Shown one piece after another: positions 1 through 64,000 of a DNA stretch of 64,000 nt. Source of the DNA: Peptococcaceae bacterium. GTDB taxonomy: Bacteria > Bacillota > Desulfitobacteriia > Desulfitobacteriales > Syntrophobotulaceae. How positions within the stretch are numbered: the stretch's first letter is position 1; each line of letters starts with the position of its first letter. The DNA lies in the NCBI GenBank assembly GCA_009782825.1, contig WRII01000002.1, forward strand, positions 1 to 64,000, given 5' to 3'. The notes below the pieces were generated by a model. The model was not told where the DNA came from. It made no database searches and worked only from the letters and a program-made list of their open reading frames with translations. Both the position numbers and the translations under genes were made by a program.

Positions 1-2
1 TG

Positions 3-389
3 TCGTCTTTTATTGGGAAGCCGGCTTTCGAAGAAATATGCAGACAATATGTTATCCGTCAGAATAAGCTAAAAACCTTACCTTTTTTAGCTTCGGATAT
101 TGGGATTTGGTGGGGGAGCGACAGCCGTAAAAAAACAAACGCTGATTTTGATGTGGTGGCGGACAACAGACTTGAGAAAAAGATTCTTCTGTGTGAATGT
201 AAGTGGAAGACTTCCTTGATTGATGTGATGGAGGTCAAGAAACTCATGTCAAAAACCTATTTAATGCCGGACTATGATAACTATCATTTTATGTTTTTTT
301 CAAAGTCATCATACAGTGCCGAATCAAAACGGTTAGAGCATGAAAGTGATAATCTGACGCTGGTGACGCTGGATATGTTGTTTGAGTGA
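3..389 (+). CDS. C-terminal part of an AAA-type ATPase with a DUF234 nuclease-like domain (partial)
   Basis: The reading frame is open from the window edge, so only about 128 C-terminal residues are visible; the P-loop part lies outside. The visible part has the pattern FDVVADN followed about 12 residues later by LLCECKWK. This acidic residue plus ExK arrangement is the restriction-endonuclease-like core of DUF234, the usual tail of archaeal-type AAA ATPases that are widespread in Clostridia. The cellular role of these proteins is not established; some resemble toxin-antitoxin or mobile-element accessory proteins. The frame ends 23 bases before the probable start of the Nif3-like gene. Family assignment is from recognised motif pattern only. 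Confidence 0.6.
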   Translation, partial: SSFIGKPAFEEICRQYVIRQNKLKTLPFLASDIGIWWGSDSRKKTNADFDVVADNRLEKKILLCECKWKTSLIDVMEVKKLMSKTYLMPDYDNYHFMFFSKSSYSAESKRLEHESDNLTLVTLDMLFE

Positions 390-411
390 AGAAAAGATAG
401 GATGTGTAAAC

Positions 412-1566
412 ATGGCTGTTTCCGTGGGGCATATTGCCCGGATCATTGAGGAGAAAGCGCCAAAATCCTGGGCGGCAGAGTGGGATAATGTGGGGTTGTT
501 GGTGGGCGATTATGCTCAAAAGGTAGACAAGGTTCTGGTGGCGCTTGACGGGACCCGGGATGTGGTGGAGGAAGCTGAGGGGGTTGGGGCGCAGCTGATT
601 GTAGCCCATCATCCGTTGATGTTTACCCCTCTGAAAAACTTGCGGGATGATAATCGGCAGGCACGGATTCCTTTAGCGCTGCTGCGGAGTCATATCGCCT
701 ATTACGCGGCTCATACGAATCTGGATCAGTCGGAGTTTTCGCCGAGTCTGAGCTTGGCCAAGCTTGTTGGGGTTTCCCGGCCGGAACTCTTGGACAGTAC
801 GGCGGAACAGCTGTATAAAATAGCCACCTTTGTTCCTGTGGCGGATGCGGAAGTTTTACGGAAAAAATTGGCTCAGGCGGGTGTGGGCAAGGGGTTTGCC
901 AGCGGGGATCATGGAGAATGCTATGAGGAATGTTTCTTCCAGGTTCAGGGGCAGGGAATGTTCCGGGCCACAGTGGGAGCGGATCCCGCCGTCGGCCGGG
1001 TGGGGGAGCTGACTCAGGTGGATGAGATCAGGCTGGAAAGTATTGTGGAGGAGCGGTATTTGTCCCGCGCGGTGCGGACTTTACAGAAAGATCATCCTTA
1101 TGAGGAACCGGCCTTTGATGTGATCAAGCAGGAAACGCCAGGCAGGCTTCATGGGTATGGGGCTGTGGGGGAACTGGCTGAAGCTGTGCCGCTGGGGGTT
1201 TTGTGGACTGAGTTTCTGGAAAAATTGCCGGGGTATCTGGGCCGGGAGTATGATATATCCGCGGTGCGTGTGACGGGGGACTTTGGCCAGCCTATCAGGA
1301 AAGTGGCTGTGGCCAACGGAAGCGCCGGGTCTTTTTTGCCGGCGGTTCTGGGCCGGGGGGCGGATCTTTTCATAACGGGAGATCTGAGTTACCATCAGGT
1401 TCTTGATGCCCTGGAGGAGGGCATAGCGGTTATTGAAATGGGGCACTTTCTCAGCGAGATTCCTATGATGCAGAGCCTGAGGGATTTTTTGACCCAGCGA
1501 AAAGAATTGGCTCAGGTGGAATGGGTGATGAGCCGGAAAAATAAGGGACTGTGGGAAAGGATTTAG
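412..1566 (+). CDS. Nif3-like dinuclear metal center protein (YqfO family)
   Basis: A 384-residue Nif3/YqfO family protein, predicted cytosolic, binding two metal ions. The N-terminal half carries DNVGLLVGD, AHHPLMF and AHTNLDQ; the C-terminal half carries GADLFITGD and the EMGHF histidine region. These supply the expected metal ligands. The 384-residue length fits the longer Gram-positive version, where a PII/CutA-like domain is inserted between the two halves (here roughly residues 130-230). The biochemical function of the family is not settled; GTP cyclohydrolase-like activity has been reported for some members. I chose ATG 412 because the protein then begins MAVSVGHIARIIEEKAP, like the family, with a GATAGGA signal upstream. 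An in-frame TTG at 382, overlapping the previous gene, is the alternative. Confidence 0.9.
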   Translation: MAVSVGHIARIIEEKAPKSWAAEWDNVGLLVGDYAQKVDKVLVALDGTRDVVEEAEGVGAQLIVAHHPLMFTPLKNLRDDNRQARIPLALLRSHIAYYAAHTNLDQSEFSPSLSLAKLVGVSRPELLDSTAEQLYKIATFVPVADAEVLRKKLAQAGVGKGFASGDHGECYEECFFQVQGQGMFRATVGADPAVGRVGELTQVDEIRLESIVEERYLSRAVRTLQKDHPYEEPAFDVIKQETPGRLHGYGAVGELAEAVPLGVLWTEFLEKLPGYLGREYDISAVRVTGDFGQPIRKVAVANGSAGSFLPAVLGRGADLFITGDLSYHQVLDALEEGIAVIEMGHFLSEIPMMQSLRDFLTQRKELAQVEWVMSRKNKGLWERI

Positions 1567-1574
1567 AAGGATAT

Positions 1575-1644
1575 CGCTCAATATCTATCAATATTTATCA
1601 ATATCTATCAATAGATATTGATAAATATTGATAAATATTGAGCG
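1575..1644. repeat. 33-bp near-perfect palindrome between the Nif3-like gene and rnpB
   Basis: Two 33-base arms (1575-1607 and 1612-1644) are complementary with one mismatch and enclose a TCAA loop. The arms are built of repeated ATATTGATA/TATCAATAT units, with a further partial copy after 1644. The element is AT-rich and has no U-run on either side. It could end transcription of the Nif3-like gene or be an unstable simple repeat. Confidence 0.85.
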
Positions 1645-1690
1645 ATATTGATAGATCTTGAGCAGTTATGTTCTGCGGTGTATTCGGCAG

Positions 1691-1719
1691 TTGACTTCTC
1701 TGGTCAAATCCGGTACGCT
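1691..1719 (+). promoter_or_regulatory. Candidate rnpB promoter
   Basis: TTGACT (1691-1696), a 17-base spacer and TACGCT (1714-1719) place a transcription start near 1726, right where the first paired base of RNase P RNA is expected. The -10 is weak (three of six consensus bases). Confidence 0.45.
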
Positions 1720-1727
1720 GTTTACCA

Positions 1728-2194
1728 GCGAAGTCAGTCAGATGATCGCGGGGACAAGTTCTGCAAAGACGTTTCTGAGGAAAGTCCGAGCTCCACAGGG
1801 CAGGGTGCCGGGTAACGCCCGGTAGGGGTGACCCTAAGGAAAGTGCAACAGAGATATACCGCCGTGGGATTTCAAGAATTGACTTCTTGGATTCTGCGGT
1901 AAGGGTGGAAAGGCGAGGTAAGAGCTCACCGGCGGCTAGGTAACTGGTCGGCCCTGCAAACCCCACCTGGAGCAAGACCAAATAGGGGAACGATGGAGTG
2001 GCCCGCTCCGTTCCCGGGTTAGGTCGCATGAGGCTGGCGGTAACGTCAGTCCTAGAGAGATGATCATCGCTTCGCAAAGTTGAGGAATCAACTGCATTGG
2101 GGTATCTGCGTTGGGGTATGACCCACGTTGGGGCGCCCCTTGCGTTGAGATACCGACTGCGAGGAACAGAACTCGGCTTATAGACTGGCTTCGC
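1728..2194 (+). ncRNA. rnpB: RNase P RNA, bacterial type A
   Basis: Catalytic RNA of RNase P, which trims the 5' leader from pre-tRNAs. The 5' core GAGGAAAGTCCGAGCTCC, the CAGGGTGCCGGGTAACGCC segment, AGTGCAACAGAGA and the 3' GGCTTATAGAC element are all present in the right order. The ends are set by pairing of GCGAAGTCAGTC (1728-1739) with GACTGGCTTCGC (2183-2194), the P1 helix. At about 467 bases it is longer than the E. coli RNA; extra sequence lies in the 3' half around 2090-2160. Boundaries are good to a few bases. Confidence 0.93.
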
Positions 2195-2233
2195 TTTTAT
2201 GAGTCCCTTATGGACTTTTGAGGAGAGGTGTTT

Positions 2234-3082
2234 ATGGAGAAACGAAAGAGGTGGGCGTCTGATATTTTGAACAAATTTTTGGATAAAATTATAGACCGGA
2301 TTTTGACGCTCGTTATTTCTGTCGTGATCGTTCCGTGGATCATGTCGTTGGCCGGGATTTTTTCCTTGGCCGGAGTGTTTTCTCTTGTAAAAGTCACAGA
2401 GGAGAATAATTCTTTTTATTGGATTGTGCTTTTTGTGGCAATGCTTATCATCACCATATCCGCAAGTACTGTTTTATCCATATTCCTATATAGAAAATTA
2501 AAAAGAATTTACAGAAGGCATGAGTTCAAATTTGGAGTGTTTGAATCTGAATTAAACTTCCCGATAAGCGGAGATTATATAACTCAAAATATATATTTTA
2601 CCTATCGGGTTCTCTGTGATAAATTAAATTCTATTCCTCATTGTTTTGTATGGACAGGGGGAGGCATCAAAAATGTCAGGCTGGACAATGAATCTGAAGA
2701 AAGAGGATATGCTTTGGATCTATCACGTTTGCATGAAAAACTATCGGTCATAAAAATAAATTTCCCGGAAACAAAATTTCGCGACGATACAGGTGAGATA
2801 AGATTTATCATGGATTTAGAGCGAGGGGAGGACATGAAACCTTGCTTGCGGAAGAATATGAATTTCCAAACGGACACGCTGACCTTGCGTGTCAGAGCTC
2901 CCAATGGACTCATCAAAAATGCGAAACCCTATGCCTATACGTCTCTCGAAAATAAAGAGATTAGATTAGATGAAGAAAAATTAACGAAGAAAGAGTCCCA
3001 TCCTGAGATCAAAGAATATGAGTACAAAGAAGAAGATCCAATCCTATCGTATTCTTACGCAATTAGATGGTCTTTTGAATAA
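2234..3082 (+). CDS. Two-transmembrane protein with a soluble C-terminal domain, unknown function
   Basis: A 282-residue protein I do not recognise. Residues about 20-55 (ILTLVISVVIVPWIMSL onward) and 62-90 (IVLFVAMLIITISASTV) form two membrane helices, followed by a basic stretch and a soluble domain of about 190 residues with alternating hydrophobic patterns typical of beta structure, ending in a charged tail. This 2TM-plus-beta-domain layout is shared by several membrane effector families, but no partner enzyme (for example a CD-NTase) is adjacent, so I do not assign one. ATG 2234 sits 8 bases after AGGAG; a GTG at 2228 overlaps that signal and is less likely. Codon use is AT-richer than the neighbours, suggesting possible acquisition. 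Confidence 0.7.
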   Translation: MEKRKRWASDILNKFLDKIIDRILTLVISVVIVPWIMSLAGIFSLAGVFSLVKVTEENNSFYWIVLFVAMLIITISASTVLSIFLYRKLKRIYRRHEFKFGVFESELNFPISGDYITQNIYFTYRVLCDKLNSIPHCFVWTGGGIKNVRLDNESEERGYALDLSRLHEKLSVIKINFPETKFRDDTGEIRFIMDLERGEDMKPCLRKNMNFQTDTLTLRVRAPNGLIKNAKPYAYTSLENKEIRLDEEKLTKKESHPEIKEYEYKEEDPILSYSYAIRWSFE

Positions 3083-3209
3083 AAGTGTTGAATTTGGGGC
3101 AGTATAAAGGACGTTTCGGTCGTGGCTTTCTTTTGTGCAGCTTAACCCTTAGATCGGTGTGGCAGCCTGAATCTTGACTTGTAATGCCATTCTTGATATA
3201 GTTGCCATA

Positions 3210-3414
3210 GGTTGTCCTTTTTCATAGGATGTTATAGAAAGATTAATAGAATAACAGAAGGGTTTGGGTGAATGAAATGTTTGAAGATTAGATGATCCAA
3301 AACTATTCTGACTTTGAGTTACAGTCCCTTAACATGGGGGATCAACATCATAAGGGCAGGAGCCTGTCGTGCTAACAAATCCGTTTGTGTTTTGTTAGCA
3401 TTTTTATTTTTTTT
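3210..3414 (+). ncRNA. Possible small RNA ending in an intrinsic terminator
   Basis: The 424 bases between the 2TM gene and the S41 gene contain no good reading frame but end in a clear terminator (3370-3414), although the upstream gene stopped about 290 bases earlier. Internal hairpins are visible, such as CCCTTA/TAAGGG near 3328-3352. A weak promoter-like TTGTCC..TATAGA (3212-3238, 15-base spacer) could start it. I could not match it to 6S RNA, tmRNA, SRP RNA or a known riboswitch. The 5' end is a guess. Confidence 0.3.
3370..3414 (+). terminator. Intrinsic terminator
   Basis: Stem TGCTAACAAA (3370-3379) pairs perfectly with TTTGTTAGCA (3391-3400) and is followed by a long T-rich run to 3414. 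Confidence 0.85.
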
Positions 3415-3506
3415 GAGAATGAGTGCCGGAGAAATGGAGAATAGTAAATAGGGATCTTTATATAGGCATGCGATCTTTATATAGGGAATGAAAGGAAGAG
3501 GCGGAT

Positions 3507-5309
3507 ATGCTTGGGGGAACGATAAAAAGGAAGTTTTGGGGGAGAGGATCCCTGCTTTGTATAGGGACTCTTTTGGGTCTTCTGATCAGCGTTTTGGGAG
3601 CACTATGGGGACTCAATGGATGGCTGGCGGCTTATCAAGGGGCCGAGGGATGGGCTGGAAAAAACGGATCGGCGGGCAAAAATGGAGTGCCTGAGGAAAC
3701 CCTTGCGGAAAGTTCTGTACTGCGAGATCCTCCTAAGAAGGCGGATAAAAATGATAGTGTCATTGTGGAAGAGGTGCGCGGTATCATTCAAACGCAGTAT
3801 CCGTTGGAAATCCCGCCTGGCGTTATGGACGCCGCGTCTATTGATGATATGCTGCTCGCGCTGGGAGATCCTTACGCGTGCTATATGACACAGCGGGAAT
3901 TTACGGATCTCATGGATGTTATCAATATGTCCTTTGAAGGGATTGGTGTGGCTTTGGAAGCCCACAGGGATGGCCTGGTGGTTTCGAAAGTCTATCAAGG
4001 GAGTTCTGCGGCGGAAGCAGGGCTGTGTCCCGGCGATGTTATTGTGAGTGTGGATGGTATAGATTTTGGGGGTATGAGCCTGGGAGAATCCCTCTCTCTC
4101 CTGAAAGGAAAAGCGGGGACTTGGATAGAACTGAGTTACTGCCGCGGGACGGAACGGATGACGGCGCATCTCGAGCGCCGGGTTGTCATCTTGCCTCAAG
4201 TGGAGGGGGAGATTTCCGGGTCAGTGGGCTATATTACCTTATCTTCTTTTGGGGCGGATGTGGATCAGGAGTTTCTGAAGGTGGTACAGACACTGCGCGG
4301 TCAGGGGGCCGAGTCCTGGATTCTTGACTTGAGAGGTAATGGAGGAGGTTTGGTGGAGTCGGCTTTGACGATGCTGGGGTTCTTTATTGGGGACAGTGAT
4401 GCTGTCCTGTGGCAAACATCCAAGGAAACGGCTATGGAGAAGGCTGTTCGTCAGGCAGTGTCTCTAGATGAGCCCCTGATTATCTTGTCCAATGAGATGA
4501 CAGCCAGTGCCTCGGAAATTGTCATTGGAGCGTTAAGGGATTATGAGAAAGCTTCTGTCTTGGGCGGAAGGTCATATGGGTCAGGGCGGTTTAAGCAGAT
4601 TTACTCGCTGTCTAATGGCGATTATTTTATGATGACGGTTTCACAATTTCTTACGCCGATACATAAAGTTCCTGTGGACTTTGTGGGGCTGGCTCCGGAT
4701 ATCCGGCTTTCTGACGAAGATGCGGAGAAGGCGGCGATGCTTCTGTTAAAAAGTGGAACGGACCAGGACAAGGAAAAGGCCCAGGACAAGGCCCAGGACA
4801 AGGCCCAGGACAAGACCCAGGATCAGACAGGGTATCTCAAATGGGAGATAGGCGCGCAGTCTTTCTGTGTGAATTTGGCCGACTGGCGCAAGGAAGATAA
4901 TTGGCGTGTGGGACAGACGTTAATGGATCAGTGTTTCGGAAGCACGCTGATGAGTGTAGGCAGCGTTCAGGGCTGGCTGCCTATAAGTGAGGAGGATCTG
5001 GCGGATAGGTGGCGGATCTATTATCCGGGTTATCAGCTTTTAGGGTTTCGGGATATGGCTGAAACGGAACCGATTCTGATAGAAACGTCTTTGCCGGAGG
5101 GTTTGGAGTCTTGTTTGGATCATGCTGAACTCATTGATGAGGCCAGCGGCCGCAGGATAGATGTGCGGTGTATTTTGAAGGATCAGGGGTTGGAGGTTTC
5201 CCCCCAGGAGGGGTTGGCCTCTGATGGCGTCTATTGGTTGATTATTGAAAATGGAGAGGGGCAGGGAGGCATTGGAGTTTTGAATGGGGTGGAACCGGTG
5301 GAACCTTGA
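3507..5309 (+). CDS. S41-family (CtpA-like) PDZ protease homologue lacking the catalytic lysine
   Basis: 600 residues: N-terminal anchor (about residues 15-38), a CtpA-type helical region, a PDZ domain (about 130-210, with the GIGVAL and PGDVIVSVDG motifs), then the S41 core (about 225-405). C-terminal processing proteases use a Ser-Lys pair 25 residues apart. The serine is present in TASASEI (Ser334), but the lysine position, normally in GKG, reads YGSGRF with Ser359; the nearest lysine is residue 363. The protein is therefore either inactive or uses another base. Residues about 415-435 are a QDKA-type repeat linker, and a C-terminal region of about 165 residues matches no domain I recognise. 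Predicted extracytoplasmic. ATG 3507 follows AGGAAGAGG. Confidence 0.85.
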   Translation: MLGGTIKRKFWGRGSLLCIGTLLGLLISVLGALWGLNGWLAAYQGAEGWAGKNGSAGKNGVPEETLAESSVLRDPPKKADKNDSVIVEEVRGIIQTQYPLEIPPGVMDAASIDDMLLALGDPYACYMTQREFTDLMDVINMSFEGIGVALEAHRDGLVVSKVYQGSSAAEAGLCPGDVIVSVDGIDFGGMSLGESLSLLKGKAGTWIELSYCRGTERMTAHLERRVVILPQVEGEISGSVGYITLSSFGADVDQEFLKVVQTLRGQGAESWILDLRGNGGGLVESALTMLGFFIGDSDAVLWQTSKETAMEKAVRQAVSLDEPLIILSNEMTASASEIVIGALRDYEKASVLGGRSYGSGRFKQIYSLSNGDYFMMTVSQFLTPIHKVPVDFVGLAPDIRLSDEDAEKAAMLLLKSGTDQDKEKAQDKAQDKAQDKTQDQTGYLKWEIGAQSFCVNLADWRKEDNWRVGQTLMDQCFGSTLMSVGSVQGWLPISEEDLADRWRIYYPGYQLLGFRDMAETEPILIETSLPEGLESCLDHAELIDEASGRRIDVRCILKDQGLEVSPQEGLASDGVYWLIIENGEGQGGIGVLNGVEPVEP

Positions 5310-5374
5310 ATGAGTGGATCCTTGGCCATGTTCATGTGAATAGTTTATCGTATTTCTGCTGGGGCAGCAAAGGT

Positions 5375-5383
5375 TGGTATAAT
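5375..5383 (+). promoter_or_regulatory. Extended -10 promoter for the AEC transporter gene
   Basis: TGGTATAAT matches the TGnTATAAT extended -10 form 49 bases before the start codon; no good -35 is seen. Confidence 0.45.
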
Positions 5384-5431
5384 GAAACAGAACTTATCTT
5401 ATACTTTTTGTTTTTCTGGAGGGGATGATAT

Positions 5432-6379
5432 ATGGAATGGCTCATCGGGAAAATTATCGGCATTTTCTTCATTATTTTTATCGGTTATGCCACAACCAAA
5501 ATAGGCTGGATTCAGCCTATCGCCACCAAATCCCTCAATAAGATCCTCCTCAATATCGCCTTGCCCAGCCTCATTCTTTACACGATAACCCATCAAGATA
5601 TGCGGGAAGGGATTTGGCTTCTGATTTACTGGGTATTGGGCGCCCTTACTGTCGTTTATGCGGCTTCCACCCTCATTGGCCGTCTGTTAACAAAGCTGTG
5701 CCGGGTTGAGGATAACGACTGTGGCATTTATACCTATTCCTTGACCTATACAAACAATTCTTTTCTAGGGCTGCCTGTCGCGCAAATTATCTTTGGCACA
5801 GCCTCCGAAGGGTTTTTTCTGATGGTTATAGGTAGTATTCTAAGTATGTTTTTAATGTTTTCTATTGGTATCATGACTCTGACACAAAATCATGGACGAA
5901 AACGGACACTTAAAGAAACTCTTAACCTCATGTTAAATGTTCCTGTCTGTACAGCCTTGCTTGGCGTTGTTCTGCTGCTTCTGAATGTTCAGCTGCCTGC
6001 TGTAGTCAATGATATACTTTCTTTACTGGGCAGCATGGTGGCTCCGCTCTCTATGCTCATTATCGGTGTGCAATTAGCGAGAAGCCACGCCCGTGGCGTT
6101 TTCAGGGAAATAAGGTATTATGGGGTCGCAGTCCTGCGCCTGATCGCCATACCTGGGATCCTATATATCCTTCTGACATTACTCCACGCACCGCCACTGG
6201 CCACGGCTATCCTTGTCCTAACAGCAGCCATGCCTTCCGCAGTTGCAGTAGTCGTCTTCGCAGAAGAATATGGCAAGAATGCGGAACTCGCTGCGGGAAT
6301 CGTGTTTATTACCACACTCTTTTCCATCATCACGCTGCCCGTTGCGCTGACACTGATGACCCCGCTTTTCAATGGCTAA
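5432..6379 (+). CDS. AEC family transporter (auxin efflux carrier / malate permease type)
   Basis: 315 residues, almost entirely hydrophobic, with about ten membrane helices arranged as two five-helix halves separated by a basic loop near residue 155 (HGRKRTLKE). The family exports or imports carboxylates such as malate or 2-hydroxycarboxylates; substrate cannot be predicted here. The family features SLPSLIL-like first-half helix and TYTNNSFLGLPVAQ are visible. The start is supported by GGAGGGG 8 bases upstream. The stop codon TAA (6377-6379) is the first three bases of a dispersed repeat element, so the 3' end of this gene may have been defined by repeat insertion. Confidence 0.88.
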   Translation: MEWLIGKIIGIFFIIFIGYATTKIGWIQPIATKSLNKILLNIALPSLILYTITHQDMREGIWLLIYWVLGALTVVYAASTLIGRLLTKLCRVEDNDCGIYTYSLTYTNNSFLGLPVAQIIFGTASEGFFLMVIGSILSMFLMFSIGIMTLTQNHGRKRTLKETLNLMLNVPVCTALLGVVLLLLNVQLPAVVNDILSLLGSMVAPLSMLIIGVQLARSHARGVFREIRYYGVAVLRLIAIPGILYILLTLLHAPPLATAILVLTAAMPSAVAVVVFAEEYGKNAELAAGIVFITTLFSIITLPVALTLMTPLFNG

Positions 6380-6476
6380 CGCGGGCTTTGCCCGCAAGTG
6401 GTCAGTGATCAGGGGTTAGTGGTCAGTATTGGATTTTCTTGTTTTTTATTGACACTTTGCGTCCCTAAGTGACTAA
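6377..6476 (+). repeat. Dispersed TAACGCGGGC repeat, copy A
   Basis: Begins TAACGCGGGCTTTGCCCGC (a GCGGGC/GCCCGC hairpin), then AAGTGGTCAGTGATCAG-type direct units and ATTGGATTTT.., closely matching copy B at 43560 for about 100 bases. Its first TAA is the stop codon of the AEC transporter. Confidence 0.9.
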
Positions 6477-6527
6477 GAGCGATTTTTAGGAAATATCGTC
6501 GGAGTTGATCAGAGTTTAGGATTGTCA

Positions 6528-6556
6528 TTCCCAGCCAATAGCTCATCTGCTATAAT
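6528..6556 (+). promoter_or_regulatory. Promoter of the metalloprotease-peptide pair
   Basis: TTCCCA (6528-6533), 17-base spacer, TATAAT (6551-6556). The -10 is perfect and the -35 matches four of six positions. Confidence 0.6.
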
Positions 6557-6637
6557 ATATCGCAGGCACATATCATAGCAAGTGGGGCAACTCTCATGAA
6601 ATGGTAGTATGTACCACGAACAAGGAGGATAACTAAC

Positions 6638-7792
6638 ATGGTTGATGAGCGGTTTGAATTGCTATCGCTTGTGTTTCGGCTTGCGGAAAGCCCGGGATAT
6701 TGCGATAAGTTCACAGATTATCAACTTGAACTCTCTTCTGTATTTGATTCCTTCAAGAACCATGCTGCTGTCGTTTATGCCTCTAAGCTTCTGTTGGGGT
6801 ATGATGCGGTTTTCAAGTTTTCGGTTCATATTGTTAAAGACGGTGACACCTTCATTTTCATGCCTGATATTGATTCTTTGTTGGAGGATGGACGATGGAC
6901 ACAGGAGTCTGCCGCGGAATTTCTGCCGCTGTTGAATGACTTTTACAAGCACGCAGAATTCTGCGGGTTTTTCGAAGCCCATGTGCCCTTTTATAATAGC
7001 GAAACCCAGAGTTTTATAGAAAATACCTATTCCGCCTTGGATTTGGAATGGTTTCGGCCCTATGCCAATCCGGAGAATTTGCGCTGTATTATTACCCCTT
7101 CCTCAAGCAGACAAAACAACTCTGCAACTGTGAATCACAAAATTGTCTATGGCGCGGTATGTCCGAATGTAAGCACCAGAACTCTTGTTCACGAATATTG
7201 CCATAGTTTTGCGAATCCTATGGCTTTATCATGGTACGCCGATAATGCTGAGTTTAGGCAGTGGTGCGATGATTCTGTAAACACTGAAGCGTGGCCGATG
7301 TATTCAACTGGCGATATTATGGCGAGAGAATATGTGACTCGCGGGTATGAAGTCTTGTATATGGTTGAACATAGTAAGATTCCGTTGCCGTTTCTGCTGG
7401 CGTGGCACCAGGGTTTAGGCTTTTCTTATATAGAAGATGTATACGCGATGATCACACCCCATGTGAAGATGGAAGCCGATGCTGACAAAATCAGGGCGAT
7501 TCTGGGCGTCTCATATGAAATGGGGCCGGAACAGAAAACGACTCTTGAGGATAGAAATATAACATGGCGCTGCTTGGCTCTATCAGAGCCGCTGCCCTAC
7601 GACTTTCATCCTTCCGTGACGTATTGCGGCAATATGATTCCCAGCCAGACAGGAGATGTGATGTATGTGGATGACGCATACTTGCGGTTTGATATTGGGG
7701 AAGCTAAACTTCAAGAGAATAAGGGAATGCGGCTGTATTACCGGATATCTGTGAAGAATAAGGCTGGGAGGTGCTTTCATGGAAGAATTTGA
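6638..7792 (+). CDS. Putative zinc metalloprotease with HExxH motif (DUF4932-like)
   Basis: 384 residues, no signal peptide or membrane helix, so probably cytosolic. The zinc-binding motif is in LVHEYCHSFANPM (about residues 186-198), the HE[FY]xHSFxNP form seen in DUF4932-type proteins. A likely third ligand is a Glu further on (AREYVTRGYE region). N-terminal residues about 1-150 are family-specific. AAGGAGG at 6623-6628 sets ATG 6638. The last 14 bases overlap the start of a double-glycine peptide gene, so the two are translationally coupled and probably act together; processing of that peptide is a plausible role but is inference. Base composition is slightly AT-richer than the housekeeping genes. 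Confidence 0.65.
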   Translation: MVDERFELLSLVFRLAESPGYCDKFTDYQLELSSVFDSFKNHAAVVYASKLLLGYDAVFKFSVHIVKDGDTFIFMPDIDSLLEDGRWTQESAAEFLPLLNDFYKHAEFCGFFEAHVPFYNSETQSFIENTYSALDLEWFRPYANPENLRCIITPSSSRQNNSATVNHKIVYGAVCPNVSTRTLVHEYCHSFANPMALSWYADNAEFRQWCDDSVNTEAWPMYSTGDIMAREYVTRGYEVLYMVEHSKIPLPFLLAWHQGLGFSYIEDVYAMITPHVKMEADADKIRAILGVSYEMGPEQKTTLEDRNITWRCLALSEPLPYDFHPSVTYCGNMIPSQTGDVMYVDDAYLRFDIGEAKLQENKGMRLYYRISVKNKAGRCFHGRI

Positions 7793-7979
7793 TGATGTGG
7801 CGGCGAAGAAAATTGACGCCTTGTTGAGGGTGATCTCTGAAGCGGATAAATTCGGAAAAACCCCTGATATATTATTGGATGAGGAACTTGACGCGGTTAC
7901 CGGGGGAGTTGCGATCCCCGATTATCAGAGGTTTTTGCAGTATGTCCGTGAGCGCAGAGAGAAAGAACAAGATGAATAA
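7779..7979 (+). CDS. Small peptide with a double-glycine leader, possible RiPP or bacteriocin-like precursor
   Basis: 66 residues. The first 43 are an acidic, helix-prone leader ending LLDEELDAVTGG, which matches the L..EEL..V.GG consensus before the cleavage site of double-glycine leaders. The remaining 23 residues (VAIPDYQRFLQYVRERREKE then QDE) would be the mature part: short, strongly charged and lacking Cys, so not a typical lanthipeptide core. A GGGAGG signal precedes ATG 7779, and the gene overlaps the metalloprotease by 14 bases. No transporter or modifying enzyme is next to it. It could instead be a regulatory or substrate peptide for the upstream protease. Confidence 0.6.
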   Translation: MEEFDDVAAKKIDALLRVISEADKFGKTPDILLDEELDAVTGGVAIPDYQRFLQYVRERREKEQDE

Positions 7980-8040
7980 TTGAGTGTACAAAACGGCTTC
8001 GTGGTAGTTTTTAATTTTAAGACAGGAGCAAGAAACAGGA

Positions 8041-8080
8041 TAAAGCCGGGGAGGGTTATTTCGTGCCATCCCCAGCTTTA
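8041..8080. terminator. Putative bidirectional terminator between convergent genes
   Basis: TAAAGCCGGGGA (8041-8052) pairs with TCCCCAGCTTTA (8069-8080) with one mismatch, between the + strand peptide gene and the - strand low-complexity protein gene. T-runs are poor. Confidence 0.5.
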
Positions 8081-8133
8081 CTTCTAATTCGATGAACAGC
8101 AATGGGCGATAGGTGAAACGGGGACGGAGGGGC

Positions 8134-9294
8134 TTACGAAGGGATCTGTGGGGAGGGTTGAGGCTCTTGTGCTTGCGTTGGCGGCTGTGGATTTTGTGTC
8201 TGGATATAATCCTGGGGATACCCCTGAGGATACCCTTGAGGATAGCTTTGGGGAGGGACCTGAGGAGGGGTCTGGGGAGGGGTCTGAGGAGTAGGGGGAA
8301 CCGGATAAGCTGCTTGAGGGGGTCCAACATTCGGAACGGCCTGATGGGCGGCTGCGGTTCCAATGCCGGCGCCAATGCCGGCGGCGGCGATCCCTGCGGC
8401 GCCGGCTCCTGCGGCGCCCAGCTCCTGGGCAGCCGCTGCCGGATTCACACCGGGGGCGATGCTGTCCAAGGGAGCGGCGGGAGTTTTGCCGAAACGACCG
8501 CGGAAAATCCCTCCGATTTTTCTCTGCACAAAGCCGCCGGCTTTTTTGGCATAGGAGCCGGCTTTGTTGAAAGCGCCTTTTGCGAAATCACCCTGAGTAA
8601 GCCGGGAACGAAAATCGTCTTTGACTTTCAGGACAATGGGGCCTTGAGGGCAGGCTTGAATTTTGCGTGGATCTTCAATGGAGATGACAACACGGGTATA
8701 ATTGGAGAGGGGGACAGGGCTGCGGAAAGACAGATGGCAGGCCCCGTCTCTGGAGGGAGTCATTTTTCCGGCGGCAAAGCCTTGTTGGCCTTTTTTGTCA
8801 ACGAGATAGGCTACATAGGCGGCCGAGGGGGTGTTGACAAATGTGGCGGGTGGGGGCAGTGAGGCCACAACCATCAATTGGAGTTCTCCGGATATGGTGG
8901 CGATGCCGCTTCCCGGGAATCCTTGCGTGGCCTCTAGTGTGTACTGTCTGACCCCTGAGGCGTTCATGGGAGACGGAGCTATCGGGGGAGTCATCTGACC
9001 GTAGCCGGAACCGTAGCCAGAACCGTAGCCGAAACCAGAGCCGAAACCAGAACCGAAACCGGCGCCGAGACCGGACTGACCGAAACTGGATCTGATTTGA
9101 TTGAAGGTAGTGGGGCGGCGGGGGGCGGATCCGGGCTGTCCTTGCATATAAGGAGACATTTGAGGGGCCATCTGGTTGGATCCCGGTCTTGAGGGGCCGG
9201 CCTGGTCGGGCTGACCGGGTATTTGAGGTCCCATGGCGTATGGCTGCCGGAATGATTGCGGAGATTGTCCAAAGGGATTTTTCTGGATCGAAAT
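8134..9294 (-). CDS. Gly/Gln/Pro-rich protein with a central RskA-like beta domain; probable AUU start
   Basis: 386 residues if started at ATT 9294. The N-terminal third is Gln/Pro/Met-rich with GSGFGSGFGYGSGYGSGYG-like repeats. A folded domain at about residues 110-230 has a YVAYLVDKKG..AGKMTPSRDG..LSNYTRVVISIED..PQGPIVL pattern, recalling the extracellular C-terminal domain of RskA-type anti-sigma factors. An Ala/Gly-rich hydrophobic stretch (about 300-320) and a PPQ/YPQG repeat tail follow. There is no N-terminal signal, so location is unclear. The first ATG (9234) lacks a ribosome binding site, whereas ATT 9294 is in frame and lies 8 bases after GGGAGG, giving MSIQKNPFGQSPQ. An ATC at 9300 is too close to the signal. 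Function unknown. Confidence 0.65.
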   Translation of the reverse strand: MSIQKNPFGQSPQSFRQPYAMGPQIPGQPDQAGPSRPGSNQMAPQMSPYMQGQPGSAPRRPTTFNQIRSSFGQSGLGAGFGSGFGSGFGYGSGYGSGYGQMTPPIAPSPMNASGVRQYTLEATQGFPGSGIATISGELQLMVVASLPPPATFVNTPSAAYVAYLVDKKGQQGFAAGKMTPSRDGACHLSFRSPVPLSNYTRVVISIEDPRKIQACPQGPIVLKVKDDFRSRLTQGDFAKGAFNKAGSYAKKAGGFVQRKIGGIFRGRFGKTPAAPLDSIAPGVNPAAAAQELGAAGAGAAGIAAAGIGAGIGTAAAHQAVPNVGPPQAAYPVPPTPQTPPQTPPQVPPQSYPQGYPQGYPQDYIQTQNPQPPTQAQEPQPSPQIPS

Positions 9295-9379
9295 GTTGAT
9301 CTCCTCCCAACATAAAACTGTTTAGGGAAAGTATAGAGCTACCTCATCATATGATTTTCCTGTTGCGATGTTACATGAC

Positions 9380-9447
9380 ATAAATAGAGGACAAAAATAA
9401 TTTCAAAATCGTTGGTGATTTTGAAATTATTTTTGTCCTCTATTTAT
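9380..9447. repeat. Perfect 31-bp palindrome in a divergent promoter region
   Basis: Arm 9380-9410 is exactly complementary to 9417-9447 with a GTTGGT loop. It lies between two divergently transcribed genes, so it is not at the 3' end of either. It may insulate or regulate them. Confidence 0.9.
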
Positions 9448-9521
9448 CTATTTATCATCGGTTACATATGGAATTTCATTATCGCGTATGCTAAGATATA
9501 GACAGAGAGGAGAGATGTCAG

Positions 9522-10001
9522 ATGAGTGCAGCGATTGCTTTTGTTGTCATCCTCATAGGGATTCTGCTGATTAGCGCTGAGATCTTTTTGTTGACGGGGA
9601 CAAGCGTATCTGGGATTGCCGGGATTGCCTTGGTTTTGTTTGGTATTTGGCTATTTTCGGATAGTTTGCTCCAAGGAGCCTTGATTTTTATCATTGTCAC
9701 GATTGTTGTGGCCGCACTTCTCGTGGTTGGCCATTATACGGGGCACTTGAGGCGCATGTGGCGGAGATTTTCGCTGCGGTCTGAGCAGAGGAATGATGAG
9801 GGGTATGTGGCGCCGGATCCCGGATATCAGAAATATCTGCATAAGGATGGTCACGCGATGACGGTTTTGCGTCCGGCGGGGACGGCCATGATTGACGGAG
9901 ATCGTTTGGATGTTGTGACAGAAGGGGACTATATTGGGCAGGGCGAAGCTGTTCGTGTCGTTGCCGTAGAAGGTGTCCGGATTATTGTTGGCAGACTCTG
10001 A
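9522..10001 (+). CDS. NfeD-like membrane protein with C-terminal OB-fold
   Basis: 159 residues: two or three membrane helices within residues 1-72, then a soluble OB-fold with the NfeD signature LRPAGTAMIDGDRLDVVTEG and GEAVRVVAVEG. Short NfeD proteins are partners of prohibitin/flotillin-family (SPFH) membrane proteins, and floA follows directly, as in the yqeZ-floA-type operon of Bacillus. It probably helps organise membrane microdomains. A GAGGAGAG signal precedes the start. The 122-base gap to floA contains tandem repeats. Confidence 0.9.
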   Translation: MSAAIAFVVILIGILLISAEIFLLTGTSVSGIAGIALVLFGIWLFSDSLLQGALIFIIVTIVVAALLVVGHYTGHLRRMWRRFSLRSEQRNDEGYVAPDPGYQKYLHKDGHAMTVLRPAGTAMIDGDRLDVVTEGDYIGQGEAVRVVAVEGVRIIVGRL

Positions 10002-10011
10002 GAGATCCCCT

Positions 10012-10106
10012 ATGTCACAGGGTAAGATGTCACAGGGTCACATGATGTCATAGGGCAAAATGTGACAGGGTAAAATGATGTCACAGGGTAAAATGTGACA
10101 GGGTAA
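10012..10106 (+). repeat. Tandem ATGTCACAGGGTAA-type repeats between nfeD and floA
   Basis: About six imperfect units of ATGTCACAGGGTAA or AATGTGACAGGGTAA fill the intergenic space. The GTCACA/TGTGAC pieces are mutually complementary, so the transcript could fold into alternative hairpins. Confidence 0.85.
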
Positions 10107-10123
10107 AAAAGGGAGGCTGGGTT

Positions 10124-11122
10124 ATGTTTGTTGAAAGTTTATTTATTGTTGTCATTGGGATTATCGCGGCGATTATCCTTTTCGCCATTCTTTTTACGTT
10201 TATCCCGGTGGGTCTGTGGATTTCCGCTATGGCGGCGGGGGTGAATGTGGGGATTTTCAATCTGGTGGGGATGCGCCTCAGGCGTGTTCAGCCGATCCGT
10301 ATTGTCACCCCTCTGATTAAAGCTCATAAAGCGGGCCTGAAACACACGTCGGCTCAACTTGAGGCTCATTACTTAGCGGGCGGGAATGTCGATAAAGTCA
10401 TTAATGCTCTGATTGCCGCCGAACGGGCAGGGATCCCGCTGCCTTTTGAGCGCGCGGCAGCCATCGACTTGGCGGGCCGGGATGTCTTGGATGCTGTCCG
10501 GATGTCGGTTAATCCGAAGGTTATTGAAACGCCGATTGTTTCGGCGGTGGCGTCCAACGGGATTGAGCTTCGCGTTGTGGCCCGCGTGACGGTGCGTGCC
10601 AATATTGACCGTCTGGTCGGAGGGGCCGGAGAGGAAACGGTTTTGGCCCGGGTTGGGGAAGGTGTTGTCAGCAGTATCGGAAGCTCGGCGTCCCACAAGG
10701 ATGTTTTGGAGAATCCGGATGTTGTGTCCAAGACGGTGCTGGCTAAAGGGCTTGATTCCGGGACGGCTTTTGAGATTTTGTCTATTGATATTGCCGATGT
10801 GGATGTGGGCAGAAATATTGGGGCTCAGCTGCAGACGGATCAGGCTGAGGCTGATAAGCGTATTGCTCAGGCGAAGGCCGAAGAACGCCGGGCTATGGCG
10901 GTGGCTCAGGAACAGGAGATGCGCGCCAGGGTTGAAGAAATGCGGGCGAAAGTGGTTCTGGCTGAAGCGGAAGTGCCTCTGGCGATGGCGGCCGCGCTGC
11001 GCGACGGTAACTTGGGGGTTATGGACTACTACAATCTCAAAAATATTGTTGCGGATACCCAGATGCGTGATACGATAGCCCGTTCCTCCTCTGATGATGG
11101 AAATACTAAGCCCCAGAAATAG
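10124..11122 (+). CDS. floA: Flotillin-like protein FloA
   Basis: 332 residues, the usual length for FloA (YqfA). An N-terminal hydrophobic hairpin (about residues 5-50) anchors it to the inner membrane leaflet. The following SPFH-like region includes [38 protein letters not shown] and the [12 protein letters not shown] segment. The C-terminal third is a coiled coil rich in Ala, Glu and Arg ([21 protein letters not shown]). FloA scaffolds functional membrane microdomains that host signalling and secretion proteins. GGGAGG precedes ATG 10124. Genomic pairing with NfeD supports the assignment. Confidence 0.96.
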
Positions 11123-11196
11123 ATAGAGTGCCGGATCCAACAGGGGCTGTTGCGGAATTATTCGTTTTGCAGCAGCCTCCATAGGAGGTGAATCCC

Positions 11197-11664
11197 TTGA
11201 GTCCCGTAATAACCTTTATCATTATTGCGATTGTTCTGTACACTATTTTCAAGCCTAGAAGCAAACCGGATCGCACAAGTGATCCGACTGTGCCGCGCCC
11301 AGGATCGCACCCAGGACCGCACCCGGGATCGTACCCGGGATCGCACCCAGGGCCGCACTTTCCAGAGGAGGGGAACACACAGAGGAAGACTATGGTTGAA
11401 CAAAGGATGAGGGAACAGGGAAAAGGACGAGAACAGGGGTTTTCGGAAAAGTCTGCCCTGGATGACAGATTTGGCGCCCGCAAAGCTGCGTTTAGGGCGC
11501 TTGACCCTGAACCTTCCCCCGTCATGTATAAAAAAGCTGCTGGTGGGACACTGTTAAGGATGGAACGCGCGAGCATTGTCCAGGGATTTATTTGGAGTCA
11601 GGTTTTAGGAGATCCGGCATGCAAGCGTCCTCCAGGCGCCTATAGACGTGGAGGGGTTCCATAG
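11197..11664 (+). CDS. Single-pass membrane protein with a Pro/Gly/His repeat, unknown function
   Basis: 155 residues; N-terminal helix (VITFIIIAIVLYTIF, about residues 4-18), then a PGSHPGPHPGSYPG-type repeat encoded by 12-base tandem DNA repeats (about 11302-11360), a basic/glutamine-rich region, and a C-terminal part containing RASIVQGFIWSQVLG that recalls a conserved peptide in short proteins downstream of floA. It occupies the place of yqfB in the Bacillus nfeD-floA operon but is not similar enough to name. TTG 11197 lies 8 bases after AGGAGG; the GTG at 11188 overlaps that signal. Confidence 0.65.
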   Translation: MSPVITFIIIAIVLYTIFKPRSKPDRTSDPTVPRPGSHPGPHPGSYPGSHPGPHFPEEGNTQRKTMVEQRMREQGKGREQGFSEKSALDDRFGARKAAFRALDPEPSPVMYKKAAGGTLLRMERASIVQGFIWSQVLGDPACKRPPGAYRRGGVP

Positions 11665-11690
11665 AGTGCGAAACAAGGAGGCCCCCTGTT

Positions 11691-12617
11691 ATGGCTATGG
11701 CGAATGAGATTGGGAGTTCCATTCTTCTGAATAGTGGAACGAACGAGGCTGAGGTTGTTGAGTTCAGTATCCAAAATGTCATACTCGGCATCAACGTTGT
11801 TAAAGTTAGGGAGATTATTGTTCCGATTACTCCGGTGGAAATTCCTCTGGCTCATCCGTGTATGGAGGGAATTATTCAATTGCGTGGCGCTGTTATTCCT
11901 GTTATTGATTTGGCTAAATTCCTGCGCTTACCTCCTTCAGAAAATCCAAGCCAGGATAAATTTATTATTACAGAATTCAATCAAAGTAAATATGCTTTTC
12001 ATGTTCATAATGTCCAGCGTATTCATCGGTTTTCCTGGTCGCGTATCGAAAAGCCTTCGGATATCAACCTGCATGAACAGAACTGTGTAACAGGGCTGAT
12101 CAGGTTTGAGGAAAAGATGATATTGCTGCTGGATTTTGAGCGGATTATTTTGGAGATTTCTCCGGAAATAAACGAAGAGATTCATAAAGAACTTCAAGAT
12201 TTGGCCGACCAAAATCCGGCCCAATCCACTAAGAGGATCATTATCGCGGAAGATTCCCCGATGCTGAGAAAGGTCTTGCAGGAGTACCTTCCGAAAGTGG
12301 GGTATAGCCAGCTCACGTTCTTTCAAAATGGGCAGGAGGCGTGGGATTATTTGTTGAAGGTTATAGAAAGGCATGGGAAAAATTATAGAGAAGAAGTGGA
12401 TCTTGTAATCACGGATATTGAGATGCCTCAGATGGATGGCCATTATCTGACAAGAAATATCAAGGAGCATCCGATGCTTGCGGGTTTGCCTGTCATAATC
12501 TTTTCGTCTCTTATCACGGACGATTTACGCCACAAGGGTGAATCTGTCGGAGCGGACGCTCAAATCAGTAAACCTCAGCATGTGGAACTGGCGAAGGTGA
12601 TCGGAGAGTTAACCTGA
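11691..12617 (+). CDS. cheV: Chemotaxis coupling protein CheV (CheW domain plus receiver)
   Basis: 308 residues. CheW-like domain at about 18-165 (VVEFSIQNVILGINVVKVREI, GIIQLRGAVIPVIDL) followed by a response-regulator receiver at about 180-305 with the acidic pair AEDSPM, the phosphorylatable Asp in LVITDIEMPQMDG and Lys in QISKPQ. CheV couples chemoreceptors to CheA and its phosphorylation mediates adaptation. AAGGAGG precedes the start. No cheA or cheW lies nearby; the closest chemotaxis gene is the CZB chemoreceptor 10 kb downstream. Confidence 0.95.
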   Translation: MAMANEIGSSILLNSGTNEAEVVEFSIQNVILGINVVKVREIIVPITPVEIPLAHPCMEGIIQLRGAVIPVIDLAKFLRLPPSENPSQDKFIITEFNQSKYAFHVHNVQRIHRFSWSRIEKPSDINLHEQNCVTGLIRFEEKMILLLDFERIILEISPEINEEIHKELQDLADQNPAQSTKRIIIAEDSPMLRKVLQEYLPKVGYSQLTFFQNGQEAWDYLLKVIERHGKNYREEVDLVITDIEMPQMDGHYLTRNIKEHPMLAGLPVIIFSSLITDDLRHKGESVGADAQISKPQHVELAKVIGELT

Positions 12618-12663
12618 GGGTTGAAGATACAGTGTTGTTATTGTGTTATCATACATTTCTATT

Positions 12664-12707
12664 GCGGCTTCGTGGGGGGTTATTGCTCAGCGCGACAGCC
12701 GCCTTTT
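12664..12707 (+). terminator. Possible terminator of cheV
   Basis: GCGGCTTCGTG (12664-12674) pairs with CGCGACAGCCGC (12691-12702, one bulged base), followed by CTTTT. Confidence 0.5.
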
Positions 12708-12797
12708 GTGTCCGTGTCCAGTATATGGCATATGGGGAATGAGATCAACAAAACGCTGGAAAATTAAAGGTGTATATTGATTTGGAAAGAAACCCCT

Positions 12798-13257
12798 TTA
12801 TTGTCGAGCGGAAGGGACTTTAGTCCTATTGCAGGGGGGGTCAGGGCTGGCGATGCCGAGCAGGATGGGGATGCGTTCGCGTTCTTCGGGCGGCGCGGCC
12901 TGGAGGCATTCGTCGATGGCGGGTGCGGCCAGATCGACGACTTTATCCAGTCCTTCCCACCAATGGGGCAGATCGGCTTTCAACGAATAGGGATATAACG
13001 CCTCCAAAGCGTTGGGGAGCCTGAATAGAGTGGCTGTCCAGGCCGCCCAAAAACGGCAGGGTTCATCGTTATCTTCGAGATGGGCGCAGATTTGGGCTGC
13101 GAGGTCGCGGCGCAGTACGGAAATCATCGAAGACGATGCGGCGGACATTCTGCACATCATGCCCGCGATAGAACTGCCAAGGCAAGGCAAGAAAGATATT
13201 ACCTATTACCGCAAAGTCTGGCAGCAGCGCATCGACCCAAAAGGAGGAGCGCTCCAT
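12798..13257 (-). pseudogene. Remnant of a HEAT-repeat-like protein gene, apparently frameshifted
   Basis: On the minus strand, one frame from ATG 13257 reads MERSSFWVDALLPDFAVIG and continues to RRIVFDDFRT near 13120, then loses sense; a second frame continues with DLAAQICAHLEDNDEPCRFWAAWTATLF and ends at 12798. The CRFWAAW-type motif resembles HEAT-like repeat proteins (perhaps the TIGR02270 type). Neither frame alone has a good ribosome binding site, so this looks like a decayed fragment joined by a frameshift. It lies next to an Rpn-type nuclease gene and a group II intron, a region of accessory DNA. The identification is tentative. Confidence 0.3.
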
Positions 13258-13360
13258 ACGATGCGCGACAAGTGAATGCCATTCTTGAAAATGCCAATAA
13301 AATCACATATAATATGGGTATAAGCGATAGGGATAAAAAATCAATAGAACAAGGGACTGT

Positions 13361-14028
13361 ATGCCTATGGATATAGAATCTGTGGAAACATCACAACACA
13401 CACATGAGCTGCTTGACCATGCGCTTGCGCAAATCACCAAGCAGCCCAAACGCCGGTATTCCCAGCAAGAAATTGACGAAGCCCGCGGTAACCTGGCCCT
13501 AATGAACGACCGAGTCTTTATGGTCACATTTTGTGATAACAAAAACAACCCCATCATCACAGGAATCGTCAACGCCCTGCGCAAGATCCACGCTCTTGCC
13601 CCAATCCCGCCCATAGAGCGGACAACAGTTCAAAACGTGTCGCTCATCGATGTCTTAGGCCGTGGAATGATCGGCGATTTGCTGGGCAAAGGCGCCTTTA
13701 TCAACATCGCCATCGAAGTTCAAAAAGGCGCCCAAAACGACTACGCCGTCCGCGGCACACTCACCTCCAGCAACGCCATGCGCACACACTTCAAACCAGG
13801 GGATACTTTCACAGAAGCCCCGGATGTTATCGGGATCAATATTTTGGGATTCGCGCTGCCGGAACTGGCGAACAGGAAAATGTTTTGCTCCCGGATCATC
13901 CGGGCAGAATATGAAAGCAAAGAACCCTTTTTAGCCGAAAAGTATTCCGATTACTACATCGAGCTGCCGAAGCAGGACACTTGGACAAAAGAAAGTTTGC
14001 CGGAAGCATACCATGATTTATGGGATTC
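13361..14028 (+). CDS. Rpn/PD-(D/E)XK nuclease family transposase-like protein, exon 1 (interrupted by group II intron)
   Basis: Encodes about 222 residues of a PDDEXK_2/Rpn family protein (recombination-promoting nuclease and relatives). The core has Asp in LIDVLG and the E-x-Q of NIAIEVQ, the expected catalytic residues, and the family's DLW motif near the break (LPEAYHDLWD). Without splicing, the frame runs on to a stop at 14068. The rest of the family sequence resumes at 16263 after a group II intron. The phase fits: exon 1 must leave two bases of a codon and exon 2 begins with the third. A splice at 14028 is therefore a working boundary, uncertain by a few bases. Confidence 0.7.
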
Positions 14029-16262
14029 CGCGACACGAGGTCGCTTAACATATAGTTTACAAAGATAAAACCCGCAATTCCGTTTGCGGTAGCCTACCTT
14101 CACCTGCGTTGCCGGTAACAGCAAGGTGGGAAAGCTGAAGGGACAATGTAGCCCTGATAGTAATATCGCAGAGAAAATCGCGAGAGGATCTCAATGGCTG
14201 TTAGCAACAAACGGCTAGGGAGCTAGGCTCAGGTGGCATGGCTGGTAAATTCGAATCTCCGATAAATGTCGTAAAAATCAACAGGCCAAAACTGCTGACA
14301 GGCCTGAACCAAAACGGTACGCAGCTGGATAACTCACTGATCCCTTGAGTTACACGGACATAAAAGCTGCCGGCAGAAAGGAGAAGCCTAAACTACCTAT
14401 GGCTGTATAGCCAGATGTGTTAAGCGGAACGTAGTAACCCCATATATCTCTCATGCCTGAATACCTGAAGAGCCGGGAGGTATGAGTAAGCCAACCGTGA
14501 GGAAGGCCGAACGATATGTGGGACTGGTAGAAATCCAGAAGCGAAGGCCGTCCTGTAATGGGACGGATAGGGGTTCAAAATTTGCCCCACGCGAAAGCGG
14601 GCAGACGGGAGAGTAGGTGCTCGATCACGAGAGAACCTGTCAAACCTTCGAAGGGAGAAAAGCAGATGAACGGTGCTCACGCAACGTGTGCGTCCCCCTA
14701 TCAGAGTAAGGCTTGGGACCAGATCAACTGGGACCAGTGCCGAAAAATGATCAGAAAGCTACAGGCGCGTATCGTGAAGGCTATTCAGGGAGGCAGATGG
14801 GGAAAGGTGAAAGCCTTGCAGCATCTGTTAACCCACTCGTGGTCAGCTAAGGCTCTGGCAGTAAAACGAGTGACAGAGAACCGTGGCAAAAACACACCTG
14901 GGGTCGACAAAACCATATGGCCGACCAAGGAAACCAGATTCAAGGCGATATCCGCACTCAAACAGCGCGGGTATCAGCCAAAACCACTCAGACGGGTCTA
15001 CATCCCAAAGGCAGGAAACAGCTATAAAATGCGCCCATTAAGCGTACCAACTATGTTCGATCGCGCGATGCAAACCTTATACAAGCTTGCATTGGAACCT
15101 ATCGCCGAAACAACCGGAGATCCGAATTCATACGGATTTAGACCACACAGATCCACACATGACGCCATCTGCCAGTGCCATACATGCCTGTCACGGGACA
15201 AAAGCGCAAAGTGGATATTAGAAGGCGACATCAAAAGTGCATTCGACAACGTCAGTCATGATTGGATCATGGAAAACATCCCGATTGACAAGGTCATCTT
15301 AAGAAAGTTTATAAAATGCGGTTATATCGATACGGGAAAACTCTTTCCAACCGAACAGGGAACCGGCCAAGGGTCAGTCATTAGTCCTGTCATTTTTAAC
15401 ATGGTGCTGGATGGAATGGAGCCAGAAATCAAACGATTAGCCAAGAAGATCAAAGTGAGGGATCACAAGCATCCAAAGATCAACGTAATACGTTATGCGG
15501 ATGATTTTGTGGTTACCGGCGACAACAGGGAGATCCTAGAACAAGAGATCAAACCACTCGTTGAAGAATTTCTTAGCAAACGCGGCCTGCACCTCTCGGA
15601 AGAAAAGACAATAATCACCCACATCGACGAAGGATTCGACTTCCTGGGATGGAATGTGCGAAAGTACAAGGGCAAACTGCTCATCAAACCCGCAAAGAAG
15701 AAGACGATCGCTTTTACAAACGAAATACGGGACGCCATCAAAAGCAAGAAAACTGCCAAACAGGAAAGCCTAATCAGAATACTGAATCCCAAAATAATAG
15801 GATGGGCGCACCACCACCGCAGAGTTTGTGCCAAAAAGACGTATTCTTGGGTAGATCATCAAATCTGGAACTGTCTATGGAAATGGGCAAAACGCAGACA
15901 CCCGGACAAGGGTAAGAAATGGATTGCGGGAAAATACTTTCATCGTATTGGTGATAACAACTGGGTATTCAGTGTGAGAAACAACCCAGAAGGCCAATAT
16001 CAGACACTCCATCTGGCTGCATCAACAAAGATTAGACGGCATGTCATGGTAAAATCTGCGTTGAATCCATTTGACAAAAACTGGTGGGGATATCTGGAGA
16101 ACCGCAAGAAACGTAAATACAGGACAGAGGTTGGAGCCGCTGATCTCATTGTATAGCTGGTCTTACACTGCGTAAGGTTTACGAGGGCTTGAACCGTATG
16201 AAGCGAAAGTTTCACGTACGGCTCTGAGAAGGCTGAGGCGGTGGCAACACCGCCTTGGCTAT
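14029..16262 (+). mobile_element. Group II intron (CL-type) inserted in an Rpn-family gene
   Basis: A structured region of about 640 bases (domains I-IV) precedes a reverse transcriptase/maturase gene, followed by domain V (about 16186-16227, GAACCGTATG..GAAA..CACGTACGGCTC) and a domain VI hairpin (GGCGGTG GCAA CACCGCC). The ends are inferred from where the host reading frame breaks and resumes. The 5' end lacks the usual GTGYG: the hairpin GCGACACGAGGTCGC near 14030 is preceded by TTCC. In domain V the AGC triad position reads AAC opposite C instead of G opposite U. The element may be slow, inactive or diverged. Confidence 0.85.
14666..16156 (+). CDS. ltrA: Group II intron-encoded reverse transcriptase/maturase
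   Basis: 496 residues. RT-0 and fingers region with NRGKNTPGVDK, palm motifs NSYGFRPHRSTHDA, GDIKSAFDNVSHDWI, GTGQGSVISPVIFN and the catalytic VIRYADDFVV; then the maturase (domain X) region with GFDFLGWNVRKY and the RRHPDKGKKWIAGKYF segment typical of chloroplast-like (CL) introns. The protein stops at VGAADLIV, before the HNH endonuclease domain common in CL proteins, so retrohoming would rely on endonuclease-independent routes. It promotes splicing and reverse transcription of its intron. ATG 14666 follows GAAGGGAG; a longer frame from 14558 overlaps intron structure. Confidence 0.95.
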   Translation: MNGAHATCASPYQSKAWDQINWDQCRKMIRKLQARIVKAIQGGRWGKVKALQHLLTHSWSAKALAVKRVTENRGKNTPGVDKTIWPTKETRFKAISALKQRGYQPKPLRRVYIPKAGNSYKMRPLSVPTMFDRAMQTLYKLALEPIAETTGDPNSYGFRPHRSTHDAICQCHTCLSRDKSAKWILEGDIKSAFDNVSHDWIMENIPIDKVILRKFIKCGYIDTGKLFPTEQGTGQGSVISPVIFNMVLDGMEPEIKRLAKKIKVRDHKHPKINVIRYADDFVVTGDNREILEQEIKPLVEEFLSKRGLHLSEEKTIITHIDEGFDFLGWNVRKYKGKLLIKPAKKKTIAFTNEIRDAIKSKKTAKQESLIRILNPKIIGWAHHHRRVCAKKTYSWVDHQIWNCLWKWAKRRHPDKGKKWIAGKYFHRIGDNNWVFSVRNNPEGQYQTLHLAASTKIRRHVMVKSALNPFDKNWWGYLENRKKRKYRTEVGAADLIV

Positions 16263-16686
16263 TCGGCTGTGCTGCATTTTCAGAACCAAAACAAAAGATC
16301 TTGAGGAGGTCGCGCATATGCAAGCCATAACAAATCCTGACGCCCTGGAATTGCTGGAAGAAGTGAAGAAAACCGTGGCACCCAATGATTTTGTTGATGA
16401 AACACTGGATCGGAAGAGCGAGTTGGAACAATTGCGGAATTATATCATTAGGGAGAATCAGAAAGCCGCACAGAAAGCCGCACAGAAAGCCGCACAGGAA
16501 GCTGCAGAAGCCGCACAGGAAGCTGCAGAAGCCGCACAGGAAGCCGCACAAGCCGCACAAAAAACAGCGGAAGATCTATTGGTCTTGGCTCTTCAAGCCA
16601 ATTCTCCTCATGATACTGTGGAAGCCATGCGGCGACGCACAGGGATTACAAAGGAGAGACTTGCAGAGTTAAGAGAGCAAGTGTAG
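16263..16686 (+). CDS. Rpn/PD-(D/E)XK nuclease family protein, exon 2
   Basis: Encodes about 141 residues in phase with exon 1: FRTKTKDLEEVAHMQ then LELLEEVKKT, typical of the C-terminal half of Rpn-family proteins, followed by a long Ala/Gln heptad-like repeat (QKAAQKAAQEAAEAAQEAA, DNA repeats about 16458-16560) and a C-terminal RRRTGITKERLAELREQV helix common in this family. An in-frame ATG at 16318 preceded by GAGGAGG could allow separate translation of this part. The repeat tract is of the kind that expands and shrinks by slippage. Confidence 0.7.
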
Positions 16687-16700
16687 GCAGATGACAGATT

Positions 16701-17396
16701 ATGGAGTATAAGATTCTCATTGTAGACGACGAGCGCGAAATTGCCGACCTGGTTGAATTATACTTAAAAAACGAAAACTACACGGTTTTCAAGTTTTACT
16801 CCGCGCAAGAAGCGATGGACTGTATTGAAAATACGGACCTGGATCTTGCCATATTGGATATTATGATGCCGGGCATAACCGGTTTATCCATTTGCCAAAA
16901 GATACGGGAAACATACACCTATCCCGTCATTATGCTGACCGCCAAAGAAACGGAAACGGACAAAATCACAGGGCTTACCCTTGGCGCGGACGATTACGTC
17001 ACAAAACCTTTTCGTCCTTTAGAATTGATGGCGCGGGTCAAAGCACAGCTAAGGCGCTATAAGAAATACAACGCCGCGCCGGCGCAAAAAGAGACTGTCC
17101 TTATTCATTCCGGCTTAGTGATAGATATAAACACCCATGCTTGTCTGCTCAATGAAAAGCCGCTCTCCCTCACTCCGACAGAGTTTTCAATCTTACGTAT
17201 CCTCTGTGAACGCAAAGGAAATGTGGTGAGTTCGGAACACTTGTTTCACGAGATATGGGGGAACGAGTATTACGACAAAAATAACAATACCATTCCGATA
17301 CACATACGGCACCTGCGCGAAAAGATGGGGGATACGGCGGATAATCCAAAATATATAAAAACCGTATGGGGAGTTGGGTATAAAATTGACATATAA
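16701..17396 (+). CDS. vanR: VanR-like response regulator (OmpR/PhoB family)
   Basis: 231 residues. Receiver domain (about 1-120) with the acidic pair VDDERE, phosphorylation site Asp in LAILDIMMPG and Lys in YVTKPFRP; winged-helix DNA-binding domain (about 130-230) with SLTPTEFSILRILCERKGNVVS and IPIHIRHLREKMGD. It most resembles VanR regulators of glycopeptide resistance. Followed by an overlapping VanS-like kinase and a VanY-like carboxypeptidase, so its target is probably the vanY promoter. The start lies 14 bases after the Rpn stop codon with only a weak ribosome binding site. Confidence 0.88.
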   Translation: MEYKILIVDDEREIADLVELYLKNENYTVFKFYSAQEAMDCIENTDLDLAILDIMMPGITGLSICQKIRETYTYPVIMLTAKETETDKITGLTLGADDYVTKPFRPLELMARVKAQLRRYKKYNAAPAQKETVLIHSGLVIDINTHACLLNEKPLSLTPTEFSILRILCERKGNVVSSEHLFHEIWGNEYYDKNNNTIPIHIRHLREKMGDTADNPKYIKTVWGVGYKIDI

Positions 17397-18558
17397 ATAT
17401 AAACAGAAGCCGGACTATGCCATTTTGGAATGGAAAATTTATGGGAAAGTCGCCCTGATAGCTGTTGCCGCGCTGGTTACGGTCGTTGCGTTGCGCATGC
17501 TCGCAAGCAACAATAATATAGGTGATATTATTGTTCTCATTTTGGAAAAATACTTTAATATGTCGCCGGACGACGCCTTTGTGTTCTACCGGGGCCATAT
17601 CCGCAGAAATCTTGATTATGTTATGTATGCGGCTGTGGCGGTTTTTTTTATTATTTTGTCACGCTTTCTGCTGTCGCAATTTGCAAAATACTTCAATGAA
17701 ATTAGTAACGGCTTGGATAGACTGACTCTGGACACAGGTACGGACAGCGAGGCTGACATCAAGCTGTCTCCGGAGATGGTCTCCATGGAGCGCAAAATAA
17801 AAACCATTAAGCAAACCCTTGAGGAACGTGAACAGGAGGCAAGATTGGCCGAGCAGCGCAAAAATGATGTGGTGATGTACTTGGCTCACGATATTAAAAC
17901 CCCCCTGACGTCAGTTATCGGTTATTTGAGTTTGCTGGATGAGGCGCCGGATATGCCGTTAGAACAAAAGATCAAGTACATTCATATCGGATTGGAAAAA
18001 GCACACCGGTTAGAAAAACTCATCAATGAGTTTTTTGAGATTACACAGTATAACTTACAGACAATCGCCTTATCCAAAAAAGACATTGACCTATATTATA
18101 TGCTTGTGCAATTGGTGGACGAGGTTTATCCACAGCTTGTCGCCCATGGAAAAAAGGCGGTTATCCATGCTGCCGAGGATCTGGCTGTTCACGGCGACCC
18201 GGACAAATTGGCGCGGGCATTTAACAACATTTTGAAAAATGCTATTTTTTATGGTGAAGATAACAGTGTTATTGACATCACCGCGACCCAAAAGAAGGAT
18301 GCTGTGAGTATCGAATTTAGAAACGCCGGGAGTGTTCCCCAAGATAAACTCCTCACAATATTTGATAAATTTTATCGCTTGAACGAAGCGCGGTCATCTG
18401 ACACCGGCGGTGCGGGACTTGGGCTGGCCATTGCCAAGGAAATTGTTGTTTTGCATGGTGGCAGCATTAGGGCGGAAAGCGAAAACAACTCTACACGATT
18501 TAGAGTTGAGCTTCCTGCCAACGAAACGATGGTGCTCTTTGACCACAATAGGTCATAA
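17374..18558 (+). CDS. vanS: VanS-like sensor histidine kinase
   Basis: 394 residues. Two membrane helices (about 28-46 and 85-105) flank a short extracellular loop; a HAMP-like region and coiled coil follow; H-box VMYLAHDIKTPLTSVIGYL, N-box FNNILKNAIFYG, and G-boxes ending GGAGLGLAIAKEIV. It would phosphorylate VanR in response to cell-wall damage or glycopeptide. TTG 17374 overlaps the vanR end by 23 bases; a second in-frame TTG at 17386 is equally possible. Extracellular loop is short (about 38 residues), as in VanS types that bind few ligands directly. Confidence 0.88.
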   Translation: MGIKLTYKYKQKPDYAILEWKIYGKVALIAVAALVTVVALRMLASNNNIGDIIVLILEKYFNMSPDDAFVFYRGHIRRNLDYVMYAAVAVFFIILSRFLLSQFAKYFNEISNGLDRLTLDTGTDSEADIKLSPEMVSMERKIKTIKQTLEEREQEARLAEQRKNDVVMYLAHDIKTPLTSVIGYLSLLDEAPDMPLEQKIKYIHIGLEKAHRLEKLINEFFEITQYNLQTIALSKKDIDLYYMLVQLVDEVYPQLVAHGKKAVIHAAEDLAVHGDPDKLARAFNNILKNAIFYGEDNSVIDITATQKKDAVSIEFRNAGSVPQDKLLTIFDKFYRLNEARSSDTGGAGLGLAIAKEIVVLHGGSIRAESENNSTRFRVELPANETMVLFDHNRS

Positions 18559-18601
18559 TCTTCACAATAGTTAAGGGAATATAAATACAATCTATACTTT
18601 T

Positions 18602-18662
18602 TCTTAATAAATTAACAATCTAATCTTAAAAAACGGCTTGTTTTTTTGCGGTAGACTATAAC
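18602..18662 (+). promoter_or_regulatory. Candidate VanR-activated promoter of vanY
   Basis: TCTTAA occurs at 18602 and 18624, two helical turns apart, within three 11-base direct units, the spacing used by OmpR/PhoB-type dimers. A TATAAC -10 (18657-18662) without a good -35 follows, as expected for an activator-dependent promoter. Confidence 0.4.
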
Positions 18663-18703
18663 TGTAAAGAACAGGCAATAATTTTTATTGGAGGTTGGCA
18701 GTA

Positions 18704-19489
18704 ATGACTATGAAAAATACCACAAGGAGAAACAGCTTTGCCCGGAGCCTATGGATTGTATTTGCAATTGCGGCTATGGCAATATTTATGATCGTGTTAA
18801 AAAACTTTTTCTTTTCTATGGGGAACGAACCAAGTATAACGGCGCTAGAGCTGCAAACATCAAGCCCAAGTTCAGATCTAAGCCCAACATCACGTCCTGC
18901 ACAGATTGAAAAAACAAAAGGACCGGCAAAAACAGAAGATGTTTTGATCCTGGTGAATAAGGCTCATAAGCTGCCTGATGATTATACAATTGATTTAGCG
19001 ACGATTGAGAGTGTAAAAGTAGATAAAGTATTAATAGATGACTTAAAGGCCATGCGAAAAGCGGCCCAAAAAGAGAATATCTCCATACGCATGGAATCCG
19101 CTTATAGGACAAAAGCTGAACAGGAAAAAACCTTTAACAATGCTGTTTCTGAGTATGTTAAACAAGGTCTCTTGCGAAATACAGCTGTGGAGAGAGCCAA
19201 GCAAGTGGCGGCGCTTCCCGGATATTCAGAACACGAAACAGGATTGGCCATAGATTTTTCTTTTGAAGGCCATGCGGAAAAGCAGGCTAAAATGTGGAAT
19301 TGGTTGCGTGAAAATGCGTATAAATATGGATTCATACTGCGCTATCCCGAAGGCGCCAAACACATAACCGGGTATACCTATGAGCCGTGGCATTATAGAT
19401 ATGTTGGCAAGCAGCACGCAAAAGCTATATATAATCAAGGGTTGGTTTTAGAAGAATATCTAAGTGGGGTCGGAATTAACGGAGTGTAA
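18704..19489 (+). CDS. vanY: VanY-like D-alanyl-D-alanine carboxypeptidase
   Basis: 261 residues. N-terminal membrane anchor (about 14-36), a Ser/Pro/Thr-rich spacer, and a peptidase M15B domain (about 85-255). Zinc-binding and catalytic motifs are visible: SAYRTKAEQ, the SEHETGLAIDFS His-x(6)-Asp motif, and EPWHYRYVG with the catalytic Glu and third ligand His. It removes terminal D-Ala from peptidoglycan stems outside the membrane and so lowers glycopeptide binding. ATG 18704 lies 9 bases after GGAGG; TTG 18695 is less likely. No vanH, vanA-type ligase or vanX is present, so high-level resistance is not implied. Confidence 0.88.
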   Translation: MTMKNTTRRNSFARSLWIVFAIAAMAIFMIVLKNFFFSMGNEPSITALELQTSSPSSDLSPTSRPAQIEKTKGPAKTEDVLILVNKAHKLPDDYTIDLATIESVKVDKVLIDDLKAMRKAAQKENISIRMESAYRTKAEQEKTFNNAVSEYVKQGLLRNTAVERAKQVAALPGYSEHETGLAIDFSFEGHAEKQAKMWNWLRENAYKYGFILRYPEGAKHITGYTYEPWHYRYVGKQHAKAIYNQGLVLEEYLSGVGINGV

Positions 19490-19570
19490 CGAAGTGCTGC
19501 ATTAGATGACACGCTTATATCAGACATGATATATTAGCAGTAAAACCACTCAAAGGACGGTGCAAAACCC

Positions 19571-20887
19571 ATGGCGCGCTACATAATACGGGGAACACTT
19601 CTTCCCATGACTGACCCACAGACAGTATATACGGACGGAGAGCTCCTGATTGACAAAGACACAATTGTGGCTGCAGGTCCACGAGGTGTCTGGGACGACT
19701 ATGTGAGAACACAGCCGGACTGGCAGCCGGAGCGGATCCTGAACATGAACAAGTATGTGATCATGCCGGGCCTGGTCAACGCACACACCCATGCTGCCAT
19801 GACGCTGCTCCGCGGGTACGCTGATGATATGCCTCTGATGCCGTGGCTGGAAACAAAAATTTGGCCTTTTGAAGCTTTGATGACGCCGGATGATATGTAC
19901 TGGGGAACTTTGCTGGCCTTGTGCGAGATGATCCGCGGCGGTACGACGGTGATGGCGGATATGTACATGAATGAAGACAGAGTGGCGGATGCCGTGCTGG
20001 AAGCGGGGACTCGGGCTGTGCTGTCTCGAGGGATAACAGCCTTGGATCCGGTGAACGCCAAGAAAGGGTTGCAGGAAAACCTCGACCTCTTCGCCCACTA
20101 TCATGAAGCTGGCGAGGGCCGGGTCAAGATTTTCCTGGGGCCTCATGCGCCGTATACGTGTACGGCAGACTTCCTGCAGGAGGTAAAGCGGGAGGCTGAT
20201 CGCTTGGGAACAGGAATTCATATTCATGTGGCGGAAACCTTGGAGGAGGAGAAGACGATTCTGGAACGCACAGGAAAACGGCCGGTGGCCTGGCTGGAGG
20301 AGCTGGGGCTTTTTGGAGGTTCTGTATTGGCGGCTCACTGTGTGCATGTCAATGAAGAGGACAGGCATATCCTGAAGGCTCATGGCGTTGGTGTTGCCCA
20401 TAACCCGGAGAGTAATATGAAGCTGAACAGCGGAACAGCCCCGGTCACACAGATGCTTGAGATGGGGATCCCTGTCGGATTGGGTACAGACGGCGCGTCA
20501 AGCAACAATGATTTGGATATGTTCAGTGAAATGCGCAGCGCGTCGTTCCTGCAGAAACTCACGTCTTCTCCCACGTCCCTGCCGGCTTATGAGGTGCTCA
20601 AGATGGCTACGGTAACCGGGTGTGAGATTTTAGGATTGGAAGGATGCGGGAAGCTGGCGCCTGGGTATCACGCGGATCTTATAGCGCTGGATTTTGATCA
20701 GCCTCACTTTGTCCCATGTTTTTCAGTGGTGTCTCACTTGGTCTATTGCGCCCGGGGGGCGGATGTGAAGCTGGTGATGACAAAGGGGCGGATTCTCATG
20801 GAAAAGGGTGAGCTGACCGGCTTGGACGAGGAAAAAATCAGCTGGGAAGCGGCGGAACGGGCAAAGGGGATAGCACAGAGGCTGTAG
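19571..20887 (+). CDS. mtaD: Amidohydrolase, 5-methylthioadenosine/S-adenosylhomocysteine deaminase type
   Basis: 438 residues, full length for the MtaD/SsnA group of the metal-dependent amidohydrolase superfamily. Motifs: first metal HxH in NAHTHAAMTL, WLETKIWPFE, the His of IHIHVAETLEEE, LAAHCVHV and the Asp of GLGTDGASSNNDLDM. The N- and C-terminal strands form the usual small beta domain (KLAPGYHADLIALD). It would deaminate MTA, SAH or related adenosines in the cytosol as part of the methyl cycle and purine salvage. A different deamination substrate cannot be excluded. It follows vanY without being an obvious functional partner. Confidence 0.9.
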   Translation: MARYIIRGTLLPMTDPQTVYTDGELLIDKDTIVAAGPRGVWDDYVRTQPDWQPERILNMNKYVIMPGLVNAHTHAAMTLLRGYADDMPLMPWLETKIWPFEALMTPDDMYWGTLLALCEMIRGGTTVMADMYMNEDRVADAVLEAGTRAVLSRGITALDPVNAKKGLQENLDLFAHYHEAGEGRVKIFLGPHAPYTCTADFLQEVKREADRLGTGIHIHVAETLEEEKTILERTGKRPVAWLEELGLFGGSVLAAHCVHVNEEDRHILKAHGVGVAHNPESNMKLNSGTAPVTQMLEMGIPVGLGTDGASSNNDLDMFSEMRSASFLQKLTSSPTSLPAYEVLKMATVTGCEILGLEGCGKLAPGYHADLIALDFDQPHFVPCFSVVSHLVYCARGADVKLVMTKGRILMEKGELTGLDEEKISWEAAERAKGIAQRL

Positions 20888-20952
20888 AGGAAACTTAATA
20901 TTTTTTTTCATAGGAACCCCGTTTCACATAAACCGTTTAAGGACGTCGTGTT

Positions 20953-20982
20953 TTGTCATGCTTTGTCATGCATCAATATTAT
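20953..20982 (+). promoter_or_regulatory. Catalase-chemoreceptor promoter
   Basis: TTGTCA (20953-20958), 18-base spacer, TATTAT (20977-20982). The TTTGTCATGC segment is repeated within the spacer. No clear PerR box is seen. Confidence 0.5.
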
Positions 20983-21023
20983 TACTGTTTATGGGAATAC
21001 TGTTTCCAAGGAGGTGAACCGCC

Positions 21024-22553
21024 ATGAGCGAAAACGATAAAAATCTGACCCGCGAAAACGGAGCGCCGGCAGCCAATCACACAGACGTCCTCACAGCAGG
21101 CCCTCGCGGCCCTATGGTTATGCAGGACATCTGGTATCTGGAAAAACTGGCCCACTTCGATAGAGAGGTCATTCCGGAAAGGCGCATGCATGCCAAAGGC
21201 AGCGGCGCTTTTGGCAAGTTTACAGTCACCGGTGACGTCACAAAGTATACAAAGGCCGGCCTGTTTGCCAAAGTTGGCAAAGAAACGGAAGTTTTTGCTC
21301 GTTTCTCCACCGTGGCGGGAGAACGCGGCGCGGCAGATGCCGAACGGGATATTCGTGGATTTGCGCTGAAATTTTACACAGATGAAGGCAACTGGGATCT
21401 GGCCGGCAACAATACTCCCGTCTTTTTTATCCGTGATCCCATTCATTTTCCGGATCTGAATCACGCCATCAAGCGTGACCCCAAAACCAACCTGCGCTCG
21501 CCTCAAAACAACTGGGATTTCTGGAGTCTGCTTCCCGAAGCCCTCCATCAGATCACAATTGTCATGTCCGACCGGGGTATCCCAGTCGGGTTCAGAAATA
21601 TGCACGGATTTGGCAGCCACACCTACAGCCTGATAAACGCCAAAAACGAACGCGTTTGGGTCAAATTCCACTTCAAGACCCATCAAGGCATCAAAAACCT
21701 TACGGACGAAGAAGCTGAAGCGGTCGTCGCCAAAGACCGGGAAAGCAGTCAGCATGATCTATTCTATTCAATTGAGTGTGGAGATTACCCCCGCTGGACA
21801 CTGTATTTCCAGATCATGACGGAAGACCAGGCCCGGGATCACAAGGACAACCCCTTCGATGTTACCAAAGTGTGGAGTCACAAAGAATACCCTCTCATCG
21901 AAGTCGGTGTCCTGGAGCTGAACCGCAACCCGGAAAACTATTTCGCGGAGGTTGAACAAGCCGCCTTTAACCCTGCCAACATTGTTCCCGGCATCGGTCA
22001 TTCCCCGGACAAAATGCTGCAGGGCCGTCTGTTCTCCTACGGCGACGCTCAACGCTACCGCCTGGGCGTCAATCACAATCTGATCCCCGTGAACGCCCCC
22101 AAATGCCCCGTTCATTCTTATCACCGGGACGGCCAAATGCGCGTGGACGGGAACCAGGGCGCCACCCCCGGTTATCACCCTAACAGTTCCGGCGAATGGG
22201 CCGCACAGCCGGAGTATGCCGAACCGCCCCTTCCCCTGAAGGGGACAGTCGATCATCACAGCCCCTACAGCAACGATAACTGCTTCTATCAACCAGGGGA
22301 TCTCTACCGGTTAATGACGCCGGAAAAACGGACTTTGCTGATAAAAAACACAGCCGCGAGCATCGCTCCCGTTACCAACAATATCAAGTATCGTCATACC
22401 GCTCATTGTTATCTCGCGGATGCGGAATATGGCGAAAACCTCGCCAAGGCACTGGGGCTGAAGCTGGATAAAGTGATGGAGCTGGCCACTATGAGCCGCG
22501 AGGAAAGGCTTCAGGCAACACAAGACCCAAGCAAGAACCCGCAATATTTTTAG
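21024..22553 (+). CDS. katA: Monofunctional heme catalase
   Basis: 509 residues, a small-subunit catalase. The distal His is in RRMHAKGSG (usually RVVHAKG), Asn in [14 protein letters not shown], and the proximal heme-ligand Tyr in [19 protein letters not shown]-binding clade features ([20 protein letters not shown]) are present. It breaks down hydrogen peroxide in the cytosol. AAGGAGGTGA sets ATG 21024. Codon use is richer in C-ending codons than in most neighbouring genes, hinting at a different origin. Only 14 bases separate it from the CZB chemoreceptor, so both are probably on one transcript linking peroxide detoxification with oxidant sensing. Confidence 0.97.
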
Positions 22554-22567
22554 GAGGAACAGAGACC

Positions 22568-23920
22568 ATGCTATTTAGCCGTCGCAGTGATACAGAGGCC
22601 TATGATACTACAGCTCAGAACCTAGGACACGTCATGGCGGAATTCACCCACAACAAGCCGACAGAAATCGAGGCCCATCAGGTGAACGATGAAAAGCTCG
22701 CCCACCTATGGAATCAAGTTGTAACAGAGCATAACAACAAGCGGCTGAGCCTGTTGTTGGATATTAACTCCATCCTTCATCGTATGACCGAGATGGAATT
22801 TGTCGCAGGGATCCTCGACACGGTACACACCCAAGACGATACACTGCGCCATATCGCAGAAGGCAATCAGCAATTGAATCAATCCTTAACTGAAATTGTG
22901 GAATTTGTGGACAGTGTCTCCGCAAGCTCGGAAAATACCATCAAAATCGCAGAGACGAGTACCAATCAGGTCAGAAGCGCTTTTGCCGAAATCGATAAAG
23001 CCATTCAAAAAATGGTCACGATTAACAGCAAAACAGATAATTTGATGGAAAAAGCTAAAAACATCAATGATATCACGGGTCTTGTCAAAGCCATTGCGGA
23101 TCAAACCAACTTACTGGCCCTCAATGCCGCTATTGAAGCGGCTCGTGCCGGTGAACAGGGCAGAGGATTTGCCGTCGTTGCCGATGAAATCCGCAGCTTG
23201 GCGGAGAACACAAAAAAGTCAGTGGAAGATATACAGCAAAACATTCAATCTTTGACAACGATTATGACAGAGACAGTCAATGAAATCGGTTTGGCCAACG
23301 CCGGTTTTGTTAAAGCGACAGAACAAGCCGGAACAGTTGTGAATGAACTGGGAAAAATCAACGAAGAAATCGAGCAGACGGGGAAATCTCTCATGCAGGT
23401 CTCAGCAACAACACAAGAGCAGACCTCCATTATCCATAGCTTCACAGAGTCCTTTGAACAAGCCTACGCGACAGGCGGAGAAATTGCTAAGCAAGTGGAG
23501 TCCTTGGGGAAATATATCTGGGATACAAGTACGCAGGTGGATAAAGCTAAGGGGAATGAATTTAATCAACTAAAGATTACGGATGATAAAGCTTTAAGTC
23601 AAATATTTGTTACAGATCATCGGATGTGGAAATGGCGGCTCTATAATATGTATATGGGATACCTGGATGTTGATCCGAGAACAATGCCTGACCATACCAT
23701 GTGCAATCTGGGCAAATGGGCCATAAGAATGGGCGACACGATGCGCAACAACACCGATCTCAAAAGTTTGGAAGCTCCCCATGCCCAGTTCCATAGCATG
23801 GCCCGGGAAACCGCGGAAGCCATCCGCCGGGGAAATAGGGAACAGGCCTCTCAGCTTCTGCATCAAGTTGACGACCTATCCAATCAGGTAATTAAGATCA
23901 TCAAGAGGTTGTTGGGCTGA
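22568..23920 (+). CDS. Soluble methyl-accepting chemotaxis protein with C-terminal CZB zinc domain
   Basis: 450 residues, no membrane helix, so cytoplasmic. Long coiled coil with the receptor hairpin tip near residues 175-215 ([34 protein letters not shown]), which contacts CheA/CheW. The last 110 residues form a chemoreceptor zinc-binding (CZB) domain: [18 protein letters not shown] and HAQFHSMA supply His, Cys and two His zinc ligands. In other bacteria CZB domains respond to zinc or to hypochlorous acid through the zinc-bound Cys. Its position in a catalase operon fits an oxidant-sensing role. GGAGG precedes the start. Confidence 0.93.
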
Positions 23921-24088
23921 GGGTATTTATGGAAGTATGTTGTTAATATATCGTTGTTAATATGTCGTTTATGATGATTTAAAGCATGCAAGAAATGGGC
24001 AGGGCTTTATATGTGGCGCCCTCCATAAAAGAAAGAGTCAGGCAAGAGCACATTGTTAAAAAACTCATTATTAAAAAACTCTCCACAA

Positions 24089-24130
24089 ACAGTCCTCCAA
24101 AAACAGTCCTCCAAAAACAGTCCTCCAAAA
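24089..24130 (+). repeat. Three 14-bp direct repeats upstream of ylxM
   Basis: ACAGTCCTCCAAAA is repeated three times without gaps (24089-24102, 24103-24116, 24117-24130), ending two bases before the -35 box. It could be an operator or simple repeat. Confidence 0.85.
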
Positions 24131-24132
24131 AT

Positions 24133-24161
24133 TTGACATCGTCCCTGAAATCAGGTAGACT
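24133..24161 (+). promoter_or_regulatory. Promoter of the ylxM-ffh operon
   Basis: Consensus TTGACA (24133-24138), 17-base spacer, TAGACT (24156-24161). Confidence 0.75.
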
Positions 24162-24238
24162 GATTGGGCGTCAAGCAGAAGTACTTTACAGCCATAATCA
24201 TGGCGGTCGACTCTCAAAATAAAAATGCAGGTGATTCT

Positions 24239-24643
24239 ATGCCGGAAGAAACTTCTACACGGGATACTGCACAAGAATGGACTCGCAAAGCTTTATTATT
24301 TGATTTTTACGCGCCGCTTCTGACAAAAAAGCAATGCAGCATATGGGACAACTACTATCAGATGGATTTATCCATGGTGGAGATTGCCCGGCAGCGGAAC
24401 ACCACCCGTCAAGCTGTGCATGCACTGCTCAAAAGAACCGAGGAGAGTCTGGAACTCTATGAGAAAAAGATGGGGCTTATTGAGCACTTTGTGGCAGGAA
24501 AGGATCTTTTGCTGCAGGTGGATAAACGGATACAGTCCTTGCTAACAGATACCGTAACGAATAGGGGCAATCAGGAGGAGTCTCTCTCCGGAGCGGTGGC
24601 GGAAATTCGCATTCTGATTCAAAAGATCCTTGATACTTATTAA
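24239..24643 (+). CDS. ylxM: YlxM family putative helix-turn-helix protein
   Basis: 134 residues. The conserved core LLFDFYAPLLTKKQ.. YYQMDLSMVEIARQRNTTRQAVHALLKR is the UPF0122/YlxM signature: a sigma-70 region 4-like helix-turn-helix. YlxM is nearly always beside ffh and is thought to act with the signal recognition particle, in some species modulating Ffh GTPase activity. ATG 24239 after CAGGTGA gives a family-like start; an in-frame ATG at 24164 would add 25 residues. The protein is longer at its C-terminus than the typical 105-110 residues. Confidence 0.88.
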   Translation: MPEETSTRDTAQEWTRKALLFDFYAPLLTKKQCSIWDNYYQMDLSMVEIARQRNTTRQAVHALLKRTEESLELYEKKMGLIEHFVAGKDLLLQVDKRIQSLLTDTVTNRGNQEESLSGAVAEIRILIQKILDTY

Positions 24644-24741
24644 AGGGTATACCCATGAGCAAAGGGGATACCTCAACTGGATGTCAATAGAGTGGAGAGT
24701 GGAGAGTGGAGAGATGAGAACCGAGGTGAAGACAGGTGGCC

Positions 24742-26109
24742 ATGTTTCAAAACCTTTCTGATCGCATTCAGGGCGTTTTCAAACGCTTGCGGGGAAAGGG
24801 CGCACTCACAGAGAATGATGTCAGCGAAGCCATGCGTGAAGTGCGTGTGGCGCTTCTGGAGGCCGATGTTAATTTTCGTGTGGTCAAAGATTTGGTGGCG
24901 CGCATTAAGGAGCGCGCCGTAGGGACAGAGGTGCTGCACTCCCTGACACCGGGCCAGCAAGTTATCAAAATTGTTAATGAAGAGCTTGTCGCTCTCATGG
25001 GGGGTACAGAAAGCAAAATCGCCATTGCCTCTAAGCCGCCGACAGTCATTATGCTGGTAGGGCTGCAAGGGGCGGGAAAAACAACCCATGCCGCCAAGTT
25101 AGTCCATCACTTCAAGAAACAAGGGAAGCATCCTATGCTGGCAGCCTGCGACATTTACCGGCCGGCGGCGGTAAAGCAATTGTGTGTTTTGGGCGAACAA
25201 GTGGGGGTGCCTGTGTTCAGCCAGGAGAAAGCAAAACCCGCGGATATCGCGGCGGCTGCCCTCAAACAGGCCGCGTCCAACGGGCAAGATATTGTGGTGA
25301 TTGATACGGCAGGCCGACTGCATATCAATGAAGAACTCATGGATGAACTGGGCCACATCAAAGATAAGGTCACTCCTCACGAGATTATCATTGTGGTGGA
25401 CGCCATGATCGGTCAGGACAGCGTCAATGTGGCGGAACAGTTCCACCAAAAGCTGGGACTGACAGGCGTGATTCTGTCCAAGCTCGATGGCGATACCCGA
25501 GGGGGCGCGGCCTTATCTGTTAAAGCGGTCACAGGATGTCCGATCAAATTTGCCGGTATTGGGGAAAAGATTGAGGCTCTTGAGGTCTTCTATCCGGAAC
25601 GCATGGCCTCAAGGATTTTGGGGATGGGGGACGTGCTGACTCTCATCGAAAAAGCGGAACAGGCTGTGGACGCGGAGAAAGCCCGGCAGCTGGAAGAGAA
25701 AATACGCAAGCAGGAGCTCAATCTGGAGGATTTTCTTGATCAGATTGCGGCAGTGCGCAATATGGGATCCTTTTCTTCTCTTTTGGAAATGATTCCAGGG
25801 GTCGGAAATCAGCTCAAGGATGTCACTATTGATGAGAATCAGTTTAACCGGGCTGAAGCCATTATCCGATCCATGACCCAGGAGGAGCGTCAGCATCCTT
25901 CTATTATTAAAGATTCAAGGAAGAAAAGAATTGCCGCGGGCAGCGGCGCCACGGTTCAGGATGTGGGGCGGCTGCTTAAACAATATGAAGATTCCAAAAA
26001 GATGATGAAACAGATGACTCAAATGCCCGGCCTTAAGGCCGACAAATTTAAGGATAAGGCTGGTAAAAAGAAGAAGGCGCAAAAAGGGAAGAAGAAAAGG
26101 AAACGCTGA
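24742..26109 (+). CDS. ffh: Signal recognition particle protein Ffh
   Basis: 455 residues: N-domain helical bundle with [17 protein letters not shown]-domain with P-loop [20 protein letters not shown], and TKLD-type [14 protein letters not shown], then the methionine-rich M-domain with [14 protein letters not shown] and MIPGVGNQ. With SRP RNA it captures signal peptides on ribosomes and docks with FtsY. The tail is strongly basic ([14 protein letters not shown]). Start choice between GTG 24736 and ATG 24742 is open; ATG gives [10 protein letters not shown]. Confidence 0.97.
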
Positions 26110-26162
26110 GGATCCGTTACGACCCGTTACGCACTAAGAATCCTTTGAAGGAGGTGAAACAT

Positions 26163-26432
26163 ATGGCGACAAAAATTCGCTTACATCGCATGGGGGCTAA
26201 GAAGAACCCTTTTTATCGTATGGTTGTCTGCGACGCAACCACGCGGCGCGACGGCCGGCCGATTCAAGAAATCGGTTATTACGATCCGACCAAGGCTCCT
26301 CATGAGATTAAAATTGACGAATCGCTGGCCCTTAAATGGCTGGGGGAAGGGGCTCAGCCTTCCGATACGGCTAAATCTTTGCTGAGACAGGCCGGAATCA
26401 TGCAGAAATTTCACACGATGAAGAATTCCTAA
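26163..26432 (+). CDS. rpsP: 30S ribosomal protein bS16
   Basis: 89 residues beginning [22 protein letters not shown], the bS16 signature, with [14 protein letters not shown]. Assembly protein of the 30S body. AAGGAGGTGAAAC places the start at ATG 26163. Second gene of the conserved ffh-rpsP-khpA-rimM run. Confidence 0.98.
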
Positions 26433-26468
26433 GGCTCCCTCGTATGGATGGAAAGGGAGGTGGTTTCG

Positions 26469-26699
26469 ATGCGAGAGCTGGTAGAAGTGTTGGCGAAAGC
26501 CTTGGTGGAGTATCCGGATCAGATTGAAGTCACGGAAGCTGAGACGGATAAAACGATTCACCTGCGTTTGACAGTTGCGCCGAGTGATATGGGGAAAGTC
26601 ATTGGCAAACAGGGGAAAACCGCGAATGCGATCCGAACCATTGTTAAGGCGGCTGCCGTGAAAGACGGGCGAAAGGTTATTTTGGATGTGGATCAGTAG
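26469..26699 (+). CDS. khpA: KH-domain RNA-binding protein KhpA (YlqC)
   Basis: 76 residues forming a single KH domain with the GxxG loop in VIGKQGKTANAIR. KhpA pairs with KhpB (Jag) and binds many RNAs, affecting cell elongation and division. GGGAGGTGG precedes ATG 26469. Position between rpsP and rimM is the standard one. Confidence 0.95.
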   Translation: MRELVEVLAKALVEYPDQIEVTEAETDKTIHLRLTVAPSDMGKVIGKQGKTANAIRTIVKAAAVKDGRKVILDVDQ

Positions 26700-26762
26700 G
26701 GATTCGATCAGGAGCCCGGGGCTTGACTTATTAAGCGAGCCAATGTAAGGCGGAATTAATAT

Positions 26763-26783
26763 AAAGGGCGACAGCCCTTTTTC
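26763..26783 (+). terminator. Hairpin between khpA and rimM
   Basis: AAAGGGC GACA GCCCTTT followed by TT; a weak terminator or attenuator that could lower rimM expression relative to rpsP. Confidence 0.45.
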
Positions 26784-26834
26784 CGCTATATTGAGACTTG
26801 TATTTATGAAGGATATGCCATCGGAGTGATGTTT

Positions 26835-27341
26835 ATGGAGAAAACATACGTGTTGGTGGGACGCGTTGCAAAGCCCCAAGGGATTGCCGGGGAGATCAAG
26901 GTATACCCCTTGACTGATGATGTGAATAGGTTTTGCCGGCTGCGGGAGGTTATCCTGACTCGAGACGATCGGGCGGAGATTCATCGTCTTGTCCGGGCTC
27001 GTGTGGATCAAGGGTATGCTTTCCTGACGTTAGAGGGCGTCGATTCCCGCGATCTGGCGGAGCGATACCGGGGATGTGATGTGCGCATTCACCACAGAGA
27101 TGTGCCGCCTTTGAAGGATCGTTGGTATTATTTTGAGCTTGAGGGCATGCAGGTGTACGAACATGATGTGCTGCTGGGCACTTTAGCCAAGGTTTTGGAA
27201 ACGGGGGCTAATGATGTTTATGTGGTGCAAGGGAAGTTTGGGGATATCTGTGTCCCGGCCCTGAAGTCTGTGGTGATGAATGTAGATGTGGAGAAGAGGC
27301 GCATGGATGTTGTGCTGCCGGTGGGACTGGCGGACTTGTGA
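26835..27341 (+). CDS. rimM: 16S rRNA processing protein RimM
   Basis: 168 residues, normal length. N-terminal RimM domain (VGRVAKPQGIAGEIKVYPLTDD) and C-terminal PRC barrel (YYFELEGMQVYE, VLETGANDVYVV, CVPALKSVV). Assists late maturation of the 30S head and binds uS19. ATG 26835 lies 8 bases from GGAG; two in-frame upstream starts (26826, 26829) are too close to it. trmD, which usually follows rimM, is not present here. Confidence 0.95.
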   Translation: MEKTYVLVGRVAKPQGIAGEIKVYPLTDDVNRFCRLREVILTRDDRAEIHRLVRARVDQGYAFLTLEGVDSRDLAERYRGCDVRIHHRDVPPLKDRWYYFELEGMQVYEHDVLLGTLAKVLETGANDVYVVQGKFGDICVPALKSVVMNVDVEKRRMDVVLPVGLADL

Positions 27342-27435
27342 ATCTAACGTGAATCTAATACAATTATACTTTAATTATATTTGACTTTTAAGAATATATA
27401 CGTCATACTATAAAGAGAAGGGTGGTGTGTGACTC

Positions 27436-28866
27436 ATCATAACCAGCAGCGAAAACCTTCTCAAAGTCCTCTCAGCGACCAATCCATGGTGGAAAACCGG
27501 TCGCCTGTCAGAGAACTTTGCCAAACCGGTCAAACGCTTTGCTTATTTTGAAGGTATGAAAATTTTACAGCATCCGGATATTCGCCGTATGGTGTTGTTA
27601 ACCGGCGCCCGCCGGATTGGTAAAACCACAATTATGTACCAAATGATCGAGAGCCTTTTGGCGCAGGGTGCGGCGGCCAACAGGATTGTCTATATATCCT
27701 TTGATCACCCACTCCTCAAGCTCTGCCGCTTCGACATCATACTCGATGTTTACAGGCAAAACATATACCCTGATGATGATGTCTATTATTTCTTTGACGA
27801 AATACAATACGCTGCGGATTGGGATGCGTGGCTTAAAACCCTTTATGACACAAACCTCCAATGCCGGGCCGTGGCCACCGGCTCCGCCAGCCCGGTTCTG
27901 GCCGGCAAGGCCAGCGAAAGCGGTGTTGGCCGGTGGAGCGTCCTGGCAATTCCAACACTCTCCTTTTACGAATATTGCGGCTTATTGGGCGTGGAAGTCC
28001 CTGAATTGCCTTCAGACTTAAAACCCTCCGGGCTGCCCATGCTTTCACCACAGGAACAGACCATGTCCTTCCAACGTTTATCTCCCCTTATGCGTTATTT
28101 TAACCGTTATCTTACTGTGGGCGGCTTCCCGGAGCTTGCTCTCTCCAAAGACGAATACTTCGCACAGCGCATTATGCGCGATGATGTGGTAGATAAGGTG
28201 CTCAAACGCGACATCCCGGCATTATATAACATTCGCAGTATTACCGATCTGGAAAAGATATTTCTTTACCTGTGCTATAACTCCTCTAATCTTATTAATA
28301 TGGAGGCTATATCACAGGAACTGGCCGGCGTGACCCGTCCAACCGTTGAAAGATATATTCAATACCTTGCCAGCGCCAACCTCATTTATATCAGCAATCC
28401 TATCGACCTGGGCGGTAAAAAAATACTTAAGTCACAGCCCAAGATTTACATTGCAGATGCTGCCATTCGTAACGCTGTCATTATGCAGGAGGATCTGCTT
28501 ACCAATGCCACGGAAATGGGTATCATGGCGGAAACAGCCGTGTATAAGCATGTTCGGGCCCATTATGATCGGCAGACTGCCCATGTGGGATATTATAGGA
28601 AAGGCAGCAAGGACGGCAAAATAGATGTTGTTGTAGAGTATTTCAATACCCGTATAGTGATAGAGGTCAAATACCGCGAGCATTATTCCCTTGGTGAAAA
28701 GGCCCCAATCGTTTCACAAGCCGATAACGCAACACATGCCTGGCTTATTACCAAGAGAGATGATGACTTTGGGCCCCTCGTATTTAAGCCTGTGGTGTAC
28801 CGAATACCCGCTTATGCCTTTTTATATGTGCTGGGTTATGCAGAACACAATGGGAATAAGGGGTAG
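27436..28866 (+). CDS. AAA ATPase with DUF4143-type nuclease-like C-terminus; no canonical start codon
   Basis: 476 residues if begun at ATC 27436. The N-terminus reads ITSSENLLKVLSATNPWWKTG, matching the start of this ATPase family, so the conserved part begins well before the first ATG (27556). In frame upstream there are only CTC, ATC and ATA codons before a stop at 27430. Walker A is in LTGARRIGKTTIM, Walker B region in DVYYFFDEIQY. A winged-helix region follows, then a PD-(D/E)XK-like domain with DGKIDVVVEY and IVIEVKY. Family function is unknown; such ATPases are mobile accessory genes. The site it occupies, between rimM and the SPOUT gene, normally holds trmD. It may be translated from AUC or be silent. 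Confidence 0.75.
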   Translation: MITSSENLLKVLSATNPWWKTGRLSENFAKPVKRFAYFEGMKILQHPDIRRMVLLTGARRIGKTTIMYQMIESLLAQGAAANRIVYISFDHPLLKLCRFDIILDVYRQNIYPDDDVYYFFDEIQYAADWDAWLKTLYDTNLQCRAVATGSASPVLAGKASESGVGRWSVLAIPTLSFYEYCGLLGVEVPELPSDLKPSGLPMLSPQEQTMSFQRLSPLMRYFNRYLTVGGFPELALSKDEYFAQRIMRDDVVDKVLKRDIPALYNIRSITDLEKIFLYLCYNSSNLINMEAISQELAGVTRPTVERYIQYLASANLIYISNPIDLGGKKILKSQPKIYIADAAIRNAVIMQEDLLTNATEMGIMAETAVYKHVRAHYDRQTAHVGYYRKGSKDGKIDVVVEYFNTRIVIEVKYREHYSLGEKAPIVSQADNATHAWLITKRDDDFGPLVFKPVVYRIPAYAFLYVLGYAEHNGNKG

Positions 28867-28872
28867 AAAGCC

Positions 28873-29445
28873 ATGAGCATACTTGATATAGCGTTGGTGC
28901 ACGCGCCGGTTTACAACAAGAATATGGAAGTCATCACGAGTTCGGTGACGAACTTGGATATTCACGATATCGCGCGTTGTGCGGCGACTTACGGTGTACG
29001 ATCTTACTATATTGTTCATCCTTCGCCGGCCCAGCACGATTTGACGCGCCGTATCATGGGGTTCTGGCAGGAAGGGGTTGGTGCGGATTACAATCCGGAT
29101 CGGCGTGAGGCTTTTGGGCATGTGAAGTTGGTGTCGACTCTACAGGAGGTACGGGAGGATATTTGCCGGGATAATCCAAAGAAGAAGATCTATCAGGTGG
29201 CGACGGATGCGCGGTTGTACCCTAACACAATCGGCTATGAAGACCTTCGTGAACGTGTGCATGGGCACGGAAGAGAAGAAGAGGAAGCTTACCTGTTGGT
29301 TTTTGGCACAGGATCAGGGATTGTGAGGGAAGAGATGGAACGTTCGGATTATATCTTGCGGCCGATCTATGGCCCGGGAGACTATAATCATTTATCGGTA
29401 CGGTCGGCGGCGGCGATTATTCTGGATCGCTTGTGCGGGCAGTGA
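28873..29445 (+). CDS. SPOUT-like RNA methyltransferase (DUF2168 type)
   Basis: 190 residues. Starts SILDIALVHAPVYNKNMEVITSSVTNLDIHDIAR and ends with GTGSGIVREEMERSDYILRPI..YNHLSVRSAAAIILDRL, a knotted SPOUT fold with the SAM-binding loops of TrmH-like enzymes. This family (putative SAM-dependent RNA methyltransferase, DUF2168) is usually found next to trmD and rplS in Clostridia; the RNA target is not known to me. The gene starts 6 bases after the ATPase stop codon. Confidence 0.85.
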   Translation: MSILDIALVHAPVYNKNMEVITSSVTNLDIHDIARCAATYGVRSYYIVHPSPAQHDLTRRIMGFWQEGVGADYNPDRREAFGHVKLVSTLQEVREDICRDNPKKKIYQVATDARLYPNTIGYEDLRERVHGHGREEEEAYLLVFGTGSGIVREEMERSDYILRPIYGPGDYNHLSVRSAAAIILDRLCGQ

Positions 29446-29525
29446 CACCAGGTGTCCTTATGAACGCAATGCTAAGTTTATCGATTCAAGGATATGATTC
29501 TTAGAAATTGAGGATTAGTGGGCTA

Positions 29526-30731
29526 ATGAGATTCTTTATTATTGTTCTGGACAGTGTGGGTATGGGAGCCTTGCCGGATGCGGGAGCCTACGGCGACGAG
29601 GGCAGCAACACGCTGCGCCATATTGCGAACTATAGGGCGGCTGCCGGACGGAAACGGCTGTACATTCCCCATTTAGGGGGTTTGGGGCTGGGTCATATTG
29701 AGCCGGGGATTCCCGAGTTGGGAGTGACGTGTGGCTATGATTCTCATAGGCCTTTGGCTTGTTTTGGCCGCATGGCGGAAAAATCCGCGGGTAAGGATAC
29801 CATCACCGGGCATTGGGAGATTGCCGGATTGGTGTTGGATGAGGCTTTCCCCACGTTTCCGCAGGGGTTTCCAGCGGCATTTCTGGAAGCTTTTGAAGCG
29901 CGTATTGGCAGGGGCGTTCTGGGCAATGAGGTGGCTTCGGGCACGGAGATTATTGCCCGGTTGGGGAACGACCATGTGAACACGGGGCGTCCTATTGTGT
30001 ACACCTCTGCTGACTCTGTGTTCCAGGTGGCGGCTCATGAGGAGACGATTCCGTTGGAGGAGTTGATGGAAATCTGCCGGCAGGCCCGGGATATGTTGAC
30101 AGGGGAGTTGGGGGTGGCACGGGTGATCGCCCGTCCCTTTGCGGGGGGGAGCGGGGAGTATGTGAGAACAGGGAATAGGCGGGATTTTGCGGTTGAGCCG
30201 GTGGGGGAGACGTTGCTGGACAGAGCTTGGGCCCGAGGGCATCATGTTTTGGGGATTGGCAAGATTGGCGATATTTTTGCGGGCAGAGGAATGAATCAGA
30301 GCCGGCCCAGCCACTCTAACCAAGAAGGTATGGAATTAATTATAAGGGCTGTGCGAGAGGTGAAAAGCGGTATTGTCATGGCCAATCTGGTGGATTTTGA
30401 TATGCTCTATGGCCATCGCAATGATGTGGAAGGTTATGCCCGGGCCTTGGAGGAATTTGACGCATGGTTACCCGAGTTGCTGGAGGGTCTGGGGGGGGAG
30501 GATGTGGTTGTGCTTACGGCGGATCATGGCTGTGATCCGACGATGCCGGGGACAGACCACTCCCGGGAGTATGTGCCCTTGCTTGTTTATGGAAAAGGGC
30601 TGCGGATGGGGATTGATTTGGGAAGCAGGACGACTTTTGCTGATGTGGGACAGACTGTGGCGGATGCCTTAGGGCTGGGGACGCTGGAGCAAGGGAAAAG
30701 CTTTTGGGGGCAGGTTATACCAGCGGTATAG
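29526..30731 (+). CDS. deoB: Phosphopentomutase
   Basis: 401 residues. Alkaline-phosphatase superfamily with the metal sites in IIVLDSVGMGALPDA, GKDTITGHWEIAGL, and VVVLTADHGCDPTMPGTDHSREYVPLL; the catalytic Thr is in GSNTLRHI / GKDTITGHW context. It converts (deoxy)ribose-1-phosphate to the 5-phosphate. Start ATG 29526 is chosen for family fit; an in-frame TTG at 29508 exists, and the ribosome binding site is weak. Together with punA and pdp downstream it forms a nucleoside salvage group. Confidence 0.95.
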   Translation: MRFFIIVLDSVGMGALPDAGAYGDEGSNTLRHIANYRAAAGRKRLYIPHLGGLGLGHIEPGIPELGVTCGYDSHRPLACFGRMAEKSAGKDTITGHWEIAGLVLDEAFPTFPQGFPAAFLEAFEARIGRGVLGNEVASGTEIIARLGNDHVNTGRPIVYTSADSVFQVAAHEETIPLEELMEICRQARDMLTGELGVARVIARPFAGGSGEYVRTGNRRDFAVEPVGETLLDRAWARGHHVLGIGKIGDIFAGRGMNQSRPSHSNQEGMELIIRAVREVKSGIVMANLVDFDMLYGHRNDVEGYARALEEFDAWLPELLEGLGGEDVVVLTADHGCDPTMPGTDHSREYVPLLVYGKGLRMGIDLGSRTTFADVGQTVADALGLGTLEQGKSFWGQVIPAV

Positions 30732-30775
30732 TTATGATATCGCGGCGGGAAAGAAATATCAGGCAGGAGGTAAAG

Positions 30776-31600
30776 ATGAGAACTCTTAAATATGAGCAGA
30801 TTGTTGAAGCAGCTGACTTTGTTTCTGCCCAGATGAAGGAAAAACCGGTTTTGGGGCTGATCCTGGGTTCAGGTCTGGGGGGGCTGGCCGACAGGATTGA
30901 CCATGCGTGCGTATTGCCTTACTCCGATATTCCGCATTTCCCGGTCTCCACTGCGATAGGTCATGCGGGACGTTTAGTCTGTGGAACCTTGGGCGGCCAC
31001 GAAGTGATGGCCATGCAAGGCCGGTTCCATTATTATGAGGGATACAATGTGAGCCAGGTGACGCTGCCGGTGCGTGTCATGCAGCTCCTGGGGATCAAGA
31101 AGCTGCTTGTTACCAATGCAGTGGGAGGGATTAATACGGGCTTTGTGCCGGGGGATCTGGTACTGATCAGTGACCATATTAATTTGACAGGGATGAACCC
31201 GCTGTCAGGACCGAATGACGACCGTTTTGGCGAGAGATTTCCGGATATGAGCCGGGCCTACTGTCCTGTATGGCGGAAGCATGCGGCCCGGATTATGCAA
31301 GATATGGGCATGAAAGGGCATGAAGGAGTCTATGGGGGCTTAGGCGGGCCATCCTATGAAACGCCGGCAGAAATCCGTTATCTGCGCCATATCGGCGCGG
31401 ATATGGTGGGGATGTCTACAGTTCACGAGGTGATTGCGGCCAATCATGGGGGCATGCGTGTTCTCGGTATCTCTTGCATTACAAATATGGCTGCGGGAGT
31501 TCTCAAACAAAAACTCTGTCATGAAGATGTGCTGGCTGTGGCGGATCAGATAGAGGGGAAGTTTTGTGGGTTGGTGGAGCGGATTGCAGAACAGGTTTAA
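30776..31600 (+). CDS. punA: Purine nucleoside phosphorylase (trimeric type)
   Basis: 274 residues. Trimeric PNP motifs: LGLILGSGLGGLAD (phosphate loop), FPVSTAIGHAGRL, MQGRFHYYEGY, TNAVGGIN and GPSYETPAEIR, GMSTVHEVIAANH. It cleaves inosine/guanosine to base and ribose-1-phosphate, the substrate of DeoB just upstream (44-base gap). GGAGG sets ATG 30776. Confidence 0.96.
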   Translation: MRTLKYEQIVEAADFVSAQMKEKPVLGLILGSGLGGLADRIDHACVLPYSDIPHFPVSTAIGHAGRLVCGTLGGHEVMAMQGRFHYYEGYNVSQVTLPVRVMQLLGIKKLLVTNAVGGINTGFVPGDLVLISDHINLTGMNPLSGPNDDRFGERFPDMSRAYCPVWRKHAARIMQDMGMKGHEGVYGGLGGPSYETPAEIRYLRHIGADMVGMSTVHEVIAANHGGMRVLGISCITNMAAGVLKQKLCHEDVLAVADQIEGKFCGLVERIAEQV

Positions 31601-31762
31601 CAGTTTTATATGCAAAGACTTTAGTCCCTTAAACAGGGATCAAAAATTATAGAAGGTTCATATTCTTCTGTTTTTCGACTTTTTTATTAAAAGTAAATGT
31701 CAGACATTATTAATTAATGTGGTTATTTATTGTTGATTTCACTCCGAAAATAGATAAATTGA

Positions 31763-31837
31763 TTGAATTGATGGGACTTTACTGGTATACTTAGATCAAC
31801 CCAAAAGGTTCTGATAAATTGACACGTGACACGTCAA
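31763..31837 (+). promoter_or_regulatory. Promoter and operator-like repeat before the RsgI-like gene
   Basis: TTGAAT (31763-31768), 17-base spacer, TATACT (31786-31791). Downstream, TTGACACGTGACACGTCAA (31819-31837) contains TTGAC/GTCAA inverted ends and a GACACGT direct repeat, in the 5' leader, where a repressor could bind. Confidence 0.5.
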
Positions 31838-31882
31838 CTTAGATAAAGAACCAAGAAAAGTTTCTGGAGGAGAGGATGTACA

Positions 31883-32668
31883 ATGACAGGAATGCTGTTA
31901 GAAATTCGCAAGAATACAAGTATCGTTTTAGGTAATGACGGTCAAGTCTATAAGATTAAGAGAACGCCAAAAGATACAGTGGGCAAAACACTTGAACTTT
32001 CTTCCAAGCAGATCAGAACTGTGAAGAGAAAAAGATTCGCGTGGAGAGTTGCCTCCAGATTTCTAGCGGTTTCTATTGTCGTGGTGGCGGCGGGCATATT
32101 ATGGCAACTTTTTCAAACCCATTCGATGGAGGCTTTGACTCATATAGATGTTGAGTCACAGAGTTCACTTTATTTTATAGTTGATCAGAATTATAGAGTT
32201 GTCGTTGTAGAGGCAAAAGATGAAAACGGGCGCAAGATGCTGGAGTTCCTTGATCTTAGGGGGGTGTCTATGGAAAAAGCCTTGGAAAAGGTGTTTCAGG
32301 CTGAGCGTTCCCGGGGAGGAAGTACAAGTGCGGCCATCGCTGTCACATCATCTCACGCTCATAATCATATTGAAAATTTACCATTCTATCAAGAATTGTC
32401 CTCGGATTTTGAGAGCCTTGATCTTTTCTATGTTCAGCCAGAGCAATGGAATTCTTATATTGGACAGGACATTTCGCCGGCAAAAGCGGCTTTGGTTGAA
32501 TCCATACTGAGCGACGAGCCTGTCGATTCCCAAGAATGGGTTTCGAAGAGTGTTCAAGATATACGGGAAGGGCTCTCTTCGCCCCCTTTAGGGCAGCCAG
32601 TTAAGGAAGAAAGTCAGGATATTGCGGCAATGGAGGCTTTGGCGGGGTCGAGGCTTCAAGAAGAATAG
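31883..32668 (+). CDS. RsgI-like membrane anti-sigma factor
   Basis: 261 residues. Cytosolic N-terminal domain (about 1-50) starting MLLEIRKNTSIVLGNDGQVYKIKRTP resembles the RsgI N-terminal domain that holds SigI. One membrane helix (about 54-75), then an extracellular region with IDVESQSSLYFIVDQNYRVVVVEAKDENG, matching the RsgI DINPSIxL..NRVI pattern but lacking the DINP residues. The C-terminal 100 residues are low in recognisable domains. RsgI normally sits beside sigI; none is nearby, so this is an orphan or acts on a sigma factor elsewhere. A strong GGAGGAGAGG precedes the start. Confidence 0.7.
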   Translation: MTGMLLEIRKNTSIVLGNDGQVYKIKRTPKDTVGKTLELSSKQIRTVKRKRFAWRVASRFLAVSIVVVAAGILWQLFQTHSMEALTHIDVESQSSLYFIVDQNYRVVVVEAKDENGRKMLEFLDLRGVSMEKALEKVFQAERSRGGSTSAAIAVTSSHAHNHIENLPFYQELSSDFESLDLFYVQPEQWNSYIGQDISPAKAALVESILSDEPVDSQEWVSKSVQDIREGLSSPPLGQPVKEESQDIAAMEALAGSRLQEE

Positions 32669-32678
32669 GGCAGCCAGA

Positions 32679-32712
32679 ATACTGACCACTAACGCGGGCT
32701 ACGCCCGCGTTA
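32679..32712. repeat. Dispersed TAACGCGGGC repeat, copy E (short)
   Basis: ATACTGACCACTAACGCGGGC followed by TACGCCCGCGTTA: a fuller palindrome than the other copies with a short GTGGTCAGTAT tail (reverse orientation). It lies between two convergent genes, 11 bases after one stop codon and 3 bases before the other. Confidence 0.85.
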
Positions 32713-32715
32713 GAT

Positions 32716-33414
32716 TTAAAGGAGTTCCAGAAACGGGACGGTGAATCCCAACCATTTGAAGGGTAAACAGATGAGAGAGAGGAGTCCATTGCGTATCATC
32801 ATAATCGGGCCGCTCAGAATACCTGTTATAAACAGGAGTATTATGATGAACGGAGCATATTTTTCGATTTGGGTGTAGCTGTAATAAAGACGCGGAGGAA
32901 GAAATGCCTTCATTATATGAGACCCATCCAAGGGAGGGAGCGGAATGAGATTGAAGGCGGCTAACATGAGATTAATTGAGACCGCAAAATAAAAGAAAGA
33001 AAAAATCTCAGAAGATAGGGGAAGGCCGGCAGAGTTGGGATAGATAAGTGTGGTATATAAAGCCACAAGAAAAAAAGCCATGAGAACATTGGAGACGGGC
33101 CCGGCTAAGGCAGAAATGGCCATACCTTGTTTCGGATTCCGAAAGTTTCTCATGTCAATTGGAACAGGTTTAGCCCAGCCGAAACCGGCTATCATAATGA
33201 ATATGGCGCCCATGGGATCAAGATGGGCTTTGGGGTTAAAGGTGAGGCGTCCGAGGCGTTTGGCGGTTGGATCCCCTAACCTGTAGGCAGTCACCGCATG
33301 AGCCAGCTCATGGATGGGAAGGGCGACTAAGAGAATAAAGGCGCCTGCCAGAAGGAACATCGAGACTACGGCGAAATTGCCTTCTACCAGGGAATCTAGC
33401 ATCTCAAAAAACAT
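32716..33414 (-). CDS. Site-2 protease family (M50) membrane protein
   Basis: 232 residues, about six membrane helices. Zinc motif HELAH in ALPIHELAHAVTAY, the family GRLTFNPKAHLDPMGAIFI segment, and the second metal motif NLIPLPPLDGSHI. These proteases cut transmembrane segments. The start is ATG 33414, preceded by AAGGAG; the open frame extends further upstream but that part is not family-like. Its convergent neighbour is an RsgI-like anti-sigma factor; RsgI-type proteins are cleaved by RseP-like proteases, so a functional link is possible but not shown (this one is the short Rv2869c-unlike, YwhC-type). Confidence 0.92.
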   Translation of the reverse strand: MFFEMLDSLVEGNFAVVSMFLLAGAFILLVALPIHELAHAVTAYRLGDPTAKRLGRLTFNPKAHLDPMGAIFIMIAGFGWAKPVPIDMRNFRNPKQGMAISALAGPVSNVLMAFFLVALYTTLIYPNSAGLPLSSEIFSFFYFAVSINLMLAAFNLIPLPPLDGSHIMKAFLPPRLYYSYTQIEKYAPFIIILLFITGILSGPIMMIRNGLLSLICLPFKWLGFTVPFLELL

Positions 33415-33601
33415 ATCACGGCTCCTTGGAATTTTTAGTGAGTGATTGAATAGGATTTGACCCGTTTTCTTGATCTGTAGGACTGTGCTGACACGTGTGG
33501 CAGCGACCTTGCGCAATTCTATTTTACATAAAAGTGCCTCAAAATTCAAATTATTAAAATGAAAATAGATCGCAAATGCCGCATAAGGAGGAAGACCACC
33601 A

Positions 33602-34963
33602 TTGTTGCGCATGTCTGAGCTTATTGAACGCAAAAGGAATGGAAACAAGCTAAGCGCTTCGGAGATCCGCTGGATCATTCAGGAATATGTGGCAGGGACT
33701 ATTCCCGACTGCCAGATGGCGGCATGGGCCATGGCGGTGTTTTTTCAGGGGATGAACGCTGAGGAAACCATGGAACTGACCATGGCCATGGCCCAGAGCG
33801 GCGATATCTTGGAGTGGTCCCTTAAGGATAAACTCGTTGTCGATAAACACAGCACAGGCGGTGTGGGGGACAAGACGACGCTGGTGGTGGTTCCTCTAGT
33901 GGCGTCCTGTGGGGTTCCGGTGGCCAAAATGTCGGGACGTGGTTTAGGACACACAGGGGGAACCCTTGACAAGCTGCTGGCCATTCCCGGCTTTAATGTG
34001 GAATTATCTTCGGAAGATATGCGCCGTCAGGTAGGGGATATTGGACTGGCCATTGCGGCCCAGAGTGCTTCTCTGGTTCCTGCTGATAAAAAACTCTACG
34101 GATTGCGGGATGTGACAGCCTGTGTCGACTCCATTCCCCTGATTGCTTCCTCTGTGATGAGCAAAAAGATCGCTGCGGGAGCTCAGGGTATTGTTCTGGA
34201 CGTTAAATATGGGTCCGGGGCCTTCATGACCACCCGGGATCGGGCTCAGCAGCTGGCTGAGATTATGCTGGCGATTGGAGAAGGCCTGGGACGATCTACC
34301 CGGGCTCTGATCAGCCCCATGGAAGAACCCCTTGGGATGGCGGTGGGCAACAGCCTGGAAGTTATGGAAGCCATTGAGGTTCTGCAAGGAGGAGGACCGA
34401 AAGATCTGCGGGAAATCTGCATCGAACTGGCGGCCAACATGCTCATGGTGGGTGGCCGGACGGGCAATGAGAGGGAGGCCCAAGCTTTGGCGGTTCAAGG
34501 GCTGCAAGGGTCAAATATGCCGGGGGCGTCCGTCCAAGAAGGGTTCCCGCAAAAGGTGATCACGCAAGAGCCGACACGGTCGACACCTGCCTGGCAAATG
34601 TTCCAAACCCTCGTGGCGGCTCAAGGAGGTTCTTTGGATGCCTTTTGGGAAGAAGTCCAAGGTCAGCGCCGCCATGGTATTGAGCCGGTCCTTTTTTTGA
34701 GCCCCGCCAAAGGGACCCTGGCGCGCCTGGACGCCCGCCGCATCGGTCAGGCAGCTATGCTGCTTGGCGCGGGCCGGGACACCCAGGATTCCCCTGTGGA
34801 CGTTCATGCGGGGATTCAGCTTTACAAAAAGTGCGGGGATACGACAGAGAAGGGGGAACCCTTGATGGCACTGTATTTATCGTCACAAGAACCTACTCCC
34901 CAGGAAAAAATGGGGAGGGTTTGTGAGGTTTTGAAGGACGCTATTGATTTCCGCATTAATTAA
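33602..34963 (+). CDS. pdp: Pyrimidine-nucleoside phosphorylase
   Basis: 453 residues. Starts MSELIERKRNGNKLSASEIRWII and carries the signature DKHSTGGVGDKTTLVV, SGRGLGHTGGTLDKL and DVKYGSGAFM. It splits uridine, thymidine or deoxyuridine to base and (deoxy)ribose-1-phosphate, feeding DeoB. AAGGAGG at 33585-33591 fits TTG 33602 or 33605 better than ATG 33611. The stretch at residues about 300-325 (GLQGSNMPGASVQEGFP) is an insertion relative to the usual 433-residue enzyme. Confidence 0.95.
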   Translation: MLRMSELIERKRNGNKLSASEIRWIIQEYVAGTIPDCQMAAWAMAVFFQGMNAEETMELTMAMAQSGDILEWSLKDKLVVDKHSTGGVGDKTTLVVVPLVASCGVPVAKMSGRGLGHTGGTLDKLLAIPGFNVELSSEDMRRQVGDIGLAIAAQSASLVPADKKLYGLRDVTACVDSIPLIASSVMSKKIAAGAQGIVLDVKYGSGAFMTTRDRAQQLAEIMLAIGEGLGRSTRALISPMEEPLGMAVGNSLEVMEAIEVLQGGGPKDLREICIELAANMLMVGGRTGNEREAQALAVQGLQGSNMPGASVQEGFPQKVITQEPTRSTPAWQMFQTLVAAQGGSLDAFWEEVQGQRRHGIEPVLFLSPAKGTLARLDARRIGQAAMLLGAGRDTQDSPVDVHAGIQLYKKCGDTTEKGEPLMALYLSSQEPTPQEKMGRVCEVLKDAIDFRIN

Positions 34964-34970
34964 TCTTCAC

Positions 34971-36041
34971 CTATATCGGCAAAAAGATTGAAAACTTACT
35001 GCCTTCACCCAACTCGCTCTGCGCCTCCACACAACCTCCGCACAATTCCGTGATTCTCTTAACAATTGCGAGACCAATTCCGTTTCCCGCCTTAGAGTGA
35101 GGGGTATCGCCCTGATAGAATTTATCAAAAATATGGGCTTTCGTATTTTCGTCCATACCGCTCCCAGTATCTTCAATAGTAAATAAAACGCCGCCGTTCC
35201 ACAGAGAAAGCCGAATGTTGATTGTTCCTCCTGGGTCGGTAAACTTAATCGCGTTATCCAAAAGGTTCACCCATATCTGCTGTATTAAATCCTCGTTGGC
35301 TTCCAGCCTTATTTCCTGCATACACACATCAACAGCTATATCCTTTGCCGCCCATTTCGGCTCCATCAAAACAATCGCCCGGCGGATTTGCTCATCCAGG
35401 TGAAAAGGTTTTTTATCCGGCATAATTTCGATATTTTCATACTTGGAAAGAGTGAGAACATTTGTTGAAAGTGTGGCAAGGCGTTCCGATTCCGTAATAA
35501 TAATATCAAGGTATTCCTGCTTTTCATCTTCATTCAGGTTCCCGTCTTTCAGCAGTTTGGCAAAGCCGCGCACCGATACAATAGGAGTTTTAAATTCATG
35601 AGAAAAATTGTTGATAAAATCACTCCGCAAGGTTTCGATTGAAGACAATTCATGCGCCATTTTATTAAAGCTCTGTGACAATTCCTCCAATTCATAAACG
35701 CCTTTAATATCCACCCGGACATTAAAATCCCCTTGTGCAATTTTATGTGTGGCCTTAACAACTTTTCGGATAGGTTTCAAGGCCGCTTTGCTGAGAAAGG
35801 CCGCTATTGCCGTTCCTAAAAACGTACTAAAGATCATCATGGACACAATGAAGCGAAACGGCGCGACGCTGCTCATTTGTTCCGGCCTTGCTCCTTCCCA
35901 AAAACTCAATCTCCCTGTAATATGCAAAATCATGACAAGCAAGCCCGCTAATATCATCGCAGCCAGCATGACAAAAAAAACAAAAAAGACCAGCGAAACA
36001 GCAAGCCCCCACCGTCTTCTTATCCCGTCCTTCATATTCAT
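34971..36041 (-). CDS. Sensor histidine kinase of a two-component system
   Basis: 356 residues. Two membrane helices (about 13-40 and 62-88) with a short extracellular loop, a HAMP domain (about 90-140), H-box NNFSHEFKTPIVSVRGFA, N-box VNLLDNAIKF, G-boxes DTGSGMD and GNGIGLAIVKRI. The gene overlaps the upstream regulator gene by 4 bases, so they are co-translated. The short sensor loop and the divergent MacB-like transporter suggest a peptide-antibiotic or membrane-stress response module. Confidence 0.93.
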   Translation of the reverse strand: MNMKDGIRRRWGLAVSLVFFVFFVMLAAMILAGLLVMILHITGRLSFWEGARPEQMSSVAPFRFIVSMMIFSTFLGTAIAAFLSKAALKPIRKVVKATHKIAQGDFNVRVDIKGVYELEELSQSFNKMAHELSSIETLRSDFINNFSHEFKTPIVSVRGFAKLLKDGNLNEDEKQEYLDIIITESERLATLSTNVLTLSKYENIEIMPDKKPFHLDEQIRRAIVLMEPKWAAKDIAVDVCMQEIRLEANEDLIQQIWVNLLDNAIKFTDPGGTINIRLSLWNGGVLFTIEDTGSGMDENTKAHIFDKFYQGDTPHSKAGNGIGLAIVKRITELCGGCVEAQSELGEGSKFSIFLPI

Positions 36042-36712
36042 ATCTTTTTCACCGCCTTATACCCTAATCCGCGCACTGTCACAATATCGAACTCTGTCCA
36101 ACCACGGAAGCGATCCCGCAAACGGTTGATATGGACATTCAATGTGTGGTGGTCAGTTTCAGATTCCATACCCCAAATCTCATCCATTAACTGCAACCGG
36201 GTAAAGATCATGTTCGGATAAGAAAGCAGCTTAAACAAAAGCTGAAATTCCTTTTGCGGGAGTGTAATGATCTCCTTGTCTTTGGTCACAGTCAGCGCAT
36301 CGTAATCCAACACAGCCTCCCCCATTGTCAGTTTATGGTCGTTCACAATTTGCGCCCTGCGAAGCAGCGCCCGGATGCGCAAGACCATCTCCTGCTCATC
36401 AACAGGTTTTGTCATATAATCATCTGTCCCCACAATAAACCCCTGCCGCTTGTCTTTGGGTTCCTGCTTTGCCGTTACCATCAAGATCGGAAGTGTTGCC
36501 CATGTTTGGCGAAGCTGCCGGGTTAGTGCATAACCATCCATATTCGGCATCATCACATCACAAACAACCAAATCAACATGCTGCTTGTCCATGATTTCCA
36601 AGGCGGTAATTCCGTCCTCAGCTTGCACTGTCTCAAAGCCATTTTGCTTCAAAACAGCGCACATGAGTTTTCTGGTATTGACATCATCTTCGACGATTAA
36701 TATTTTAACCAT
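36038..36712 (-). CDS. OmpR-family response regulator
   Basis: 224 residues. Receiver with VEDDVNT, phosphorylation Asp in LVVCDVMMPNMDGY, Lys in DDYMTKPVD; C-terminal winged helix with LPQKEFQLLFKLLSYPNMIFTRLQLMDEIWG and HTLNVHINRLRDRF. Probably controls the divergent ABC transporter through repeats in the shared promoter region. Confidence 0.95.
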   Translation of the reverse strand: MVKILIVEDDVNTRKLMCAVLKQNGFETVQAEDGITALEIMDKQHVDLVVCDVMMPNMDGYALTRQLRQTWATLPILMVTAKQEPKDKRQGFIVGTDDYMTKPVDEQEMVLRIRALLRRAQIVNDHKLTMGEAVLDYDALTVTKDKEIITLPQKEFQLLFKLLSYPNMIFTRLQLMDEIWGMESETDHHTLNVHINRLRDRFRGWTEFDIVTVRGLGYKAVKKI

Positions 36713-36802
36713 GATTAATCCTTGATTGCAGTGTGCTCAATGCTTATAAAAAATTATAGCATAAAAATAGTACCCCTCAAACCTCACCTCAATGTCAACA
36801 CC

Positions 36803-36898
36803 TGAATTTCAATACATCTGAATTTCAATACATATCACCTGAATATCACCAGAGAAACTGCCTCCGTTGATATTCAGTTGAGGTTTAAGGGATATACT
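36803..36898 (+). promoter_or_regulatory. Regulatory region between the two-component genes and the ABC transporter
   Basis: TGAATTTCAATACAT occurs twice as a 15-base direct repeat (36803-36817, 36819-36833), with a related TGAATATCA after it. TATACT (36893-36898) is the likely -10 of the transporter gene; the nearest -35 (TTGATA, 36867) is 20 bases away, suggesting activator dependence. Confidence 0.5.
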
Positions 36899-36958
36899 AG
36901 TAAACGAACCAAAAGCAGTATGACTCACACATCATAATTTAAAAAGGAGAAACCCCAA

Positions 36959-39604
36959 ATGCTTCAACTCAAGAATATTGTTAAAACCTATGTCATGGGC
37001 GATACCCGCGTCCAGGCACTCAAAGGAATTGACATTGAATTTCGTAAAAACGATTTCGTGTCAATACTCGGACCCTCAGGATGCGGCAAGACCACCATGC
37101 TCAATATCATAGGAGGACTTGACCGGTACACAAGCGGCGATCTCGTTATCAACGAGATTTCCACAAAAGAATATAAAGATGTCGATTGGGATATTTACCG
37201 CAATAATTCAATCGGGTTTGTATTCCAAAGCTACAATCTGATTTCTCATCAAACGGTTTATACCAATGTCGAACTTGCCTTAACATTGGCAGGTATATCC
37301 CCGGCTGAAAGAAAAAAACGGGTACTGGAAGTCCTGGAAAAAGTGGGGCTTGCCGATCAAATCTATAAGAAACCCACTCAAATGTCCGGCGGCCAGATGC
37401 AGCGGGTCGCGATTGCCCGCGCACTTGTCAATAACCCCGATATACTCCTGGCAGACGAACCAACAGGAGCGTTAGATTCGGGGACAAGCGTACAGATCAT
37501 GGAGCTCTTGAAAGAAATAGCGAAAGATCGCCTTGTTATTATGGTGACACACAATTCCGACATTGCGGAGAAATACTCAACACGCATCATAAAATTGCTG
37601 GACGGCGAAGTCGTCGGCGATACGAACCCCTACTCCTCGGAGCAGGAAATCGCAAAGAGGGAAAAGAAAAAGCGCAAGAAAATATCCATGTCCTTTCCTA
37701 CCGCGCTGTCACTCAGCTTCAAGAATCTGATGACGAAAAAGACCCGTACCATCTTAACCTCATTCGCCGGAAGTATCGGAATTATCGGCATCGCGCTTAT
37801 TCTATCGCTTTCCAGCGGTATGCAAGAGTACATTTCAAATCTTGAAAGAGATACGCTCTCGACCTACCCCCTGGAACTGCGAAGTCAAACCATGGATATG
37901 TCGAGCATGATGTCCATCATGATGGAACACAACAGGGAAAGAAATAACAACAAAGACCGCGAATTAGATAAGATTTACTCTAATACGATCATGACAAAAA
38001 TGATCCAATCCATGACCACGCAAATAAAGAAAAACGATTTGAAACAGTTTAAGCAGCACCTCGAAAGCGATGATGGAAAACAATTGGTGGATGCGACAAA
38101 TACCATTCAATACGGATACAATATTGAGCTGCAAATTTTTAACCCTGACACGACAGACATAACACAAATAAACCCAAGCACAATCTTTTCAAGCTTTGGC
38201 GGTAATGGCGCCTCCGGCAGCATGAATTCGAACATGGGCATGGGTATGGGTATGGGCGCCAACACTCCTGAAATTTGGACAGAAATGCTCGGAAATGATG
38301 ATCTGCTGCGGTCTCAATATGATGTCATTGCCGGAGATTGGCCGCAAGCGCATAACGAAATCGTGCTTATTGTAAATAAAAACAATGAGCTTAACGATAT
38401 GGTTCTGTACTCCTTAGGACTCCTTGACCGCAGCGAGCTTGAAGAATTGATGAAAGCCTCTATGAAAGGGGAGGAATATCAGACCTCGAATGCCAATACA
38501 ACTTTCACATACGATGAAATACTTGAGCTCACTTATAAGCTCATATTGAACACCGATTATTATGTTCAGGAAGATAACGGATGGGTGGATAAACGCGAAG
38601 ATACCCTCTACATGAAAGACTTGATTGAAAACGCGCTTGAATTGAAAGTCGTTGGGATTCTTCGGCCAACGGAAAACGCGGCGGCGACATCAATAGGCGG
38701 GTCTATCGGGTATACCTTCGCCTTGACCGACCACGTTATCAATGAGATTTTAAAAACCGACATCGCACAAGAGCAGCTTGCCGCCCCTGATACCAACGTG
38801 TTGACCGGCGTTCCTTTTGATGTAGACACTTATGTTGACACCCTCACAATGGATGATGTCAGAGCTATGGCAGCCGAAATGCCAGAATCGGAGCAGGCGC
38901 AAGCACAGGCTATGCTGGCAAACATGACAGAAGAAGAAATCATTAAATTGTATGCCGAACGGATCAAATCGGAAAACAAAGTAACGTATGAAGATAATCT
39001 GACAACGTTAGGAATCGCCGATTTTGACAGTCCCAGCGTTATAAGTCTATATCCGAAAGATTTTGAATCGAAAAAACAAATAGAAACATCAATTACTGAG
39101 TATAACAAAGCGCAGGAGGACGCCGGACGCGATGAACAGGTTATCAATTACACCGATATTGTAGGCATCATGACATCTTCTATGTCGGATATCATCAACA
39201 TTATCTCTTATGTATTGATTGCGTTCGTCGCGATTTCCCTTGTCGTGTCTTCGATCATGATTGCGATTATCACCTATATTTCCGTATTGGAACGCACAAA
39301 GGAAATCGGTATCCTGCGTAGTATAGGCGCGTCAAAGAAAGACATTACCAGAGTGTTTAACGCAGAAACAATTATAGAAGGCTTCGTTGCAGGAACAATG
39401 GGTATTCTCATTACCATACTTCTGAACTTTCCAATTAACGCCATTATCCACTCTCTTACCGGGATCTCCAACGTCTCCGCATTACCTGTTTACGGAGCTG
39501 TCGGGCTGATTCTCATAAGCATGATCCTGACCGTGATCTCTGGATTCATCCCCTCGAAAATGGCGGCAAAGAAAGACCCCGTTACCGCGCTGCGTACCGA
39601 ATAA
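36959..39604 (+). CDS. MacB-like ABC transporter with fused ATPase and permease
   Basis: 881 residues. ATPase domain (about 1-225): Walker A GPSGCGKTTM, Q-loop FVFQSYNLI, signature MSGGQMQRVAIARAL, Walker B ILLADEPTGALD. A lysine-rich linker leads to the permease: first helix about 268-290 (IGIIGIALILSLSSGM), a large extracellular domain of about 450 residues including a Met-rich GMGMGMGA tract, and three C-terminal helices (about 750-870) of the FtsX/MacB type with ERTKEIGILRSIGASKKDI. Such pumps export or sense antimicrobial peptides and lipoproteins rather than work by conventional transport. Divergent from a two-component system. GGAGAAACC precedes the start. Confidence 0.93.
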   Translation: MLQLKNIVKTYVMGDTRVQALKGIDIEFRKNDFVSILGPSGCGKTTMLNIIGGLDRYTSGDLVINEISTKEYKDVDWDIYRNNSIGFVFQSYNLISHQTVYTNVELALTLAGISPAERKKRVLEVLEKVGLADQIYKKPTQMSGGQMQRVAIARALVNNPDILLADEPTGALDSGTSVQIMELLKEIAKDRLVIMVTHNSDIAEKYSTRIIKLLDGEVVGDTNPYSSEQEIAKREKKKRKKISMSFPTALSLSFKNLMTKKTRTILTSFAGSIGIIGIALILSLSSGMQEYISNLERDTLSTYPLELRSQTMDMSSMMSIMMEHNRERNNNKDRELDKIYSNTIMTKMIQSMTTQIKKNDLKQFKQHLESDDGKQLVDATNTIQYGYNIELQIFNPDTTDITQINPSTIFSSFGGNGASGSMNSNMGMGMGMGANTPEIWTEMLGNDDLLRSQYDVIAGDWPQAHNEIVLIVNKNNELNDMVLYSLGLLDRSELEELMKASMKGEEYQTSNANTTFTYDEILELTYKLILNTDYYVQEDNGWVDKREDTLYMKDLIENALELKVVGILRPTENAAATSIGGSIGYTFALTDHVINEILKTDIAQEQLAAPDTNVLTGVPFDVDTYVDTLTMDDVRAMAAEMPESEQAQAQAMLANMTEEEIIKLYAERIKSENKVTYEDNLTTLGIADFDSPSVISLYPKDFESKKQIETSITEYNKAQEDAGRDEQVINYTDIVGIMTSSMSDIINIISYVLIAFVAISLVVSSIMIAIITYISVLERTKEIGILRSIGASKKDITRVFNAETIIEGFVAGTMGILITILLNFPINAIIHSLTGISNVSALPVYGAVGLILISMILTVISGFIPSKMAAKKDPVTALRTE

Positions 39605-39650
39605 ATACCTGTACCATCTTGACATGGCAGGGATGGCTTGATATCCACTG

Positions 39651-40385
39651 TTATATGAACGGAGGGGATTTAGTTGACTGGCAGCTTCCTTCCGATACCT
39701 TCACATGATCCAACCATCCCTTGTTATGCTTCAAGGATATATAGCCAATTACGGATATAATAAATGCGCCTATTGCATCAACAATCAAATCCTTCATAGT
39801 GTCCGCAAGAGCCTCCTGACCGATAAGCGGTTCGCCGCTTTCAAGGGCGTATTTTTGCATATTCGTATTTAAGATGGAATCCACAATAAACTCATACATC
39901 TCCCACAGCGTCCCAAGTGCCAGAGCGAAGCAAAACGCAAATATGGCAACAAATATCGGACTTAAAGAAAAAGCAACGGACTCAGACTTATTGAGAAGGC
40001 TGACAATCGAAAAGCCCAGCGCGCCAAGCGCCACGCCGCTGAACGTATGCAATATGGTGTCCCAATGGGGTACATTGTAGTAAAAATTCCTAACTTCCCC
40101 TAAATAGATGGCACAGTATAAAAATCCCGCATATGCAATCATCATGATTGTCGGGATGTTAAGATTTACTTTGCGCCTTAGAAATCCGGGGAGCAGCATA
40201 GCAATTATGCCGAATATGCTTTGCATCAGCATTAACATATAGTCGCTTTTAACTCTAACGGTAATATCTGAGACAGGAGCGATAGTCGGAGCTAAAATGA
40301 TTCTTATCACAATATAAACGCTTGAAGCTACAAAGGTTATAAATACAAATCTCATCAGGTTCTTGACATTGAACCATTTTTTCAT
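39651..40385 (-). CDS. DUF2238 (YjdF-like) membrane protein
   Basis: 244 residues with about six membrane helices. The conserved core HWDTILHTFSGVALG and LGTLWEMYEFIVDSI matches YjdF/DUF2238 proteins of unknown function. A polar loop (residues about 178-200) precedes the last helix. GGAGGG sits upstream of the ATG. Convergent with the ABC transporter gene, ending 46 bases from it; no operon partner. Confidence 0.85.
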   Translation of the reverse strand: MKKWFNVKNLMRFVFITFVASSVYIVIRIILAPTIAPVSDITVRVKSDYMLMLMQSIFGIIAMLLPGFLRRKVNLNIPTIMMIAYAGFLYCAIYLGEVRNFYYNVPHWDTILHTFSGVALGALGFSIVSLLNKSESVAFSLSPIFVAIFAFCFALALGTLWEMYEFIVDSILNTNMQKYALESGEPLIGQEALADTMKDLIVDAIGAFIISVIGYISLKHNKGWLDHVKVSEGSCQSTKSPPFI

Positions 40386-40606
40386 ACTGCGACCCTCCGA
40401 GTTAAAAGAATATGTTCACAATGAGTCAAGAGTACTCCTGTACTATATCACAAAAAATATCGACTTGACAACCCTTCCTCTCGAGGTTTCGGGCCCATTG
40501 GCCTATTTCCGGCCATTTCTGGCTATCTACAGTTAGTTGCGTCTATTTACGTCTATATACCGCGACAAAGTATAATTCAGGAATCAATGAGAATGTTGCA
40601 ATATCC

Positions 40607-43417
40607 CTATTGAAAGTAGGCGACAACTCCCCTGGCAATACTATTCGCCAAACGGTTCTGTTCGACTTCATTGATCAGCCAGGAGAATTCCTTGGGGTTG
40701 CACATGAATCCTGTTTCAACGATGAACGAGGGAGTCCAGGTGGGGCGGCACACATAAAAATTGGACTGATTATGACCCGTATGCGGACGATTCATGTCAT
40801 TCCAGAGGAACTGGCACATGAAGGCGCTGAAGTCCTCAGAGACGCGCTCTTTGTGCCAGGTGCTGACCCCCATGGCCTGGGCGGCGTCTTTGGATTCCTC
40901 CACACTGTTGGCGTGGATAGACAGGAACAGATCAGGGCGCAGGGCCCGGTTTTTTTCGACGCGGTCGCCTAAAGGAACGTCGCTGTCGTCGGTACGCGTC
41001 ATTTCAACCGTGGCGCCGAATCTTTCTAATTCCTGTTTGACCTTGTGGGAGATAGACAGGTTGATGGTTTTTTCGGGGAGTTTTGCGCCTAAGGGGCCGA
41101 GGGCGCCAGGCTCGGCGCCGCCATGCCCGGGGTCAAGAAGAATGGTCAAGTTTTGCAAGGGTTGGGCCGTATCACGGATTGGCGGCTTTTTCTTGATGTG
41201 GAGGGTTAATGTAGTGCCGGATATATCGGTGTAATAGCCGTGGATTTCTTGTCCGGATTTTAGAGTAAAGACTTGAGTGGTGATACCATCGGCGGCGGAC
41301 ATATCCAGCCGGTCAAAGGGACTGGCGTCAGGCGGGATTGAGGACGGGGGATTTGAGGCGTCTGTAGAGGTGTCTGTAGAGGTGTCGCCCCGGATCTTCA
41401 GGGTGAGTTTCTCGCCGTCGTAAACGAGTGTGCTGGCGGCAGGGGTTTCCATAGTATAGCTGACGGTGTCCCATTTATCTCCGGTAACATAGATGGGCGG
41501 TGAGAGGGTGTTGGTCAAAGGCCGGCTGTCGAGGCGCCGGATGTCTGAGTTCTGTATCCAAACGCCGATGCCAAGCTGAGACCATTTGCCGTCGTCTGTG
41601 GTGGCAATGAGGGTATCGGTTTGACCCTTCACAAGTTCTCCGCAGGGACCTCCAGTGGTTGTGGGAGAAGGAAAAATATAGGCGTTGGCAACGCTGACTT
41701 CGGCCAGAGGTCTTGGGTCGTCAGGTGTGGGGGTGATGGAGGGAGAGGGAGGACTGCCACCACTGCCGCTGCTGTCGCTGCCGGAGGAGCCGGGCTTTTG
41801 GAATGTGATGAGGCGGGTGACGGTGTCTTGGCCCTCTTGGGTGAACTCAAAGGAGTTGGATCCGGAGTCTAAGGTCACATAGACAGAGAAGTAGCCTTCT
41901 TCCGTCCGGGTGGTGATTTCTTCCCCGTTCATTTTGAGAGGGACTTGGGGATCAGAAGCCCCTAAAAGGCAATACTCACTCTTGGATGCGGTGATGGCGG
42001 CGTCTACAGGACGGCCTATCATCAGCTCTCCGGGGGAAGGGATGGGCGGAGAGGGCAGGGTAATCAGGGTAATGGGAGGAGCAGAGGAAATGGGGGGATG
42101 AGTTTCCGGATAGAGGTAGTGATCCCGCAGAATGGCGGGCAAGATGGGGGTGTCGGTAAAGATGCCGTAGCGGAACATGATGTGGCCTTTGACCTCGGTA
42201 TACGTGGCGTTTAAGGAAAGCTGCCGCACAATTTCTCCGGTTCCGTACCAGGAATCGCCGGCGGTTTTTTCTGTGGCGGTGCGATAGGCGGCTTGTCCGA
42301 TATAGAGATCCACAGGGGTTCCTTTGACAGCCTGAGTCCACCAGTCGAGCAGGATGCTGTAGTCGGCAATGGAATATCCAATTTCCCAATAGAGTTGTGG
42401 ACAGATATAGTCGATCCACTTGTTTTGAATCCAAGTGAGACAGTCGGCGTAATGGCTGTTGTGGGTTTCATTGCCTTGGGTCTGGCTGCCTAAGGGTGAG
42501 GATGTGCTGTTCTGCCAAATGCCGGCGGGGCTGATGCCAAAGCGTATGCGGGGATTGGTTCTGGCAATGGTTTCATGGGCGGCCTGTACGAGCTGGTTGA
42601 CATTGGCGCGCCGCCAATCTTCTTTGGGCTGTTTCTGCCCCTGTTCATCTTTGCCGTAGCGCTTATAGGCGTCGTCGTCTTGGAAATCGGGGTTGGGATA
42701 AAAGTAATCGTCAAAATGGATCCCGTCCACATCGTAATGTGTGATGATTTCGTCGATGCCTTGGATGATATAGTCTCGGACTTCGGGCAGGCCGGGATCG
42801 AGATAATAGTTGCCATCTTTATAGAGGGTGGCCCAGTCAGGATTTTGAACAGCGGGGTTATTGGCGGCCAGATCAGTGAGGGAGGCGGGATTGCTTTCGT
42901 CGCCGTCTCGGGTGACGCGGAAAGGGTTGATCCAAGCATGGAGTTCCATATCTCTTTTATGGGCTTCCTCAATCCAAAAGGCCAGAGGATCAAATTCGGG
43001 AGAGGGAGGGACGCCCTGAGTCTCGCTCATATAGGCGGACCAAGGGTAGAGGTCTGATGGATATAGAGCGTCTCCGGAGGGGCGTACCTGTAGGATGACG
43101 GCATTGAAGCCGATGTTTTGGGCGCCGTCCAGAATGGCGAGGGCTTCTGTTTTGAGGTGTTCCACGGACAGGCCGCTTTGTGATGGGTAATCGAGATTAA
43201 GGACGCTGGCGACCCAGACGCCTCTGAATTCGCTGGGGTGTGACAGTCCGTTGGTTGGCGTTCCCGGCGGGATCTTGGGACTTATGAAAAAGCTGAGCGC
43301 AACAAACGCGATACAAGCGAGGAGTGTGGTGATGTGTTTTCTATTCAGAAATCGGCGGATACCGGTTCTTTTGGAGGTTTTCGCTCTTAGGTCTTGGATC
43401 GACAAGGGTTTTTTCAA
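40607..43417 (-). CDS. Glycoside hydrolase-like (GHL10) and N-acetylmuramoyl-L-alanine amidase fusion
   Basis: 936 residues. Signal/anchor helix about 28-48. GHL10 (DUF187) TIM barrel about 62-445: FRGVWVASVLNLDYPS, NAVILQVRPSGDALYPS, DGIHFDDYFYP and FGISPAGIW. A Ser/Pro/Gly-rich spacer, a cadherin/SH3-like region (about 585-640, with the VANAYIFPSPTTTGG start of an SH3-type fold), then amidase_3 about 750-935: LLDPGHGGAEPGA (Zn His), Glu in PEKTINL, FLSIHANS, and IVETGFMCNPKE with the catalytic Glu. The protein could cut both glycan and stem peptide of peptidoglycan outside the cell. Translation begins at TTG 43417 with GAGAGGAC upstream. Confidence 0.92.
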   Translation of the reverse strand: MKKPLSIQDLRAKTSKRTGIRRFLNRKHITTLLACIAFVALSFFISPKIPPGTPTNGLSHPSEFRGVWVASVLNLDYPSQSGLSVEHLKTEALAILDGAQNIGFNAVILQVRPSGDALYPSDLYPWSAYMSETQGVPPSPEFDPLAFWIEEAHKRDMELHAWINPFRVTRDGDESNPASLTDLAANNPAVQNPDWATLYKDGNYYLDPGLPEVRDYIIQGIDEIITHYDVDGIHFDDYFYPNPDFQDDDAYKRYGKDEQGQKQPKEDWRRANVNQLVQAAHETIARTNPRIRFGISPAGIWQNSTSSPLGSQTQGNETHNSHYADCLTWIQNKWIDYICPQLYWEIGYSIADYSILLDWWTQAVKGTPVDLYIGQAAYRTATEKTAGDSWYGTGEIVRQLSLNATYTEVKGHIMFRYGIFTDTPILPAILRDHYLYPETHPPISSAPPITLITLPSPPIPSPGELMIGRPVDAAITASKSEYCLLGASDPQVPLKMNGEEITTRTEEGYFSVYVTLDSGSNSFEFTQEGQDTVTRLITFQKPGSSGSDSSGSGGSPPSPSITPTPDDPRPLAEVSVANAYIFPSPTTTGGPCGELVKGQTDTLIATTDDGKWSQLGIGVWIQNSDIRRLDSRPLTNTLSPPIYVTGDKWDTVSYTMETPAASTLVYDGEKLTLKIRGDTSTDTSTDASNPPSSIPPDASPFDRLDMSAADGITTQVFTLKSGQEIHGYYTDISGTTLTLHIKKKPPIRDTAQPLQNLTILLDPGHGGAEPGALGPLGAKLPEKTINLSISHKVKQELERFGATVEMTRTDDSDVPLGDRVEKNRALRPDLFLSIHANSVEESKDAAQAMGVSTWHKERVSEDFSAFMCQFLWNDMNRPHTGHNQSNFYVCRPTWTPSFIVETGFMCNPKEFSWLINEVEQNRLANSIARGVVAYFQ

Positions 43418-43559
43418 GGATTAAGTCCTCTCTTCCTCTGGCCTGGGTTATTAGGGGTTCTATCTCAAAGAGTAATACGGAGTAATACGATGTTTTTGGG
43501 CGAAGTTTTGTATAATGCCGATATTTTATCAAAATTGGTGTTGAGGGTCAAATTTCCAC

Positions 43560-43660
43560 TAATGCGGGCTTTGCCCGCAAGTGGTTAGTGATCAGTGGTT
43601 AGTGGTCAGTATTGGATTTTGTTGTTTTTTATTGACGCTTCTCGTCTGTAAGTTATTAAG
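43560..43660 (+). repeat. Dispersed TAATGCGGGC repeat, copy B
   Basis: TAATGCGGGCTTTGCCCGC then AAGTGGTTAGTGATCAG.. and ATTGGATTTT, nearly identical to copy A for about 100 bases. It is inverted relative to copy C, 125 bases away. Confidence 0.9.
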
Positions 43661-43687
43661 GGGTAATACTGAGGGGAACTAAACAAC

Positions 43688-43723
43688 GGGGCTGTTGAAA
43701 TACTTGCATATTTCAACAGCCCC
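43688..43723. terminator. Perfect 15-bp hairpin inside the repeat pair
   Basis: GGGGCTGTTGAAATA (43688-43702) and its exact complement (43709-43723) flank a CTTGCA loop. No long T-run; it sits in the middle of the B-C inverted repeat segment and may be part of that element. Confidence 0.7.
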
Positions 43724-43784
43724 TGGCGACTTGAAATCTTGAAATTTTTGTCTTGACACGGGAAACTCTATACCCTTAGTCCCC

Positions 43785-43838
43785 TATACTGACCACTGAC
43801 CACTGATCACTGACCCCTTGCGGGCGTAGCCCGCGTTA
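43785..43838 (-). repeat. Dispersed TAACGCGGGC repeat, copy C (inverted)
   Basis: Read on the minus strand: TAACGCGGGCTACGCCCGC, AAGGGGTCAGTGATCAG, two further GTGGTCA units. Its TAA (43838-43836) is the stop codon of the Nif11-like peptide gene. Confidence 0.9.
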
Positions 43839-44126
43839 GTACCTTTTCCATGTCACTTTAGGTACCCATACAGGTACGCTGACTTTGATGCTAAAACTAA
43901 TTCCGCCTGCCACATCGTCAAGATCATCAGCGCCCAACTCTCCTTGCATGGAGGAGGCATTCACTGCGTTTCCGTATTCTTCAAGTTCGTCCACCGTAAA
44001 ATCGTTGCCCAGCGCGTTGATTTGCTTCACAGCTTCATTCAGCTCAAGGCTCAAAAGGGTCTTTGCGCGCGCTTCGTCAGCGCTCAGGATTCTTGTAAGA
44101 ACATCTGCTCTTTCTTGTGATAACAT
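43836..44126 (-). CDS. Nif11-like leader peptide / RiPP precursor
   Basis: 96 residues. The leader has Nif11 features: LSADEARAKTLLSLELNEA, GNDFTVDELEEYG and a double-glycine end ELGADDLDDVAGG. The predicted core after GG is 21 residues, ISFSIKVSVPVWVPKVTWKR plus Y: hydrophobic first, basic at the end, no Cys. It could be a linear or Lys/Trp-modified peptide. The gene is well expressed in principle: GGAGGG lies 7 bases before ATG 44126. No modifying enzyme, peptidase-transporter or immunity gene is adjacent, so it is an orphan. The stop codon is provided by repeat copy C, so the core may have been shortened by insertion of the repeat. Confidence 0.72.
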   Translation of the reverse strand: MLSQERADVLTRILSADEARAKTLLSLELNEAVKQINALGNDFTVDELEEYGNAVNASSMQGELGADDLDDVAGGISFSIKVSVPVWVPKVTWKRY

Positions 44127-44357
44127 TTTGTTTCCCTCCAAATGTTTATTTTAGGTTTCTAATTTGTATATACACATAACCTTGTTAAGTGTTACAGTAA
44201 ATTATTAATTAATTTTGTTTGACATTTAAAATCCCCTCCACAGACTTGAAATAATTTGATATAATCATAATATATCTTTACAACATAAGCGGTCGTTTCG
44301 TCACGTTTACAAAGACGGTGCAGCAGGAAAGAAGAAACGTGCCGGGGGGGAACAGAT

Positions 44358-45638
44358 ATGCGGATCTCTGAATTTAGGAAACCTGAATTGCTGGCTCCTG
44401 CCGGAGATCTGGAGAAATTAACCTATGCCCTGGCTTATGGTGCGGATGCTGTTTATGTGGGAGGAGCCCGATGGGGTATGCGTGCTTATGCAGGAAACTT
44501 TTCTTTGGAACAGCTGCGGGCGGGTGCTGAGATTGCTCATCGGCACAAGAAGAAGATATATGTGACACTCAATATTTTTGCCCACGAGAAAGACTTTGCG
44601 GATCTGGAAGGCTTTTTGCTGGAGCTGGCGGATATGGAGATAGATGGCCTGATTGTTTCTGATCCGGGGATTATGCGCGTGGCGCAGCGGACGGCGCCGG
44701 AAGTGCCGCTGCATTTAAGCACGCAAATGAATTGTACGAATGGTCAAAGTGTGGGTTTTTGGCTGGATCAGGGGGTTCAAAGAGTGATTCTCGCACGGGA
44801 ATTATCTAAAGACGAATTGGCGCACCTATGTCGATATGTTCAGGGGGAAATGGAGATATTTGTCCATGGTTCTATGTGCATGGCTTATTCCGGGCGCTGC
44901 CATCTGAGCCATTATCTGACGGGAAGAGATGCCAATCACGGGGTGTGCACTCAGCCTTGCCGCTGGCAATATACTCTTGTAGAGGAAAAGATGCCGAATG
45001 AACATGGGAAGCCACGGAGAGAGCCTATGCCCCTTGAGGAAGACAGCCGGGGAACTTATATTTTGAGTTCCCGGGATCTGTGTCTGTTATCTCAAGTTCC
45101 GGAATTGGCTCGATTGGGCTTGGCGAGCTGGAAGATTGAAGGACGCATGAAGAGCTTGCATTATGTGGCCAGAACGGTGAAGGTGTACCGCGAGGCTATA
45201 GATACTTATTGGGATCAAGGGGAGGAGGCCTTTTATGAGAAGATGGAGGGGTGGCGGCAAGAGTTGGATAAGGTGAGCCACCGGCCCTTCACCACAGGGT
45301 TTTTCCAGGGTGGGGAATTCGCGGGGATGGTTGATGGGGAGTCGGCGGAACCGTTCTGCCAACATACCTTTGTTGGCCGGGGATTGTCCCCGGATGAATG
45401 TATGTCTCTCGCACCGGAAGGAGCCTGGGTTGAACAGCGCAATTTTTTTGCCAGGGGCGATGATATCGAAATTCTGTCTCCGATTCGGGCTCCGCAAAAA
45501 ATAACAGTTGATAGAATGTGGGATGAGCAGAACACCCTTCTGGAGGCAGCGCGCCATGCAAAAATGAAAGTGAGGGTGTCCTTTGCGGATAAATACTTGG
45601 ATGAATTTTCTCTTTTGTGCTTGTGTGGAAAGAGTTAG
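44358..45638 (+). CDS. U32 family peptidase / tRNA hydroxylation-type protein
   Basis: 426 residues. TIM-barrel start PELLAPAGDLEKLTYALAYGADAVYVGG and the cysteine cluster VHGSMCMAYSGRCHLS.. HGVCTQPCRWQY define U32 proteins of the YrrO/TrhP type; the Cys residues probably bind an Fe-S cluster. In other bacteria such proteins (TrhP, RlhA) make hydroxylated pyrimidines in tRNA or 23S rRNA using prephenate, and peptidase activity is doubtful. LDQGVQRVILARELS and the C-terminal beta-domain fit. It is followed by a short DUF4911-type gene and a PilM-like gene in the same direction. Confidence 0.9.
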   Translation: MRISEFRKPELLAPAGDLEKLTYALAYGADAVYVGGARWGMRAYAGNFSLEQLRAGAEIAHRHKKKIYVTLNIFAHEKDFADLEGFLLELADMEIDGLIVSDPGIMRVAQRTAPEVPLHLSTQMNCTNGQSVGFWLDQGVQRVILARELSKDELAHLCRYVQGEMEIFVHGSMCMAYSGRCHLSHYLTGRDANHGVCTQPCRWQYTLVEEKMPNEHGKPRREPMPLEEDSRGTYILSSRDLCLLSQVPELARLGLASWKIEGRMKSLHYVARTVKVYREAIDTYWDQGEEAFYEKMEGWRQELDKVSHRPFTTGFFQGGEFAGMVDGESAEPFCQHTFVGRGLSPDECMSLAPEGAWVEQRNFFARGDDIEILSPIRAPQKITVDRMWDEQNTLLEAARHAKMKVRVSFADKYLDEFSLLCLCGKS

Positions 45639-45665
45639 AAAGAGTCAGAAAGGGTTAGGATAGGT

Positions 45666-45869
45666 GTGGATGTTCTAATACGGGCCATGGTGCGGCGGAC
45701 GGATATCAATCTTTTGGTGAGACTTGTTGAAGGTCTGGGACATATGGGAGTCATCACGACATTAGATAAAGAGCAGGGAATCGTTTTGATTCAAACCACT
45801 CAGGATTGCCGGCAGGAGCTTCTGATGCTTATGGAACATATGCCGCTTTCATGGAAGATCCTGGTTTAA
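45666..45869 (+). CDS. Small DUF4911-like protein
   Basis: 67 residues: MDVLIRAMVRRTDINLLVRLVEGLGHMGVITTLDKE then a short beta stretch. This length, the RTDIN motif and position after a U32 gene match small DUF4911 proteins of unknown role. GTG 45666 is preceded only by a weak AGGATAG signal; 27 bases after the U32 stop and 20 before the next gene, so it is probably co-transcribed. Confidence 0.7.
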   Translation: MDVLIRAMVRRTDINLLVRLVEGLGHMGVITTLDKEQGIVLIQTTQDCRQELLMLMEHMPLSWKILV

Positions 45870-45888
45870 TGGGTTAGGGGGGGATGAC

Positions 45889-47361
45889 TTGAGCCTTTTA
45901 GAAAAAACATGGCTGGTGGTGGCCAAGGATTCAACATGGATTATGGCTTTGTTGGAAACGACTTCATCCAAAATGACCCTGAAGGCTTTCCGGGAATTTG
46001 ATATGCCTTTTTTCCGGAATGAAGGTTGGGATGTGGGGGAGATTAAAGAATGGATGGGGCAGTTCGCCACGGGTCCTTCCCGCCTTAAGGTGGCTCTGGA
46101 CTCGGCTGCTGTTCTGACAGATTTTATTGATTTTCCCCGGGTCTCAGGAAAAACGTTGGAAAAGCATTTTAAAGATAATATTTCAAATTACTTTGACTGT
46201 GATAAGGATGACTATGTTATTAATTTTAAGGTGGCTGGATTTTTTGAGCAAGGTGATCTTGAACGTATTCGGATTTTGCTGGCGGCGCTGCCGAAGGATC
46301 TCTTGACAAGAATTTATGAAATCGTGGGGCAGCTGGGGATTGAGCTGGCGTCGATTAACATTGCCTGTGAGTGTTTTATGCGGTTGTTTGAGGAAATGGA
46401 TCCGCAGAGATCTCAGGATATGGCTGTTGTGGATCTGGGCAGCACATTGGGACATGTTTTTTTGGTGGAGAAGGGGGAGGTTGTTTCTTACGCTGCTGTC
46501 ACTGTGGCGTTGAGCCATCTTTTTAGGGCTTTGAAGGAATTGGAGAAATTTCCGGGCCAGAAGGTTTTTCCTTTGGGAGGAGGGATGCCTCTGAAAAAGC
46601 TGATCAGCCGGTCTCTGGGTTTTGAGACGGATGAGGATCAGGGTGAAGATGAGGAGGCGCCGGACTCGGACTATCCTGGTGCAGGGGGGCAACAGGCGGG
46701 GGGAATTAAAGGCCTTCGACTTGCTGAAACTTTTCAGCGGGCCGAAGCTTTTCAGCGGGCCGAAGACCTTCGGCTGACGGATAATATGGCCGAAATTTTT
46801 CCGGAATTCGCGGTGGTGAGCCCGAAAATTACAGAACCCAAATTGGAGGCTCTTTTTATTCCTTACCAAAATCTTCCTTTTTCCCTGGATCTGACGGCGT
46901 TGGATTTGCAGCGGCTGCGCAAGAAAGAGGTTTTAGCGATGCGTGTATGCGACAAGGCGCAAGGGCAGGAGAGAAACGAGGATGAGTTGGATTCTCTCTT
47001 TTCTGACGGGGGGCAAAGGGCAAGCTTTAAACGAGTGGCCGACAAGATCCAGGAGTTGATTCAAATTTATCAAAATAGCCAGAGATCCCACCCCCTTGAA
47101 AGATCTGGACAGAGTGATGAGGGGTGGCTTGAGGAAGAGAAATCCCTGTTTCGGGAGGTCTATGTGACGGGTATCGGAACAGCGGCGCCCCGTGTTTTTT
47201 CCATATTGGGGGAGATGTGTCAGGATGTTTTGTCTGTCTCTTGCGACTATCCGGAAGGGTGGCAGGTTCCTGTGACGCAGCGTCAAGAGGAAGGCGTGGA
47301 GTGGATCAGATACCCGTGTCTTTTGGGGCTGATTCTGAAGACCCATGACGAATTCAATTGA
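45889..47361 (+). CDS. PilM/actin-like ATPase-fold protein
   Basis: 490 residues. The order of segments (KVALDSAAVLTDFIDFP, LPKDLLTRIYEIVGQLGIELASINIACECFMRLF, MAVVDLGSTLGHVFLVEKGEV, and the late YVTGIGTAAPRVF) follows the two-lobed actin-like fold of PilM, including the phosphate-1-type DLGSTLGH loop. An insertion of about 120 residues (about 240-365) with RAEAFQRAE repeats separates the halves. No pilB, pilC or pilN is nearby, so a type IV pilus role is uncertain; cell division or polar assembly are alternatives. TTG 45889 starts 20 bases after DUF4911, after a GGGGGGATG stretch. Confidence 0.65.
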   Translation: MSLLEKTWLVVAKDSTWIMALLETTSSKMTLKAFREFDMPFFRNEGWDVGEIKEWMGQFATGPSRLKVALDSAAVLTDFIDFPRVSGKTLEKHFKDNISNYFDCDKDDYVINFKVAGFFEQGDLERIRILLAALPKDLLTRIYEIVGQLGIELASINIACECFMRLFEEMDPQRSQDMAVVDLGSTLGHVFLVEKGEVVSYAAVTVALSHLFRALKELEKFPGQKVFPLGGGMPLKKLISRSLGFETDEDQGEDEEAPDSDYPGAGGQQAGGIKGLRLAETFQRAEAFQRAEDLRLTDNMAEIFPEFAVVSPKITEPKLEALFIPYQNLPFSLDLTALDLQRLRKKEVLAMRVCDKAQGQERNEDELDSLFSDGGQRASFKRVADKIQELIQIYQNSQRSHPLERSGQSDEGWLEEEKSLFREVYVTGIGTAAPRVFSILGEMCQDVLSVSCDYPEGWQVPVTQRQEEGVEWIRYPCLLGLILKTHDEFN

Positions 47362-47386
47362 CAATGTGTAAGCTGTTTTATATAAT
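47358..47386 (+). promoter_or_regulatory. Perfect consensus promoter for the GH3-like / GGDEF-HD-GYP operon
   Basis: TTGACA (47358-47363), exactly 17 bases, TATAAT (47381-47386). The -35 overlaps the stop codon of the PilM-like gene. Confidence 0.85.
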
Positions 47387-47509
47387 GAAATATCGATATA
47401 TATTTTTCTGAAAATTATGATTATTGTCTCAAGATTATTCAAGATTATTCTTATAGTCCCAAAGTTGTCTCAAAATTGTTGAAAATTCGATAGATAGGGC
47501 CAGGTTGGT

Positions 47510-49093
47510 ATGACGTTGAATGAGCTCTTGAAACAAAAAAAGTATAAAGAGATTTGGCAGAGATATTGTGGCTTTGCGGATCTGACTTTGAGAGAGTATA
47601 TGGAGATTCAGAGACGGCTTATGATGGAACAGATTGAACTCATGCATAGCTGCGAATTGGGACAACGGCTGATGCAAAACAAGAAACCGGCGTCTGTGGA
47701 AGACTTTCGCCGGTTGGTTCCGTTAACGACTTATGATGATTATGCGGATATTCTGTTGAAAAGAAATATATCGGCTTTGCCGACGGAACCGGTTATGTGG
47801 ATTGAAACGACATGGGAAGGGGGGATCACTCCTGTCAAGCTGATTCCGTATAGCGAGGGAATGATCAAGGTGTATCGAACGGTTATTATTGCCATTGTCC
47901 TGCTCGCGACCAGCAAAAAAAAGGGGAGTTTTTCCTTGCGGCGTTTTGACCGCTTTCTTCATTGTATGGCGTCTTTGCCTTATATGACAGGCTTGATTTC
48001 CTATGTTTTGGATGGGGAAATTGATGTGACTTTCTTGCCGGATCCAAAAGAGGTGGAAGGGATCTCTTTTCACCAAAGAAACCGAATGGGGTTATATATG
48101 GGAATGAGTGGCGGTATCGATATTTTTTGTGGCATGGGGAGTTTCGTTGTGAAGGCAAGTGAACAATTTCATGACATATCTTCCAGGATTTTGTTCGGAA
48201 GCTTGTTCCAAAATTCATTTATCGTGAATTTTAAACTTCTGTTGGCTTTAATCCGTAAAAAATTTTGGCATCAGGATATTCTGCCTAAGGATATATTGGA
48301 TCTCAAGGGACTGATTTATGCGGGAACAGATGCGGTTCATCTCAGGGATCATATGGAGAAGTGTTGGGGGGTTAAACCGTTAGAGGTTTTTGGCGGCGCT
48401 GAGCCTTCCTGCATTGCCGCTGATGTATGGAGTAAGGATGGGGGAATGGTCCTGTTCCCGGATGTGTGTTTTTATGAGTTTATTCCGGAATCGGAGCGGG
48501 CTCTGTGTGACAGGGATCCTCACTATGTGCCCAAGACTTCGCTCATGGATGAATTGGTTGAAGGGGATACTTACGAACTGGTTTTTTCTAATTTTAAAGG
48601 AGGGGCCTTCTTGCGGTACAGGGCAGGCTATGTGTTCCAATGCCTATCGGTTAAGAATGACGAGGATGGTATCCTGTTCCCTCAATTCAGATATGTGAAC
48701 CGGGTATCTGCTGTTATTGATATCGCGGGGTTCATCAGGATTACTGAGAAGACCATTCAACAGGCTATTGACTTGTCCGGCCTTCCTTTGGGGGATTGGG
48801 TTGCTGTCAAGGAATATAATGCGGATCATAAACCGTTTTTGCATCTCTATATTGAAATGGGTGAGGATTCCCTCACTCATATGCTTGATGCGGAAACAAT
48901 CCGGGATCAATTGACCCTGTATTTCAGATATGTAAATCTTGATGAACAAGATTTGGAGGCGCTGCTGGGGAGTGATCCGCTGGTGGTGACAATGCTGTCT
49001 CATGGAGTTATTTCCGGGTATGAAAGTGCCAAAGGATGTACGCTGCGAAAAATTGATCCGCCGGCCGGGGTGATATCTGAACTTTTGTGTTAG
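47510..49093 (+). CDS. GH3-like acyl-adenylating enzyme
   Basis: 527 residues. The overall frame follows the bacterial GH3 family (adenylate-forming enzymes related to plant auxin-amino acid synthetases): N-terminal PLTTYDDYADIL, central YAGTDAVHLRDHMEKCWGVKPLEVFGGAEPSC in place of the usual acid/AMP site, then VFSNFKGGAFLRYRAGYVFQC, where plant and bacterial GH3 have FTN..GLYRYRxGDV. The ATP-binding residues appear diverged. It probably activates a carboxylic acid; the acid is unknown. The gene stops 8 bases before the start of the GGDEF/HD-GYP gene, so they form an operon from the promoter at 47358. Confidence 0.7.
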   Translation: MTLNELLKQKKYKEIWQRYCGFADLTLREYMEIQRRLMMEQIELMHSCELGQRLMQNKKPASVEDFRRLVPLTTYDDYADILLKRNISALPTEPVMWIETTWEGGITPVKLIPYSEGMIKVYRTVIIAIVLLATSKKKGSFSLRRFDRFLHCMASLPYMTGLISYVLDGEIDVTFLPDPKEVEGISFHQRNRMGLYMGMSGGIDIFCGMGSFVVKASEQFHDISSRILFGSLFQNSFIVNFKLLLALIRKKFWHQDILPKDILDLKGLIYAGTDAVHLRDHMEKCWGVKPLEVFGGAEPSCIAADVWSKDGGMVLFPDVCFYEFIPESERALCDRDPHYVPKTSLMDELVEGDTYELVFSNFKGGAFLRYRAGYVFQCLSVKNDEDGILFPQFRYVNRVSAVIDIAGFIRITEKTIQQAIDLSGLPLGDWVAVKEYNADHKPFLHLYIEMGEDSLTHMLDAETIRDQLTLYFRYVNLDEQDLEALLGSDPLVVTMLSHGVISGYESAKGCTLRKIDPPAGVISELLC

Positions 49094-49101
49094 GAGGAGA
49101 C

Positions 49102-51663
49102 ATGCTGGATTTCTTTATTTGGCTTATACATAGTGTTTCGCTGATCAGCTACAGTTTTCTGCTGGTTGTCTTTGCGTTTTCCAAAAAGGATAAACTGGTG
49201 AAAATTGCGATCTTAATGGTAGCTCTCTATATGATATGGACAACGGCTTCGTTGTTTATGAGATTTGATTTGCCGCCCGGCACATTGTTTTGGAACAGGA
49301 TCATGGCAGCTGCTATAATCTTTTTGCCCCTGATTGTTTATCATTTTATGGCTTTATTTAGCGATTTCCACAGCCATCTCCTGAAGTATATAGGCTACAT
49401 TGGGACGGCTGTTTCTCTAATCTTAAATTTTACAGGCCAGATGTTTTCGCAAGTCACTGTCCAAATGATTCCCCAAATGGTCGATGGGCGTCTGGTTCCG
49501 GCTCATTATTTTGATGTTAAATGGGAATGGGGCGTTGTTTTTGCTTTCATGTATGCGGTAATCCTGCTGGCTATAGGCTTTGCGTACTGCCTCAAGGTTC
49601 TGGAAAAGACGCTGAAAGCCGATGGGATCAAGGCGATCATTGCCGGCAATGTGATTATTGTCGCAGCGATTATTCTTATGGCGCTTCCGTGGCTGAACCA
49701 ATACTCTCTTGGGGTTTTGGCGGGGGTTATCAATGCTGTGTGTATTATGATTTCTATCTATAAATACCGTATGCTGGAATTTAAATTTGTCTTTAAAAAA
49801 GGGGCGGCTTTGCTCTTCTGCATGGGACTGCTTGTCCTGGGCTATATTTATTTGTCTCTGACCCTTGATGAGACTCTAAAAATGTATGTGATTCCTGCAG
49901 TGACAGCCCTTTCTATATGCGGTGTTTATTCTTTGTATGTAAAGTTTAATCGGGATATTGACAAAATATTTATTTCCACAGAATACCAACAGCGGCAGTG
50001 GCTGTTCGGGTTCAGTGTCAACCTGGCAAATAAATTGGAATTGGACGAGATCACAGATACTTTTCTGGAGGCTGTCAAGAGCGTTTTGCGGGTCAGCCAT
50101 GTGTTTCTGGCGCTTTATGATAGGGACAACGATACGTACACCCTCAGCGCCGGCGCCTTGGAGGTGGCAGGACGGGGATATGTGTTTGCCGGGGATAACC
50201 CTATGGCAACATGGCTGAATGATAACAACACCTGTCTTACCCGTGATCATATCCGGACGCTGCCTATTTTCAAGGCCCTGTGGGATTCGGAAATGGAGTG
50301 TATTGATGATATGGATTTGGAATTGGCGGTGCCGCTCAAAAGCCGCAGCCATTTGATTGGCATGCTGATTCTTTCCAAGAAACAGGATGGCTCGACTTTT
50401 ACCATCGAGGACATGGATCTGCTTCTTTCCTTGGGAGGATCGACAGCTGTAGCCCTTGACAATGCTTTTTCTTATGAGCGGGCGAAAAGTGAAGCTAATA
50501 CGGACTCTTTAACGGGGCTGTTTAATCATCGGCATTTTTATCGGGAGCTGAGACAGCAAATCCAGGAAGTTGGGGAAAATCCTTTGTCGCTGGTTTTGCT
50601 GGACCTGGATATGTTTAAACTCTATAACGATATGTACGGGCATGTGGAAGGAGACAAGGCTCTGGAAACTGTGGCGGCAATCTTAAAGGCCCAAGTGGGA
50701 GACTGCGGTGTAGCGGCCCGTTATGGCGGTGAAGAATTTGTTATTATTTTGCCTTTCTATGATTCTGAGCGGGCCGAGATGTTAACGGAAAAGATTCGGC
50801 AGGCGGTGCAGCGCACGTTCCATGGCGGACCTGGGGACGCCCATCGTTTTCTCAGCATCAGTGCGGGGATATGTACCTATCCGCAAGCGGCGCCCAATGG
50901 TGAAGAGCTGCTCCAGCGCGCAGATATTGCTCTTTATTCCGCAAAAAATTCCGGGAAAAATACGGTTGTTATTTACGGTCCAAACATGACGTATGCTCCG
51001 AGCATGACAGATGTCCCGGTTGTTCCGGGACATCTGGAAGCGATTGGCGACCTGCGTTTGCCGTCAGCTCTCGGCGAATCGATTTCTCATTCTTCAGCGA
51101 TTTTTGCCCTTACGGCAACCATTGAAACGAAGGATTACTATACCTATGGACATTCTCAAAAAGTAGCGGAATATGCGTCGGTTTTGGCAGCCGGTATCGG
51201 GTTGGATGATTGGCATGTTAAAGCGATTATGGAAGCGGCTCTGCTTCATGATATCGGCAAGATTGGGATTCCGGAGGATATTCTGAAAAAGGTGGGGCGT
51301 TTGACGGAGGATGAGCTGGAGATTATGCGGCGGCATGTGGATATGTCTGTGACCATCATTAAGCATTTGCCGACGCTGCAATATGTGCTGCCGGCTGTGA
51401 TAGGCCATCATGAGAACTGGGATGGCACGGGGTATCCGCGTAACATCCGCGGGGAAGAGATCCCGATCTCGGCCCGGTGTCTGGCGATCTCGGATTCTTT
51501 TGATGCGATGACGTCCACACGGCCTTATCGCAGCGGGTGTTCTTTGGATCATGCGCTGCGGGAGCTGCAGGAAAAATCGGGAACGCAGTTCGATCCGCAT
51601 TTGGTCGATGCTTTTGTTGAGCTGACCCAGTTGAAACGGATTAGTCTGACGCCGCTTCAATAA
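49102..51663 (+). CDS. Membrane sensor with GAF, GGDEF and HD-GYP domains
   Basis: 853 residues. Seven or so membrane helices (about 1-225) like the histidine-kinase-type 7TM sensor; a GAF domain (about 300-450); GGDEF domain (about 465-625) with the active-site GGEEF in RYGGEEFVIILP; HD-GYP domain (about 670-850) with LLHDIGKIGIPE, HHENWDGTGYP and the metal-binding His/Asp series. It can both make and degrade cyclic di-GMP, so output may depend on the sensor. GGAGGAG precedes ATG 49102; an earlier GTG (49087) is overlapped by the signal. Stop codon TAA is the first part of repeat copy D. Confidence 0.95.
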   Translation: MLDFFIWLIHSVSLISYSFLLVVFAFSKKDKLVKIAILMVALYMIWTTASLFMRFDLPPGTLFWNRIMAAAIIFLPLIVYHFMALFSDFHSHLLKYIGYIGTAVSLILNFTGQMFSQVTVQMIPQMVDGRLVPAHYFDVKWEWGVVFAFMYAVILLAIGFAYCLKVLEKTLKADGIKAIIAGNVIIVAAIILMALPWLNQYSLGVLAGVINAVCIMISIYKYRMLEFKFVFKKGAALLFCMGLLVLGYIYLSLTLDETLKMYVIPAVTALSICGVYSLYVKFNRDIDKIFISTEYQQRQWLFGFSVNLANKLELDEITDTFLEAVKSVLRVSHVFLALYDRDNDTYTLSAGALEVAGRGYVFAGDNPMATWLNDNNTCLTRDHIRTLPIFKALWDSEMECIDDMDLELAVPLKSRSHLIGMLILSKKQDGSTFTIEDMDLLLSLGGSTAVALDNAFSYERAKSEANTDSLTGLFNHRHFYRELRQQIQEVGENPLSLVLLDLDMFKLYNDMYGHVEGDKALETVAAILKAQVGDCGVAARYGGEEFVIILPFYDSERAEMLTEKIRQAVQRTFHGGPGDAHRFLSISAGICTYPQAAPNGEELLQRADIALYSAKNSGKNTVVIYGPNMTYAPSMTDVPVVPGHLEAIGDLRLPSALGESISHSSAIFALTATIETKDYYTYGHSQKVAEYASVLAAGIGLDDWHVKAIMEAALLHDIGKIGIPEDILKKVGRLTEDELEIMRRHVDMSVTIIKHLPTLQYVLPAVIGHHENWDGTGYPRNIRGEEIPISARCLAISDSFDAMTSTRPYRSGCSLDHALRELQEKSGTQFDPHLVDAFVELTQLKRISLTPLQ

Positions 51664-51716
51664 CGCGGGCTACGCCCGCAAGTGGTCAGGGGTCAGTGGT
51701 CAGTGGTGGTCAGTAC
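51661..51716 (+). repeat. Dispersed TAACGCGGGC repeat, copy D
   Basis: TAACGCGGGCTACGCCCGC, AAGTGGTCAGGGGTCAG and two more GTGGTCAG units; the TAA is the stop codon of the GGDEF/HD-GYP gene. Confidence 0.9.
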
Positions 51717-51720
51717 CTCC

Positions 51721-52605
51721 TTATGTGAGTACCAAGAGCCTGCCTTGTAAATTGCGGATGGCAACAGATTCATGTTTGCCGCCGTTTTCTCCGTCTAGTG
51801 TCCAGGGGATCGGGGTGTCAAATTGAAAGGTGATTTCGGAGGTGTGCAGGAAGGTTACACAGGCTGGATCATACTCCCGGGTAAGAAGGCTTCCGATGAT
51901 TTTTTGGTAATCAGCAAGATTTTTGGGAGATTTGACGAGCAAGACCTCAAACAGGCCGTCTGTTAAGCTGACTGTGTCGGGGCTGAGCTTGACTAAACCG
52001 GCTACTGACATGGAATTGGTGACGCCGCCGAAAATGTAGTCATCTTCTAGGGCGCCTTGACGATACTGTATGGCAGCGCGGCAGGGGGGGATGTCGCTGA
52101 GCCGGGACATCCCCTGCAGAATGTAAGCTAAGTGACCCAGGATGTTTTTGGCTTCTTGAGGGGTTGTATAGGAAACGTCTGTAAAGGCGCCGAAAGCGGC
52201 AATATAGGTGAAATACGCGTCCCCAAGCATTCCGATGTCAATGGCCATAGGGTGACCTTCCAAAATTATGTCCGCCGCTTTTTTGAGGTTTTTGGGCAAT
52301 CCCAAGCTGTTGGCAAAGTCGTTGACTGTGCCTACGGGAATGTAGCCGAGGGGGGGTGGGTTTTTCAGCCCCATGAGGCCGTTGACGGTTTCGCTGAGAG
52401 TCCCGTCTCCGCCGCAGCAGACTACTGTCTCGTATTCCTGGGCGTACATGCGGGCAAAGGCCTTAGCATCTCCTTTTTTTTGGGTCATATAGATGGTGAC
52501 AGAATACCCGTTTTTGCAGAATAGATCCACCATGCTTGGCATGTCGGAGGCGTATTGGCCCTTTCCGGCGATGGGATTGATAATGAGCGCCAACTTTTTA
52601 AGCAT
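51721..52605 (-). CDS. dagK: Diacylglycerol kinase-like lipid kinase (DagK/YegS family)
   Basis: 294 residues from ATG 52605 (MLKKLALIINPIAGKG). Catalytic-domain signature VVCCGGDGTLSETVNGL, and the PVGTVNDFANSLG motif. Catalytic and metal residues appear intact in LTDGLFEVLLV. It phosphorylates diacylglycerol or a related lipid, recycling DAG from lipoteichoic acid or capsule synthesis. The open frame extends 120 bases upstream, but no ribosome binding site is seen; a -10 box ends 6 bases before the ATG, so the mRNA may be leaderless. It is divergent from fabH, both being lipid genes. Confidence 0.93.
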   Translation of the reverse strand: MLKKLALIINPIAGKGQYASDMPSMVDLFCKNGYSVTIYMTQKKGDAKAFARMYAQEYETVVCCGGDGTLSETVNGLMGLKNPPPLGYIPVGTVNDFANSLGLPKNLKKAADIILEGHPMAIDIGMLGDAYFTYIAAFGAFTDVSYTTPQEAKNILGHLAYILQGMSRLSDIPPCRAAIQYRQGALEDDYIFGGVTNSMSVAGLVKLSPDTVSLTDGLFEVLLVKSPKNLADYQKIIGSLLTREYDPACVTFLHTSEITFQFDTPIPWTLDGENGGKHESVAIRNLQGRLLVLT

Positions 52606-52611
52606 GTTTGA

Positions 52612-52641
52612 ATTATAATATACACGATGAGTTTGTGCCAG
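52612..52641 (-). promoter_or_regulatory. dagK promoter, implying a leaderless transcript
   Basis: On the minus strand CTGGCA (52641-52636), 18-base spacer, TATAAT (52617-52612), then 6 bases to the ATG. Transcription starting 6-8 bases after the -10 would begin at the start codon. The -35 lies within the first TTGTGCCAGTTTTT repeat. Confidence 0.55.
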
Positions 52642-52668
52642 TTTTTGTGCGTTTTTGTGCCAGTTTTT
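52633..52668. repeat. Two 14-bp direct repeats between dagK and fabH
   Basis: TTGTGCCAGTTTTT occurs at 52633-52646 and 52655-52668, 22 bases apart (two helical turns), overlapping the dagK -35 and abutting the fabH -35; a possible operator for a common regulator. Confidence 0.75.
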
Positions 52669-52669
52669 A

Positions 52670-52699
52670 TTGACATCCTCAGGGGGAAAATAGTAACAT
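52670..52699 (+). promoter_or_regulatory. Candidate fabH promoter
   Basis: Consensus TTGACA (52670-52675), 18-base spacer, TAACAT (52694-52699). A fatty acid operator of the FapR type is not recognised here. Confidence 0.5.
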
Positions 52700-52779
52700 G
52701 TAATCGTTGGCCCAAAATTAGACATGAAAAATCAGAGAAAAACCTCGCAGATGACAATTGGGGTTTGTTAGGAGTGTTT

Positions 52780-53772
52780 ATGGGAATTAAATTACTGGGA
52801 ACCGGTTTTTATGTCCCCGATGTAGCCATCAGCAATGAAGACATGGCCAAGCTGGTCGATACAAGTGACGCGTGGATTCGGGAACGAACAGGAATCTGTT
52901 CCCGCCGGATTGCCGTGCGGGAGACTCTCTTGGATATGGCCCTGGCGGCGTCTCGCCAGGCTTTAGATGATGCGGGGATAGCTCCGGATGAGGTGGATCT
53001 GATTATTGTGGGGACATTGACAGGGGAAGTTGTCATGCCTTCAACAGCTTGTCTGATTCAAGGTCTTTTGGAGATTCAGGATGCGGTGGCTTTCGATATC
53101 CGGGCCGCCTGTGTAGGGTTTGGTATTGCCATAGCAACGGCTCGCGATATGCTGGAGGCAGGGAACTTTTCTACGGCTCTGGTGGTTGGGGCCGATAAGC
53201 TGTCGCGCATTATTAACTGGGAAGATCGCAATTCGTGCGTTTTGTTTGGAGATGGCGCGGGAGCGGTGGTGATTTCCCGAGGTGGGGAACCGCGTTCGGG
53301 CGCTTATTTTATGCGGACGACTCCGGATATGGCCGGCGCGTTGACACTGAGACGTCAGGGGGGAAGGTTTCCTTATGAAAAGATCAATCCTGATTTTGTG
53401 CCGGAGCTTCAGGATGAGAGCGTTCCCTTGGTTCATATGAAGGGAACGCAGGTTTTTCGTTATGCGGTAACAGCTATGCGAGAGTGTATGGACGCGGTTT
53501 TGGATAAAGCGGGAGTGACGATGGAGGATATTCAATGGGTGATTCCCCATCAAGCGAATAAACGCATTATAGATGCTGTGGTGCATAATGGAGGGTGGCC
53601 TGCTGAGAAGTTCTTTGTAAATATTGACCGTTATGGTAATACGTCGGCGGCCAGTGTGCCGATTGTGCTGGCGGAAATGCGTCAGGATCACCGGGTGGCG
53701 GCCGGGGATTTGGCTCTGCTGGTGGCTTTTGGCGGAGGGTTAGGGTGCAGCGCTATGGTGGTTGAGCTTTGA
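52780..53772 (+). CDS. fabH: 3-oxoacyl-ACP synthase III (FabH)
   Basis: 330 residues. Catalytic Cys in DIRAACVGFGIA, His in IPHQANKRI and Asn in DRYGNTSAASVP, the KAS III triad. Starts GIKLLGTGFYVPDVAISNEDMAK. It condenses acetyl-CoA (or a branched starter) with malonyl-ACP to begin fatty acid synthesis. ATG 52780 lies behind TAGGAG; the longer frame from 52627 contains no family sequence and overlaps the promoter. First gene of the fab cluster, divergent from dagK. Confidence 0.96.
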   Translation: MGIKLLGTGFYVPDVAISNEDMAKLVDTSDAWIRERTGICSRRIAVRETLLDMALAASRQALDDAGIAPDEVDLIIVGTLTGEVVMPSTACLIQGLLEIQDAVAFDIRAACVGFGIAIATARDMLEAGNFSTALVVGADKLSRIINWEDRNSCVLFGDGAGAVVISRGGEPRSGAYFMRTTPDMAGALTLRRQGGRFPYEKINPDFVPELQDESVPLVHMKGTQVFRYAVTAMRECMDAVLDKAGVTMEDIQWVIPHQANKRIIDAVVHNGGWPAEKFFVNIDRYGNTSAASVPIVLAEMRQDHRVAAGDLALLVAFGGGLGCSAMVVEL

Positions 53773-53851
53773 GGGAAGTTGGAACTGCCTGGTGGAAAGG
53801 GTGTTCCTCTCAAAACAAAACAAAACATAAGGAAAGGAATGGCCTTAAGTT

Positions 53852-54778
53852 ATGAAAACTCGTCTGACGGATTTATTGAATATTCGGATCCCTATTATTC
53901 AGGGGGGCATGGCCTGGGTCAGTGAGAGTACGCTGGCGGCGGCTGTGAGTGAAGCCGGGGGCTTGGGCGTGATTGCGGCGGCTAACGCTCCTGCCGGCTG
54001 GGTGCGTGAAGAGATCCGCCGAGTGAGAACTTTGACGGACAAGCCTTTTGGGCTCAATGTGATGCTTATGAGTCCTTCTGTGGAGGATGTGGCTCAATTG
54101 GTCTGTGAAGAGCGTGTGCCTGTGGTGCTGACGGGGGCGGGAAATCCGGCTAAGTATATTCCGGCTTGGAAGGAGAGCGGGACTACTGTGCTCAGTGTTC
54201 TATCGTCTGCGGCTCTGGCGGTACGTCTGGAGCGGGCGGGTGTGGATGGTATTGTGGCGGAAGGCTGTGAGTCGGGCGGCCATATCGGTGAGGTGACCAC
54301 CATGTGTTTGGTGCCGCAGATTGTGGATGCTGTGAAGGTTCCTGTGGTGGCGGCCGGCGGAATTGCTGACGGACGTGGTATGGCGGCGGCTTTTATGCTG
54401 GGGGCTGTGGGCGTTCAGGCGGGGACGGTGTTCTTGGTGGCGGAGGAGTGCCAGGTTCACGAGAACTACAAGACTATGATCCTGAAGGCCGGCGATCGGT
54501 CGACTGAGGTGACGGGACGCTCTACACATCCTGTACGCTGCCTGAAAAACAAATTGACGAAAATTGGCTCGGACATGGAAAGGCAAGGGGCTTCATTGGA
54601 AGAGATGGAACAATTCTTTGCGGGTTCTCTGCGTTGTGCGGCTGTGGAGGGGGATACGGAGAAGGGGTCTTTTATGTCGGGGCAGATTGCCGGCCTGGTC
54701 AAACGGAGGATGCCGGCCCGGGAGATTATCGAGTCCATGAGGACCCAGGCCCAGGAGCTGTTGCGGGGCGGGGATTGA
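53852..54778 (+). CDS. fabK: Enoyl-ACP reductase II (FabK)
   Basis: 308 residues, FMN-dependent nitronate monooxygenase-like barrel. Key segments: IPIIQGGMAWVSESTLAAAVSEAGGLGVIAA, LNVMLMSP, GCESGGHIGEVTTM and VVAAGGIADGRGMAAAFMLGAVGVQAGTVFL with the phosphate-binding loop. It reduces enoyl-ACP with NAD(P)H and replaces FabI, which is not found here; organisms with FabK resist triclosan-type FabI inhibitors. acpP, often between fabH and fabK, is not present: only 79 bases separate them. Confidence 0.95.
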   Translation: MKTRLTDLLNIRIPIIQGGMAWVSESTLAAAVSEAGGLGVIAAANAPAGWVREEIRRVRTLTDKPFGLNVMLMSPSVEDVAQLVCEERVPVVLTGAGNPAKYIPAWKESGTTVLSVLSSAALAVRLERAGVDGIVAEGCESGGHIGEVTTMCLVPQIVDAVKVPVVAAGGIADGRGMAAAFMLGAVGVQAGTVFLVAEECQVHENYKTMILKAGDRSTEVTGRSTHPVRCLKNKLTKIGSDMERQGASLEEMEQFFAGSLRCAAVEGDTEKGSFMSGQIAGLVKRRMPAREIIESMRTQAQELLRGGD

Positions 54779-54813
54779 GGAAAAACTTTGAGTAAGGGGG
54801 AAATATTACTATA

Positions 54814-55806
54814 ATGGAAAAGCCTGTACGTGATACACACGAGACGGATGGGAATACGAGAGACCGGCATGCCTCTCCTCGTTTGGCGGTTTTGTTTCCG
54901 GGCCAAGGGGCTCAGGCTGTAGGTATGGGACGGGATTTTTATGACAGCTTTGAGGCGAGCCGTGAGGTTTTTGACCGGGCGGCGGATATACGGGATCTGT
55001 GCTTTGACGGCCCGGCGGATCAGCTCAATGTGACGTCTCACACTCAACCTGCCCTTTTGCTGACGGAGGTGGCCATGTGGCGGGCATTTTGTTCCTGCAT
55101 AAATAAGAGTGTGGATGATATCTATGCTGTGGCGGGGTTTAGTTTGGGTGAAGTGTCGGCGCTGGTGGCGGCGGAGGTACTGCCTTGGCCTGAGGCGCTG
55201 GCGCTTGTGCGCAAGCGTGGGGCCTGGATGGAGGAAGCGTACCCTCAAGGGGGCGGTATGCTGGCGGTGATGGGGCTGGAGAAGGAGGCGTTGGAGGGTC
55301 TCGCGGAGCAAGTGAGGAAGCACATGGACAATGATGTCGTGGAATTGGTGAATTTTAACGCACCGGGCCAAATTGTGGCGGCCGGCGATGTGACGGCTCT
55401 GCAGGCTCTGGCCCAGAAGATCCAGGAGCATAAGGGGCGGGGGAGGCTTCTCACTGTCAGCGGGCCTTTTCATTCTTCCCTGTTGGCCGGTGTGGAGGAT
55501 AAGCTGCGGCAGGAGCTGATCCGGATGGAGGTGAATGCTCCGCGCATCCCTGTTGTGTCCAATGTGACGGCGGAGTATTATAGGGAGCAGGATGCGGTGG
55601 ATTTGATTGCCCGCCAGGTGCGGCGGCCTGTCTTATGGGAACAGTCTATGCGGCGTCTTTTGGCGGAGGGTGTGGAGGTGTTTGTGGAGATGGGTCCGGG
55701 CAGGGTGTTGACGGGTCTGCTCAGAAAGATTGATCGCCAGGCGACGGTGGTGACCATAAATTCCTGTGCGGATCTACATACTTTGAGGGAGAAGATCCGG
55801 CTGTGA
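54814..55806 (+). CDS. fabD: Malonyl-CoA:ACP transacylase (FabD)
   Basis: 330 residues. FPGQGAQAVGMGRD opens the family domain after a divergent, hydrophilic N-terminus of about 27 residues. Nucleophile Ser is in GFSLGEVSAL (usually GHSLGE), and the catalytic His in SGPFHSSLLAG. It loads malonyl groups onto ACP. There is a weak AAGGGGG ribosome binding site 12-18 bases upstream of ATG 54814. The stop codon overlaps the GTG of fabG by 4 bases (GTGA). Confidence 0.95.
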   Translation: MEKPVRDTHETDGNTRDRHASPRLAVLFPGQGAQAVGMGRDFYDSFEASREVFDRAADIRDLCFDGPADQLNVTSHTQPALLLTEVAMWRAFCSCINKSVDDIYAVAGFSLGEVSALVAAEVLPWPEALALVRKRGAWMEEAYPQGGGMLAVMGLEKEALEGLAEQVRKHMDNDVVELVNFNAPGQIVAAGDVTALQALAQKIQEHKGRGRLLTVSGPFHSSLLAGVEDKLRQELIRMEVNAPRIPVVSNVTAEYYREQDAVDLIARQVRRPVLWEQSMRRLLAEGVEVFVEMGPGRVLTGLLRKIDRQATVVTINSCADLHTLREKIRL

Positions 55807-56591
55807 AAATGTTTATGGAGAATAATGGGGGGCGTAAGAGCATGGAAAAGAATATGAAAGGTAAGGTCTGTGTCGTGACGGGGGGATCTCGTGGTATTGG
55901 CCGGGGGATTGCTTTGGAGTTGGCGGGCCGTGGTGCGTGCCTGGTCATCAATTATCATAGGAGCGAGAACCAGGCACGGGATGTTCAAAGTGAGATTGAG
56001 GCCATAGGGGGCAGAGCTTTGGTGGTTCGAGGCAACATGGCCCTTGAGGAGGATGTGAAAAATCTCTTTGCAGCGGTGTTGGCGGAATTTGGCCGTGTCG
56101 ATGTGTTGGTTAATAATGCGGGAGTGACCCGGGATGGCTTGGTGGCGCGCATGAGCGCAGCTGATTATGATGAGGTGCTGGATTTGAACTTGAAGGGGGC
56201 TTTTTTGTGTTCCCGGGCGGCGGCGAAGATTTTTATGAAACAACGATCGGGGAAAATTATTATGATTTCTTCGGTGGTCGGATTGATGGGCAATGCCGGA
56301 CAATGCAACTATGCAGCGGCGAAGGCGGGCCTGATAGGGTTGACCAAATCTTTGGCTCGGGAGTTGGGCCCCCGTTCTGTCACGGTCAACGCCATTGCCC
56401 CTGGGTTTATTGTGACGGATATGACGCAGGAGTTGTCGGAAGAGGCTAAAGGGAAATATATTGAATCTATTCCTTTGGGGCGCCTGGGGCAAGTTCAGGA
56501 TGTGGCGCGGGCGGCAGCTTTTTTGGCGTCGCCGGATGCTGATTATATTACGGGACAGGTTTTGGTGGTGGATGGGGGCTTGCGCTGCTGA
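55803..56591 (+). CDS. fabG: 3-oxoacyl-ACP reductase (FabG)
   Basis: 262 residues with an N-terminal extension before KGKVCVVTGGSRGIGRGIA. Short-chain dehydrogenase: NAD(P)-binding GGSRGIG, NNAGVTRDG, catalytic Ser in ISSVVGL, Tyr-x3-Lys in YAAAKAGL, and VVDGGLRC at the end. The GTG 55803 start overlaps fabD by 4 bases and would be translation-coupled; ATG 55809 and ATG 55842 are alternatives, the last giving the family-like MEKNMKGKVCVV. Reduces 3-oxoacyl-ACP with NADPH. Confidence 0.95.
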   Translation: MKMFMENNGGRKSMEKNMKGKVCVVTGGSRGIGRGIALELAGRGACLVINYHRSENQARDVQSEIEAIGGRALVVRGNMALEEDVKNLFAAVLAEFGRVDVLVNNAGVTRDGLVARMSAADYDEVLDLNLKGAFLCSRAAAKIFMKQRSGKIIMISSVVGLMGNAGQCNYAAAKAGLIGLTKSLARELGPRSVTVNAIAPGFIVTDMTQELSEEAKGKYIESIPLGRLGQVQDVARAAAFLASPDADYITGQVLVVDGGLRC

Positions 56592-56606
56592 TACAGCTGG
56601 CGAATG

Positions 56607-56678
56607 AGGTCGACGCAGTCACCAAGGTCGACGCGGTCACCAAGGTCGACGCGGTCACCAAGGTCGACGCGGTCACCT
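56607..56678 (+). repeat. Four 18-bp tandem repeats between fabG and fabF
   Basis: AGGTCGACGCGGTCACCA repeated four times (first copy with one change, last with one change). It begins 16 bases after the fabG stop and ends 10 bases before a TATAAT (56688-56693) that could be a -10 box for fabF. No coding continuation. Confidence 0.93.
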
Positions 56679-56746
56679 ATAAGATGATATAATATCCATT
56701 GATCCAATTCTACATTGTAAACCAAAGAAATGAGGTGCCTGAATTC

Positions 56747-57988
56747 ATGTTGGAAAGAGTTGTTGTAACGGGCCGGGGCGTTGTGAGCCCCATCGGGAAC
56801 AACATACAAGATTTCTGGAGCGCGGCGAAAAAAGGCGTGTGTGGCGTTGCTCCCATTACACATTTTGATACGGAAAAATATAATGTAAAACTTGCGGCTG
56901 AAGTCAAGGATTTCGATCCCTTGGAGTATATGGATAAACGGGAGAGCCGGCGCAGCGACCGGTTTTGTCAGTTTACTGTGGCGGCCGGATCTCAGGCAAT
57001 GGCGGAAAGTGGCTTGGATCAGCCGGGGGCTATTGAGCCGGAACGCTTGGGGGTTCTCCTGGGTGTGGGTATCGGCGGGCTTTCTACATTGGAAAAGGAG
57101 ATTGGCGTGAATACCACGAAGGGGCCGGGGCGGGTTTCTCCGTTCATGGTTCCGATGATTATCTGTAATATTGGGCCGGGCATGCTGGCAATCCGCTTCA
57201 ATGCTCAAGGGGTTTGCAGCACTGTGGTGACGGCTTGCGCGTCGGGAACCAATGCGATTGGGGACGCTTTTCGTCTCCTGCAGCGCAATGAAATGGATGC
57301 GATCATCACAGGCGGCTCCGAAGCCGCGATTGCACCGGTGGCCATGGCTGGGTTTTCCAATATGATGGCTCTGTCCCTTCAAAAGGATCCTGGGCGGGCC
57401 TCAATTCCTTTTGATAAAGAGCGCAGCGGGTTTGTCCTGGGGGAAGGATCGGGTATACTGGTTTTGGAGACCTTAAGTCATGCCCGTCAACGCGGGGCAA
57501 AAATTTTCGCGGAACTTGCAGGGTATGGAACAACCTGTGATGCTTACCACATTACTGCGCCTGAGCCGGAAGGGAAGGGAGCTGCCCGCGCCATAACTTT
57601 AGCTTTGAGTGACGCCGGGATCGCAGCTTCACAGATTTCTTATATCAATGCCCATGGTACAGGCACGGAGTACAATGATTTGACGGAGACCCGGGCGATC
57701 AAGAGTGCTTTTGCGTCTTATGCTTATGAGGTTCCCATCAGCTCAAGCAAATCTATGTTTGGTCACTTGCTGGGAGCAGCCGGAGGCGTGGAGGGATTGA
57801 TTTGTGTGGAGGCGTTGCAGGAAGGTCTTATCCCAGCCACCATCAATTATAAGGTTCCGGATGAAAATTTGGACTTGGATTATGTTCCTCAGGTTAGCCG
57901 CAGTCAAGAACTTACCTATGTAATGTCCAATTCCTTGGGGTTTGGCGGTCATAATGCTTCGATAATCTTTAAGAAATGGGATGAATGA
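56747..57988 (+). CDS. fabF: 3-oxoacyl-ACP synthase II (FabF)
   Basis: 413 residues. KAS II triad: Cys in VVTACASGTNA, His in NAHGTGTEYND, His in SKSMFGHLLGAAGG; Lys in the conserved spot near SSSKSMF. Extends acyl chains with malonyl-ACP. ATG 56747 follows TGAGGTG; upstream open frame is not family-like. The stop overlaps the accB start by 4 bases (ATGA). Confidence 0.96.
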   Translation: MLERVVVTGRGVVSPIGNNIQDFWSAAKKGVCGVAPITHFDTEKYNVKLAAEVKDFDPLEYMDKRESRRSDRFCQFTVAAGSQAMAESGLDQPGAIEPERLGVLLGVGIGGLSTLEKEIGVNTTKGPGRVSPFMVPMIICNIGPGMLAIRFNAQGVCSTVVTACASGTNAIGDAFRLLQRNEMDAIITGGSEAAIAPVAMAGFSNMMALSLQKDPGRASIPFDKERSGFVLGEGSGILVLETLSHARQRGAKIFAELAGYGTTCDAYHITAPEPEGKGAARAITLALSDAGIAASQISYINAHGTGTEYNDLTETRAIKSAFASYAYEVPISSSKSMFGHLLGAAGGVEGLICVEALQEGLIPATINYKVPDENLDLDYVPQVSRSQELTYVMSNSLGFGGHNASIIFKKWDE

Positions 57989-58626
57989 TTATGGATCTTC
58001 TTTTGATTGAACAGCTCATTCGTATGGTCAATATGTCTTCGTTGTCCTGCTTGGAGATTGAAGAACAAGGGGTTCGCATTCGTTTAGAGAATCAAACCCT
58101 GGGTAGGGGAGTGAGTTCGGAGCCCGCTGCACTTAATGGGGGCAGCACAGCCGGCCCGCCCGGTAGTGCAGGCCAGTCCGGCATCACGGGTCAGCCGGGT
58201 GCAACGGGCCCCGGCGCTGTGGCTCACCCCAACGTTGTGGGTCACCCCAACGTTATGGGGCCTGATTCGGGGCCAAGCCTGGGATCTGCGCAAAATGGAT
58301 CAGGCTCTCTCGTGTCGCCGCTCCTACAGATTCCTCAAGGATTTCCCAAACCAGGGGCGCCTCCTGCCACACCGGAGCAGGAAGAGAATGTTGTCTATAT
58401 CAAATCGCCTCTGGTGGGAACTTATTATTCGACCCAAGCTCTTGGCTATGATCCTGTGGAACCGGGAGATAGGGTCACGGTGGGGCAGGCTGTGTGTGCT
58501 GTGGAGGCGATGAAACTCATGAATGTTATTGAGGCTGAGGTGGCCGGGGAAATTATTGAATTTATGGCTGAAGATGGGGCCTTGATAGAGTATGGGCAAC
58601 ACTTGGTTAAGATACGAAAAAGTTGA
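57985..58626 (+). CDS. accB: Biotin carboxyl carrier protein of acetyl-CoA carboxylase
   Basis: 213 residues, longer than usual because of a Gly/Pro-rich linker (residues about 40-125) with collagen-like GITGQPGATGPG and a duplicated HPNVVG/HPNVMG. N-terminal helix, then the biotinyl domain (about 135-213): SPLVGTYYSTQ, biotinylated Lys in AVEAMKLMNVIEAE and EIIEFMAEDGALIEYGQHL. Carries CO2 between AccC and AccDA. Overlaps fabF by 4 bases, so translation is coupled. Confidence 0.95.
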   Translation: MIMDLLLIEQLIRMVNMSSLSCLEIEEQGVRIRLENQTLGRGVSSEPAALNGGSTAGPPGSAGQSGITGQPGATGPGAVAHPNVVGHPNVMGPDSGPSLGSAQNGSGSLVSPLLQIPQGFPKPGAPPATPEQEENVVYIKSPLVGTYYSTQALGYDPVEPGDRVTVGQAVCAVEAMKLMNVIEAEVAGEIIEFMAEDGALIEYGQHLVKIRKS

Positions 58627-58670
58627 TACCTGTCAAGAAATAAATGGGTATTAGAGGAAGGTGATCGGTT

Positions 58671-59126
58671 TTGGACGACATGAACTCTCATTTGAACACC
58701 ATGGACTCTCAGGCAATTCAAAAGATTATTCCACACAGATATCCTTTCCTGCTGGTGGATCGTATTGAATCCTGCGACCCGGGAAAACGGGCTGTAGGCA
58801 TTAAAAATGTCACAGTCAATGAGCCTTTTTTTCAAGGGCATTTTCCCGGGTATCCTATCATGCCCGGAGTATTGATCCTGGAGGCTCTGGCTCAAGTGGG
58901 CGCCGTGGCTCTGTTGGTTCTTCCCGAATATGCGGGGAAAATTGCTCTCTTCGGGGGCTTAAAAAATGCCCGTTTCCGCCGTCCGGTAGTTCCGGGGGAT
59001 GTCCTGAGACTGGAAGTGGAAATCCAAAAAATCCGCGCGGGTATCGGCGTGGGCAGTGGCGTGGCAACTGTGGACGGCCGGCGCGCCTGTGAAGGCGAGA
59101 TGACTTTTAGGGTTGGAGATGAATAA
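58671..59126 (+). CDS. fabZ: 3-hydroxyacyl-ACP dehydratase (FabZ)
   Basis: 151 residues. Hot-dog fold with the catalytic His in [23 protein letters not shown] and Glu in LILEAL. Starts at TTG 58671 after GAGGAAGGTGAT. Dehydrates 3-hydroxyacyl-ACP. Placed between accB and accC, which is a common order in Clostridia. Confidence 0.95.
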
Positions 59127-59127
59127 C

Positions 59128-60471
59128 ATGTTTGACAAAATCCTTATTGCGAACCGCGGTGAGATTGCCGTGCGCATTATCCGGGCTTGTCGTGAAATGA
59201 ATATTCAAAGTGTGGCGGTCTATTCGGAAGCGGACGCGGAAGCTCTGCATGTGGGGCTGGCGGACGCGAGCATCTGTGTGGGCCCGGCGCCTTCTGCGGA
59301 GAGTTATCTGAATATGCACAATATCCTGAACGCCGCGCTGCTTTCCGGCGCTCAGGCGATCCATCCCGGTGTGGGGTTTTTGGCGGAAAATGCCCAGTTT
59401 GCTCATATGTGCGAGGAGTGTCAGATCAAATTTATTGGGCCGGCTTCTCAGACCATTGCGTTATTGGGAGATAAAATCCGGGCGAAGGATACGATGAAGG
59501 CCTGTGGTGTTCCTGTCATTCCCGGATCCGGCCAGGCTGTGAGCCAGGAGGAAGCAGAGGCTTTAGCCAAGGATATGGGGTACCCGGTTATTCTAAAAGC
59601 CGCGGCCGGCGGCGGGGGGCGGGGTATCCGTATCGTTGCCCGGGAAGAGGATCTGGCGGGAGCTTTTATTCAGGCTCAAGGGGAAGCTCAGGCGGCTTTT
59701 GGCGACAGTCGTCTCTATATTGAGAAAATGTTGACCCGTACACGGCACATTGAAGTCCAGATTTTGGCTGATGAGGTGGGCCACATCATTCATTTGGGGG
59801 AGCGGGATTGCTCGCTGCAAAGACGCAATCAGAAGGTTTTTGAGGAGACGCCGTCTCCGGCGCTGTCTCCTGAGGTGCGCGATGCCATATGTCAGACAGC
59901 TGTGCGGGCGGCTCAGGCTGTGGACTATAAGAATTTGGGGACTGTTGAGTTTTTGCTGGATCAGGATATGAAGTATTACTTCATGGAAATGAATACGCGC
60001 ATTCAGGTGGAACACCCCATCACTGAAATGGTGACGGGTATCGATGTGGTCAAGGAACAGCTGCGGGCCGCGGCGGGGTATCCGTTGCGTTATGAGCAGC
60101 AAGATGTGAGTTTTTCGGGGGTGTCGTTGGAGTGCCGTATCAATGCGGAGGCTCCAGAGCAGGGATTTCGCCCCAGCTGTGGGAAGATTGTTTATTTGCA
60201 TCTTCCCGGAGGACCGGGGGTGCGCTTTGATATGTGTGTTTATGAGGGGTACACGATGCCGCCCTATTATGATTCGCTGCTGGGTAAGCTGATTGTGCAT
60301 ACGCCGACCCGGGACGAGGCTCTGAAGAAAATGCTGGCTGCCCTGCAGGAGTTGACTATAGAGGGCGTGGATACCAATATTGAATATCATAAGACTTTGT
60401 TGACCACCCCGGAGGTGAGGGGAGGAACGGCTGACACGTCTTTTATTGATACTCATCTTTGTGTAAAGTGA
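59128..60471 (+). CDS. accC: Biotin carboxylase subunit (AccC)
   Basis: 447 residues. FDKILIANRGEIAVRIIRACREM opens the N-domain; ATP-grasp motifs AAAGGGGRGIR, HIIHLGERDCSLQRRNQKVFEE, EFLLD..YYFMEMNTRIQVEHPITEMVTG follow. It carboxylates biotin on AccB with ATP and bicarbonate. ATG 59128 is the family-like start; 59113 would overlap fabZ and has no benefit. Confidence 0.97.
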   Translation: MFDKILIANRGEIAVRIIRACREMNIQSVAVYSEADAEALHVGLADASICVGPAPSAESYLNMHNILNAALLSGAQAIHPGVGFLAENAQFAHMCEECQIKFIGPASQTIALLGDKIRAKDTMKACGVPVIPGSGQAVSQEEAEALAKDMGYPVILKAAAGGGGRGIRIVAREEDLAGAFIQAQGEAQAAFGDSRLYIEKMLTRTRHIEVQILADEVGHIIHLGERDCSLQRRNQKVFEETPSPALSPEVRDAICQTAVRAAQAVDYKNLGTVEFLLDQDMKYYFMEMNTRIQVEHPITEMVTGIDVVKEQLRAAAGYPLRYEQQDVSFSGVSLECRINAEAPEQGFRPSCGKIVYLHLPGGPGVRFDMCVYEGYTMPPYYDSLLGKLIVHTPTRDEALKKMLAALQELTIEGVDTNIEYHKTLLTTPEVRGGTADTSFIDTHLCVK

Positions 60472-60485
60472 GGTGAAGATTCGAA

Positions 60486-62273
60486 ATGTCACTGATGGAT
60501 GCCTTTCGTAAAAAGAGACAGTATGCTACGGTTCCGGCGGCTCGCATTCCGCGCACAGCCATTCCTGACGGTATGTGGCAAAAATGCGCCGGCTGCAAGA
60601 AAATTATTTACCATGATAATGTTGAAAAGAATCTGCAGTGTTGCCCAGGCTGTGGCTATCATTTTCCGTTGAAAGCGGTGGAGCGTATGTATCAGATATG
60701 TGATGAGGACAGTTTTGTCCCTTTTGTCGATGATTTTGGGGAAATTGATCCGTTAGCGTTTCCGGGATACCTGGAAAAGAAACAGAAAATCGCTGAGGCC
60801 AGCGGCCTTGACGAAGCTGTGCTGGCCGGCGTGGGGGCCATTGACGGACACAAGGTCGTGCTGGCTATCATGGATAGTCATTTTATGATGGGCAGCATGG
60901 GATGGGCGGTAGGTGAAAAAATCACACTGGCCATCGAAAGGGCCATCAAGGCGTCTCTGCCGGTGGTAATCTTCTGTGCCTCGGGAGGCGCACGCATGCA
61001 GGAGGGGATTGTTTCTCTCATGCAAATGGCGAAGGTGAGCGGAGCGTTGGCAAAGCTGGCTGAGGCGGGGCTGCTCTACGTAGCGGTGGCGACCCATCCG
61101 ACAACGGGTGGGGTGACGGCGAGTTTTGCCATGCTGGGGGATATCATTTTGGCGGAAAAGGGAGCTCTGATCGGGTTTGCCGGCCGCCGGGTTATTGAAC
61201 AGACGATTAACCAAAAATTGCCAGATGAGTTTCAGTCAGCAGAGTTTTTGCTGCAGCATGGGTTTGTAGATCGTATTGTGGAGCGCAAAGAGATGCGTTC
61301 TGTGCTGGCTCAGATCTTGGCTATGCACACAGGAAGCAGGGGAGAAGTTGAAGAGGGACGCCATAGCAGCATAAACTGTGCAGAATACGACAGCAGCACA
61401 AAAAAGGATGTGCAGGAAGAAAGCGATGGGTATAGCGACGGCAGTCCCGGAGAAAATCATACCGAAAAAGATACGATTTCTGGGGATATAACGAATGTGG
61501 CTTGGGAAAAAGTCCAACTATCGCGCCGTACGGACCGGCCCACAGCACGGATTTATATGAAAGCCTTGTTTCCGGATCTTCTTGAATTCAAGGGGGATCG
61601 CGCCTTTGCTAATGATCCGGCTATTATTGGCGGCATTGCGACTTTTGACGGTGTCCCTGTGACGGTCATTGGTCAGGAGAAGGGACAGACGATGAAACAG
61701 AAGATCTTCCGCAACTTTGGTTCCACCAATCCGGAGGGATTTCGCAAAAGCTTGCGCCTCATGCGTCAGGCGGAAAAATTTGGCCGTCCGGTGATCTGTT
61801 TTGTGGATACTCAGGGGGCTTTCTGTGGAGTCGAAGCTGAACAGCGTGGACAAGGCCAGGCCATTGCTGAGAATTTGAAGGCTATGATGTCTCTCAAGGT
61901 TCCTATTATTTCGATTATTCTCGGCGAGGGCGGAAGCGGCGGCGCGCTGGCGCTGGCTGTTGCGAATGAGGTTCATATTCTGGCTAACGCGGTGTATTCC
62001 ATCCTGTCTCCGGAAGGATTTTCCAGCATCCTTTGGAAGGATAGCAGCCGCGCCCAAGAAGCGGCCCAAATGATGAAAATGACAGCGGAAGATCTTAAAG
62101 AACTGGAGATTGTGGACGGTATTATCCGGGAAGGATCCGAAGGGGCGCACCTAACTCCCGATGAAGCAATCAGAGCTGTGGCAGAAACTCTGTCTGGGGC
62201 TCTGAAGCGATGGCGCGGGTATTCGGGAGAGGATATCGCTGAGGCGCGGTGGCGGAGGTTTCGGGGGAAGTAG
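60486..62273 (+). CDS. accDA: Fused acetyl-CoA carboxyltransferase beta-alpha subunit (AccD-AccA)
   Basis: 595 residues. Residues about 1-285 are AccD: zinc ribbon CAGCKK...CCPGCGYHFP, GAIDGHKVVLAIMDSHFMMGSMG, FCASGGARMQEG. A charged linker (about 286-345, many Glu/Ser/Asp) joins AccA (about 346-595): RPTARIYMKALF, GDRAFANDPAIIGGI, GQEKGQTMKQK, ILGEGGSGGALALAVANEV and ILSPEGFSSILWKD. It transfers CO2 from biotin to acetyl-CoA giving malonyl-CoA. The two halves are usually separate genes in Bacillota; here one continuous frame links them without internal stop or start signals. Confidence 0.96.
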   Translation: MSLMDAFRKKRQYATVPAARIPRTAIPDGMWQKCAGCKKIIYHDNVEKNLQCCPGCGYHFPLKAVERMYQICDEDSFVPFVDDFGEIDPLAFPGYLEKKQKIAEASGLDEAVLAGVGAIDGHKVVLAIMDSHFMMGSMGWAVGEKITLAIERAIKASLPVVIFCASGGARMQEGIVSLMQMAKVSGALAKLAEAGLLYVAVATHPTTGGVTASFAMLGDIILAEKGALIGFAGRRVIEQTINQKLPDEFQSAEFLLQHGFVDRIVERKEMRSVLAQILAMHTGSRGEVEEGRHSSINCAEYDSSTKKDVQEESDGYSDGSPGENHTEKDTISGDITNVAWEKVQLSRRTDRPTARIYMKALFPDLLEFKGDRAFANDPAIIGGIATFDGVPVTVIGQEKGQTMKQKIFRNFGSTNPEGFRKSLRLMRQAEKFGRPVICFVDTQGAFCGVEAEQRGQGQAIAENLKAMMSLKVPIISIILGEGGSGGALALAVANEVHILANAVYSILSPEGFSSILWKDSSRAQEAAQMMKMTAEDLKELEIVDGIIREGSEGAHLTPDEAIRAVAETLSGALKRWRGYSGEDIAEARWRRFRGK

Positions 62274-62300
62274 GTTTTCAGAAAAATCCCCCCGGAATTG

Positions 62301-62356
62301 TTGACAAAGCTACTCGACCTATGATAGATTGAACGGAGCGACTTGTAATAACAAGT
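62301..62356 (+). promoter_or_regulatory. Promoter and leader hairpin before rpmG-secE-nusG
   Basis: TTGACA (62301-62306), 18-base spacer and TAGATT (62325-62330). A small ACTTGT AATA ACAAGT hairpin (62341-62356) lies in the leader. Confidence 0.6.
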
Positions 62357-62386
62357 CATTATTTTGTTGCCGGGGAGGTGTTTGTG

Positions 62387-62548
62387 ATGGCAGTTGGGGC
62401 GAGATTGGGAATCACCCTGGCGTGTACCGAGTGTAAAAATAGAAATTATCAGACAATGAAGAACAAAAAGAACGATCCGGATCGCCTGGAAATCAAGAAA
62501 TACTGTAAGACATGCAAGACGCATACCACACATCGGGAAGGTAAATAA
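62387..62548 (+). CDS. rpmG: 50S ribosomal protein bL33
   Basis: 53 residues, [20 protein letters not shown] with the zinc ribbon cysteines C13/C16 and C40/C43 ([13 protein letters not shown]). The zinc-binding (C+) form of L33. GGGGAGGTG lies just before ATG 62387. Start of the rpmG-secE-nusG-rplK-rplA run. Confidence 0.96.
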
Positions 62549-62580
62549 ATCTATCAAGAAGGAAAGTATGGAGTGATAAT

Positions 62581-62805
62581 GTGGCAAAGAGCGTAGGGAC
62601 AGCAAAAAAACGACCCGGGTTTGGTAAAATAGGAAATTTTTTTCGCGAGGTCGGTTTGGAGCTTAAGAAGGTTCATTGGCCGACTCGCAAACAGCTTCTG
62701 ATTTATACAGCTGTCGTGTTGGTTTCAGTGGCTATAATGGCCGCGATTATTGGGGTCATAGATCTGGTTTTATTTAGCGGGATGGAATTTGTTCTTGGTC
62801 GATAA
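62581..62805 (+). CDS. secE: Preprotein translocase subunit SecE
   Basis: 74 residues: basic N-terminus, amphipathic FFREVGLELKKVHWPTRKQL segment and one membrane helix (YTAVVLVSVAIMAAIIGVIDLVLF). Single-helix Gram-positive SecE that clamps SecY. GTG start with GGAG upstream, conserved position before nusG. Confidence 0.95.
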   Translation: MAKSVGTAKKRPGFGKIGNFFREVGLELKKVHWPTRKQLLIYTAVVLVSVAIMAAIIGVIDLVLFSGMEFVLGR

Positions 62806-62826
62806 GATCATGGAAGGGGTGTAACA

Positions 62827-62862
62827 ATGAAGTCCTGCGCAATGGCAAGAATGAAGTGTTAG
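62827..62862 (+). other. 11-codon mini-ORF with good ribosome binding site between secE and nusG
   Basis: ATG at 62827 follows GGAAGGGG and encodes MKSCAMARMKC, then TAG. Too short to judge; it could be a leader peptide for nusG or a chance frame. Confidence 0.2.
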
Positions 62863-62895
62863 ACCCGTGCAGACTTTGGGGAGGCTGTTTTCTGC

Positions 62896-63423
62896 ATGAC
62901 AAAAAACTGGTACGTCATTCATACGTATTCCGGATATGAAAGCAAGGTCAAGGCAAATCTGGAAAAAAGAGTGGAATCCATGAGCATGGAAGGAAAGATA
63001 TTCCGTGTCCTTGTTCCTATGGAAGACGAAATCGAAATCAAAAACGGAAAAAAGAAGATTACAAAGCGTAAAGTCTTTCCGGGATATGTCCTTGTAGAAA
63101 TGGATATGACGGATGATTCGTGGTATGTAGTCCGGAATACTCCTGGCGTGACAGGCTTTGTGGGCAGCGGCAGCAAGCCGGTTCCCTTGTTGGAAACGGA
63201 GGTAGCCGCGATCTTGCGTCAAATGGGTTTGGAAAAGGTGCGAACCCGGATCGATATCGATGTGGGCCAGTCCATTCGTGTGACCAACGGTCCTTTTCAG
63301 GATTTTATTGGTGTTGTGAGCGAGGTAGTTGAAGACCGGGCCAAGCTGAAAGTGACGGTTTCCATGTTTGGGCGCGAAACCCCTGTAGAGCTTGATTTTG
63401 GCCAGGTGGAAAAGTTATCATGA
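62896..63423 (+). CDS. nusG: Transcription antitermination protein NusG
   Basis: 175 residues: NGN domain with WYVIHTYSGYESKVKANLEKRV and KVFPGYVLVEM, then the KOW domain VTNGPFQDFIGVVSEV. Binds RNA polymerase and promotes or modulates elongation. Starts ATG 62896 with GGGGAGG upstream. Confidence 0.98.
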   Translation: MTKNWYVIHTYSGYESKVKANLEKRVESMSMEGKIFRVLVPMEDEIEIKNGKKKITKRKVFPGYVLVEMDMTDDSWYVVRNTPGVTGFVGSGSKPVPLLETEVAAILRQMGLEKVRTRIDIDVGQSIRVTNGPFQDFIGVVSEVVEDRAKLKVTVSMFGRETPVELDFGQVEKLS

Positions 63424-63452
63424 ATGCACATTGACGAAAGGAGGTGAGAATG

Positions 63453-63878
63453 GTGGCAAAGAAGGTTGTTGGCATGGTGAAGCTGGCGATTGAAGCGGGC
63501 AAAGCCAATCCGGCGCCGCCGGTAGGTCCGGCCCTGGGGATGCATGGTGTGAATATTATGGGTTTTTGCAAGGAATATAACGAAAGAACGAAAGACCAAG
63601 CGGGTCTTGTGATTCCTGTAGAAATCACGGTTTATGAGGATCGTTCCTTTACGTTTATCCTTAAAACGCCTCCGGCTTCAGTGCTTCTGAAAAAAGCGGC
63701 TAATGTGCCTTCTGGCTCGGCAACGCCGAATCGGGTGAAAGTGGCTAAAGTGAGCCGTGCTCAGGTTAAAGAAATTGCGGAAACGAAGATGGTCGACTTA
63801 AACGCGGCCAGCGTGGAAGCGGCTATGCGCATGGTGGAAGGGACTGCGCGAAGTATGGGCATTGAGGTGGAAGCCTAG
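63453..63878 (+). CDS. rplK: 50S ribosomal protein uL11
   Basis: 141 residues if begun at GTG 63453 ([36 protein letters not shown]), exactly the normal length; ATG 63450 is an alternative with the spacing of 5 from AGGAGG instead of 8. Conserved C-terminal rRNA-binding part ends [13 protein letters not shown]. Confidence 0.97.
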
Positions 63879-63968
63879 TGCGGATTTATGTAGTCTGGTA
63901 AAAAATTGAGTGGGAGAGGGCCTTGAGATACCGGATCGTCCTCAAAGACCACAAGGAGGAAAATTTTT

Positions 63969-64000
63969 ATGGCTAAAGTGGGAAAACGAACCCAGGATAT
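63969..64000 (+). CDS. rplA: 50S ribosomal protein uL1 (partial, cut by window end)
   Basis: ATG 63969 after AAGGAGG begins MAKVGKRTQD, the uL1 N-terminus. Only ten codons are visible. The order rplK-rplA is the standard one. Confidence 0.9.
   Translation, partial: MAKVGKRTQD

Follow-up and report, generated by a model that had tools for sequence, protein, structure and literature searches.

The reading we favour, and consider probable though well short of certain, is that the 66-residue double-glycine (GG) peptide encoded at 7779-7979 of the window (the whole 64,000-nucleotide stretch of Peptococcaceae bacterium DNA analysed, on contig C2 of its genome) is an orphan copy of a GG peptide family that is served in trans by NHLM export, that the DUF4932 protein encoded by the gene it overlaps is not its maturase, and that a signal or companion job is the likeliest one for its product. 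The peptide recurs three more times in the genome without the protease and is therefore most likely part of bacteriocin-type peptide export.

According to this reading, the peptidase C39 domain of a TIGR03796 transporter encoded on contig C29 would recognise the leader of the peptide and cleave after Gly43, and the same transporter would export the 23-residue tail in trans. The exported tail, probably unmodified and amphipathic-helical, would have one fixed job, most likely as a secreted peptide signal or as a companion of the cell's own bacteriocin-like Nif11-type peptides. The window copy would have ended up behind the DUF4932 gene with its own ribosome-binding site kept, and that gene would lend it a promoter and perhaps translational coupling.

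The two overlapping genes and the DUF4932 protein

An earlier note on this DNA had drawn attention to the overlapping pair, and the coordinates and sizes of its open reading frames (ORFs), their 14-base overlap and the HEYCHS motif all match the re-examined sequence (Table 1). The protease ORF has a AAGGAGGA ribosome-binding site, and the peptide ORF lies in a different frame. Codon usage is best in the genes' own frames, at 0.17 bits per codon for the protease and 0.41 for the peptide, with lower scores in the alternative frames of both. The shared promoter that had been proposed survives in part: a promoter-like site does lie 5' of the protease gene, but such sites are not more numerous in the region than in shuffled sequence (5 observed against 3.0 +/- 1.9, a difference of about one standard deviation). 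A promoter common to the two genes is plausible.

Table 1. Positions of the protease-peptide locus features and of a further GG peptide gene in the window
Feature	Position	Strand	Basis
Promoter-like site TTCCCA-17-TATAAT, putative shared promoter, 5' of protease gene	6528..6556	+	10/12 matches
DUF4932 (PF16286) HExxH metallopeptidase-like protein, 384 aa	6638..7792	+	Pfam match
C-terminal stretch, ~111 residues past DUF4932 match, no known relative	7457..7789	+	Pfam limits and alignment gaps
GGGAGG ribosome-binding site of peptide gene, within protease ORF	7766..7771	+	
Peptide leader, 43 residues, C39 recognition residues L32, E36, L37, V40 and Gly-Gly	7779..7907	+	
Peptide tail, predicted product VAIPDYQRFLQYVRERREKEQDE, 23 residues and stop; core motif PDYQxFLxYVxER	7908..7979	+	
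Nif11-like GG peptide, tail ISFSIKVSVPVWVPKVTWKRY	43836..44126	-	E=1.1e-35

The match of the larger gene product to DUF4932 is well above the Pfam cut-off (E=2.7e-25; 89.9 bits against 28.7) and spans residues 2-273 of the protein and positions 5-310 of the 332 in the profile. Its protease motif, VHEYCHSF, occupies residues 184-191 (HEYCH codons at 7190-7204), and E231 (7328-7330) is a candidate third ligand of the predicted metal site; H185, E186, H189 and E231 are identical in all 22 aligned DUF4932 sequences. Thus the window protein resembles its DUF4932 relatives in a domain match over the cut-off and in keeping both HExxH and the downstream Glu, but differs from them at both ends. It has no N-terminal hydrophobic segment and no signal peptide was seen in it, whereas most of the Bacillota relatives start with an apparent signal peptide (judged by eye), and where it has its extra C-terminal residues the other sequences shown in the alignment have mostly gaps. 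Identity to the Bacillota relatives is 21-27% by BLASTP, and a pattern scan of GTDB contigs found no close homologue. A sequence search against solved structures gave no credible match, and a structure predicted for the protease alone has a mean pLDDT of 35, too low to be of use. One paper in the literature mentions the domain, and no biochemical description of it was found. Judged by its sequence, the protein appears to be a diverged but intact-looking putative metallopeptidase. DUF4932 is present in 24 of 398 genomes of the phylum and in one of 83 of the class, the window's own, where it is single-copy.

Elsewhere in the window, a group II intron-type reverse transcriptase was recognised by eye at 14558-16156 (+).

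A short peptide family with a C39-type leader and a conserved tail

The GG leader, which ends in ELDAVTGG, and the charged, Cys-free tail of 23 residues were as the earlier note had described them. The peptide is genuine and beyond chance, because three paralogues at 66-74% identity are encoded in the same genome (C4:82042-82215, C46:957-1145 and C38:25612-25788). One homologue, at 48% identity, is encoded in genome G048, a Peptococcaceae MAG from another family of the same order (contig JAITOV010000130.1, locus L012). The family is thus known from five sequences in two genomes; no further relatives were found in the class genomes, the 398 phylum genomes, the GTDB contigs beyond L012, viral contigs or plasmids, and no Pfam or NCBIfam model, the Nif11 and NHLP leader models included, matches the 66-residue peptide. 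The paralogues have a GGAGG ribosome-binding site at the same place as that of the window copy, and DNA similarity between the window copy and the others is restricted to this site and the coding sequence. The GG, whose conservation the earlier note had made a point of, is present in four of the five copies and is AG in the fifth, the G048 homologue, which retains PDYQxFLxYV. Lack of Cys does not hold for the whole family, as the tail of the C4 paralogue contains YVCER.

The leader carries the residues by which C39 peptidases recognise their substrates. A leader docks in the groove of C39 through L-12, L-7 and V-4, and the ComA consensus has been defined as L-12, E-8 and L-7 (PMC6363468). In the window peptide L32 falls at -12, E36 at -8, L37 at -7 and V40 at -4, followed by G42 and G43; L32, L37, V40 and G43 do not vary among the five copies, and position -8 is E or D. 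The window's genome has two genes with a C39 peptidase domain (PF03412), on C29 and C35, and the C29 contig carries a sigma-HlyD-ABC-ABC operon, apart from all four short-peptide genes. The C39 domain on C29 takes up about the first 150 residues of the protein encoded at L021:9744-11891. Scores for the peptidase-ABC model TIGR03796 are 993.5 bits in this genome and 974.8 at L012 (equivalog cut-off 853.3), and the second ABC model, TIGR03797, gives 792.9 bits in the window's genome against a cut-off of 709.4. TIGR03796 exceeds its cut-off in 12 of the 83 class genomes, both short-peptide genomes among them, for which the chance would be about 0.02 (66/3403) if the two were independent. The earlier note had reported that no modification or transporter genes adjoin the pair. 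This holds for the neighbourhood but is misleading for the genome as a whole, and the NHLM exporter on the other contig had been missed because only neighbouring genes were considered. With a C39 motif in the leader and a C39 exporter in the genome, maturation can be explained without an additional protease, and we infer from these sequence matches that cleavage after the GG and export of the tail would be carried out in trans by the C29 exporter.

At both the C46 and the C38 loci an ECF sigma factor gene is followed by the short peptide gene and then by two longer Nif11-like GG peptides. On C46 these genes are followed by those for a PqqD-B12-radical SAM protein and a radical SAM/SPASM protein, and for a peptide-arginase-like protein that matches NF052474 below the cut-off. 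The order at L012 is a sigma factor (the gene cut by the contig end), an HlyD-like protein, a C39-ABC protein, a second ABC protein, the short peptide and two longer GG peptides. An ECF sigma gene is not adjacent to the window or C4 copies, and inspection recognised no histidine kinase, response regulator or other receptor beside the C2, C4, C46, C38 or L012 copies.

An upstream ECF-type motif, CACATATTGA, was considered as a common signal and rejected: it occurs at C29, C38 and C4 and is absent at C46, at the window locus and at the Nif11-like genes. The C46 genes form an apparent RiPP cluster (L018:141-7922), which also includes a GPP34-like protein. About 11 kb away from the C38 peptide cluster lies a two-module non-ribosomal peptide synthetase (L019:7-7662) whose last domain is reductase-like.

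A conserved leader with a variable tail is the usual pattern of RiPP or bacteriocin precursors. The window's genome has 16 Nif11-like GG peptides at ten loci, including the one in the window (Table 1), and several of them occur in tandem pairs. We compared leaders and tails for the 15 of these that could be split at the GG and found a mean identity of 65% in the leader and 20% in the tail. The four short peptides of the same genome, by contrast, show hardly any difference between leader (64% identity) and tail (63%), and their pooled pN/pS of 0.19/0.41 indicates that they are under purifying selection. Recent duplication could explain part of the tail identity among these four paralogues, although the G048 homologue, from another family, retains the PDYQxFLxYV motif as well. 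From the contrast between leader and tail it follows that the product of the short peptide stays constant while the peptides presumably exported alongside it diversify, and a fixed tail favours a signal-like role over a hypervariable bacteriocin core. As neither a receptor nor a histidine kinase or response regulator is linked to the peptide, the signalling reading has two supports, the conserved tail and the linkage to ECF sigma genes; from these sequence features we infer a signal function for the tail.

Another way to view the peptide is as a bacteriocin-like or RiPP product that the radical SAM enzymes from the C46 or C8 clusters modify in trans and the NHLM system exports, its tail being a conserved warhead. 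The usual clients of NHLM exporters are Nif11/NHLP RiPPs (PMC2887384), the C46 paralogue clusters with the three enzyme-like proteins described above, and the tail has a conserved Arg. However, such enzymes are absent among the scanned neighbours of the C38 and L012 copies and none was seen beside C4, the leader matches neither the Nif11 nor the NHLP family models, and the tail is conserved where the RiPP cores of the same genome are hypervariable, so that we consider this reading unlikely, if still worth weighing.

Equal conservation of leader and tail is also what a folded small protein would show, and the peptide is predicted to form three helices (mean pLDDT 69). It might accordingly stay inside the cell and regulate ECF sigma factors or the exporter in an anti-sigma-like or adaptor fashion, with the GG serving for docking instead of cleavage, and the position of two copies directly downstream of ECF sigma genes would suit such a role. 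We regard this as improbable, as the C39 recognition pattern and the GG are then hard to account for and the C2 and C4 copies have no ECF sigma gene beside them.

Association between DUF4932 genes and GG peptides

The earlier note had proposed that the protease itself matures the adjacent peptide, and that the two constitute an undescribed system without transporter or modification enzymes. The pairing is, however, seen at the window copy alone among the genomes sampled. None of the four relatives of the short peptide lies beside a DUF4932 gene, and the G048 genome has no DUF4932. To look at the pair from the side of the protease, we took the 29 other DUF4932 matches in Bacillota as loci and scanned them twice, once with a loose regular expression across 900 bases, read by eye where the HExxH frame was intact, and once with a stricter rule reaching 4 kb at 17 of the loci. 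No recognisable acidic GG-leader peptide was found downstream at any of the 29, the single candidate from the stricter scan not being leader-like. Among the first 25 families listed for 79 proteins, mostly flanking Bacillota DUF4932 genes, no RiPP-related family recurs, and none of three plasmid loci with DUF4932 from Bacteroidota, where the domain appears to be common, has annotated peptide genes nearby.

What speaks for maturation by the protease is that the genes adjoin and overlap, that HExxH and the third Glu are intact, and that the window protein, lacking the apparent signal peptide of most relatives, could therefore meet a cytosolic peptide. In addition, LanB-type clusters in stool metagenomes were reported by one screen to include DUF4932 genes (PMC5410138), and the domain may be linked to modified peptides in other lineages. 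Set against this are the absence of the pairing elsewhere in the genomes sampled, the lack of a recurring RiPP family among those listed around Bacillota DUF4932 genes, and the C39 determinants in a leader whose genome encodes C39 exporters. Moreover, finding a protease gene next to a GG peptide gene is no evidence of maturation, because NHLM exporters can serve scattered precursors from another contig. Thus, the neighbouring protease is probably not the processing enzyme of the peptide, its pairing with the peptide seems accidental and peculiar to the window copy, and a two-gene maturation system is very improbable. Similarly improbable is a decaying duplicate without a function of its own behind an unrelated gene, which would fit the orphan position and the limited DNA similarity to the other copies, but not an intact frame with the best codon score among the stretches tested, the retention of all recognition residues and of PDYQxFLxYVxER, or a pN/pS below 1.

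Relation to known export systems and to other GG peptides

Our preferred reading, an orphan peptide exported in trans, has one of its closest known counterparts in the NHLM/NHLP systems with Nif11-type (N11P) precursors (TIGR03794/03796/03797 and TIGR03798; Haft et al. 2010, PMC2887384). In common with these, the window's genome has a peptidase-ABC and a second ABC protein over the equivalog cut-offs and dispersed paralogous GG peptides, and one relative of the short peptide is encoded inside such an export operon. Unlike their precursors, the short peptide has only 66 residues, no Nif11 or NHLP leader by the family models and a conserved tail, and the genes next to the window copy include none for export or modification. 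NHLM export of GG peptides is known as such (PMC2887384); what is new is a lineage-restricted, uncatalogued GG peptide family whose tail is conserved. For the class IIb bacteriocins of the lactobin A/cerein 7B family (TIGR03949), two of the genome's Nif11-like peptides score just over the model's cut-off, whereas the short peptide gives no match.

The pheromones of Gram-positive bacteria, such as ComC/CSP and the bacteriocin-inducing peptides, combine a short GG leader with a charged, helical tail some 20 residues long and have a C39 exporter. At the level of architecture the short peptide is like them in its GG leader, its conserved charged tail and the company of bacteriocin-like GG peptides, but it has no linked histidine kinase or response regulator and, on C46 and C38, has ECF sigma genes nearby instead. 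A more elaborate scheme, in which a quorum signal exported via NHLM switches on ECF sigma factors instead of a two-component system and so controls the roughly sixteen dispersed bacteriocin-like GG peptides, the window copy being placed under whatever induces the cytosolic DUF4932 protease, is speculative and we would give it little weight. The significance of the family lies in a product that stays the same while the peptides presumably exported with it diverge; because of this contrast, a signalling role can be tested directly.

Several other observations concern the GG peptides more broadly. The GG peptide at 43836-44126 stands alone, about 36 kb from the protease-peptide locus, and belongs to the class found beside the short-peptide paralogues. 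On C15, a putative lipoprotein with an HELGH motif and no Pfam match (L073:992-1849, - strand) is encoded immediately 5' of a Nif11-like GG peptide (L073:367-723, - strand), so that a second HExxH protein, unrelated to the DUF4932 one, adjoins a GG peptide in this genome. On C9, a broken, frame-shifted GG leader remnant is in frame with a DUF4003 protein (L071:371-1517) and adjoins three intact Nif11-like peptides together with TIR, phosphatase-like and kinase-like genes. On C8, a radical SAM/SPASM protein (L072:509-1975, - strand) and a lone Nif11-like GG peptide are encoded about 6 kb apart. Finally, short GG peptides with brief charged tails are encoded near NHLM-type export genes in other genomes of the class (L094:4157-4408, L102:13461-13727 and L103:1075-1413); they are not clearly related in sequence to the short-peptide family and may be its functional analogues.
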